From contig LNEW01000188.1 of NCBI GenBank assembly GCA_001464375.1, positions 1 through 36,277 of the forward strand: a stretch of DNA of 36,277 nucleotides, in the 5' to 3' direction. The stretch is from Rhodospirillales bacterium Ga0074136. GTDB lineage: Bacteria; Pseudomonadota; Alphaproteobacteria; Acetobacterales; Acetobacteraceae. Each line of letters opens with the position of its first letter. Positions within the stretch are counted from its first letter, which is position 1. The notes beneath the pieces were generated by a model. It searched no databases, had not been told where the DNA came from, and saw nothing but the letters and a program-made list of their open reading frames with translations. A program made the translations under genes and the position numbers. This document shows, one piece after another, positions 1-36,277 of this stretch.

Positions 1-695
1 GCCTGCAGGAACCCCAGCGTCTCGCCCTCGAACACGCCGCAGGTGAGCGGCCCGCCCGACCAGGCGGCGGTGTCGAGGCAGATGCGGTTGTCGCGCACCA
101 CCGGCTGGAAGCCCGCGGTGTGGCCGTGCACCACCACGATGCCATGGTCGCGCTCGCTGCCGAGGAAGTCGTGGCGGATGCGCAGCAGGTCCTCGCGCGA
201 CTGGTCTTCCAGCGCGATGCCGGGGCGGATGCCGGCATGCACGAACAGGTAGCCGCCTTCCTGGTGGTGCAGGTGCAGCCGGCGCAGGAAGCGCAGGTGC
301 TGCGGGGCGAAGTGCTCGGGCCAGGATTCGCGCGGCGTCTCGGCCGGCACGCCCCAGGCATCGAGCGTGGCGCGCCCGCCGCCCCAGAGCCAGTCCGCCG
401 CGGCGGCGCCGTCGCCGGACAGCGCGGCGAGCATCGTCTCCTCGTGGTTGCCGGTGAGGTTGAGCATGGCGATGCCCGGCACGGGGTCGGTCTCGATCAG
501 GTGGTCGAGCACGGCGCGGCTGTCGCCGCCCTTGTCCACGTAGTCGCCGAGGTGGACCAGCAGCGCCGAGCCGACCGGGCGCGCGCGCAGGTCGTCGGCG
601 ATCTGCGCGTGCAGGTCGCGCAGCTTGTCGATGGACCCGTGGATGTCGCCGATGGCGTAGATGCGCCGCCCGCGCTGCCCGCGCAACGGCGTCAT
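1..695 (-). CDS. Metallophosphoesterase (Ser/Thr phosphatase / ApaH-like), 3' end cut by window edge
   Basis: Calcineurin-like metallophosphoesterase, expected to hydrolyse phosphate esters (phosphoprotein or dinucleoside polyphosphate) with two metal ions. Reading the minus strand from the ATG at 695, the protein has GDIHG at residues 16-20, then GDYVDKGGDS, then GNHE, later VHAG and GHTAGF. These are the five metal- and phosphate-binding blocks of the PPP/bacterial symmetrical phosphatase family, in the usual order. About 231 codons are visible and the frame is open at position 1, so the C-terminus is missing. It is the last visible gene of the peptide transporter unit, and its start is reached through a 26-bp tandem array of Shine-Dalgarno/ATG units. 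The Shine-Dalgarno used here is GGAGAA, about 7 bases before the ATG. Its own first codons (MTPLRG) match the repeat. The exact substrate cannot be told from sequence. Confidence 0.88.
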   Translation of the reverse strand, partial: MTPLRGQRGRRIYAIGDIHGSIDKLRDLHAQIADDLRARPVGSALLVHLGDYVDKGGDSRAVLDHLIETDPVPGIAMLNLTGNHEETMLAALSGDGAAAADWLWGGGRATLDAWGVPAETPRESWPEHFAPQHLRFLRRLHLHHQEGGYLFVHAGIRPGIALEDQSREDLLRIRHDFLGSERDHGIVVVHGHTAGFQPVVRDNRICLDTAAWSGGPLTCGVFEGETLGFLQ

Positions 696-860
696 GTGCG
701 TTCTCCGCGCAACGGCGCCATGTGCGCTCTCCGCGCACCCTTGTCATGTGCGCTCTCCGCGCAACGGCGTCATGTGCGCTCTCCGCGCACCCTTGTCATG
801 TGCGCTCTCCGCGCACCCTTGTCATGTGCGCTCTCCGCGCAACGCAATCATGTCTTGTCC
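681..860 (-). repeat. 26-bp tandem array of Shine-Dalgarno + ATG units
   Basis: Six full units (681-706, 707-732, 733-758, 759-784, 785-810, 811-836) and a diverged seventh (837-860). Read on the minus strand, full units carry GGAGAG or GGAGAA, about 7 bases, then ATG and four more codons. Two variants alternate after the ATG: ACAAGGGTGCGC (units 3, 5, 6) and ACGCCGTTGCGC or close to it (units 1, 2, 4). Most ATGs open a nine-codon frame (MTRVRGERT or MTPLRGERT type) whose TGA overlaps the next unit's ATG as ATGA: frames 822-851, 796-825, 770-799, 744-773 and 692-721. The first overlaps the permease stop at 848-850, and the last stop overlaps the phosphatase ATG. Unit 3 (ATG at 747) lacks the stop because unit 2 reads ATGG. 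There are no unique spacers, so this is not a CRISPR. Confidence 0.93.
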
Positions 861-1726
861 GCCCGCGGGTCGAGTGCGTCGCGCAATCCGTCGCCCATCA
901 GGTTGAAGGCGAGCACCACGATCATGATGGTCACACCCGGGAAAATCGACAGCCAGGGCGCCTGCGTCAGGAACCGCTGCGACGAATTCAGCATCGACCC
1001 CCAGGACGGGTTGGGCGGCTGCATACCCAGGCCGAGGAAGGACAGCGCCGCTTCGGCGATGATGGCTTCCGCAATGGCGAGCGTGGCCTGCACCAGCAGC
1101 GGCGGGATGATGTTGGGCAGCACATGCACGAACGCGATCCGCCAGGGTGGATTGCCGAGCGCGCGCGCGGCCTCCACCCAGTCGGTGGATTTCGCGTCCA
1201 GCGCCATGCCGCGCGCCAGGCGCGCGAAGACCGGCGAGGCGGTGATGGCGATGGCGAGCATGGCGTTCTCGAGCGCCGGGCCGAGAAAGGCGGCGAGCGC
1301 GATCGCCAAAATCAGGAAGGGCACGCTCAGCATGGCATCGGCGACGCGCGAGATGACGGCGTCCACCCAGCCTCCGGCGAGGCCCGCGACCAGCCCCAGC
1401 GGGACGCCCATGATGAGGGCGCCGAGCACCGAGATCACGCCCGCCATCAGCGACGCCCGCGCGCCCCAGATGACGCGCGAGAGCACGTCGCGCCCGTTCT
1501 CGTCCGTGCCCATCCAGTGCGCCCAGGAGGGTTCCTTGCGGATGCGCGACCACGACGTCTGCAGCGGGTCATAGGGCGCGATCAGCGGCGCAAGGATGGC
1601 GACCGCCACGAACAGCACGACCACGATGAGCCCGACCACGGCCAGGCGGTGGCGCAGGAAGCGACGGATGGCGCGGCGCGTGGGGCTCTCGCCGGGCGCG
1701 GGCGCGGCGGCGGCGGTGGCGCTCAT
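848..1726 (-). CDS. oppC: Peptide/nickel-type ABC transporter permease (DppC/OppC family)
   Basis: Second inner-membrane permease subunit of an ABC importer for peptides, nickel chelates or similar solutes; 292 residues, a normal length. The N-terminus (MSATAAAAP...) is followed by a hydrophobic segment (LAVVGLIVVVLFVAVAIL), the OppC-type N-terminal motif with APYDP, and GTDENGRDVLSR, which is diagnostic of DppC/OppC. The cytoplasmic EAA loop that docks on the ATPase is visible as DWVEAARALG followed by HVLPNIIPP. The start at 1726 overlaps the upstream permease stop as ATGA, which decides the start and implies translational coupling. The stop at 848-850 again forms ATGA with the first ATG of the downstream repeat array. 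The symbol reflects family only; the transported solute is unknown. Confidence 0.92.
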   Translation of the reverse strand: MSATAAAAPAPGESPTRRAIRRFLRHRLAVVGLIVVVLFVAVAILAPLIAPYDPLQTSWSRIRKEPSWAHWMGTDENGRDVLSRVIWGARASLMAGVISVLGALIMGVPLGLVAGLAGGWVDAVISRVADAMLSVPFLILAIALAAFLGPALENAMLAIAITASPVFARLARGMALDAKSTDWVEAARALGNPPWRIAFVHVLPNIIPPLLVQATLAIAEAIIAEAALSFLGLGMQPPNPSWGSMLNSSQRFLTQAPWLSIFPGVTIMIVVLAFNLMGDGLRDALDPRADKT

Positions 1727-2670
1727 GCCTGCCGGAGCCTCGGGTTGATCATCATGTAGAGAATGTCCGCGACCAGGCTCAGCACCACGAAGATCAGCGC
1801 GGTGGCCAGCACCACGCCCTGCACCACCGGATAGTCGCGGTTGAACACCGCATCGACGATGAGTTTCCCGAAGCCCGGGATGGTGAAGATCTGCTCGGTC
1901 AGCACGGCGCCGGCCAGCAGGCGGCCGAACTCGATGGCGCCGAGCGTCACCACCGGGATCAGCGCATTCCGCAGCGCGTGCTTCCACACCACCACGCGTT
2001 CGCGCAGCCCCTTGGCGCGCGCGGTGCGCACGTAGTCCTGCGACAGCGCCGTCAGCATCGCCGCGCGGGTGTGGCGCATCAGCACGGACGCCACGCCGGT
2101 GCCGAGCACGAAGGCCGGCATGATGGTGGTGGCCAGCGACTGCACCGGGTCCTCGGTGAGCGGCACGTAGCCCGAGGGCGGCAGCCAGCCGAGCTCCACG
2201 CTGAACAGCAGGATCATCATGATGCCGAGCCAGAAATTCGGCGTGGAGATGCCGAACAGCGCCACGCCATTCGCCGCCCAGTCGGTCGGCGTATCCTTGC
2301 GCACGGCCGACAGGATGCCGAGCGGCACGCCGATCAGGATGGCGATGATGAAGGCCATGGTCGCCAGCTGGAACGTCACTGGCAGCTTGGTGAGGATCAA
2401 TTCGCTGACCGGGACCCGGATGCGCCAGGAGAAGCCGAAATCCCCGGTCAACACCTTGCCCATCCAGATCAGGTATTGCTGCCAGATCGGCTTGTCGAGG
2501 CCGAGCTCGGCGCGAATGGCGGCGAGCACCGCGGGGTCGCCGCGTTCCTCGCCGGCCAGGATCAGCGCCGGGTCGCCGGGCATGAGCTGCTGCAGCCCGA
2601 AGATCAGGATCGACAGGATCAACAGGGTGGGGATGACCTGCCCGACCCGGCGCAGCAGCCAGATGCCCAT
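1723..2670 (-). CDS. oppB: Peptide/nickel-type ABC transporter permease (DppB/OppB family)
   Basis: First inner-membrane permease subunit, 315 residues. It begins with MGIWLLRRVGQVIPTLL, the typical DppB start in which a positive segment precedes the first membrane helix, followed by QLMPGDPA and a periplasmic region ending in GDFGFSW. The remaining helices surround an EAA motif (DYVRTARAKG, then HALRNALIPVVT). The C-terminus NPRLR is typical of the family. It is transcribed after the binding-protein gene, across a 96-base gap containing short inverted repeats, and overlaps oppC by four bases. It pairs with OppC to form the channel. Six membrane spans are expected. Confidence 0.93.
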   Translation of the reverse strand: MGIWLLRRVGQVIPTLLILSILIFGLQQLMPGDPALILAGEERGDPAVLAAIRAELGLDKPIWQQYLIWMGKVLTGDFGFSWRIRVPVSELILTKLPVTFQLATMAFIIAILIGVPLGILSAVRKDTPTDWAANGVALFGISTPNFWLGIMMILLFSVELGWLPPSGYVPLTEDPVQSLATTIMPAFVLGTGVASVLMRHTRAAMLTALSQDYVRTARAKGLRERVVVWKHALRNALIPVVTLGAIEFGRLLAGAVLTEQIFTIPGFGKLIVDAVFNRDYPVVQGVVLATALIFVVLSLVADILYMMINPRLRQA

Positions 2671-2673
2671 GGC

Positions 2674-2727
2674 GGGGCTACGCCCCGGTCCGTGCGGCCG
2701 CGCCCCTGCGGATCGCGCGACGCGCGA
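2674..2727 (-). other. Short inverted repeats between binding-protein and permease genes
   Basis: The 96-base gap 2671-2766 holds GGGGC (2674-2678) facing GCCCC (2682-2686), and a near-perfect odd-centred palindrome TCGCGCG-A-CGCGCGA at 2713-2727. In many importer operons hairpins after the receptor gene stabilise its message so that the receptor is made in excess. That role is inferred here. Neither repeat is followed by a T-run on the minus strand, so a strong intrinsic terminator is not supported. Confidence 0.4.
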
Positions 2728-2766
2728 CCGCGTAGAGCCGGCCCTCAGTGCCCGCGACGGCGCGGA

Positions 2767-4290
2767 TCATTGAAAGCGCATCCCCTGCAGCCGGATCATG
2801 CCGTCCGCGACCGGCCGGTAGCCGACCAGGCGCGTCTGGTGCGCCATGATGTTCTTGCGGTGCCAGAGGTAAATGCGGTTCGCGTCCTGGCCGATCGAGA
2901 GCCGGATCATGCGCGCATAGAGGTCGCGGCGCTTTTCGATGTCCAGTTCGGTCCGCGCGGCATCGAGCAGCGCATCGACCTCGGGGTTGGAATACCGCCC
3001 GTCATTCTGCCCGCCGCCGGTGCGGGAGAAGGTGAAGATGTTGCCATCCGGATCGGTGCGCCCCGACCAGCCCACGAGGTAGGTCTGGAATTCGCCGCGG
3101 TTCGCCGCCTGCAGCGAGGAGGCGAATTCCATCGCGCGCAGCGTGACCTGGAAGCCGGCCTCCGCGACCATGGACTGGATCACCTCGCCCACCTGGCGCA
3201 GGTCGGGGTTGTTCGGGACCGTCAGTTCGATCGCCAGCGGCCCGGTCACGCCGGCTTCGCGCAGCAGGGCGCGGGCGCGCTCGATGTTGCGGGGCTCGGG
3301 CTGGAAGTCCCGCACGTGGAAGGGGTTGGCCGGCGGCCAGGGTTGGCGCGATGGCGTGTACATCCCTTCGTAGACCACCTGGTTCACCGCGGCGCGGTCG
3401 ATCGCGAGTTCGAAGGCGCGGCGCACGCGCGCATCGCGGCCGAGCGGGGTGTTCGCGCGTTCCCCGTTCCCGACATTGATGGTGATGCCGAAGTAGCCGA
3501 GCTCATCCACGTTGACCGCGCGCAGGTTGCGGGCGCGCTGGATGGTACGGATGTCGTCGGGTTCCATGCGCTCGACGAATTCGACCGCGCCGGATTGCAG
3601 GTTGGCCAACCGCACCGTGTTGTCCGGGATCGGCAGGTAGGTCACGCGGTCGAAGTGGATGTTCGCGGCATCCCAGTATTCGCGGAAGCGTTCCACCACG
3701 ATGCGCTCCTGCGCCACGCGCTCGACGAAGCGGAAGGGGCCGGCGCAGACCGGTCGGGTGCCGAAGTTGCGTCCCAGCGCCTCGGCGGCCTTGGGGCTGA
3801 CGATCATGCCGGCACGGTCGGTGAGGGCCGCGAGGAAGGAGGCCGAGGGGGTCTTCAGCACGATGCGCACGGTGCGCGGGTCGACCACCTCGACCGACTG
3901 CATGTCGGCGATCTCGGAACGCCGGAACGAACCCTGCATGGTCAGGTGGCGGTTCAGCGAGTAGCGCACCGCCTCGGCGTCCATCGCCTCGCCATCGTGG
4001 AAGCGCACGCCCTCGCGCAGGGTGATGAGCAGCTGCGTCGGGCTTTCCCAGCGATGCGCGGTGGCCAGTTGGGGCACCACCTCCAGCCGTTCGTTGATGT
4101 CGAACAGCTTGTCGCACAGCGCCATGTAGACGATGCGCCCGACATAGGTGCGCGACAGGGTGGGGTCGAGGATATCGGGGTCCTCGCGCAGGCCGATGCG
4201 CAGGTTCTGCGCCTGCGCGGGCGCGATGGTCGCGATGGCGGGAATGATGGCCGCGGCGGCGGCGAGCATCGCCTTGATGGTGGTCTTCAT
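2767..4290 (-). CDS. Extracellular solute-binding protein, family 5 (peptide/nickel ABC importer)
   Basis: Periplasmic receptor of the importer, 507 residues, the usual size of SBP family 5 (DppA/OppA/NikA). The N-terminus has a positive start, a hydrophobic core and AQAQN, which fits a Sec signal peptide cut near residue 28. The mature part begins LRIGLREDPDILDPTLSRTYVGR, truncated here to its key feature: the LRIGL...DPDxLDP opening of this family. Further family features are LREGVRFHDGE and, later, AFELAIDRAAVNQVVYEGMYTPS. The gene sits between the ATPase pair and the permease pair; its ATG overlaps the stop of oppF as ATGA. The receptor in the middle of the operon is less usual than receptor-first. 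The ligand cannot be assigned. Confidence 0.92.
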   Translation of the reverse strand: MKTTIKAMLAAAAAIIPAIATIAPAQAQNLRIGLREDPDILDPTLSRTYVGRIVYMALCDKLFDINERLEVVPQLATAHRWESPTQLLITLREGVRFHDGEAMDAEAVRYSLNRHLTMQGSFRRSEIADMQSVEVVDPRTVRIVLKTPSASFLAALTDRAGMIVSPKAAEALGRNFGTRPVCAGPFRFVERVAQERIVVERFREYWDAANIHFDRVTYLPIPDNTVRLANLQSGAVEFVERMEPDDIRTIQRARNLRAVNVDELGYFGITINVGNGERANTPLGRDARVRRAFELAIDRAAVNQVVYEGMYTPSRQPWPPANPFHVRDFQPEPRNIERARALLREAGVTGPLAIELTVPNNPDLRQVGEVIQSMVAEAGFQVTLRAMEFASSLQAANRGEFQTYLVGWSGRTDPDGNIFTFSRTGGGQNDGRYSNPEVDALLDAARTELDIEKRRDLYARMIRLSIGQDANRIYLWHRKNIMAHQTRLVGYRPVADGMIRLQGMRFQ

Positions 4291-5339
4291 TGTGGCACTC
4301 CCGGTTGCGGGCCTGGGGCCCGGAAGAAGGATTGCAGGCGGCGCAGCCTTTCGCCACCGGCCAGGCGTTCGGCCCGCGGGCCCGGCGGCGGCAGGCGGCC
4401 ATCCAGGTGGCAGGCGACGCGGTGCGGCGCAGCGGTCAATTCGGGCTGGCGCTCGCGGCAGGCGGGTTCCGCGAAGGGGCAGCGCGTGTGGAAGCGGCAG
4501 CCGGGCGGCGGCGCGATGGGGGATGGCACGTCGCCCTCGATCGGCGGCGCCTTCGTGCCGTGGCCCGGGACCGCGGCCAGCAGGGCGCGCGTATAGGGGT
4601 GCTTCGGCGCGGAGAGCACGGCGTCGGCGGGCCCTTCCTCGACGATGCGGCCGAGATACATCACCGCGACGCGGTCGGCGACATGACGCACCACGCCAAG
4701 GTCATGGCTGATCAGCACGAAGGTCAGGCCGAGGTCGCGGATCAGGTCCGACAGCAGGTTCACCACCTGCGCCTGCACGCTGACATCCAGAGCGCTGACC
4801 GGTTCGTCGCCGACGATCAGCTTCGGCTGGGACGCCAGGGCGCGCGCGATGGCGACGCGCTGGCGCTGCCCGCCGGAGAATTCATGCGGCCAGCGCCGCG
4901 CGAGTTCCGGCCGCAGCCCGACGCGCGAGAGCAGGTCCGCCACGCGCGCGCGTTCCTGGTCGCGCGGCACGATGCGATGCAGGCGCAGCGGCTCGGCCAC
5001 CGCCTGCTCGACCGTCATGCGTGGGTCGAGGCTGGCGAAGGGGTCCTGGAAGATCAGTTGCATGTCGCGCCGGCGGGCGCGCAGCGCGGCGGCGGACAGC
5101 TTCGTCAAATCATCGCCGGCGAAACGCACGGTGCCGGCATCGGGCGTGATCAGGTTCAGCATCAGCCGGCCGAGGGTGGATTTCCCGCAGCCGGATTCGC
5201 CGACGATCGCCAGCACCTCCCCCTGCGCGACCGACAGCGAGACGCCATCCACCGCATGGACGGCACCCGCGCGGCGGCCGAGCGCATCGCGCACCGGGAA
5301 GCGCTTCACCAGCCCGTCCAGTTCCAGCAACGCGCTCAT
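4287..5339 (-). CDS. oppF: Peptide-type ABC transporter ATPase (OppF/DppF family)
   Basis: Cytoplasmic ATPase that powers the importer with OppD; 350 residues. Walker A is GESGCGKST near residue 48, the Q-loop is in LIFQDPFASLDPR, the ABC signature is SGGQRQRVAIARAL, Walker B is KLIVGDEPVSALD, and the switch His lies in LISHDLG. The C-terminal oligopeptide-transporter extension carries the family Cys cluster (CRFHTRCPFAEPAC), which binds an iron-sulfur cluster in some characterised homologues. A further tail of about 40 residues rich in Pro and Arg follows and looks specific to this protein. Both ends overlap neighbours as ATGA (oppD upstream, binding protein downstream), so the five transporter genes are probably one coupled unit. 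Confidence 0.93.
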   Translation of the reverse strand: MSALLELDGLVKRFPVRDALGRRAGAVHAVDGVSLSVAQGEVLAIVGESGCGKSTLGRLMLNLITPDAGTVRFAGDDLTKLSAAALRARRRDMQLIFQDPFASLDPRMTVEQAVAEPLRLHRIVPRDQERARVADLLSRVGLRPELARRWPHEFSGGQRQRVAIARALASQPKLIVGDEPVSALDVSVQAQVVNLLSDLIRDLGLTFVLISHDLGVVRHVADRVAVMYLGRIVEEGPADAVLSAPKHPYTRALLAAVPGHGTKAPPIEGDVPSPIAPPPGCRFHTRCPFAEPACRERQPELTAAPHRVACHLDGRLPPPGPRAERLAGGERLRRLQSFFRAPGPQPGVPQ

Positions 5340-6361
5340 GCGGCCGCCAGCACGCCGTCGAGCGGCGCGCGCCAGCAGGCGGAGAGATGGCCTGGCGCGA
5401 CTTCCACCAGCGGCGGTGTGCTGGCGCAGCGTTCCACCACGAAGGGGCAGCGCGGCGCGAAACGGCAGCCAGGCGGGGGGGCACGCAGGTCGGGCACCGT
5501 GCCCTCGATGCTGGCCAGGCGCTGCCCGGGTTCGCCCTCGCCCGGCGCGGCACCGAGCAGGCCGGCGGTGTAGGGATGTTCGGGGCGCGCGAACAGCGCG
5601 GCAGCCGGCGCCTGTTCGGCGATGCGCCCGGCATACATCACGGCCACCTCGTCGGCATGGTCGGCCACCACGCCGAGGTCATGCGTGACCAGCACCACCG
5701 CCGTGCCGGTCTCGCGCTTCATGTCATCGAGCAGCGACAGGATCTGCGCCTGGACCGTGACATCCAAAGCCGTGGTGGGTTCATCGGCGATCAGCAGCTT
5801 CGGCCGGCAGGCCAGCGCCATGGCGATCATCACCCGCTGGCGCATGCCGCCCGAGAGCTGGTGCGGGTATTGCCGGGCGCGCCTGGCCGAATCGGGGATG
5901 CGCACGCGGTCGATCATGCGCACGGCCTCGGCGAAGGCGGCGGCGTGGTCCAGGCCCTGGTGCAGGCGCAGCGCCTCGGCCACCTGTTCGCCGGCGGTGA
6001 AGGCCGGGTTCAGGCTGGTCATCGGTTCCTGGAAGATCATCGCCATCTCGCCGCCGCGCAGCAGGCGGCGCTCCTCGGGCGAGAGCGCGGTCAGGTCGCG
6101 CCCCGCCAGGCGAATGGCGCCGCCGACGGTCGCGGTCGTTGGCAGCAGGCCCATCACGGCCAGCGCCGAGACCGACTTGCCGCAGCCGGATTCGCCCACG
6201 ATGGCCAGCGTGCGGCCGGGCTCGACCCGGAACGACACGCCATCGAGCACGCGCAGGCTGCGCCCGTCCTGGCGGAAATCGAGCGTCAGGCCGGCGACGT
6301 CGAGCGCAGGCGCGCTGATACGCCCCTGCCCGGCCGATGGTGTCGCGGGTGGCATTGCCAT
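5336..6361 (-). CDS. oppD: Peptide-type ABC transporter ATPase (OppD/DppD family)
   Basis: First gene of the transporter operon, 341 residues. Walker A is GESGCGKS, the signature is LSGGMRQRVMIAMAL, Walker B is LLIADEPTTALD, and the H-loop is VLVTHDLGV. The C-terminal Cys cluster reads CRFAPRCPFVVERC. OppD members have Ser-Val-Ser after Walker A rather than OppF's Thr-Leu, as here. Two starts are possible (6361 and 6355); neither has a clear Shine-Dalgarno. The 77-base gap upstream to the chemoreceptor stop is the only room for an operon promoter. No regulator is encoded next to it. Confidence 0.92.
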   Translation of the reverse strand: MAMPPATPSAGQGRISAPALDVAGLTLDFRQDGRSLRVLDGVSFRVEPGRTLAIVGESGCGKSVSALAVMGLLPTTATVGGAIRLAGRDLTALSPEERRLLRGGEMAMIFQEPMTSLNPAFTAGEQVAEALRLHQGLDHAAAFAEAVRMIDRVRIPDSARRARQYPHQLSGGMRQRVMIAMALACRPKLLIADEPTTALDVTVQAQILSLLDDMKRETGTAVVLVTHDLGVVADHADEVAVMYAGRIAEQAPAAALFARPEHPYTAGLLGAAPGEGEPGQRLASIEGTVPDLRAPPPGCRFAPRCPFVVERCASTPPLVEVAPGHLSACWRAPLDGVLAAA

Positions 6362-6438
6362 GGCGCGAGTAATCCGCGCCGGGCGCCGGGGCGCAAGGGG
6401 GGGGCCGGCGGGATCGACCCCGACGCGACGCGCCCTGC

Positions 6439-8418
6439 CTAAGCGGCTCGCAGCGCTGCCGCCGGAGTGTCCAGTGCAAGGACCAGCGCCTGCCCGGCCG
6501 CGGTATCGTCGAAGCGCAGCCGCATCGATCCGCTCGCGGCATCGACGACGGATGCCGCGATGCCCGGATGACCGGCGGCGGAGAAGGTCACGCGCGCCCC
6601 GGGCGGCATCGCCGGCGCGCCATCGAGCGCCGCCCCGCCGGCCGAGACATTGACCACGCGCAGCGGGTGGCGCGCTCCATTGGCCTCGATCCAGGCCGGT
6701 GCCTCCGCCGCGATGCGCGGATGGCGACGGCGGTTGACCTCGTCATTCGATTCCCGCACCAGGCGGATCAGCGTGCCGCGCAGTTCCACCATCGCGGCGT
6801 CCGCTTCGCGCGCGGCGTGGCGCAGCGCTTCGGCGCGGGTCTCGACGCCCCGCGTCATGCCATCGAGCGATCCGCTCTGCCCGGTCATGTCCCGCGCGGC
6901 GCCCGCGGCACCGGCGGCGGCGCGGGCGATCTCGGCGGTTGCGGCCGATTGCTGCGCCATGGCGTCGGCGATCGCCGCCGCCGCGGTGTCGACCTGCTGC
7001 ACCGTCGCGGCGATGCCGCCCACCGCGCGCACGGCCTGGTTGGTGGCGGCCACCACGGCTTCGATCTGGCGGCCGATCTCCTCGGTGCTGCGGGCGGTCT
7101 GCGCGGCGAGCGACTTCACCTCGCCCGCCACCACGGCGAAGCCCTTGCCGGCATCGCCGGCGCGCGCCGCCTCGATGGTGGCGTTCAGCGCCAGCAGGTT
7201 GGTGCGCGCGGCGATGTCGGAGATCAGGCGCGCGACCTCTCCGATCCGTTCGACCGACTGCTGCAGGCCGGCGATGGCGCGGCTGCCATCCTGGGCCCCG
7301 GCTACGGCGCGGCTGGTGGCTGCGGCGGCATCCTCGACACGGCCGGTGATCTCGCGGATGGAGGCGGACATCTCCTCGGCGGCCGCGGCACTTCCCGTCG
7401 AATGGTCGAGCGTGGTCTGCGCACCGAGCGCCAGCGCCTGGCTGCCCCCGACCGCGGTCGCGGCACCCTCGGCCATCCGCTCGGCCTCGGTCGCCATGGC
7501 GGCGATGCGTTCGCCGATGCGGTCGACGGCCTGGCGCGTCTCGGTCTCCAGCAGGTCGGCCATCGCGCGCATGGCGTTGGTGCGTTCGGCCTGGGCGGCG
7601 TCGCGCGCGCGGTCCTGTTCGGCGCGCAGCGCGGCGTTCTCCTCGGCGTTGCTGCGAAACACCGCCAGCGCGCGCGCCATGTCGCCGACCTCGTCGTGCC
7701 GGGCGGCGTCGGGCAGGTCGGTGCCGCGGCGCCCGGCGACCAGGTCCTCCATGCCACGGTTGAGCCGCGCGAGCGGCGCGGCGATGCGCGATCGCACCAG
7801 CCACAGCGCCAGCCCGCCGGCCAGCACCGCCCCGCCCAGCATGGCCAGCAGCAGGATGAGCGCGAGCCTTTCGCCGGCGGTGATGATGGCCTGCGCCGCG
7901 GCATCCGCTTCCTCCGTGAAGCGGGCGGCGGCCGCGGCGAGCGCGGTGTTCACCCGGCCGCGATTGGCGCGGTTGGCGGCATTGTTGCCCATGGCGTCCG
8001 CGGCGGGCGCGCCCTGCTCCACGCCGATGCGGGCGAGGTCGTCGCGGAAGCGGATGAATTCGGCGAGCGCCGTGAGCAGCGGTGGGACCGTCGCCTCATC
8101 GGCGGCGATCGCGGACAGCCGGTCGGCGTCGCGGCGGATATCGGCGAGGTGGCGGCGCAGGCCGGCGGCGAAGCGTTCGGATTCCGCACGGTTCTTCGCC
8201 ATGTAGAGGCCGCGGCTTTCCATCACGACGGCATAGACGCCGGCATCGATGCGCTGGGCCAGCGTGGCGCGGTCCTGCATGCGGCCGACGGTTGCGACAT
8301 CCCGCCCGTAGTCGACCAGGGCAACATGCGCGGCGATCCCGCCGCCGGCCGCGAGCAGCGTCAGCGTGCCCAGCACAAGGTAGATCCGCCCGGCAATCGA
8401 GCCCAGCCAGCGCTTCAT
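6439..8418 (-). CDS. Methyl-accepting chemotaxis protein with C-terminal PilZ domain
   Basis: Membrane chemoreceptor of 659 residues that signals to CheA/CheW. Visible order: transmembrane helix about 12-34, a helical periplasmic sensor about 35-183 (four-helix-bundle type), transmembrane helix about 185-208, HAMP about 209-262, and a long coiled-coil signalling domain about 290-550. The hairpin tip is at about 391-438 ([30 protein letters not shown]). The C-terminus about 561-650 is a PilZ domain: RRRHPR at 563-568 and NVSAGG at 590-595 match the two cyclic-di-GMP-binding motifs (RxxxR and [DN]xSxxG). This suggests that c-di-GMP directly tunes taxis, as reported for some Azospirillum receptors. 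It is monocistronic; no che genes are nearby. The ligand is unknown. Confidence 0.93.
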
Positions 8419-8495
8419 GCGATACCCCCGTCAACCCGGCACGACCATGTCGCATGCGGGTTAAGCGAGGGTTGCGCGGGTACGGGGTGGTTTCT

Positions 8496-8599
8496 GCCGC
8501 CGGCCACTTCGGATGCCGGCTTCCGCACCCCGCGCAATCGTCGGGCGCGGCGTGCCCTCAGCCGCCAGCCACCTCGGCCGCCGGCTTCAGCACGCCGCG
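8496..8599. repeat. Imperfect duplication of the hpd 3' end
   Basis: The 39 bases at 8561-8599, which encode the last residues of HPPD ([13 protein letters not shown]), are matched at 33 of 39 positions by 8496-8534, just beyond the stop codon. On the minus strand the second copy would read RGVRKPASEVAGG. The copies are 65 bases apart. The similarity fades beyond the 39 bases, so this is an old partial tandem duplication or a former longer C-terminus. The match was counted by eye. Confidence 0.7.
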
Positions 8600-9670
8600 A
8601 CGCACCTGGTCGAGCTCGATGGATTCGAACAGGGCGCGGAAATTGCCCTCGCCGAAGCCCTGGTCGCCCTTGCGCTGGATCAGTTCGAAGAAGATCGGGC
8701 CGATCAGCGTCCCGGTGAAGATCTGCAGCAGTCGCCCACCCGAGGGCGAGCCATCCATCAGGATGCCGTTGCGCGCCAGCCGCGCCATGTCCTCTCCGGT
8801 GTCGGGCAGGCGCTGGGGCAGGAGTTCGTAGTAGGTGTCCGGCGTGTCGAGGAAGCGCACGCCGGACGCCGCCAGGCCCTCGACGCTCGCGTGGATGTCG
8901 GCCGTGCCCATGGCGATGTGCTGGATGCCCTCGCCATTGTAGGCGCGCAGGTATTCCTCGATCTGGCTGCGGTCGTCGCTGCTCTCGTTGATCGGGATGC
9001 GGATCTGCCCGCACGGGCTGGTCATGGCCTTGGACTTCAGGCCTGTCAGCTTGCCCTCGATGTCGAAGTAGCGGATCTCGCGGAAGTTGAACAAGCGCTC
9101 GTAGAAGCCCGCCCAGGCGTCCATCCGGCCGCGATGGACATTGTGCGTCAGGTGGTCGATCAGCGTCAGGCCCGCACCCCGGGGGTTGCGTTCGGCGCCG
9201 TCGATCCAGCGGAAATCCACATCCCAGATGCTGCCCGTGGGGCCGTAGCGATCGACGAAGTAGATCAGCGATCCGCCGATGCCCTCGATGGCGGGGATGT
9301 TCAGTTCCATCGGCCCGACACGGCCATGGAACGGGCGCGCGCCCAGGCGCACCGCGCGGTCGTACGCGGCCGCCGCGTCGGCCACGCGGAAGGCCATGGC
9401 GCAGGCGCAGGGGCCGTGAACGCGGGCGAAGGCCTGGGCGTAGGAATCCGCTTCGGCGTTCAGCACGAAGTTCACATCGCCCTGGCGCCACAAGGTCACG
9501 CGCTTCGAGCGATGCCGTGCCACCGGGGCGAAGCCGAGGCTGGTGAAGACCGCCTCCAGCTGCGCGATGTCGGGCCCGGTGAATTCGACGAATTCGAAAC
9601 CGTCCGTGCCCATCGGGTTGGCATCGGAGATGATGCCGGCGATCTCGGTGCGATCGGGCGGGATGTCCAT
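8558..9670 (-). CDS. hpd: 4-hydroxyphenylpyruvate dioxygenase
   Basis: Non-haem iron dioxygenase converting 4-hydroxyphenylpyruvate to homogentisate in tyrosine catabolism; cytoplasmic; 370 residues, typical of the bacterial enzyme. The iron ligands of the 2-His-1-Glu triad are visible: His173 in IDHLTHNV, His251 in GIQHIAM, and Glu329 in FFELIQRKG. The GxGNF near the C-terminus ([15 protein letters not shown]) closes the active site. The ATG at 9670 is preceded by AGGAGG with an 8-base spacer; a longer frame upstream is antisense to the Lrp gene and is rejected. It is transcribed away from an Lrp/AsnC regulator, a common arrangement for amino-acid catabolic genes. No homogentisate dioxygenase gene is in the window. 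Confidence 0.97.
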
Positions 9671-9784
9671 CGGCGAAGCCTCCTGCGTTGGCTGCAGGAT
9701 CGCCTCGCCAGCCGGGCGAATTCCGGCAAACTGCGCGCGGTCCTGCGGTAGAATGAGCGAATTCCTCCATTGCAGGGTGCCTTC
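9671..9784. promoter_or_regulatory. Divergent hpd / Lrp control region
   Basis: This 114-base gap between divergent starts must hold both promoters. A short inverted repeat GCCGG (9711-9715) / CCGGC (9723-9727) brackets an AT-richer GCGAATT core, and a second GAATT element follows at about 9759. Autoregulation by the Lrp-type protein and control of hpd from here are inferred from the arrangement. I could not fix -35/-10 boxes. Confidence 0.4.
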
Positions 9785-10258
9785 GTGACGAATTCCGCCA
9801 CAGACCTGGACGCCATCGACCGTCGCCTCCTGCGCGAGGTACAGCGCGACGGGCGCGCTTCGGTCGTGGCGCTGGCCGAACGCGTCGGGCTCTCCGCCAC
9901 GCCCTGCCAGCGTCGCCTGAAACGCATGGAGGAAGCCGGCATCATCGCCGGCTACGCCGCCGTGCTGGACGCACCGCGCCTGGGCCTGGGCCTGACCGCC
10001 TTCGTGCAGGTCAGCCTGGCGTCGCGGTCGGAGGAGACGGTAGAGGCCTTCCACGCCGCCATCGGCCGCATGCCCGAGATCCTCGCCGCATGGGCCATGA
10101 GCGGTGAGACCGACTACCTGTTGCAGGTCGTGGCCGCCGACCTCGAGGCCTATGGCGAATTCGCCACGCGCCGCCTGCTGCGCCTGCCTGGCGTGAAGGA
10201 CACCCGAAGCGCCTTCGTGCTGCGCACCGTGAAGCCGCCGGCGGGGCTGCCCCTGTAG
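9785..10258 (+). CDS. Lrp/AsnC family transcriptional regulator
   Basis: DNA-binding regulator of 157 residues. An N-terminal winged helix ([17 protein letters not shown], then [25 protein letters not shown]) is followed by a C-terminal effector/oligomerisation domain (RAM domain; [16 protein letters not shown] and [17 protein letters not shown]). The GTG at 9785 is preferred because the family normally begins just before the LDxxD helix and AGGGTG lies just upstream. An alternative TTG at 9770 lacks a ribosome site. It is divergent from hpd, so control of tyrosine or phenylalanine breakdown is a reasonable guess, not shown. Confidence 0.93.
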
Positions 10259-10343
10259 ATTGGGATGACGGCGCACCGGAAAGGCGCGAGGATCGCCTCC
10301 GAAGCGACGGCCCGGCGAACGGGATCGCGCCGGAGGAAACACC

Positions 10344-11318
10344 ATGACGCATTCCCGCAGGACCGTGCTGGCCGCCGCCGCCCTCGCGCTGGCCGTACCC
10401 GGCACCGCCCGGGCGCAGGACTACCCCGCCCGCACCATCACCATCGTCGCCGGGGCCGCGGCCGGCGGGCCGACCGACGTGATCTCGCGCCTGGTCGCCG
10501 AGGCGATGGCGAGGCACCTGCCGCAGCCCGTGGTGGTCGAGAATATCGGCCCCGCCCATGTCGGCGCGCAGCGCGTGGCGCAGGCGCGGCCCGATGGCTA
10601 CATGCTGCTGATGACCAATGTCGGCATGGCGGCGGGTGCGACGCTGTTCCGCCGCCTGTCCTTCGACACGCTGAACGGCTTCGCGCCGCTCGGGCTGGTG
10701 TCGGACGCCGCGATGACGATCATCGCCAAGCCCGGCTTCCCGGCGGAGAACCTCGCAGGGCTGGTGGCCGAATTGAACCGGCGCGGCGATGCGCTGAACC
10801 TCGGCACCGCGGGGCTCGGGTCCGCGGCCAACCTGTGCGGGCTGCTGCTGCAGCAGGCGGCCGGCAACCGCGCGACGATCGTGGGCTTCCGCGGCACGGC
10901 GCCGGCCATCACGGAACTCATGGCCGGGCGGCTCGACCTGCTGTGCGACCAGGCGACCAACACCGCGCCCTTCATCCGCGACAACCGGGTGCGCGCCTAT
11001 GGCGTGACCAGCCTGCAGCGGCTGCCCGGCCTGCCGGACATCCCGACCACGACCGAGGCCGGCGCGCCGGCGATCAGCATGAGCACCTGGCACGGGCTGT
11101 ATGCGCCCGCCGGCACGCCGGAGGCGGTGCAGCAGCGCATCAACGCCGCGCTGCTGCTGGCCATGCAGGACGAACGCCTGCGCACCCGCTTCGCCGAGCT
11201 GGCCACCGACCCGGCGACACCCGAGCGCGCGAGCCTGGCGTTCCATCGCCGCTTCCACGGCGAGGAGATCGCGCGGTGGCGGCCGATCATCCAGGCGGCG
11301 GGGTCCTATGCGGATTGA
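10344..11318 (+). CDS. TctC/Bug-family tricarboxylate transport substrate-binding protein
   Basis: Periplasmic receptor of 324 residues in the Bug family (Bordetella uptake gene, tripartite tricarboxylate transporter). The N-terminus [12 protein letters not shown]...ARAQDYP is a twin-arginine-like or Sec signal. The mature protein shows [20 protein letters not shown], the family's first ligand-contact loop, then [20 protein letters not shown]-type and [11 protein letters not shown] segments, both family hallmarks. GGAGG lies seven bases before the ATG. No TctA or TctB membrane genes are adjacent, which is common for Bug proteins in this lineage; it may feed a distant permease or act as a sensor. 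Ligand unknown (typically a carboxylate). Confidence 0.92.
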
Positions 11319-11388
11319 CCGCCGCGGCTGACGCGCCGGTGTCGCGGAACCGTCACACCGCCATCGCACGGACAGGCTAGAGCATCGG

Positions 11389-11424
11389 GCGCAGGCGCGG
11401 CGGCGCACGCCGTCGCGCCTGCGC
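11389..11424 (+). terminator. Large GC-rich hairpin after the TctC gene
   Basis: GCGCAGGCGCG (11389-11399) pairs fully with CGCGCCTGCGC (11414-11424); pairing continues inward (one G-T pair) to a four-base loop at 11405-11408, giving a 16-pair stem. It lies 70 bases after the TctC stop and 32 before ppk2. There is no T-run, so it could be a Rho-assisted end, a processing or stability element, or a part of the ppk2 leader. Confidence 0.5.
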
Positions 11425-11455
11425 GCCACACGCCCGCAACCGACAGAGCGCCCGC

Positions 11456-12382
11456 ATGACCGACCCCGCCGATGACCGCCCCTGGCTGGACCTCGAGCTC
11501 GAGGATGATTTCGACGAGGAGCTGGAGCAGGAGATCGATGATTCGCGCATCCCGGCCGAACTGCGCGCGCTGCTGGGCAAGCGCAAGAAGGCGACGCTCG
11601 ACCGCGCCTTCTACTTCCGCGAATTGCTGCGCCTGCAAGCGGAACTGGTGAAGCTGCAGGATTGGGTCAGCCACACGGGGCTGAAGCTGGTCGTGCTGTT
11701 CGAAGGCCGCGATTCCGCCGGCAAGGGCGGTGTCATCAAGCGCATCACGCAGCGGGTCAATCCGCGCGCCTGCCGGGTGGTGGCGCTGCCCGCGCCCAAC
11801 GACCGCGAGAAGACGCAGTGGTATTTCCAGCGCTACGTCCCGCATCTGCCGGCCGCCGGCGAGATCGTGCTGTTCGACCGCTCCTGGTACAATCGCGCCG
11901 GCGTCGAGCGCGTCATGGGCTTCGCCAGCGACGACCAGGTCGAGGCATTCTTCCGCGACGTGCCGGAATTCGAGCGCATGCTGGTGCGGTCCGGCATCGT
12001 GCTGGTGAAGTACTGGTTCTCCATCACAGATGAGGAGCAGCAGTTCCGCTTCCTCATGCGCATCCACGACCCGATCAAGCAGTGGAAGCTCAGCCCGATG
12101 GACCTGCAGTCCCGCGTTCGCTGGGAGCAGTACACCAAGGCGAAGGAGGCGATGTTCGAACGCACCAACATCGCCGAGGCGCCCTGGACCATCGTGGAGG
12201 GCAACGACAAGAAGCTGGCGCGGCTGAACTGCATCGCGCACCTGCTCTCGGTCATTCCCTATGGCGAGGTGCCGCACGAGCCCGTCGTGCTGCCCGATCG
12301 CGTGTTCAACCCGGCCTACGAACGCGCGACGCTGCCGCGCGCCTTGTACGTGCCGGATGTCTATGCGCCGAAGGCGGGCTGA
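11456..12382 (+). CDS. ppk2: Polyphosphate kinase 2, class I
   Basis: Cytoplasmic enzyme transferring phosphate between polyphosphate and nucleoside diphosphates (ADP/GDP to ATP/GTP or the reverse); 308 residues with an acidic N-terminal leader of about 45 residues. The P-loop GRDSAGKGG lies at 84-92 and the Walker B/catalytic segment DRSWYNR at 141-147, followed by the lid region (ERVMGF) and VKYWFSIT. These match the single-domain PPK2 fold, and the length and motifs fit class I. Downstream are a GGGTCGCGACCC palindrome at 12383-12394 and a convergent gene. It is monocistronic by position. Confidence 0.95.
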   Translation: MTDPADDRPWLDLELEDDFDEELEQEIDDSRIPAELRALLGKRKKATLDRAFYFRELLRLQAELVKLQDWVSHTGLKLVVLFEGRDSAGKGGVIKRITQRVNPRACRVVALPAPNDREKTQWYFQRYVPHLPAAGEIVLFDRSWYNRAGVERVMGFASDDQVEAFFRDVPEFERMLVRSGIVLVKYWFSITDEEQQFRFLMRIHDPIKQWKLSPMDLQSRVRWEQYTKAKEAMFERTNIAEAPWTIVEGNDKKLARLNCIAHLLSVIPYGEVPHEPVVLPDRVFNPAYERATLPRALYVPDVYAPKAG

Positions 12383-12394
12383 GGGTCGCGACCC
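12383..12394. other. 12-base perfect palindrome between convergent genes
   Basis: GGGTCGCGACCC lies in the 36-base gap between the convergent ppk2 and monooxygenase stops. It may contribute to transcription end on either strand, but has no T-run; its function is not shown. Confidence 0.35.
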
Positions 12395-12418
12395 GGTCGG
12401 CCGCTGGCATGGCCGCCC

Positions 12419-13729
12419 TCAGAACGCCAGCAGGTTGTCGCGGAACATGGCGTGGTCGTAGGACCGGCGCGCCAGGCCGCGCTTCTGGAGTTCCGGCACC
12501 AGGCCATCGGTGATCTCGGCCACCACGCGCCGCGAGGTGTGGTTGCTCGAGATCAGGAAGCCGTCGCCGCCGATCTCCTCCATCGCCGCCCCCATCTGGT
12601 CGGCCACCTGCGCCGGGGTGCCGATCAGCGGGATGGACCCCGCGTCCGAGTAGATCTCGGTCGCCTCCCGCAGGGTCTTGTTGCCGGCCTTCTTGAGGAA
12701 TTCGTCGAGCGACTGCTGGTGGCCATTGGTGGTCAGCGAGCCCAGCGGCTGGTCGAGCGGCAGCGCGCCGAAATCGAGATTGGTGATCTTCGACAGGTGC
12801 GCGAGGCGGCGCGCGATCTCGTCCTCGGTGGTGGCCAGGCGCTGCTTGTGGCGGGCGCGCGCCTCCTCCTCCGTATCCCCCAGCACCGGGGAGACCAGGA
12901 ACAGCACCTTGCAGTCATCGGGGTTGCGGCCGTGGGCTGCCATGCGTGCGCGGATGTCGTCGCGATAGGCCTTCATGCCGGCGGTGCCCTTCACCATCGC
13001 CACGATGGTGTCGGAGTGGCGCGAGGCGAATTCGCGCCCGCGCGGGGACCCGCCCGCCTGCGCGATGACCGGCTGGCCCTGCACGCAGGGGCCGGAGTTG
13101 AGCGGGCCGCGGACCTGGAAGTGCTTGCCCGCGTGGTCGATGGCGTGGACCTTGGTGTGGTCCACCAGGATGCCGCGGTCGCGGTCGGCGATGATGGCAC
13201 CCGGCTCCCAGGACCCCCAAAGTTTGCGCGCCACCTCCATGTATTCATCGGCGATGTCGTAGCGCGTGTCGTGCGGCGGCATGCCGTCCAGCCCGAAATT
13301 GCGCGCGGCATAGTCCGAGGACCCGGTCACCGCATTCCAGCCGATGCGCCCGGAGGAGACCTGGTCGAGCGTGGCGACCAGCCGCGCCAGCAGATAGGGC
13401 GGATAGGCGAAGGTGCCGAAGGTCGCGACGATGCCGATGCGGCTGGTTTCGCGCGCCAGCAGCGTGGCCACCACCGACGGGTCCTGGCGCGGCACGGACA
13501 GGCCGTGGTGCAGGTAGATCTCGCGCGACCCTCCGTAGGATTCGCCGATGTAGGAGGAGTCCTCGAGCAGCACGTAGTCGAAGCAGGCGCGCTCGAGGTT
13601 CCGCGTCATCTCGATGAAGAACTCCGGCACCATCCATTCGGTGCCGATGTTCCCGGTCCAGGGCTCGCCCCAGGCCTGCACGGAGGAGCCCTGGAGGAAC
13701 CAGCCGAGGTGGAATTTTCGCGCCGCCAT
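12419..13729 (-). CDS. LLM-class flavin-dependent monooxygenase (NtaA/SnaA/DszA type)
   Basis: Reduced-FMN-dependent oxygenase of the bacterial luciferase-like superfamily, 436 residues, the usual size of the NtaA/SnaA/DszA/SoxA subfamily. The N-terminus AARKFHLGWFLQG and later LARETSRIGIVATFGTF, GRIGWNAVTGSSDYAARNFG and IAQAGGSPRGREFASRHSD are conserved FMN and substrate-site blocks of this group. Such enzymes oxidise N- or S-containing organics (aminopolycarboxylates, sulfones, dibenzothiophene sulfone) using FMNH2 from a separate reductase, which is not in the window. It is the last gene of the long liv-type unit, 78 bases after the DUF1330 gene. It may therefore act on the imported compound. 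The exact substrate is unknown. Confidence 0.9.
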   Translation of the reverse strand: MAARKFHLGWFLQGSSVQAWGEPWTGNIGTEWMVPEFFIEMTRNLERACFDYVLLEDSSYIGESYGGSREIYLHHGLSVPRQDPSVVATLLARETSRIGIVATFGTFAYPPYLLARLVATLDQVSSGRIGWNAVTGSSDYAARNFGLDGMPPHDTRYDIADEYMEVARKLWGSWEPGAIIADRDRGILVDHTKVHAIDHAGKHFQVRGPLNSGPCVQGQPVIAQAGGSPRGREFASRHSDTIVAMVKGTAGMKAYRDDIRARMAAHGRNPDDCKVLFLVSPVLGDTEEEARARHKQRLATTEDEIARRLAHLSKITNLDFGALPLDQPLGSLTTNGHQQSLDEFLKKAGNKTLREATEIYSDAGSIPLIGTPAQVADQMGAAMEEIGGDGFLISSNHTSRRVVAEITDGLVPELQKRGLARRSYDHAMFRDNLLAF

Positions 13730-13807
13730 GATCGCCTCGTCGCTGTGCTGCGGTGCAGCGTGGCGCGGGGCGATGCCGCCGGCAAGCCGGGGCCGGGCGC
13801 GGGGCCG

Positions 13808-14098
13808 TCAGACCCCCTCGATGATGCGGATGTCGCGATCGGCGCCGCCGCCCAGCGCCGCCAGCGCCGCCTGGTAGGCCGGGCTGTCATGCGCCGCCCG
13901 GGCCTGATCGACGCTGTCGAATTCGATGACCACGGTGCGCTGCTGCAGCCCGCCCTCATAAAGCTGCGCCGGCATCCCGCGCGCCAGGATCCGCCCGCCG
14001 GCGGCGGTCAGCGCCGGGCCGCCCAGCGCGGCATAGGCCGCCAGCGCGTCGGGATCGCGGACCGACCGATACGTCGCGACCCAATAGGCCTTCGCCAT
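13808..14098 (-). CDS. DUF1330 family protein
   Basis: Small cytoplasmic protein of 96 residues with the DUF1330 pattern: AYWVATYRSVRDPDALAAYAAL, whose key element is the WVAxYRxVxDP start, then a GGRILARG strand and RTVVIEFDSVDQARAAHDSP. It has the ferredoxin-like alpha/beta dimer fold of the dimeric barrel superfamily; biochemical function is unknown for the family. It lies 28 bases downstream of livM and is probably in the same transcript as the transporter and the monooxygenase, so a role in handling the same substrate is possible. Confidence 0.88.
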   Translation of the reverse strand: MAKAYWVATYRSVRDPDALAAYAALGGPALTAAGGRILARGMPAQLYEGGLQQRTVVIEFDSVDQARAAHDSPAYQAALAALGGGADRDIRIIEGV

Positions 14099-14126
14099 GT
14101 CACCATCCTTCGCGATGCGCTGCGGG

Positions 14127-15116
14127 CTACAGCTTCACCCGGAACAGGTGGGCGATCTCGCCGACAATGCCACGGCGGAAGGCCAGCACCACCGTGACGA
14201 AGATCGCACCCTGGATGACCGTCACCCAGGCGCCCATCTCGGCGAGATAGTTCTGCATGGTGACGATGACGGCAGCGCCGACCACCGGGCCGAACACGGT
14301 GCCGAGCCCGCCGACCAGCGTCATCAGCACGACCTCGCCGGACATCGACCAGTGGACGTCGGTGAGCGTCGCGATGCCGAAGACCAGCGACTTCACCCCA
14401 CCCGCCACGCCGGCCAGCGTGGCCGACAGGATGAAGGCCACCAGCTTGTAGTCGTCCGTGCGATAGCCGAGCGAGGTCGCGCGCGGCTCGTTCTCGCGGA
14501 TCGCCTTCAGCACCTGGCCGTAGGGCGAATGGATGATGCGGTGGATCATCAGGAAGCCGGCCAGGAAGATGCCGGCGACGAACCAGTACATCGACATGTC
14601 GGAGGCCATGCTGACGGAGCCGAACAGGGCGCCGCGCGGGATCGCCTGGATGCCGTCCTCGCCGCCGGTGAAGGGCGCCTGCACGCAGACGAAGTAGATC
14701 ATCTGCGCCATCGCCAGCGTGATCATGGCGAAATAGATGCCCTGCCGGCGGATGGCGATCCAGCCGAACACCCAGCCCTGCACGCCGGCCACCGCCGCAC
14801 CGGTCAGCACCGCCAGTTCAGGCGTGAAGCCATAGGCCTTGGCGGTATAGCCGGCGATGTAGCCGCCCATGCCGAAATACGCCGCGTGGCCGAAGGACAG
14901 CAGGCCGACATAGCCGATCAGCAGGTTGAAGGCGCAGGCGAACAGCGCGAAGCACAGCAGCTTCATCAGGAAGACGGGGTAGAGGAAGAACGGCGCGACC
15001 CCCAGGAAGATGAGCAGCACGCCGAGGGCGGCGAGCTGTGCCGAGGAGAAGCCCCAGATGCCGCTCTCGTCCCGGGTGACGGGCGCGATCGCGCCGGCGG
15101 TGGTTTCGGACGCCAT
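14127..15116 (-). CDS. livM: Branched-chain amino acid-type ABC permease (LivM)
   Basis: Inner-membrane permease subunit, 329 residues. The family signatures are clear: LCFALFACAFNLLIGYVGL, SFGHAAYFGMGGY (the LivH/LivM glycine-rich membrane motif), and SPYGQVLKAIRENEPRA, truncated here to its ATPase-docking element with RENE, plus SLGYRTDDYKL. It ends with a typical late helix pair (GGLGTVFGPVVGA). The start lies three bases after the livH stop. With LivH it would form the channel fed by the four tandem binding proteins upstream. The substrate need not be an amino acid; aromatic acids, urea and amides use the same family. Confidence 0.94.
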   Translation of the reverse strand: MASETTAGAIAPVTRDESGIWGFSSAQLAALGVLLIFLGVAPFFLYPVFLMKLLCFALFACAFNLLIGYVGLLSFGHAAYFGMGGYIAGYTAKAYGFTPELAVLTGAAVAGVQGWVFGWIAIRRQGIYFAMITLAMAQMIYFVCVQAPFTGGEDGIQAIPRGALFGSVSMASDMSMYWFVAGIFLAGFLMIHRIIHSPYGQVLKAIRENEPRATSLGYRTDDYKLVAFILSATLAGVAGGVKSLVFGIATLTDVHWSMSGEVVLMTLVGGLGTVFGPVVGAAVIVTMQNYLAEMGAWVTVIQGAIFVTVVLAFRRGIVGEIAHLFRVKL

Positions 15117-15119
15117 GGC

Positions 15120-16016
15120 TCACGCCCTCCCGAACAGGCCGGCGGGACGTGCGAGCAGCACGATCGCCATGATGACGAAGATGACCGTGGCCGAGGCCTC
15201 CGGCCAGAAGACCTTGGTGAGACCCTCGATGATGCCCAGCCCGAAGCCGGTGATGACCGACCCCAGGATCGACCCCATGCCGCCGATCACCACCACCGCG
15301 AAGACCACGATGATCAAGTTGGTGCCCATCTGCGGGTTCACCGAATAGATCGGTGCCGCCAGCACGCCCGCCAGGGCCGCCAGCGCCACGCCCGCCCCGT
15401 AGGTCAGCGTGATCATGCGCGGCACGTTCACGCCGAAGGCCTGCACCAGCGCGGCGTTCTCGGTGGCGGCGCGCAGGTAGGCGCCCAGGCGCGTCTTCTC
15501 GATCACGATCCAGGTCGCCAGGCAGATCACCAGCGAGAACACCACCACCCAGCCGCGATAGACCGGCATGAACATGAAGCCGAGGTCCCAGGCCCCGCTC
15601 AGCTCCGCCGGGATGCGGTACGGCAGGCCCGAGGAGCCGAATTCATTGCGGAACACGCCCTCGATCATCAGCCCGATGCCGAAGGTCAGCAGCAACCCGT
15701 ACAGGTGATCCAACTTGTACAGCCGACTGATCATCAGCCGTTCGATGACGACCCCCGTGGCGCCGACGATCAGCGGCGCGATCAGCAGCGCCCACCAATA
15801 GCCCAGCCCGCCCCAGGCGAGCAGCATCCAGGCGACGAAGGCGCCCATCATGAATTGCGCGCCATGGGTGAAGTTGATGATGTTGAGCAGCCCGAAGATC
15901 ACCGCGAGCCCGAGCGAGAGCATCGCATAGAAGGCACCGTTGATGAGGCCGAGCAGCAGCTGTCCGAACAGCAGCGGTGCCGGGATGCCGAGCAGGTTCT
16001 CGATGAAGTCGAGCAT
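15120..16016 (-). CDS. livH: Branched-chain amino acid-type ABC permease (LivH)
   Basis: Inner-membrane permease subunit, 298 residues. LLLGLINGAFYAMLSLGLA and the following NIINFTHGAQFMMGAF match the LivH N-terminal motif (GxxxGxxYALxALG...NxAHGxxxMLGA). The cytoplasmic docking helix includes RAATENAALVQAFGVNV, and GGMGSILGSVITG marks the conserved late loop. The gene begins 17 bases after the stop of the first binding-protein gene and is followed by livM after three bases, so tight co-expression is expected. Confidence 0.94.
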   Translation of the reverse strand: MLDFIENLLGIPAPLLFGQLLLGLINGAFYAMLSLGLAVIFGLLNIINFTHGAQFMMGAFVAWMLLAWGGLGYWWALLIAPLIVGATGVVIERLMISRLYKLDHLYGLLLTFGIGLMIEGVFRNEFGSSGLPYRIPAELSGAWDLGFMFMPVYRGWVVVFSLVICLATWIVIEKTRLGAYLRAATENAALVQAFGVNVPRMITLTYGAGVALAALAGVLAAPIYSVNPQMGTNLIIVVFAVVVIGGMGSILGSVITGFGLGIIEGLTKVFWPEASATVIFVIMAIVLLARPAGLFGRA

Positions 16017-16033
16017 GGGCAGTCAGGTCCTTG

Positions 16034-17254
16034 TCAGGAACGCACGAGGGAGCAGCCGCCCTCGGCCAGGGGGCGGAACGCCTCCTCCCCCGGCGTCGTG
16101 GCGGCAACCTTGTAGTAGTCCCAGGCGCCGCGGGATTCCGACGGCGCCTTCACTTCGAACAGGAAGACCGGGTGCAGCTTGCGCCCATCCTCGCGGATGC
16201 GGCCCGGGCCGAAGGCGTCGTCATCGGTCGGCATGGCCTTCATGCGCGCGACCGCGGCGCGGCCATCGGCCTTGGCCGCCGCCACGCCCATGTCGGCCAC
16301 CGCCTTCAGGTAGTGCAACGCGGCGCCGTAGCAGCCGGCCTGCACCATGGCCGGCGGACGGTCCTGGTTGGCGCGGCGCACGCGCGTGGTCAGCGCGCGG
16401 GTACGGTCGTTGAGGTCCCAGTAGAAGGATTCCGTCAGCAGCAGCCCCTGCCCCGTCTCGAGCCCCAGCGCATGCACATCCACCAGCCCCATCAGCAGGG
16501 CGGCGAACTTCATGTTCCGATGCAGGCCGAATTCGCGCGCCGCCTTGATGGTGTTGACGGTGTCGGTGCTGGCATTGGCCATGCCCAGCACCTTGGCGCG
16601 CGAGGCCTGTGCCTGCACGACAAACGCGGAGAAGTCGGTCGTCGCCGGGAAGGGATAGCGCGCCGCCCCCAGCACGCGCCCGCCGGCGGCCTCCACGAAG
16701 CGCGTGGTGTCGCGCTGGAGCGCATGGCCGAAGGCGTAGTCGGCGGTCACGAAGAACCAGGTGTCGCCGCCCGTGCGCACGATGGCCGCGCCGGTGCCCT
16801 TGGCGAGCATCCAGGTGTCGTAGGTCCAGTGCACCGTGTTCGGGCTGCACTGCGAACCGGTGAGGTCCGACGACGCCGCGCCGGAATTCAGGAAGACCTT
16901 GTTCTTCTCGCGCGCGATGGTGTTGACCGCGAAAGCGACCGAGGAGGTCGGCACGTCGAGGATGGCGTCCACACCCTGGTCGAACCACTGCCGCGCGATA
17001 TTGGCGCCGACATCGGGGCGGTTCTGGTGGTCGGCCTGGATCACCTCGACCGTGAAGCCGCGCGCGCCGAATTCGGCGGCGGCGGCCTGCGTCATCACGG
17101 TGCTGCCCGGGCCGGTCGCGTCGCGGTAGGGGCCGGACATGTCGGACAGCACGCCCAGGCGGATCGTCGTGCCCTGCGCGCGGGCGCGCGACAGTGGCGC
17201 GACCGCGACTGCGGCGGATGCTCCGGCGAGCAGGCTGCGGCGGCTCGTGCCCAT
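16034..17254 (-). CDS. Liv-type ABC substrate-binding protein, paralogue 1
   Basis: Periplasmic receptor (Peripla_BP_6/LivK fold), 406 residues. The N-terminus GTSRRSLLAGASAA...RARAQG is a twin-arginine-like signal. The mature protein begins TTIRLGVLSDMSGPYRD, the family's ligand-loop opening. The DVPTSSVAFAVN and ENKVFLNSGAA-type hinge and the C-terminal GGCSLVRS are shared with the three paralogues. GGAGG lies seven bases before the ATG at 17254. Compared with paralogues 3 and 4, its middle region differs (RYPFPATTDFSAF; REFGLHRNMKFAALL), so ligand preference may differ. It is the copy nearest the permeases. Ligand unknown. Confidence 0.93.
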   Translation of the reverse strand: MGTSRRSLLAGASAAVAVAPLSRARAQGTTIRLGVLSDMSGPYRDATGPGSTVMTQAAAAEFGARGFTVEVIQADHQNRPDVGANIARQWFDQGVDAILDVPTSSVAFAVNTIAREKNKVFLNSGAASSDLTGSQCSPNTVHWTYDTWMLAKGTGAAIVRTGGDTWFFVTADYAFGHALQRDTTRFVEAAGGRVLGAARYPFPATTDFSAFVVQAQASRAKVLGMANASTDTVNTIKAAREFGLHRNMKFAALLMGLVDVHALGLETGQGLLLTESFYWDLNDRTRALTTRVRRANQDRPPAMVQAGCYGAALHYLKAVADMGVAAAKADGRAAVARMKAMPTDDDAFGPGRIREDGRKLHPVFLFEVKAPSESRGAWDYYKVAATTPGEEAFRPLAEGGCSLVRS

Positions 17255-17334
17255 CTACTGTCCTCCCAGGGTGTTGCGGTATCGCCTGGCGGGCGGGGTC
17301 TTCGCGCCCCGTCCCGCCACGGCGTTCGGTTGGT

Positions 17335-18539
17335 TCAGCTCCGGACCAGCGGGCAGTTGCCCTCGGCGATCGGGCGGAAGGCCTCGTTCGCCGGCGTGGT
17401 CTGCAGCAGCTTGTAGAAATCCCACGGGCCGCGGGATTCCGACGGCGCCTTCACCTCGAACAGGAAGGACGGGATCAGCCGGCGGCCATCGGCGCGGATG
17501 GTGCCGGTGCCGAAGCAGTCATCCTCTGACGGTGTCGCCTTCATGCGGTTGATCAGTTCGACGCCCGACGCCTTCGCCGCCGGCACGCCCATGGCGGCGA
17601 CGGTCTTGAGGAAATGCAGCGTCGCGGAATAGCAGCCCGCATGGATCATGTTCGGGTAGTTGGTCGGCGTCCGGCGCACGATGCGCTGCGTCCAGGCGCG
17701 GGTCTTGTCGTTGGTGTCCCAGTAGAAGGATTCCGTGCAGACCAGCCCCTGCGCCGTCTGCAGGCCGATGCCCTGGACGTCGTTCACGAACAGCAGCAGC
17801 GCGGCCAGCTTCACGCCCCGCCGCGTGATGCCGAATTCGGCGGCCTGCTTCACGCAGTTCGCGGTGTCCGCGCCGGCATTGGCCAGGCCGATCACCTTGG
17901 CGCGCGAGGCCTGCGCCTGCACCAGGAAGGACGAGAAATCCGTCGTGCCCGGGAAGGGCGTGCGCACCCTGCCGCACGCACGAAATTCGCGTTGTCGCGC
18001 TCAAGCGCATGGCCGAAGGCGTAGTCGGCGGTGATGAAGAACCAGGTGTCGCCGCCGGCGCGCACCATCGCCCCGCCGGTCGACTTCGCCAGCATGTAGG
18101 TGTCGTAGGCCCAGTGGATGGTGTTGGGCGAACAGGCCGGCCCGGTCATGTCCGCGGTGGCGGAACCGACATTCAGGTACGCCTTGTTCTTCTCACGCGC
18201 GATCTGGTTGACCGCGAGCCCGACCGAAGATGTCGGCACGTCGATGATCACGTCGACGCCCTGGTCGTACCATTGCCGCGCGATGTTGGAGCCGACATCG
18301 GGGCGGTTCTGGTGGTCGGCTTCCACCACCTCGACCGTGAAGCCATGGCTGGCGCCGAACTCCGCCACCGCTTCGCGCGTGCAGGCGACGGAGGTGGGGC
18401 CGGTATTGTCGCGGTAGGTGCCCGACATGTCGGTCAGCACGCCAACGCGAATGGTGTTGGCCTGCGCGCGGGCGCGCGACAGGGGCGCGATCGCGGCGGC
18501 AGTGCCGGCGGCGAGTGCGCTGCGGCGGGTCAGCTCCAT
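17335..18539 (-). pseudogene. Liv-type ABC substrate-binding protein, paralogue 2, frameshifted by a 19-bp deletion
   Basis: A full receptor gene in outline: twin-arginine-like signal (MELTRRSALAAG), N-lobe opening IRVGVLTDMSGTYRD, and C-terminus GNCPLVRS. The frame breaks at about 17969-17985. The N-terminal frame ends in HALERDNANFVRAAG and then runs into unrelated codons, while the rest continues from VRTPFPGTTDFSSF in another frame. Alignment with paralogue 3 shows that 19 bases encoding GRVLGA are missing, which shifts the frame. As written the gene cannot make a complete receptor. The ATG at 18539 has AGGAGG nine bases upstream. The rest of the gene looks intact, so the lesion is recent or an assembly artefact. 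Confidence 0.9.
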
Positions 18540-18611
18540 GGGGCACATCCTCCTGTTGATTGTCGTCGAACCCGGGCGGGGTCTATCCCCGCCCGGGGCA
18601 TCAGGCACGGA

Positions 18612-19859
18612 TCAGCTGCGCACGAGCGAGCAGCCGCCTTCGGCGAGCGGGCGGAAGGCCTCGTCCGCCGCGGTGGTCTGCAGCAGCTTGTAGTAGTCCC
18701 ACGGGCCGCGGCTTTCGGCCGGGGTCTTCACTTCCAGCAGGTAGGCCGGGCAGAGCCGCCGGCCATCGACGCGGATGGACCCGGCGCCGAAGGCGTCGTC
18801 CTGCGTCGGCATCGCCTTCATGCGCGTGACGGTCGCCGTGCCGTCGGCCTTGGCGGCCGGCACGCCCATCTCCATCACCGCCTTGAGGTAGTGCATGGTG
18901 CCGGAATAGCAGCCGGCCTGCGCCATGCCCGGGCGCAGCCCCTGCGGCATGTTCGGCAGCACGCGGGCGGTGAAGGCGCGCGTGCCTTCATTGAGGTCCC
19001 AGTAGAAGGTCTCGGTGCAGACCAGGCCCTGCGCCGTCTGCAGGCCCAGCGAATGCACGTCGGAGATGAACATCAGCAGCGCCGCCAGCTTCACGCCGCG
19101 CCGCGTGACGCCGAATTCCGCCGCCTGCTTGATCGAGTTGATGGTGTCGCCGCCGGCGTTCGCCAGGCCGATCACCTTGGCGCGCGAGGCCTGCGCCTGC
19201 ACCAGGAAGGACGAGAAATCCGTCGTGCCCGGGAAGGGCGTGCGCACCGCGCCCAGCACGCGCCCGCCGGCGGCCCGCACGAAATTGCCGGTGTCGCGTT
19301 CCAGCGCATGGCCGAAGGCGTAGTCGGCCGTGATGAAGAACCAGGTGTCGCCGCCGGCGCGCACCATCGCCCCGCCGGTCGACTTCGCCAGCATGTAGGT
19401 GTCGTAGGTCCAGTGCACCGTATTGGGCGAACAGGCCGAGCCCGTCAGGTCCGAGGTCGCGCCCGACGAGTTGATGAAGACCTTGTTCTTCTCGCGCACC
19501 ACCGTGTTCACCGCGAGCGCGACCGACGATGTCGGCACGTCGATGATCATGTCCACGCCGTCGCGGTCGATCCATTGGCGGGAGATGTTCACGCCCACAT
19601 CCGGGCGGTTCTGATGGTCGCCCACCACGACGTCCACGTTGATGCCGCGCGCCGCGAGGCCGAGATCGGCGATCGCCTGCCGCACGCAGGCGACCGAGCC
19701 TGGCCCGTTCACGTCACGATACAGGCCGGACTGATCATTCAGCACGCCGATCTTGACGGTATTGGCAGCCTGCGCGCGGGCCGAGCGATAGGGCAGCGCG
19801 CCCCAGGCGGCGCCGGTGGCGCCGGCGGCAAGGACGCTGCGGCGGTTGACTGCGGGCAT
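18612..19859 (-). CDS. Liv-type ABC substrate-binding protein, paralogue 3
   Basis: Intact periplasmic receptor, 415 residues from the ATG at 19859 (GGGAGA five bases upstream; the TTG one codon earlier is not preferred). Signal peptide PAVNRRSVLAAGATG...ARAQA is twin-arginine-like. N-lobe: NTVKIGVLNDQSGLYRD; hinge region with WIDRDGVDMIIDVPTSS; middle HALERDTGNFVRAAGGRVLG; end GGCSLVRS. The signal and N-lobe are closest to paralogue 4, but two stretches of 87 and 79 bases are identical to paralogue 2, a sign of gene conversion or recent duplication. It probably delivers a related ligand to the shared LivHMGF core. Confidence 0.93.
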   Translation of the reverse strand: MPAVNRRSVLAAGATGAAWGALPYRSARAQAANTVKIGVLNDQSGLYRDVNGPGSVACVRQAIADLGLAARGINVDVVVGDHQNRPDVGVNISRQWIDRDGVDMIIDVPTSSVALAVNTVVREKNKVFINSSGATSDLTGSACSPNTVHWTYDTYMLAKSTGGAMVRAGGDTWFFITADYAFGHALERDTGNFVRAAGGRVLGAVRTPFPGTTDFSSFLVQAQASRAKVIGLANAGGDTINSIKQAAEFGVTRRGVKLAALLMFISDVHSLGLQTAQGLVCTETFYWDLNEGTRAFTARVLPNMPQGLRPGMAQAGCYSGTMHYLKAVMEMGVPAAKADGTATVTRMKAMPTQDDAFGAGSIRVDGRRLCPAYLLEVKTPAESRGPWDYYKLLQTTAADEAFRPLAEGGCSLVRS

Positions 19860-19908
19860 CAATATCTCCCTGTGGTCGTCTGTTGGCGCCGTGCGCCGCG
19901 GATTGAAC

Positions 19909-21147
19909 TCAGCTGCGCACCAGCGCGCAGCCGCCGGCGGCGACCGGGCGGAAGGCCTGGTCCGCCGGGGTGGTCTGGAGCAGCTTGTAGTAGTCGTAGG
20001 GCGCGCGGCTTTCGCCCGGCGCCTTCACCTCGAACAGGTAGGCCGGCGTCAGCTTGCGCCCGTCCGCGCGGACCGAACCGGGGCCGAAGGCGTCGTCGTC
20101 GGTCGGCAGCGCCTTCATGCGCGCGACGGTGGCGGCGCCGTCCTTGGCGGCGGCGACACCCATTTCCTTCACCGCCTTGAGGTAGTGCAGCGTGGCGGAA
20201 TAGCAGCCGGCCTGCACCATCGTGGGCGGTGCCTGGTTGGGCATGCGCGGGCGCACGCGGGTGGTGAAGGCGCGGGTGCGGTCGTTGAGGTCCCAGTAGA
20301 AGGTCTCGGTCAGCACCAGGCCCTGCGCGGTCTGCAGCCCCAGCGAATGCACGTCGCTGAGGAAGACCAGCAGACCCGCCAGCTTCACGCCGCGGCGCGT
20401 CAGGCCGAACTCCGCCGCCTGCTTGATGCAGTTGGTGGTGTCCGACCCGGCATTGGCGAGCCCCACCACCTTGGCCCGCGAGGTCTGCGCCTGCAGCAGG
20501 AAGGACGAGAAGTCCGCCGTCCCCGGGAAGGGCGTGCGCACCTGGCCGAGCACGCGACCGCCGGCCTGGCGGACGAAATTCGCCGTGTCGCGTTCCAGCG
20601 CATGGCCGAAGGCGTAGTCGGCGGTGATGAAGTACCAGCTGTCGCCGCCGGCACGCACCATCGCGCCGCCGGTGGAATTCGCCAGCATCCAGGTGTCGTA
20701 GGTCCAATGGATGGTGTTGGCGGTGCAGGCTGCCGCCGTGAGGTCGGAGGTCGCCGCCCCCGAATTCAGCATGATCTTGTTCTTCTCGCGCACCAGTTGG
20801 TTCAGCGCGAGGGCGACCGACGACGTCGTGCCGTCGGTGATCATGTCCACGCCGTCGCGGTCGATCCATTGGCGCGCGATGGTGGACCCGACATCCGGGC
20901 GGTTCTGGTGGTCCGCTTCCACCACCTCGACGTTGAAGCCCTGCGAACCGAATTCCTGGATCGCCTGGCGCACGCAGGCGGTCGCACCCGGGCCGCCGAG
21001 GTCGCGATACATGCCCGAGCCATCGCCCAGCACGCCGATCTTGATGGTGTTGGCGGCCTGGGCGCGCGCCGAGCGATACGGCAGTGCGCCCCAGGCTGCG
21101 GCCACGCTGGCGCCGGCGAGGATTCCGCGGCGGGTGGTCTGGCTCAT
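19909..21147 (-). CDS. Liv-type ABC substrate-binding protein, paralogue 4
   Basis: Intact periplasmic receptor, 412 residues from the ATG at 21147, which has AGGAGA seven bases upstream; a longer frame to 21183 adds only a non-signal stretch. Signal SQTTRRGILAGASVA...ARAQA is twin-arginine-like. N-lobe: NTIKIGVLGDGSGMYRD. It differs from the others at the hinge (MITDGTTSSVALALN instead of the DVPTSS of the other three), which lies near the ligand cleft, so its ligand may differ. C-terminus GGCALVRS. It is the first receptor gene after the ATPases. Confidence 0.93.
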   Translation of the reverse strand: MSQTTRRGILAGASVAAAWGALPYRSARAQAANTIKIGVLGDGSGMYRDLGGPGATACVRQAIQEFGSQGFNVEVVEADHQNRPDVGSTIARQWIDRDGVDMITDGTTSSVALALNQLVREKNKIMLNSGAATSDLTAAACTANTIHWTYDTWMLANSTGGAMVRAGGDSWYFITADYAFGHALERDTANFVRQAGGRVLGQVRTPFPGTADFSSFLLQAQTSRAKVVGLANAGSDTTNCIKQAAEFGLTRRGVKLAGLLVFLSDVHSLGLQTAQGLVLTETFYWDLNDRTRAFTTRVRPRMPNQAPPTMVQAGCYSATLHYLKAVKEMGVAAAKDGAATVARMKALPTDDDAFGPGSVRADGRKLTPAYLFEVKAPGESRAPYDYYKLLQTTPADQAFRPVAAGGCALVRS

Positions 21148-21199
21148 GGATCGATCTCCTGAAGTCGCGGCGCAGCGCGCCAAGGCGTGGTGGGCGTCG

Positions 21200-21946
21200 T
21201 CAGACGCCGAGATAGGCGTGCAGCCGGTCCATCGAGGCTTCCAGATCCTCGTTGCGGACCATGTCCACCACGCGCCCGTGTTCCATCACGTAGTGGCGGT
21301 CGGCGACGGTCTGCGCGAAGCGGAAATTCTGCTCGACCAGCAGCACCGTGAACCCGCGGCGCTTGAGTTCGCGAATGGTGCGCCCGATCTGCTGCACGAT
21401 GACGGGCGCGAGGCCTTCGCTCGGTTCATCCAGCAGCAGCAGCTTTGCGCCGGTGCGCAGGATGCGCCCGATCGCCAGCATCTGCTGTTCGCCGCCCGAC
21501 AGCTTGGTGCCCTGGCTGCGCGCGCGTTCCTTGAGGTTGGGGAACAGCTCGTAGATCTCGCTGACCGGCAGCCCGCCCGGTCGTACCACCGGGGGCAGCA
21601 TCAGGTTCTCGGTCACGTCCAGCGAGGCGAAGATCCCGCGTTCCTCCGGGCAATAGGCGATGCCCGACCGCGCGATGACGTCCGAGCGCGCGCCGATCAG
21701 CTCCCGCCCCGCGTAATGGATCGACCCCGAGCGCTTCGGCACCAGGCCCATGATCGAACGCAGCGTGGTGGTCTTGCCCGCGCCGTTGCGTCCGAGCAGC
21801 GTGACCACCTCGCCCTCGTGGATGTCGAGCGTGACGCCATGCAGCACGTGGCTTTCGCCGTACCAGGCTTCGAGGCCCTTCACGACCATCAGGGGCGATC
21901 CGCCCTCCTGGGCAGCCAGCGGCAGGGTGGCAAGGGCGTCAGCCAT
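21200..21946 (-). CDS. livF: Branched-chain amino acid-type ABC ATPase (LivF)
   Basis: Cytoplasmic ATPase, 248 residues. Walker A GRNGAGKTTT, LivF-specific GIAYCPEERGIFASLDVTENL, signature LSGGEQQMLAIGRIL, Walker B LLLLDEPSEGLAP, switch VLLVEQNF. The EPSEGLAP form distinguishes LivF from LivG. The start overlaps livG by eight bases. It drives uptake together with LivG. Confidence 0.95.
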   Translation of the reverse strand: MADALATLPLAAQEGGSPLMVVKGLEAWYGESHVLHGVTLDIHEGEVVTLLGRNGAGKTTTLRSIMGLVPKRSGSIHYAGRELIGARSDVIARSGIAYCPEERGIFASLDVTENLMLPPVVRPGGLPVSEIYELFPNLKERARSQGTKLSGGEQQMLAIGRILRTGAKLLLLDEPSEGLAPVIVQQIGRTIRELKRRGFTVLLVEQNFRFAQTVADRHYVMEHGRVVDMVRNEDLEASMDRLHAYLGV

Positions 21947-22712
21947 GGGCGGCCTCCGTCGCGGGGGCTTCGCTGCCGAGATAGGCGGCGATCACCTCGG
22001 GGTTGCGGGCGACGGATGCGTAGTCGCCCTCGGCCAGCACGGACCCGCGCGCCAGCACGGTGATGGTGTCGCACAGGCCGGACACGACCTTGAGGTTGTG
22101 CTCGACCAGCAGCACGGTGCGCCCGACCGCCACACGCTTCACCAGCGCCACGATGCGGTCCACATCGTCATGCGCCATGCCCGCGGTGGGTTCGTCGAGC
22201 AGCAGCATCACCGGGTCGAGCGCCAGGGTCGTCGCGATCTCCAGCGCACGCTTGCGGCCATAGGGCAGTTCGCCCGCGGTCAGGTTCGCGTAGGTCGACA
22301 GCCCGACATCATCGAGCAGTTCCCGGGCGCGCGAATCGAAGCCGCGCAGCACCGTGTCGGACCGCCAGAAGTCGAAGGATCCACCGCGCTGGCGCTGGAG
22401 TGCCACACGCACATTCTCCAGCACCGACAGATGCGGGAACACCGCGGAGATCTGGAACGACCGGGCCAGGCCCAGCCGCGCGATCTGCGCCGGCTTCATG
22501 CCGGTGATGTCGCGCCCGTCGTAGCGGATGGTCCCGCGCGTCGGCAGCAGGAACTTGGTGAGAAGGTTGAAACAGGTGGTCTTGCCCGCGCCGTTCGGGC
22601 CGATCAGCCCGTGGATCGTGCCGCGGCGTACCGACAGGTTCACGTCGTTCACGGCGACGAAGCCGCGAAACTCCTTCGTCAGGCCGCTGGTTTCCAGAAT
22701 CGCGTCGGACAC
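21939..22712 (-). CDS. livG: Branched-chain amino acid-type ABC ATPase (LivG)
   Basis: Cytoplasmic ATPase, 257 residues when started at the GTG at 22712 (GGGGAG about ten bases upstream). A second GTG at 22757 would add 15 non-conserved residues and overlaps an inverted repeat, so it is less likely. Walker A GPNGAGKTT, LivG-type LARSFQISAVFPHLSVLENV, signature region LPYGRKRALEIATTLALDP, Walker B MLLLDEPTAGMA, switch VLLVEHNLKVV. The signature departs from LSGG (LPYG), which is normal for LivG. It is the first gene of the long transporter unit. Confidence 0.94.
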   Translation of the reverse strand: MSDAILETSGLTKEFRGFVAVNDVNLSVRRGTIHGLIGPNGAGKTTCFNLLTKFLLPTRGTIRYDGRDITGMKPAQIARLGLARSFQISAVFPHLSVLENVRVALQRQRGGSFDFWRSDTVLRGFDSRARELLDDVGLSTYANLTAGELPYGRKRALEIATTLALDPVMLLLDEPTAGMAHDDVDRIVALVKRVAVGRTVLLVEHNLKVVSGLCDTITVLARGSVLAEGDYASVARNPEVIAAYLGSEAPATEAAHG

Positions 22713-22750
22713 GCTTGAACCGCTCCCCTTCCCGCCGGCCTGGACGGCCG

Positions 22751-22771
22751 ATCGCACTTCGATACTGCGAT
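22751..22771 (-). promoter_or_regulatory. Operator-like inverted repeat upstream of the liv operon
   Basis: ATCGCA (22751-22756) faces TGCGAT (22766-22771) with nine bases between, centred about 50 bases upstream of the livG GTG. On the minus strand a weak promoter-like pair (TTGCGC at 22792-22797 and TACATC, partly overlapping the dyad, 18 bases later) lies next to it. A repressor or activator site for the operon is inferred. No cognate regulator gene is adjacent. Confidence 0.35.
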
Positions 22772-22862
22772 GTAGGCGAGGCGCGGTGCGCCGCGCAAGG
22801 CAGGCCCGCGTTCCACGCAGGGTTTTTCCGCAGCCGGGGCGACGGCCCGGCGCCGTTGCACG

Positions 22863-22893
22863 AAAAAGGGGCAGCCGGTTGCCCGGCCGCCCC
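22863..22893 (-). terminator. Intrinsic terminator of trigger factor gene
   Basis: On the minus strand GGGGCGGCCGG, loop GCAA, CCGGCTGCCCC (one G-U pair) forms an 11-pair stem followed at once by TTTTT. It lies 24 bases past the tig stop and before the liv promoter region, so the two units are transcriptionally separate. Confidence 0.85.
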
Positions 22894-22916
22894 TGTCATG
22901 TTGACGCAGCGCAGCT

Positions 22917-24755
22917 TCAGGCGACGGCGGCGGAGAGTTCCTCGGGCGTCACCTGGCGCTCGCTCACCTTGGCGAGTTCCAGCATGAAGTCGACGACCTT
23001 CTCCTCGAAGATCGGCGCGCGGAGATTCTCGGCCGCCTGCGGATTCTTGCGGAAGAACTCCAGCACCTGCTGTTCCTGGCCGGGGTAGCGCGAGGCCTCC
23101 TGGCGGACCGCGCGCGTCATTTCCTCCTGGCCGACCTGGACGTTGTTGGCGCGGCCGATCTCCGACAGCATCAGCCCGAGGCGGATGCGGCGCTCGGCGA
23201 TGGTGCGGTATTCGGCCTTCAGCGTCCCCTCGTCCTTGCCCTGGTCGTCGGCATCGAGCCGGCCGGCCTTGAGATCGGCCTCGACGCGCTGCCAGATCTG
23301 CGCGAATTCGGCCTCGACCATGCCCTCGGGCACCTGGAAGGACGCGCGGTCCGCGAGCACGTCGAGCAGCGCGCGCTTCACCTTCATGCGCGACAGCGCG
23401 TCGTATTCGCGCTGCAGCGACCCGCGGATCGCGTCCTTGAGCGCCGCCAGGTCGGCCATGCCGACGGCCTTCGCCAGCTCGTCGTCGATGGCGACGGCGC
23501 GGCGCGCCTTCAGCGCCTTGGCGGCGATGGTGAAGCGGGCATGCTTGCCGGCCAGGTCCGCCGACCCGTAGTCGGCCGGGAAGGTCACGTCGATGTCGCG
23601 GCTGTCGCCCGGCGCCATCCCGACCATCTGCTCGGTGAAGCCGGGGATGAAGCCCTGGCCGCCGACCTCGATGGGCATGTCGGTCGCCGCACCGCCGGCG
23701 AAGGCGGGCGCCTCGCCTTCCTCGGCGCCGGCCACCACGCGCATCGGGCCGACACGCAGCGTCAAATCCACCACCGACCCGGCAGGGATGGCAATGTCGA
23801 TGACAGGCCGCGCGAAGGCCAGCGCGGCATCGGCGGTCAGTTCGAAGGTCGCGCGGTCGCCATGCGCGTTCAGGCTGCAGTTCGCGCGGGTCGAGCGCAG
23901 GAACCCATCCGCCGAGCGTTCATTGAAGCCAAAATGCGCGCCGGCACCCGGCGGCAGCGTGCCGGCGGCGACATGCGCCTGCACCGAGAGCGTGTAGACC
24001 GCGCCGGGCTTCGCCGGCAGGCCGCCGGGGCGGGCGGCAAAGATGCGGATGAAGCCGGCCTCGGTCGCCGTGCCGGTGACCTTGGCGTCGAAATACGGCA
24101 GGCCGCGCTCGGTGCCGATCGCCGCGACCTCGCTGGCGAGGCCCGCCGAGACATCCACCGACCATTCGCCGGGCACCTCGCCGGGGCTGCCGGGGCGCGC
24201 GCCCAGGCCGACGCCGTTCTTCACCAGGTTCTGCGGCAGCCGGCCGGTGAAGTCGCAGACCAGGATGTCGCCGATGCCGGCGGCGCGGGGTTCGGCATCT
24301 TCCAGCGTGCCGTTGCGCTCGGCGATGGAGGCCAGCGCCTTGTCGATCGCCTCATCCGTCGGTTCAGTCTTGAGGCGTTCGAGTTCGATGCCGGCGAATT
24401 CGGGCATCGGCACCTCGGGCAGCACCTCGAGGTCCATGCGGAATTCGAGGTCAGCCCCCTCGGCGAAGTTCACGATGTCGATCTTGGGCTGCAGCGCGGG
24501 CTTGAGGCCGCGGTCGGTCACCACCTGGCGCGAGGCGTCGGAGACCTGCTGTTCCAGCACCTCACCGAGCACGGCGGCGCCGTAGCGCTGCTTGACCACC
24601 GACATCGGCACCTTGCCAGGGCGGAAGCCGGGCATGGAGACGGTCTTGGCGATCTCGGCCAGGCGCTTGTCGCGCGTGGTGGCGATGTCCGCCGCGGTGA
24701 CGGTGACGGAAAAGGCTCGCTTCAGCCCGTCATTCGCGAGCTCGGTGACCTGCAT
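22917..24755 (-). CDS. tig: Trigger factor with a large domain inserted in its FKBP domain
   Basis: Ribosome-bound chaperone and peptidyl-prolyl isomerase, 612 residues instead of the usual 430-480. Start at 24755 (MQVTELANDGLKRAFSV, typical). Ribosome-binding signature GFRPGKVP at 43-50; N-domain to about 120; FKBP domain begins at about 160 (GDILVCDFTGRL). It is then interrupted and resumes at about 350 with AFAGGAATDMPIEVGGQGFIPGF and ends near 415; the C-terminal helical chaperone domain runs to 612 (FFRKNPQAAENLRAPIFEE). Residues about 174-346 are extra and do not belong to trigger factor. Both junctions are in frame. The gene follows tRNA-Leu, as often in this class, but clpP does not follow. 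The chaperone arms look complete, so it is probably functional. Confidence 0.95.
   Translation of the reverse strand: MQVTELANDGLKRAFSVTVTAADIATTRDKRLAEIAKTVSMPGFRPGKVPMSVVKQRYGAAVLGEVLEQQVSDASRQVVTDRGLKPALQPKIDIVNFAEGADLEFRMDLEVLPEVPMPEFAGIELERLKTEPTDEAIDKALASIAERNGTLEDAEPRAAGIGDILVCDFTGRLPQNLVKNGVGLGARPGSPGEVPGEWSVDVSAGLASEVAAIGTERGLPYFDAKVTGTATEAGFIRIFAARPGGLPAKPGAVYTLSVQAHVAAGTLPPGAGAHFGFNERSADGFLRSTRANCSLNAHGDRATFELTADAALAFARPVIDIAIPAGSVVDLTLRVGPMRVVAGAEEGEAPAFAGGAATDMPIEVGGQGFIPGFTEQMVGMAPGDSRDIDVTFPADYGSADLAGKHARFTIAAKALKARRAVAIDDELAKAVGMADLAALKDAIRGSLQREYDALSRMKVKRALLDVLADRASFQVPEGMVEAEFAQIWQRVEADLKAGRLDADDQGKDEGTLKAEYRTIAERRIRLGLMLSEIGRANNVQVGQEEMTRAVRQEASRYPGQEQQVLEFFRKNPQAAENLRAPIFEEKVVDFMLELAKVSERQVTPEELSAAVA
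23718..24236 (-). other. Inserted carbohydrate-binding-like (phage-tail-type) domain within tig
   Basis: This segment encodes residues about 174-346 of trigger factor. It begins PQNLVKNGVGLGARPGSPG and has GLPYFDAKVTGTATEAG, PGAVYTLSVQAHVAAGTL, FGFNERSADGFL and ARPVIDIAIPAGSVVDLTLR. That order (naming Asn stretch, PGxPG, YxDxxxxGTA, YTLSVxA, then a closing VDLTLRxG strand) resembles beta-sandwich domains I know from tail-like and surface proteins of alphaproteobacteria and their phages. It enters at the beta-turn after DFTGRL, the position of the short DGE(x)F turn in ordinary trigger factors. This is a different loop from the insert-in-flap domain of SlyD. Family recognition is from memory and not verified. 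Confidence 0.6.
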
Positions 24756-24794
24756 CGAGGGACTTCCAACAGCTAGAGAAAACCGGCGGCGCCT

Positions 24795-24879
24795 TGGTGC
24801 GGGCGAAGGGATTCGAACCCCCACGGCTTGCGCCACCGGAACCTAAATCCGGCGTGTCTGCCAGTTCCACCACGCCCGC
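24795..24879 (-). tRNA. tRNA-Leu (anticodon UAG), CCA encoded
   Basis: The minus strand folds as a long-variable-arm tRNA. Acceptor GCGGGCG (from 24879) pairs with CGCCCGC (24799-24805); discriminator A at 24798; encoded CCA at 24795-24797. Anticodon stem CCGGA/TCCGG encloses TTTAGGT, giving anticodon TAG. The T-arm GGTTCGAATCC is canonical. It lies 39 bases upstream of the tig start and is read in the same direction. Confidence 0.97.
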
Positions 24880-24980
24880 AAGGCGCCATTGGGCGGCAGG
24901 GGCGGGGGTGTAGCGCAGGATGGCGGGGTTTCCAAGCGGGCTCGCCGGCGCGGCCCCGGCCCCGGAGGCTCCGCCACGGC

Positions 24981-27365
24981 TCAGCCCAGCAGCGCCTCGG
25001 CGCAGGCATCCAGGATGGCGTCCGAATCGAGCCCGTATTCCCGGTACAGGTCAGGGATGTCCCCGGCCTGGCCGAAGCGGTCCACGCCCAGCGGCACCAC
25101 GCGCTGCCCGCGCACCGCGCCCATCCAGGCATGCGCCGCCGGGTGGCCGTCCAGCACCGTGACCAGCGCGGCATCGCGTGCCAGCGGCGCCAGCAGGCGC
25201 TCCACATGCGAGACCACGCGCGTGCCTGCGCGCGCCGCGCGGCGCGCCGCCAGCCATTCCGCATGCATCCGGTCGGGGCTGGTGATCGCCAGCAGCCCGG
25301 CATCCGGTTCCTCGCTGCGCAGTTCCTCGAAGGCGGCGACAGCCTCGGGGGCCAAGGCGCCCTGATAGGCGATGGCGATGCGCGCCCCCTGCCCCGGCGG
25401 CACCACCCAATGCCCGCCGGCGATCACCGAAGCGGGGTCCAGCGCGCGCGCCGGCTGCTCCAGCCCGCGCGTGGACAGCCGCAGCCACACCGCCGAGCCG
25501 TCCGGCTTCTGCATATGGTCGAAGGCATGGCGCAGCAGGATGGCGAGTTCATCCGCATGCGCCGGTTCGAAGGATGCAAGCCGGTCCGCCGCCATGCCGA
25601 TCAGCGGCGTGTTGACCGACTGGTGCTGCCCGCCCTCGGGTGCCAGCGTCAGGCCGGATGGCGTGGACACCAGCAGGAAGCGCGCATCCTGGTAGCAGGC
25701 ATAGATCAGCGCATCGAGGCCGCGATTGACGAAGGGGTCGTACACCGTGCCGATCGGCAGCAGCCGCGCGCCATACAGCCGGTCCGCCAGCCCCATGCCC
25801 GCCAGCAGCAGGAACAGGTTCTGCTCGGCGATGCCGAGCTCGATGTGCTGGCCCTCGGGCGACATGCCCCAGCGCTGCGCGGAGGCCAGCTTGGCATCGC
25901 GGAATACGTCGTTCTTCTTGTGCCGGTCGAAGATGCCGCGCCGGTTCACCCAGGGGCCGAGGTTGGTGGACACCGTCACATCAGGGCTGGTGGTGACGAT
26001 GCGCTTGGACAGGTCGGCATATTCGCCGTTGCCGCGCCCGATCTCGGCCAGGATGTCGCCGAAGGCGGCCTGGGTGGATTGGCGCCGCCCCTCGCCGACC
26101 TTGGGCGCGGTGAAGACGGCCGGGACATGGATGGTGGGCGAGGCCAGGCGACGCCCCTGCGGCGTCAACGGCTGCGCGAAGGGCACATCCGCCAGGAACT
26201 CCCGCAGTTCCGCCTCGGGGATGTCCAGGCCCTCGAACAAATCCCATTCATGGCCGGGGCGGATGCGCATCAACTCGCGGAAGCTGCCCATCTGCTCCTT
26301 GGTCATGAGCCCGGAGTGGTTGTCCTTGTGGCCGGCGAAGGGCAGGCCCATGCCCTTCACGGTATAGGCGATGAAGCAGGTCGGCTGGTCGCCCTCGGCA
26401 TCCTGGGCGCGGAAGGCGTCGGCCAGCGTCTCGATGTCGTGGCCGCCGAGGTTGTTCATCAGGGCCGCGAGTTCGTCATCGGTCAGCGGGTCGATGATGG
26501 CGCGGATGCCCGGGATACGGCCGAGTTCCGCCAGCACCGCCGCGCGCCAGGCGGCACCACCCTGGAAGGTCAGCGCGGCATAGAGGCTGTTGGGGCAGTC
26601 ATCGATCCAGCGGCGCAGGTGCTCGCCATCCGGGCGCGCGAAGGCGGCCTCCAGCTTGCGGCCGTATTTGATGGTGACGACATTCCAGCCCATGTCGCGG
26701 AACAGGCCCTCGATGCGGCCGAACAGCCGGTCGGGCACCACGGAATCGAGGCTCTGGCGGTTGTAGTCCACCACCCACCAGACGTTGCGGATGTCGTGCT
26801 TCCATCCCTCCAGCAGGGCCTCGTAGATGTTGCCCTCATCCAGTTCGGCGTCGCCCACCACCGCGACGTGGCGGCCGGCGGGCAGGCCTTCCGGTGCCAG
26901 GTTGTGCAGGTGGACATAGTCCTGCACCAGCGACCCGAAGGAGGCGAGCGCCACGCCAAGCCCGACCGACCCGGTGGAGAAATCCACCTCGGCCCCGTCC
27001 TTCACCCGCGACGGGTAGGGCTGGATGCCGCCGAAGGCGCGCAGCGTGGACAGCCTGTCGCGGTCCTGGCGCCCCAGCAGGTAGTTGATGGCATGGAAGA
27101 CCGGCCCGGCATGCGGCTTCACCGCCACCCGGTCGGCCGGCTTCAGGATGCCGAAATACAGCGCCGACAGGATCGACACCGACGACGCGCAGGACGCCTG
27201 GTGGCCGCCCACCTTCAGACCATCGCGGTTCGGGCGGATGTGGTTGGCGTGGTGGATCATCCAGGCCGACAGCCAGAGCAGCTTGCGTTCCAGCGCGTGC
27301 AGGATCTCGACCCGCCGCGCGGCGTCCGGCGTGTCGAGGCGCCGGCCCTTGCCCTGCACCGTCAT
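24981..27365 (-). CDS. Transketolase-like / homodimeric E1-type 2-oxoacid dehydrogenase
   Basis: Thiamine-diphosphate enzyme of 794 residues with transketolase N-, central pyrimidine-binding and C-terminal domains. The ThDP motif is GDAELDEGN at 171-179, ending at DYNRQ (200-204). The neighbouring SLDSVVPDRLFGRIEGLF and FRDMGWNVVTIKYG resemble AceE, the homodimeric pyruvate dehydrogenase E1, more than classical transketolase. HAGPVFHAINYLLGR and the catalytic-Glu region ELGIAEQNLF also fit. It is shorter than AceE (about 890). No E2 (lipoyl) or E3 gene is adjacent, so the acceptor complex is unknown. Related stand-alone proteins are often labelled transketolase. Oxidative decarboxylation of a 2-oxoacid is the best guess; true transketolase activity is a lesser option. 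Confidence 0.8.
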   Translation of the reverse strand: MTVQGKGRRLDTPDAARRVEILHALERKLLWLSAWMIHHANHIRPNRDGLKVGGHQASCASSVSILSALYFGILKPADRVAVKPHAGPVFHAINYLLGRQDRDRLSTLRAFGGIQPYPSRVKDGAEVDFSTGSVGLGVALASFGSLVQDYVHLHNLAPEGLPAGRHVAVVGDAELDEGNIYEALLEGWKHDIRNVWWVVDYNRQSLDSVVPDRLFGRIEGLFRDMGWNVVTIKYGRKLEAAFARPDGEHLRRWIDDCPNSLYAALTFQGGAAWRAAVLAELGRIPGIRAIIDPLTDDELAALMNNLGGHDIETLADAFRAQDAEGDQPTCFIAYTVKGMGLPFAGHKDNHSGLMTKEQMGSFRELMRIRPGHEWDLFEGLDIPEAELREFLADVPFAQPLTPQGRRLASPTIHVPAVFTAPKVGEGRRQSTQAAFGDILAEIGRGNGEYADLSKRIVTTSPDVTVSTNLGPWVNRRGIFDRHKKNDVFRDAKLASAQRWGMSPEGQHIELGIAEQNLFLLLAGMGLADRLYGARLLPIGTVYDPFVNRGLDALIYACYQDARFLLVSTPSGLTLAPEGGQHQSVNTPLIGMAADRLASFEPAHADELAILLRHAFDHMQKPDGSAVWLRLSTRGLEQPARALDPASVIAGGHWVVPPGQGARIAIAYQGALAPEAVAAFEELRSEEPDAGLLAITSPDRMHAEWLAARRAARAGTRVVSHVERLLAPLARDAALVTVLDGHPAAHAWMGAVRGQRVVPLGVDRFGQAGDIPDLYREYGLDSDAILDACAEALLG

Positions 27366-28053
27366 CCCAATCCTCCCCGCACGATCCGCGACGGAGTATG
27401 GGCGTTCGCCCCGGCCGCGAGAAGGCCGGCGGCCCTCAGCCGAGGCTGCGGCGGAGCGGGAAGGCGACCGGGTCGCCGCCGCGGCGCGGCCTGGCCTGGC
27501 GCGCGAGCGCCGTCACCAGCAGCGCGGGCGCGGCCGCCAGGACCAGATTGCGCGAGTGGCACCATGGCCGTGTATCCTCTCGGTGCCCCGTTCTGCAGCA
27601 GCCGGGCGCGCCGCCGCCGTGTCCGGGATCACCAGCCCGCCTGCCGCAGCGCAGCAAGGTCCACGGCCTGAAACCCCACCCGCCGGGTTTCGACCTGCAC
27701 GGGACCGACGGGGACAGTGCGCGGCGGGGCGCTTCGGCCTCGACGCGCATGTCGGGAACATCATGGATGTGCTGCGCGCCATCGTCGCGGGCGCGCATGT
27801 CGCCGGCGGTCGCGGCGCCGGTAGCCGGCGCACGAGGACCGCGTCCGGCGCGCCCGCACGGCATGGTTCCGATGACCAGGCCGATCGACCCGCGGATCCT
27901 TACGTGAAGCCGATCGTCTGATGCGGGCGCGACGTGATCGCGACCGGGGCCTGGAGCGCGCCCGGCGCGGGCGGCACGGTGATCCTGGGCTGATCCAGCG
28001 CAGCGCCTTCCTGCGGGCGCTCCCGGATCGCGCAGGCTGGCGCCTGCGCGGCC
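27366..28053. other. 688-base stretch with no intact gene; possible gene remnants
   Basis: No frame here has convincing protein character over its length. Two fragments look protein-like: plus strand about 27740-27800 (FGLDAHVGNIMDVLRAIVAG) and plus strand 27925-27990 (GRDVIATGAWSAPGAGGTVI, then a stop). The second resembles the C-terminal GDVIATG segment of the fumarylacetoacetate hydrolase/hydratase family, but in a different frame and with stops between. On the minus strand a hydrophobic stretch ending at 27436 (NLVLAAAPALLVTALARQ) could be a membrane remnant. The segment reads as decayed coding DNA. Confidence 0.45.
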
Positions 28054-29479
28054 TCAGCCCTTCGCGAGCCGCTTCAGCCCCGTCGAGACGGCGCGCCTGC
28101 CTTCCCCGACATAGCCTTCGTGGTTCTCCTCGATGCGCTCGGGGTCATAGAGGTAGTTCACCATCAGCCCGAGCGCCTGCGCGCCAGTTCAGCCGTTCGA
28201 TCCGCGCGCCGTTGGACAGGTGGAAATGCGCGACCGGATCGCGCGCGCGGCCGGCGCGGCCGGGCGCATCCTCCTTCGCCAAGTAGCGGGCGCACAGGCG
28301 GATCAGCAGCGGTTCCAGCACCTTTGCGGCCGCCTCCTCGCGCGACCAGCCGCGCCGCGCGATCAGCCGCTGCAGCGCCGCGGTCGCGTCATCCGATCGC
28401 GGCGCGGCGGGATCGGGCGCCGCAATGCCCTCGGGCGCGGGCAGCGCCAGGGACGGCGGCGAGGCGGCGAGCAAGGCCTTGCGTTCCTCCTCGCTCAGCG
28501 GCAGCGCGCCGCCTGCCAGCGCGCCATCGAGCCAACGGCGGAAGCCCGGGATCGGCGACAGCGTGCAGAAGGCCTTGAGATTGCGGAATTCGTCCGAGAG
28601 CAGCCCGACCACGCGCTTGATCAGGAAATTGCCAAAGGAGATCCCATCGAGGCCGCGCTGGCAGTTGTTGATGGAATAGAACACTGCCGTGTCGGCAACG
28701 CGCGGATCGAGGACCGGCGCCTTCTCGTCCAGCAGGCGCTGCACGCTGTCCGAGATGCCCTGGACCAGCGCGACCTCGACGAAGATGAGCGGTTCCTCCG
28801 GCATGCGCGGATGGAAGAAGGCATAGCAGCGGCGGTCGGATTCCAGCCGGTTGCGCAAATCCCGCCACGACCGGATGCGGTGCACGGCCTCGTACTGCAC
28901 CAGCTTCTCCAGGATGATGGCGGGTGAGCGCCAGTCGATCCGGCGCAACTCCAGGAACCCGACATCGAACCAGGCGGCGAGCAATCCCTTGAGGTCGGTC
29001 TCGAGCGCCTGGAGCAGTTTGTCGCCATCCATGCGCTCCAGCAGGTCGGCGCGCATATCCACCAGGAACTTCACCCCGTCCGGGATGGCGGCGAAGGCGG
29101 TCAGCAGGCGGATGCGGGGCGGCTCCAGGGCGCGGCGCAGCCGGGCGGTGGCGACGGCGCGCTCGGCGGCATCGGCGGCGGCGGCCACCTTCTCCATGGC
29201 GCGGGCCACCGCCTCGGCATCGGAATCGAAGGACGCGAGCGCGCGCAGGAAGTCGGTGCGCCCGCCGGCGTCCAGCGTGCGGTAGGCTTCCGCCAGACCG
29301 GCTGCGCGGTTGCGGGCGGAGACCTCGCCCCCGCGCGCTTCCAGGCAGGCAGCGAGGCGGGCGGCGAGGTCGGGGTCCGGCTCGCTCACGCCGACCGCGG
29401 CAGCCATGTCCCGCCAGAGGGTGGACATGCGCCTCATGGCCCTGTCGAGCAAGCCGGCCTGCACGGCGACGTCGGACAT
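28054..29479 (-). pseudogene. mcd: Malonyl-CoA decarboxylase, frameshifted near the C-terminus
   Basis: Converts malonyl-CoA to acetyl-CoA and CO2. The reading frame from 29479 shows the family's helical N-domain and then catalytic-domain blocks: RRCYAFFHPRMPEEPLIFVEVAL (key HPxMPxEPLIFVE), SINNCQRGLDGISFGN, FCTLSPIPGFRRWL and VAHFHLSNGARIERLNW. That frame then stops early at 28145 after an unrelated tail. The expected ending GLMVNYLYDPERIEENHEGY...RLAKG is present in another frame and stops at 28054. By comparison with the family about 26 bases are missing just after LNW. The residual protein would lack the conserved MVNYLYD helix, so activity is doubtful. Deletion or assembly error are both possible. 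Confidence 0.85.
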
Positions 29480-29554
29480 GCCTTACCCCTTCCCGTCGGG
29501 GTTGAAATCTAACGACACATTCCGTGAAGCGCCAGGATTGTATGCCCGGCACGA

Positions 29555-29586
29555 CAAGGCCGCGCACCATGGGGTGCGCGGCCTTG
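29555..29586 (-). terminator. Strong hairpin after the unknown small gene
   Basis: CAAGGCCGCGCACC (29555-29568) pairs perfectly with GGTGCGCGGCCTTG (29573-29586) across a four-base loop. It begins 45 bases beyond the stop of the 29632-30021 gene and 75 before the malonyl-CoA decarboxylase start. No T-run follows, so it is probably a Rho-assisted end or message stabiliser. Confidence 0.6.
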
Positions 29587-29631
29587 CGAGAAGGATAAGG
29601 ATAAGGACGTCCGCCGCGTGGCGGGCGCCGT

Positions 29632-30021
29632 TCAGGCCTTGCCGATCCCGAGCAGGGCGGCGCGCACGGAGGAGACGACGCCGGCCGGTTCCTCCATCCC
29701 GATCGTGCCGTTGGCGTAGGCGGAGCCGCCCGCTGCGCGGGCAACATCCATCACGGCCGGTTCGGCGCCGCCGCCGTTCGGGCCCGGCATCGGGATGGGG
29801 ACGCTGGTGGGCAGCGGCGGGGCCAGCTGAATCACCGGCGCCGTGCTGCGTTCGGCTTCCGGTGCACCGGCGCCGAGGCTCACGGAGACCGACGGTTGCG
29901 CGTCGTACAGCGTGAGCAACTTGTGGATGCCTTCGAGCCTTTGGAACGGCTTGGAGGCGCGAAGTTCCGCGATGATGGAGCGCTCCTCGCTGTGAAGGGC
30001 GGTGACGAGAGTGCTGCTCAT
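29632..30021 (-). CDS. Unknown small protein with Pro-rich linker
   Basis: I do not recognise this 129-residue protein. Residues 1-43 are strongly helical and charged (SEERSIIAELRASKPFQRLEGIHKLL in outline: EERxIxxELRxSxxFxRLEGI), which could be a small helical or winged-helix-like module. Residues about 60-90 are Pro- and Gly-rich (LAPPLPTSVPIPMPGP). The last 20 form a short helix (VSSVRAALLGIG). There is no signal peptide or membrane span. The gene stands alone, has its own promoter with two inverted repeats in an AT-rich region, and ends before a strong hairpin. This elaborate control suggests a real regulated gene. Function unknown. Confidence 0.75.
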   Translation of the reverse strand: MSSTLVTALHSEERSIIAELRASKPFQRLEGIHKLLTLYDAQPSVSVSLGAGAPEAERSTAPVIQLAPPLPTSVPIPMPGPNGGGAEPAVMDVARAAGGSAYANGTIGMEEPAGVVSSVRAALLGIGKA

Positions 30022-30026
30022 GGATC

Positions 30027-30046
30027 CCCCAGGGTTTTCCCTGGGG
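30027..30046 (-). promoter_or_regulatory. Perfect inverted repeat at transcription/translation start of the unknown gene
   Basis: CCCCAGGGAAAACCCTGGGG (minus strand) has 8-base arms and an AAAA centre. It starts next to the -10 box and ends five bases before the ATG at 30021, with the only purine-rich ribosome-site candidate (GGGGG) in its second arm. It may be a repressor operator at +1, or an RNA hairpin that hides the ribosome site. Confidence 0.7.
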
Positions 30047-30048
30047 TT

Positions 30049-30078
30049 AATCTATCGTGAGAGATTCCCCCTTTTCAA
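30049..30078 (-). promoter_or_regulatory. Sigma-70-type promoter of the unknown gene
   Basis: On the minus strand TTGAAA (30073-30078; five of six matches to TTGACA), an 18-base spacer, and TAGATT (30049-30054; four of six to TATAAT). The start site would fall near 30042, inside the adjacent 20-base inverted repeat. Confidence 0.6.
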
Positions 30079-30100
30079 CACATTAATCGGTGATTGTGTT
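30077..30100. promoter_or_regulatory. Interrupted dyad overlapping the -35 box
   Basis: AACAC (30077-30081) faces GTGTT (30096-30100), and an inner AATC (30085-30088) faces GATT (30092-30095). The outer arm touches the TTGAAA box. A further dyad, ATCTTGT (30120-30126) / ACAAGAT (30147-30153), lies upstream. These are candidate regulator sites in a 256-base, clearly AT-richer gap. Confidence 0.5.
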
Positions 30101-30277
30101 AAAATTGAAATTCCACATCATCTTGTGGATACAGCCTTGGCGTTCAACAAGATATGGTTCGCGCTATGGTAGTTTCGTGGCCCCGGACCCGTCGCGTAAC
30201 ACGGAAAGTTGAGACCGAACCTCACCCGCGAGCGGGGATTTCATGTGCCGCCTGCAGAGTTCCATTTTAACTTATTG

Positions 30278-31777
30278 TTATTGCGCTATTTCATAGCGAG
30301 CAGAATGCGACCGGCCGCACCGGATGCAGGACTTTTCCAAGCCGCCGCCCCCATCATCCGCCTCGGACACCAATCGCACCCGCGCCATCGCGGCCGGGAT
30401 CCGCGACGCGAGATCCTCCGCCAGCAGCCCTTCGCCACACGCGAAGCCTGCCTCCCCGTGCAACCAGGCCGCGGCGCCGGCCGCCGCGAAGGGCGCGACC
30501 CCCGCCGCCAGCAGTGCGGCGACCAGCCCAGCCAGGACATCGCCCGTGCCGCCGGTTGCCAGCCAGGGCGGCGCATGGTCGTTGATCGCCGCCCGTCCGT
30601 CAGGGGCGGCGATCACGGTGTCCGGCCCTTTCAGCATGACAACCGCGCCGCTCAGCGCCGCCGCGCCGCGCACCGCCGCCAGGCGGTCGCCGCCGATCGG
30701 GCCGAAGATCCTGGCGAATTCCCCCTCATGCGGCGTGAGCACCGCACAGCCGGCCAGCCCGGCGGCGTCGCCTGCCGCCGCGCCGAGCGCCCCGGCATCG
30801 GCCACCACCGCGCGGCCCGCCAGCGTGGCCGGTTCGGCCGGCAGGCCGGGGCCGACCACCCAGGTGCCGCGGCGCGGGTCCGCCAGCAATTCATCCAGCG
30901 GTGCCTCGGTCACGATCACCCCTGGCGCCCCGCCGCGCAGCACGTCGGCGGCCTGGCGGTCGGGGGCGGCGATCGTCAGCAGCCCCGCCCCGCCCCGCCG
31001 TGCGCCCTCCGCCGCCAGCCGGGCCGCGCCGGTCATGCCCGCGCCGGCGGCCACCGTCACGTGCCCGCGGGTGTACTTGTGCGCAGCCACCTCCAGCGGC
31101 GGCAGGGGCCACAGCCCGGGCAGGTTGTGTGCGCAGCGCGGCGCCACCTGCGCCAGCACGCCGTCCGGCAGTCCGATATCGGCCAGCACCAACTTGCCGC
31201 ACAGGAGCCGGCCGGGCAGCAGCAGGTGGCCGGGCTTGCGGCGGAAGAAGGTCACGCTCAGCGCGGCCTGCGGGGCGTAGCCCAGCACCTGCCCGGTCGC
31301 GCCATCGACGCCCGATGGCATGTCCACCGCCAGGACCGGGCCGCCCGCCGCTGCGAGGGTATCGGCGACCAGGCCATCGACCGGGCGCGTGAGGCCAGCG
31401 CCGAACACCGCGTCGATCACCAGGCTGGCGCGCGCGGCTTCCTCCGGCGCGAAGGGGAGCAGCGGGCCCCGCCAGCGCGCGGCGGCCTGCGCGGCGGCGC
31501 TGCCCGCGCGCGGCGGCGCCAAGGCGGCCACCGCCACCGGCCAGCCGGCGTGCTCCAGCATCCGCGCTGCCACGTAGCCATCGCCGCCATTGTTGCCCGG
31601 CCCCGCCAGCACCAGCGTACGGACCGGCCGGAAACGCCGCATCGCCGCGCGCGCCACGGCGCGGCCCGCCGCCTCCATCAGCCGTTCCACCGGTATGCCC
31701 GCGGCGAGGGCGAGCGCGTCGGCGCGCGCCATCTCATCCGGCGTCAGGATCTCAAGGGGCCTTGTCGCGCGGAGCAT
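30278..31777 (-). CDS. nnrED: Bifunctional NAD(P)HX epimerase / ADP-dependent dehydratase
   Basis: Repairs hydrated NAD(P)H: the N-terminal YjeF_N domain epimerises R- and S-NAD(P)HX, and the C-terminal ribokinase-like domain dehydrates S-NAD(P)HX with ADP. It has 499 residues. Visible are GPGNNGGDG at 59-67 (YjeF_N), DMPSGVDG at 152-159, KYTRGHV at 234-240 and GGTGDVLAG at 409-417 (dehydratase signature). The ATG at 31777 has AAGGA ten bases upstream; an ATG at 31795 is an alternative. The last 30 residues or so (after RVRLVSEADD) run past the usual end into AT-rich DNA and include a CIRC pair, an atypical tail. It is divergent from the sulfite dehydrogenase genes with only 50 bases between. 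Confidence 0.94.
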   Translation of the reverse strand: MLRATRPLEILTPDEMARADALALAAGIPVERLMEAAGRAVARAAMRRFRPVRTLVLAGPGNNGGDGYVAARMLEHAGWPVAVAALAPPRAGSAAAQAAARWRGPLLPFAPEEAARASLVIDAVFGAGLTRPVDGLVADTLAAAGGPVLAVDMPSGVDGATGQVLGYAPQAALSVTFFRRKPGHLLLPGRLLCGKLVLADIGLPDGVLAQVAPRCAHNLPGLWPLPPLEVAAHKYTRGHVTVAAGAGMTGAARLAAEGARRGGAGLLTIAAPDRQAADVLRGGAPGVIVTEAPLDELLADPRRGTWVVGPGLPAEPATLAGRAVVADAGALGAAAGDAAGLAGCAVLTPHEGEFARIFGPIGGDRLAAVRGAAALSGAVVMLKGPDTVIAAPDGRAAINDHAPPWLATGGTGDVLAGLVAALLAAGVAPFAAAGAAAWLHGEAGFACGEGLLAEDLASRIPAAMARVRLVSEADDGGGGLEKSCIRCGRSHSARYEIAQ

Positions 31778-31827
31778 GGATACGACATCCTTCATGCACA
31801 ACTTCGCAATCAAAAAAGGAGGAACCG

Positions 31828-33129
31828 ATGCCGGGATACAAGAGGACCGAACGCTCGGTCGCGGAACTCTACCGCGACGACCCCGAGCGCGCCGATGCGC
31901 TGGTCTGGGGACGGCGAGACACGCTGAAGGGTGCCGGGCTGGCCGCCATGGGCGTGGCGCTGGGCAGCGCCATTCCCTTCGCGCGGCATTTGCCCTCCGG
32001 GATGCTGCCGGCGGCCCTGGCCCAGGGGACGGCGCCGCAATTCCTGCAGATGGAGGGCAAGGCACGCCTCATCCTCCAGGGCGAGCGCCCATTGAATGCC
32101 GAGACGCCGGAGGCGCTGCTCGACGACGACGTGACCCCGGCCGACAAGTTCTTCATCCGCAACAACGGCTCCGTGCCCGAACCGGCGGGCGACCCGCGCG
32201 CCTGGAAGATCACGGTCGATGGCGAGGTGAATACGCCGCTCGAACTCACGCTCGGCGATCTCGAAGCCCGCTTTCCGCTGGTGACGGCGCGGTTGCAGAT
32301 GGAATGCGGCGGCAATGGCCGCGCCGGCTTCTCACCGCAGGCGGCGGGCAACCAGTGGGGCAATGGCGCCATCTCGAACGCCGAATGGACCGGCGTGCGG
32401 CTGCGCGACGTGCTGCGCGCGGCGGGACTCAAGGAGGGCGCGAAGTTCACCGGCCATCACGGTGCCGACACGCATCTCTCGGCGCAGGGCCCGGCGATCA
32501 GCCGCGGCATGCGCATCGACAAGGCGATGGAGGAGGACACCCTCATCGCCATCCGCATGAACGGGCAGCCCATCCCGCAGATGCATGGCGCGCCGGCGCG
32601 GCTGCTGGTGCCGGGCTGGCCGGGCTCGCTCAGCCAGAAATGGTTCACCCGGATCGAGCTGAAGGCCACGCCGCATACCGGGCGTGGCATGGGCGGCACG
32701 TCGTATCGCATGCCGGTGCGCCCGATCGTGCCCGGCAGCCGCAACAACGGTGCCGATTTCGCGGACATGGAGAGCATGCCGGTGCGCTCCGTGCTGACCA
32801 GCCACGCGCATGGGGCGCGCCTGCCGGCGGGCACCCGCGCACTGGACATCCGCGGCCAGGCCTGGGCGGGCGACCTGAGCGTGCGCGCGGTCGATGTCTC
32901 GGTGGATTTCGGCCAGTCCTGGCAGGCCATGGCCGTGGCCGCGCCGCCCAACCGCCATGCCTGGCAACGCTGGAGCGGACGCGTCGCCTTCCCCTCCGAC
33001 GGGTACTTCGAGATCTGGTACCGCGCGACGGACAGCAATGGCCGGATGCAGCCGCATGCCGCGGCCAACTGGAATCCGCAGGGCTATGGCGCCAATCCGA
33101 TCAGCCGCGCCGCAGTGCTGGTCGGCTGA
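31828..33129 (+). CDS. sorA: Sulfite-oxidase-family molybdoenzyme (SorA-like)
   Basis: Periplasmic molybdopterin enzyme, 433 residues, expected to oxidise sulfite (or a related sulfur compound) to sulfate. A twin-arginine signal is clear: GRRDTLKGAGLAAMG with Arg29-Arg30, as needed for export of a folded Mo protein. The Mo ligand is Cys160 in MECGGNGRAGF. ISNAEWTGVRLRDVL and the PARLLVPGWPG block mark the Mo-cofactor domain, and the C-terminal dimerisation domain (VDVSVDFGQSWQ, GYFEIWYRATDSNG) completes the family order. AAAGGAGG lies five bases before the ATG. It overlaps the downstream cytochrome gene (TGATG), the usual SorAB pairing. SoxC-like sulfane dehydrogenase is an alternative. Confidence 0.9.
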   Translation: MPGYKRTERSVAELYRDDPERADALVWGRRDTLKGAGLAAMGVALGSAIPFARHLPSGMLPAALAQGTAPQFLQMEGKARLILQGERPLNAETPEALLDDDVTPADKFFIRNNGSVPEPAGDPRAWKITVDGEVNTPLELTLGDLEARFPLVTARLQMECGGNGRAGFSPQAAGNQWGNGAISNAEWTGVRLRDVLRAAGLKEGAKFTGHHGADTHLSAQGPAISRGMRIDKAMEEDTLIAIRMNGQPIPQMHGAPARLLVPGWPGSLSQKWFTRIELKATPHTGRGMGGTSYRMPVRPIVPGSRNNGADFADMESMPVRSVLTSHAHGARLPAGTRALDIRGQAWAGDLSVRAVDVSVDFGQSWQAMAVAAPPNRHAWQRWSGRVAFPSDGYFEIWYRATDSNGRMQPHAAANWNPQGYGANPISRAAVLVG

Positions 33130-33506
33130 TGCGGACATGGACCATGCTGGCGGTGGGCGCGCTGCTCACCGCCACGGTGGCGCTGGCCCAGGACCCCGAC
33201 CTGGCGCGCCGCCAGGCCGAGGCCGCCGCCGAGATCGCCGCGCGCGCCGAGGAAGAAACCGTGCTGGCCGAGGGCGAGGGTCGCTCCGAAACCTTCGCCT
33301 ACTGCACCGCCTGCCACAACACCGCGCTGATCCGCCGCAGCGCCTTCACGCGCGACCGCTGGGACGACCTGATGGACTGGATGGTCGAGAAGCACGGCAT
33401 GAACCCCATCGACGGCGAATTCCGCACGACCATCGTGGACTACCTGGCGCAGCACTACGGGCCGCGGGCACGCGGGCCGCGGGGGGGTAATCCGTTCCTG
33501 GACTGA
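33129..33506 (+). CDS. sorB: Monohaem cytochrome c subunit (SorB-like)
   Basis: Small periplasmic cytochrome c of 125 residues, the likely electron acceptor of the adjacent molybdoenzyme. A Sec signal (MRTWTMLAVGALLTATVALA) is followed by an Ala/Glu-rich helix and one haem site CTACH at 59-63. Candidate axial Met residues lie after it (DDLMDWMVEKHGM). The C-terminus is Gly/Arg-rich. The ATG overlaps the sorA stop. Similarity to SorB is inferred from position, size and the single haem. Confidence 0.9.
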   Translation: MRTWTMLAVGALLTATVALAQDPDLARRQAEAAAEIAARAEEETVLAEGEGRSETFAYCTACHNTALIRRSAFTRDRWDDLMDWMVEKHGMNPIDGEFRTTIVDYLAQHYGPRARGPRGGNPFLD

Positions 33507-33556
33507 ACTCCGTTCGCGCTGCGGCGTTCTGCTATGGTGCAGTGCCACAACGGAGT
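33507..33556 (+). promoter_or_regulatory. Inverted-repeat-flanked promoter region of the parA operon
   Basis: ACTCCGTT (33507-33514) faces AACGGAGT (33549-33556). Between them is an extended -10-like TGCTATGGT (33530-33538). The dyad begins directly after the sorB stop and ends five bases before the parA ATG. Either a protein site looping the promoter or a long RNA stem is possible. Confidence 0.4.
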
Positions 33557-33561
33557 CGCGC

Positions 33562-34194
33562 ATGGCCTTCGTCATCGCCGTCGCGCAGCGCAAGGGCGGC
33601 GCGGGGAAGTCCACCATCGCCGCCAACCTCGCCGCCGCCTATGCGGAGGATGGCGCGCGCGTCGCGCTGCTCGACATCGACCCGCAGCGTTCGCTCGCGC
33701 GGTGGGACGAGGTGCGCGGGCGCTCCGCCAAGGCCCGGCCGCTGCATTTCGAGGCGCCGTCGGGCTGGCGGCTGCCCGGCATCCTGGACCGGCTGCGGCG
33801 GGAGACCGATGTCGTGCTGCTGGACACCGCGCCGCATGATGATGGCGATGCGCGCACCGCAATCCGCGCGGCCGACCTGGTGCTGGTGCCGCTACAGCCC
33901 TCCGCCGCCGATCTGTGGTCGATGGATGCGACGCTCGACCTCGCCAAGAAGGAATCGCGCCAGGTCGCGCTGGTGCTGAACCGCGCGCCGGCTTCGGGCA
34001 GGTTGCTCGACCAGGTGCACGCGGCCATCCGCGAACGCGACCTGCCGCTGGTGGGTGCGGCGCTGGGCAACCGCACCGCTTTCGCGCAGGCCTTCATGGC
34101 CGGGTTGGGGGCGGTGGAAGCCGCGCCGAAGGGTGTCGCGGCTGCCGAGGCGCGCGCGCTGGCCGATGCACTCCGCGCGTTGAAGGATCGTTGA
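33562..34194 (+). CDS. Orphan ParA-like ATPase
   Basis: Deviant-Walker ATPase of the ParA/MinD/MipZ group, 210 residues. KGGAGKST at 11-18 is the deviant Walker A with the signature Lys; LLDIDPQRSLARW follows (switch I) and VLLDTAPHDD is the Walker B/switch II. It lacks the N-terminal DNA-binding extension of chromosomal ParA and is closer in size to small cargo-positioning ParA proteins. No parB or parS is near; the neighbours are a CopD-like membrane protein (one base later) and a GNAT enzyme. The cargo is unknown; positioning of a membrane or chemotaxis complex is one option. Confidence 0.88.
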   Translation: MAFVIAVAQRKGGAGKSTIAANLAAAYAEDGARVALLDIDPQRSLARWDEVRGRSAKARPLHFEAPSGWRLPGILDRLRRETDVVLLDTAPHDDGDARTAIRAADLVLVPLQPSAADLWSMDATLDLAKKESRQVALVLNRAPASGRLLDQVHAAIRERDLPLVGAALGNRTAFAQAFMAGLGAVEAAPKGVAAAEARALADALRALKDR

Positions 34195-34195
34195 G

Positions 34196-34657
34196 ATGGC
34201 CACGCTGCTGTTCGTGCTGCATGTGCTGGGCGCGGTCGTCTGGGTGGGCGGGATGGCCTTCGCCATCCTCGCATTGCGCCCGGCCGTGCACGAAACGCTG
34301 GACCCGCCGCAGCGCCTGGCGCTGATGGGCAGCGTGTTCCGGCGCTTCTTCCGCATCCTGTGGCACGTGGTGCCGATCGTGATGCTGACCGGCTGGGCGA
34401 TGTGGCTGGGCTGGTACTGGGGCTTCGGCGGCAGCGTCTGGCATGTTCACCTGATGCACCTGACGGGCCTGCTGATGGCCGGCATCTTTGCCGCGGTTGC
34501 GCTGGTGCCCGGGCGGGCCATGCACGCCGCGCTGGCGGCCGGCGACGCGCCAGGCGCGGCGGCCGCGCTGGACAGGATTCGGAAAGGCGTCAGTGTCAAT
34601 CTCGCACTCGGCCTGCTTACCGTGGCGGTCGCGGCATGGGGACGATTCGGTGGATGA
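34196..34657 (+). CDS. CopD/DUF2269-like small membrane protein
   Basis: Inner-membrane protein of 153 residues with four predicted helices: LLFVLHVLGAVVWVGGMAFAIL, VVPIVMLTGWAMWLGWYW, LMHLTGLLMAGIFAAVAL and VNLALGLLTVAVAAWGR, described here by their cores. His9 in VLHVLGAVVWVGGM and later His residues (HVHLMHLTG) match the CopD/YetF-type haem- or copper-linked bundle. It starts one base after the parA stop and overlaps the GNAT start as ATGA. Copper resistance is the family label, not shown here. Confidence 0.82.
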   Translation: MATLLFVLHVLGAVVWVGGMAFAILALRPAVHETLDPPQRLALMGSVFRRFFRILWHVVPIVMLTGWAMWLGWYWGFGGSVWHVHLMHLTGLLMAGIFAAVALVPGRAMHAALAAGDAPGAAAALDRIRKGVSVNLALGLLTVAVAAWGRFGG

Positions 34658-35091
34658 GCATGGCTGAGACGCGCGGCTTCGAGATCGTCGAGGACGCCGC
34701 GCCGGAATTCGAGGCGGTCGGCGCCATCCAGCGCGGCCTGCACAATTTCAACCAGTCGATGGGCGGCGACTACGACCGCGAGCCCGTCACGCTGCTGGTG
34801 CACGACGCCGAGGGCAAGACACTGGGCGGCCTGCTCGGCCTGACCTTCTGGGGCTGGCTGTTCGTCGACTGGCTGTGGTTGAGCCCGGAGATGCGCGGCA
34901 AGGGCGTCGGCGGCGAATTGCTGTCGCGCGCCGAGGCCATCGCCCGCGAGCGCGGCTGCACCAACGCCTATACCGACACGTTCTCCTTCCAGGCGCCGCG
35001 CTTCTGGGAGAGCAACGGCTATGCCGAGTTCGGCCGGCTGGAAGGCATGCCGCCGGGCCATGCCCGGGTGTGGTTCAGGAAGTCGCTCTAG
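34654..35091 (+). CDS. GNAT family N-acetyltransferase
   Basis: Acetyl-CoA-dependent acyltransferase, 145 residues. The CoA pyrophosphate loop is RGKGVGGELL (motif A), preceded by FVDWLWLSPEM and followed by ARERGCTNAYTDTFSFQAPRFW and ENGYAEFG-type motif B (SNGYAEFGRLEGMP). The subgroup resembles small GNATs acting on small molecules. Start ATG 34654 overlaps the CopD-like stop; an ATG two codons later is possible. Substrate unknown. Confidence 0.9.
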   Translation: MSMAETRGFEIVEDAAPEFEAVGAIQRGLHNFNQSMGGDYDREPVTLLVHDAEGKTLGGLLGLTFWGWLFVDWLWLSPEMRGKGVGGELLSRAEAIARERGCTNAYTDTFSFQAPRFWESNGYAEFGRLEGMPPGHARVWFRKSL

Positions 35092-35238
35092 GCGTTCCCA
35101 CGCCGAGGCTTGGCCCGGTGTCCACACGCTGGGCGGGGCGCTTCGGTGCGGGCATCGGCGACTGTCCGCCTCGTCGGACCTGACGCAACCTGCCATCCTC
35201 TGGACAATCGAATCCGACGTCACCCAAGGGATCATCCG

Positions 35239-35745
35239 ATGCACGCCCCCATCGCCACCCGGCGCCACCTCCTGTTCGCACTGCCGGGCCTGGTGCTGGC
35301 CGGATGCGCAGCCGAACCACCGGCCGCTCCGCAAGCCGCCCCCGTCCCGCCGCCCCCGCCGACTCCCGATGCACGGGTCGAACTGCGCAACTGGCGCGTC
35401 GGCGTCCTGGGCCAGGTCTCATGGGGCAGCGGCGTGCTGACCCAGCAGGGCGTCAGCCGCCCGTTCCGGATGCGCGGCGTCGGGGCCGGCGGTGCGGGCA
35501 TGGCCCGCATCCGCGCCACCGGGGAGGTGTTCAACCTGCGGCGGGTCGAGGATTTCGCCGGCGTCTATGGCCAGTTGCGCGGCGGCGCGGTGGTTCCCGG
35601 CGCGGAAATCCCGGGCACCCTGTGGCTGGTGAATTCGCAGGGCGTGCGCCTGGCCCTGCGTCCGCAACGCACCGGGCTCGCGCTGCAGATCGGCGCCGAC
35701 GCCGTGGTCATCGAGTTCATCCAGGGCCGCGCGCCGACATCGTGA
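35239..35745 (+). CDS. Putative lipoprotein of unknown function
   Basis: 168 residues. Signal with ATRRHLLFALPGLVLAGC gives a lipobox LAGC with Cys23 as the lipidated residue. A Pro-rich linker (about 27-44) precedes a beta-rich domain (VELRNWRVGVLGQVSWG, GVGAGGAGMARIRATGEVF, GLALQIGADAVVIEF). The repeated Gly-hydrophobic strands resemble DUF1134/YSC84-like envelope proteins, but I cannot assign a family. It is probably an outer-membrane lipoprotein, and has its own leader of 147 bases after the GNAT gene, with no clear promoter. Confidence 0.75.
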   Translation: MHAPIATRRHLLFALPGLVLAGCAAEPPAAPQAAPVPPPPPTPDARVELRNWRVGVLGQVSWGSGVLTQQGVSRPFRMRGVGAGGAGMARIRATGEVFNLRRVEDFAGVYGQLRGGAVVPGAEIPGTLWLVNSQGVRLALRPQRTGLALQIGADAVVIEFIQGRAPTS

Positions 35746-35821
35746 CGATGCCGCCGGCGATCGGCACGTCGGTGGCGACGCAGCGGGCGTAAGGGCGCCG
35801 CCCTGGACGGGCCGCGGGGCG

Positions 35822-36277
35822 CTACAGGTCGCGCAGCAGCGCGAGCATGCTGTTGCGCGCCACCGGCGCTGCCCCGTGGCCGGCGCGTGTCGGCGCCATG
35901 CGCATTTCGCTCGGCGTGCAGCCGAATTCGCGGCGGAAGGCGCGGCTGAAGGATGCCTCCGCGAGCGCCCCGATATCCCGCCGTTCCGCGAGATCCGACA
36001 GCAGGCGCCGCGCCTGGCGCAGGCGTTCCCGCTGGATGACCTGCGCCACGCCGCCCAGGGGTTCGAACAGCCGATAAAGCTGCGAGCGCGACATCCCGGC
36101 CATGGCGGCGAGCCGCCCGGGCCGCAGCGTGGCCGCCCCCAGATTGTGGCGGATGATGCGCCGCAGGCGCGCGAGCTGGAGCTGCTCGATCTGCGGTGCG
36201 CCGGACCCGCTGGCAGGGATCAGGGCGGCCTGCAGCAGCGCCTGCGCAGCGGTCGCCAAATGCGGCAGGTCGACCTC
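35822..36277 (-). CDS. AraC family regulator, N-terminus outside window, unusual HTH
   Basis: C-terminal part of an AraC/XylS regulator; the frame is open to the right edge, so the effector domain is missing. The first helix-turn-helix is normal (RPGRLAAMAGMSRSQLYRLFEPLGG), with the linker helix VIQRERLRQARRLLSD. The second is abnormal: family members have IAxxxGFxDxSxFSRAFRRxFG, while this reads DIGALAEASFSRAFRREFG, lacking about seven or eight residues at the GF-D turn, in frame. Loss of this turn should impair the second DNA contact. The end CTPSEMRMAP is typical. It may be a degraded or half-site-binding regulator. The genes it controls are unknown. Confidence 0.8.
   Translation of the reverse strand, partial: EVDLPHLATAAQALLQAALIPASGSGAPQIEQLQLARLRRIIRHNLGAATLRPGRLAAMAGMSRSQLYRLFEPLGGVAQVIQRERLRQARRLLSDLAERRDIGALAEASFSRAFRREFGCTPSEMRMAPTRAGHGAAPVARNSMLALLRDL

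Follow-up and report, generated by a model that had tools for sequence, protein, structure and literature searches.

The window, the whole stretch of 36,277 nucleotides that was analysed, carries on its minus strand a tig gene whose trigger factor (TF) holds an additional domain. The open reading frame starts with an ATG at 24755 and stops at 22917–22919, and the gene, its parts and the tRNA gene beside it are laid out as follows:

22917..24755, minus strand: tig, encoding a TF with an inserted domain, 612 aa (Pfam, NCBIfam)
24327..24755, minus strand: N-terminal ribosome-binding domain, residues 1–143, containing PGFRPGKVP (Pfam Trigger_N, 5e-40)
24237..24326, minus strand: residues 144–173, opening of the FKBP (isomerase) domain as far as DFTGRL (alignment to 1w26 chain A)
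23718..24236, minus strand: insert, residues 174–346, predicted CBM4-like beta-sandwich (profile searches, predicted fold)
23541..23702, minus strand: remaining FKBP domain, residues 352–405, with I370, P371, F392 and Y396 (Pfam FKBP_C, 1e-8; conserved columns; alignment)
22977..23450, minus strand: C-terminal chaperone domain, residues 436–593 (Pfam Trigger_C, 8e-37)
24795..24879, minus strand: tRNA-Leu, immediately upstream of tig (ARAGORN)

Read by eye, the segment 21203–24836 holds tig and then ABC transporter genes. Further along (16037–21183, minus strand) stand four or five similar substrate-binding-protein genes of the branched-chain amino acid type, adjoined by two ABC ATPase genes; one copy (17338–18608) is split over two frames and may be broken.

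The protein scores 385.8 bits against the NCBIfam tig model TIGR00115 (cut-off 180.2), and together with the Trigger_N and Trigger_C matches this bears out the initial annotation's view that the ribosome-binding and chaperone parts are intact. Its PGFRPGKVP stretch conforms to GFRxGxxP, which we take to be the ribosome-docking signature of TF. Aligned to Escherichia coli TF (1w26 chain A), window residues 1–173 fall on residues 1–172 and window residues 350–607 on 175–427, so that the insert replaces E. coli residues 173–174 (presumably Asp-Gly), at a site that the alignment places in a turn of the FKBP domain. The roughly 173 extra in-frame residues that had been claimed within this domain were confirmed to the base: 519 bases at 23718–24236, or residues 174–346.

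The residues of E. coli TF that surround the substrate proline, as given in PMC6166725, are I195, P196, F217, Y221 and F233, and also H222. By alignment the first five correspond to I370, P371, F392, Y396 and F408, each conserved at ≥90% among 41 aligned TFs, and H222 corresponds to G397; F408 falls just past the end of the FKBP_C match (352–405), and an invariant F352 comes shortly after the insert. Lying at E. coli 173–174, ahead of the substrate site (I195–F233), the insert is outside the SlyD-type flap, as the initial annotation had it and as that flap is defined in PMC11013033; the annotation's placing of the insert away from the active site is conjectural. In the source genome (a draft of 229 contigs, 93% complete) no second TF was found, tig being the sole TF match. 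Judged by its sequence, the window protein is a true trigger factor carrying a new domain, with ribosome and nascent-chain binding predicted.

Far from being an oddity of a single genome, this architecture runs through the whole genus and is patchily distributed across the family. The comparison with close relatives that had been suggested gave insert matches in 33 of the 35 genomes of the same genus; of the two others, one has no TF at all (G009) and one only TF residues 1–98 (G027). Stop codons are absent inside the TF-embedded insert copies, among the copies listed. A search of named genomes with the window protein returned six loci, four in Roseomonas/Neoroseomonas and two in Siccirubricoccus (32% over query residues 2–106); the insert was recovered in the relatives Roseomonas sp. 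CECT 9278, Neoroseomonas eburnea, Roseomonas rosulenta and Roseomonas sp. HF4, which identify the genus. An assembly chimera or mis-joined reads, for which nothing speaks except the draft state of the genome (229 contigs), is so improbable that we rejected it: the same architecture recurs in those 33 genomes, including one assembled as a single contig (G010), and in other genera.

Selection on the insert was gauged from dN/dS in 11 of the 13 pairs run, two (L007/L008 and L009/L010) being left out for misplaced domain bounds. Values were 0.043–0.360 for the insert, 0.065–0.181 for the N-terminal part and 0.010–0.198 for the C-terminal part, which shows purifying selection maintaining the insert throughout the genus. 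It is usually the fastest-evolving part of the TF (up to 0.360 vs ≤0.198 elsewhere), and in one sub-group (L020/L021/L022/L031) its constraint is close to that of the backbone (0.043–0.122, three pairs). These rates bear on the idea that the insert is a tolerated passenger, folding by itself in a permissive turn and selected only against misfolding. Its usually high rate would suit such a passenger, as would its self-contained predicted fold and the differences in presence and absence between sister species; it is nevertheless kept in all 33 genus genomes with a readable site, matches the backbone in constraint within the sub-group just named, and is also kept in paralogs that have lost the ribosome signature. 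On balance we consider a mere passenger somewhat unlikely.

The insert is predicted to adopt a self-contained, CBM4-like beta-sandwich (the pTM of the full-length TF model is only 0.54), and the closest solved folds to this model are the sugar-binding modules CBM4-2, CBM16 and CBM22. The modelled fold also matches 7zkq chain A, which we take to be NDUFAF1/CIA30. The initial annotation had described a foreign beta-sandwich-like domain that looks like carbohydrate-binding-like domains, and the predicted structure and fold matches agree with it; the family search that it proposed was negative, as the window insert matched no Pfam family at E ≤ 1 (HMMER filters drop most weak matches), no NCBIfam model and thus no sequence model of a CBM family. 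PDB sequences compared with insert profile A3 reached E 0.024 and worse, were unrelated proteins (a dehydrogenase, ecotin, an antibody) and were taken as chance matches. Carbohydrate binding by the insert is putative and unproven, and a single fixed sugar ligand is doubtful because the insert diverges fast between genera (22–27% mean identity; 22% between the window's own genus and the others).

The proposed kinship with phage-tail domains became evident once related inserts were pooled. A profile of 23 TF inserts finds matches in 72 of 397 family genomes, both within TFs (these matches include the profile ends) and as free-standing copies, the best of the latter at 3.1e-31. All six scanned proteins with free-standing copies match the PHROG class "tail", with the match covering the domain itself in three and lying beside it in three, and one of them also matches Pfam GP46; this establishes homology between the insert and domains of prophage tails. 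Taken by itself, the window insert has no PHROG match, and its sole relative in the phage collection is gp49 of Azospirillum phage Cd, annotated as a tail protein (28% over 93%, E 2e-4; two records of one phage). A DNA-level search of phages with 751 bases gave no match, and among plasmids the insert matches five records (Azospirillum, Rhodovastum; 28–33% identical), all annotated as hypothetical. In a tree of the domain, 43 TF inserts and 29 tail domains are split by one branch (bootstrap 87, SH-aLRT 97), and the split amounts to one change in 86% of 200 bootstrap trees; L181 and L182, which are TF paralogs, were left out of the tail set. At the position of W254, tryptophan occurs in 83% of the 29 tail domains; it is not kept in TF inserts, where the commonest residue is L in the genus (40%) and F in other genera (36%).

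Since the family's prophages carry homologous domains in their tail genes, the insert could in principle act on phage tails as a decoy or a regulator, binding nascent or assembled tail proteins with the same domain and hindering or helping prophage tail assembly. We regard this as very improbable: no second copy of the domain was seen in the source genome (93% complete), and self-association of the domain finds no support.

Beyond the genus the trait is scattered. A TF match was present in 139 of 150 genomes sampled over the family, and among the matches listed the main TF match runs through the insert in eight (G000, G021, G061, G063, G086, G154, G205 and G228). Insert-bearing main TFs occur in eight genera (g1, g28, g30, g40, g41, g53, g61 and g121), and in one more genome, G217, a second TF (35% identical) matches through the insert. 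The remaining TFs of the family sample were judged insert-free from a broken C-side match; the ten with frames of at least 560 aa, a length that could conceal an insert, were read directly and have loops of 6–17 residues and no insert. In other families of the class, 21 of 24 genomes have a TF match and none of these runs through the insert. Across 385 genomes of the class (a few of them from the family) the insert profile matches only the TF of the source genome and one 402-aa frame lacking the TF ends, in a search that scored the best ≤8 candidates per genome and may miss divergent inserts.

With the insert columns excluded, a backbone tree built from 60 main TFs implies seven changes of state, at least six of them forced by well-supported branches. 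Both states are present within each of four genera (g28, g40, g41 and g61), all of which are recovered as supported clades (bootstrap 99–100). By eye, tig in g28 precedes clpP, clpX and lon-like genes both with and without the insert, the only genus in which the same neighbourhood was seen in both states; the insert-bearing tig genes of g41 also precede clpP, clpX and lon-like genes. The neighbours of tig thus differ between these genera and the window, with its ABC transporter genes (by eye).

In g28 and g41, many TFs without the insert have loops of 11–15 residues that resemble the joined edges of the insert (for example, RLV...GGLAEP vs RLVE...GGLSEP), whereas other insert-free loops in g28 (RARPKD...) are unlike them. 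Edge-like loops of this kind lead us to lean towards loss: they fit excision, and would also fit insertion into an already long loop. Because the insert tree has a single TF/tail branch, one transfer followed by many losses would fit; repeated gains, or spread of the insert between TFs, may be alternatives. We infer that a tail protein was the source of the domain (or that both drew on a common pool), once or a few times, within Acetobacteraceae, and that the insert was afterwards lost or swapped repeatedly.

Paralogs extend the picture. A second TF, also with the insert, occurs in 5 of the 35 genomes of the genus, and all five keep a GFRxGxxP-like signature. More diverged TF-like proteins keep the insert without the ribosome signature (L141, L142, L143, L144, L187, L188 and L226), and such fast-evolving, signature-less paralogs are spread over g28, g41, g53, g72 and g153. 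L152, a TF copy in G205, has no insert; within g53 it and L142 are related second TFs of two species, one without and one with the insert, so the trait is unstable in the paralog as well. Some of these genes have suggestive neighbours: a sulfotransferase gene ends ~40 bases before the TF start at L146, near the TF of L141 lie a GT61 glycosyltransferase and an Stf0-like sulfotransferase that scores under the Pfam cut-off, two RTX/Hint-domain genes stand upstream of L188, and L142 and L187 neighbour a rhodanese and an aldolase, respectively. No partner gene is common to the paralog loci examined, and we treat these neighbourhoods as leads only. At L145:3278–8773 (G105, g72) a single 1832-aa frame combines several glycosyltransferase domains with TF N and C parts, without the FKBP domain and without the insert.

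Glycan enzymes beside some paralogs (L146, L141) and the glycosyltransferase fusion of L145, along with the sugar-binding nature of the closest solved folds (CBM4-2, CBM16, CBM22), raise the question of whether the insert functions as a glycan-binding module, one that would recognize a nucleotide sugar, a lipid-linked oligosaccharide or a cytosolic glycoprotein and couple TF to the glycosylation of nascent proteins. We find this quite unlikely, as fold alone reveals no ligand, no Pfam family matches at E ≤ 1, the tail-domain W254 is not kept, the genus's inserts share on average 22% identity with those of other genera, the window tig has no neighbouring glycan gene (by eye), and other paralogs neighbour rhodanese, RTX/Hint or aldolase genes instead. 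We favour a protein over a sugar as the ligand, since TF is cytosolic, inserts have diverged rapidly from genus to genus, and the CBM-like fold of NDUFAF1/CIA30 offers a precedent for holding a protein.

Our preferred reading, to which we assign a probability of roughly 0.4, is that the tail-derived, CBM4-like insert serves TF as a client-catching arm beside the isomerase site. A rigid sandwich would protrude from the isomerase head of ribosome-bound TF and add a protein-binding face able to catch nascent chains, with beta-rich or exported proteins as the likeliest clients; caught chains would then pass to the adjacent isomerase site, as with the insert-in-flap of SlyD, though from another loop. 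The insert's standing as, in general, the fastest part of TF counts against a client-catching arm, as does its dispensability, which follows from its absence in related species of four genera; the pTM of only 0.54 for the full-length model also leaves the direction of such an arm conjectural. A broader proposal, bolder and unlikely as it stands, is that in Acetobacteraceae an adhesin-type domain of phage tails was domesticated to give ribosome-bound TF a recognition arm, which then spread to off-ribosome paralogs serving surface-glycan or exported (RTX-type) protein pathways; if true, a domain borrowed from viruses would let a chaperone system read sugars or exported folds.

To our knowledge, TF is treated as a three-domain chaperone of hardly changing architecture. 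Here, the isomerase domain of the one TF found in a genome has accepted a domain homologous to those of virus tails, which suggests that viral receptor-type domains can enter core housekeeping proteins. As the trait varies from one sister species to another, it provides natural with/without pairs and, through them, a way into the long-standing question of the role that the isomerase head of TF plays at the ribosome.

Compared with known systems, the window protein shares with E. coli TF (1w26) the N-terminal, FKBP and C-terminal domains, the ribosome signature and the isomerase residues, and differs in carrying a 173-residue beta-sandwich where the latter has residues 173–174; none of 17 PDB sequences listed has its best stretch through the insert. 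Among open-licence papers (titles and abstract openings) we found none describing a CBM-like domain inserted into TF. CBM4, CBM16 and CBM22 are similar in fold and differ in sequence (15% identity, no Pfam match), and the insert, unlike them, rides on a chaperone. Tail domains of phages and prophages (PHROG 5939 and 1419; gp49) are homologous by sequence profile and begin, as TF inserts do, with a conserved N, G-A, G-x-P-G and W, yet they are virion parts, from which the TF inserts group apart. NDUFAF1/CIA30, a complex I assembly factor whose cleft grips a client protein (PMC10910544), offers a works-like analogy; it is mitochondrial, is no TF, and is likened to the insert by fold match. SlyD and SlpA also hold a second domain within FKBP, and their insert-in-flap binds clients next to the isomerase (PMC11013033). 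The SlyD insert, however, has ~65 residues and sits in the flap, whereas the TF insert is a 173-residue, CBM4-like sandwich in another loop, of an FKBP domain that is itself part of TF. What is new here is a true trigger factor with an extra, putatively ligand-binding CBM-like domain.
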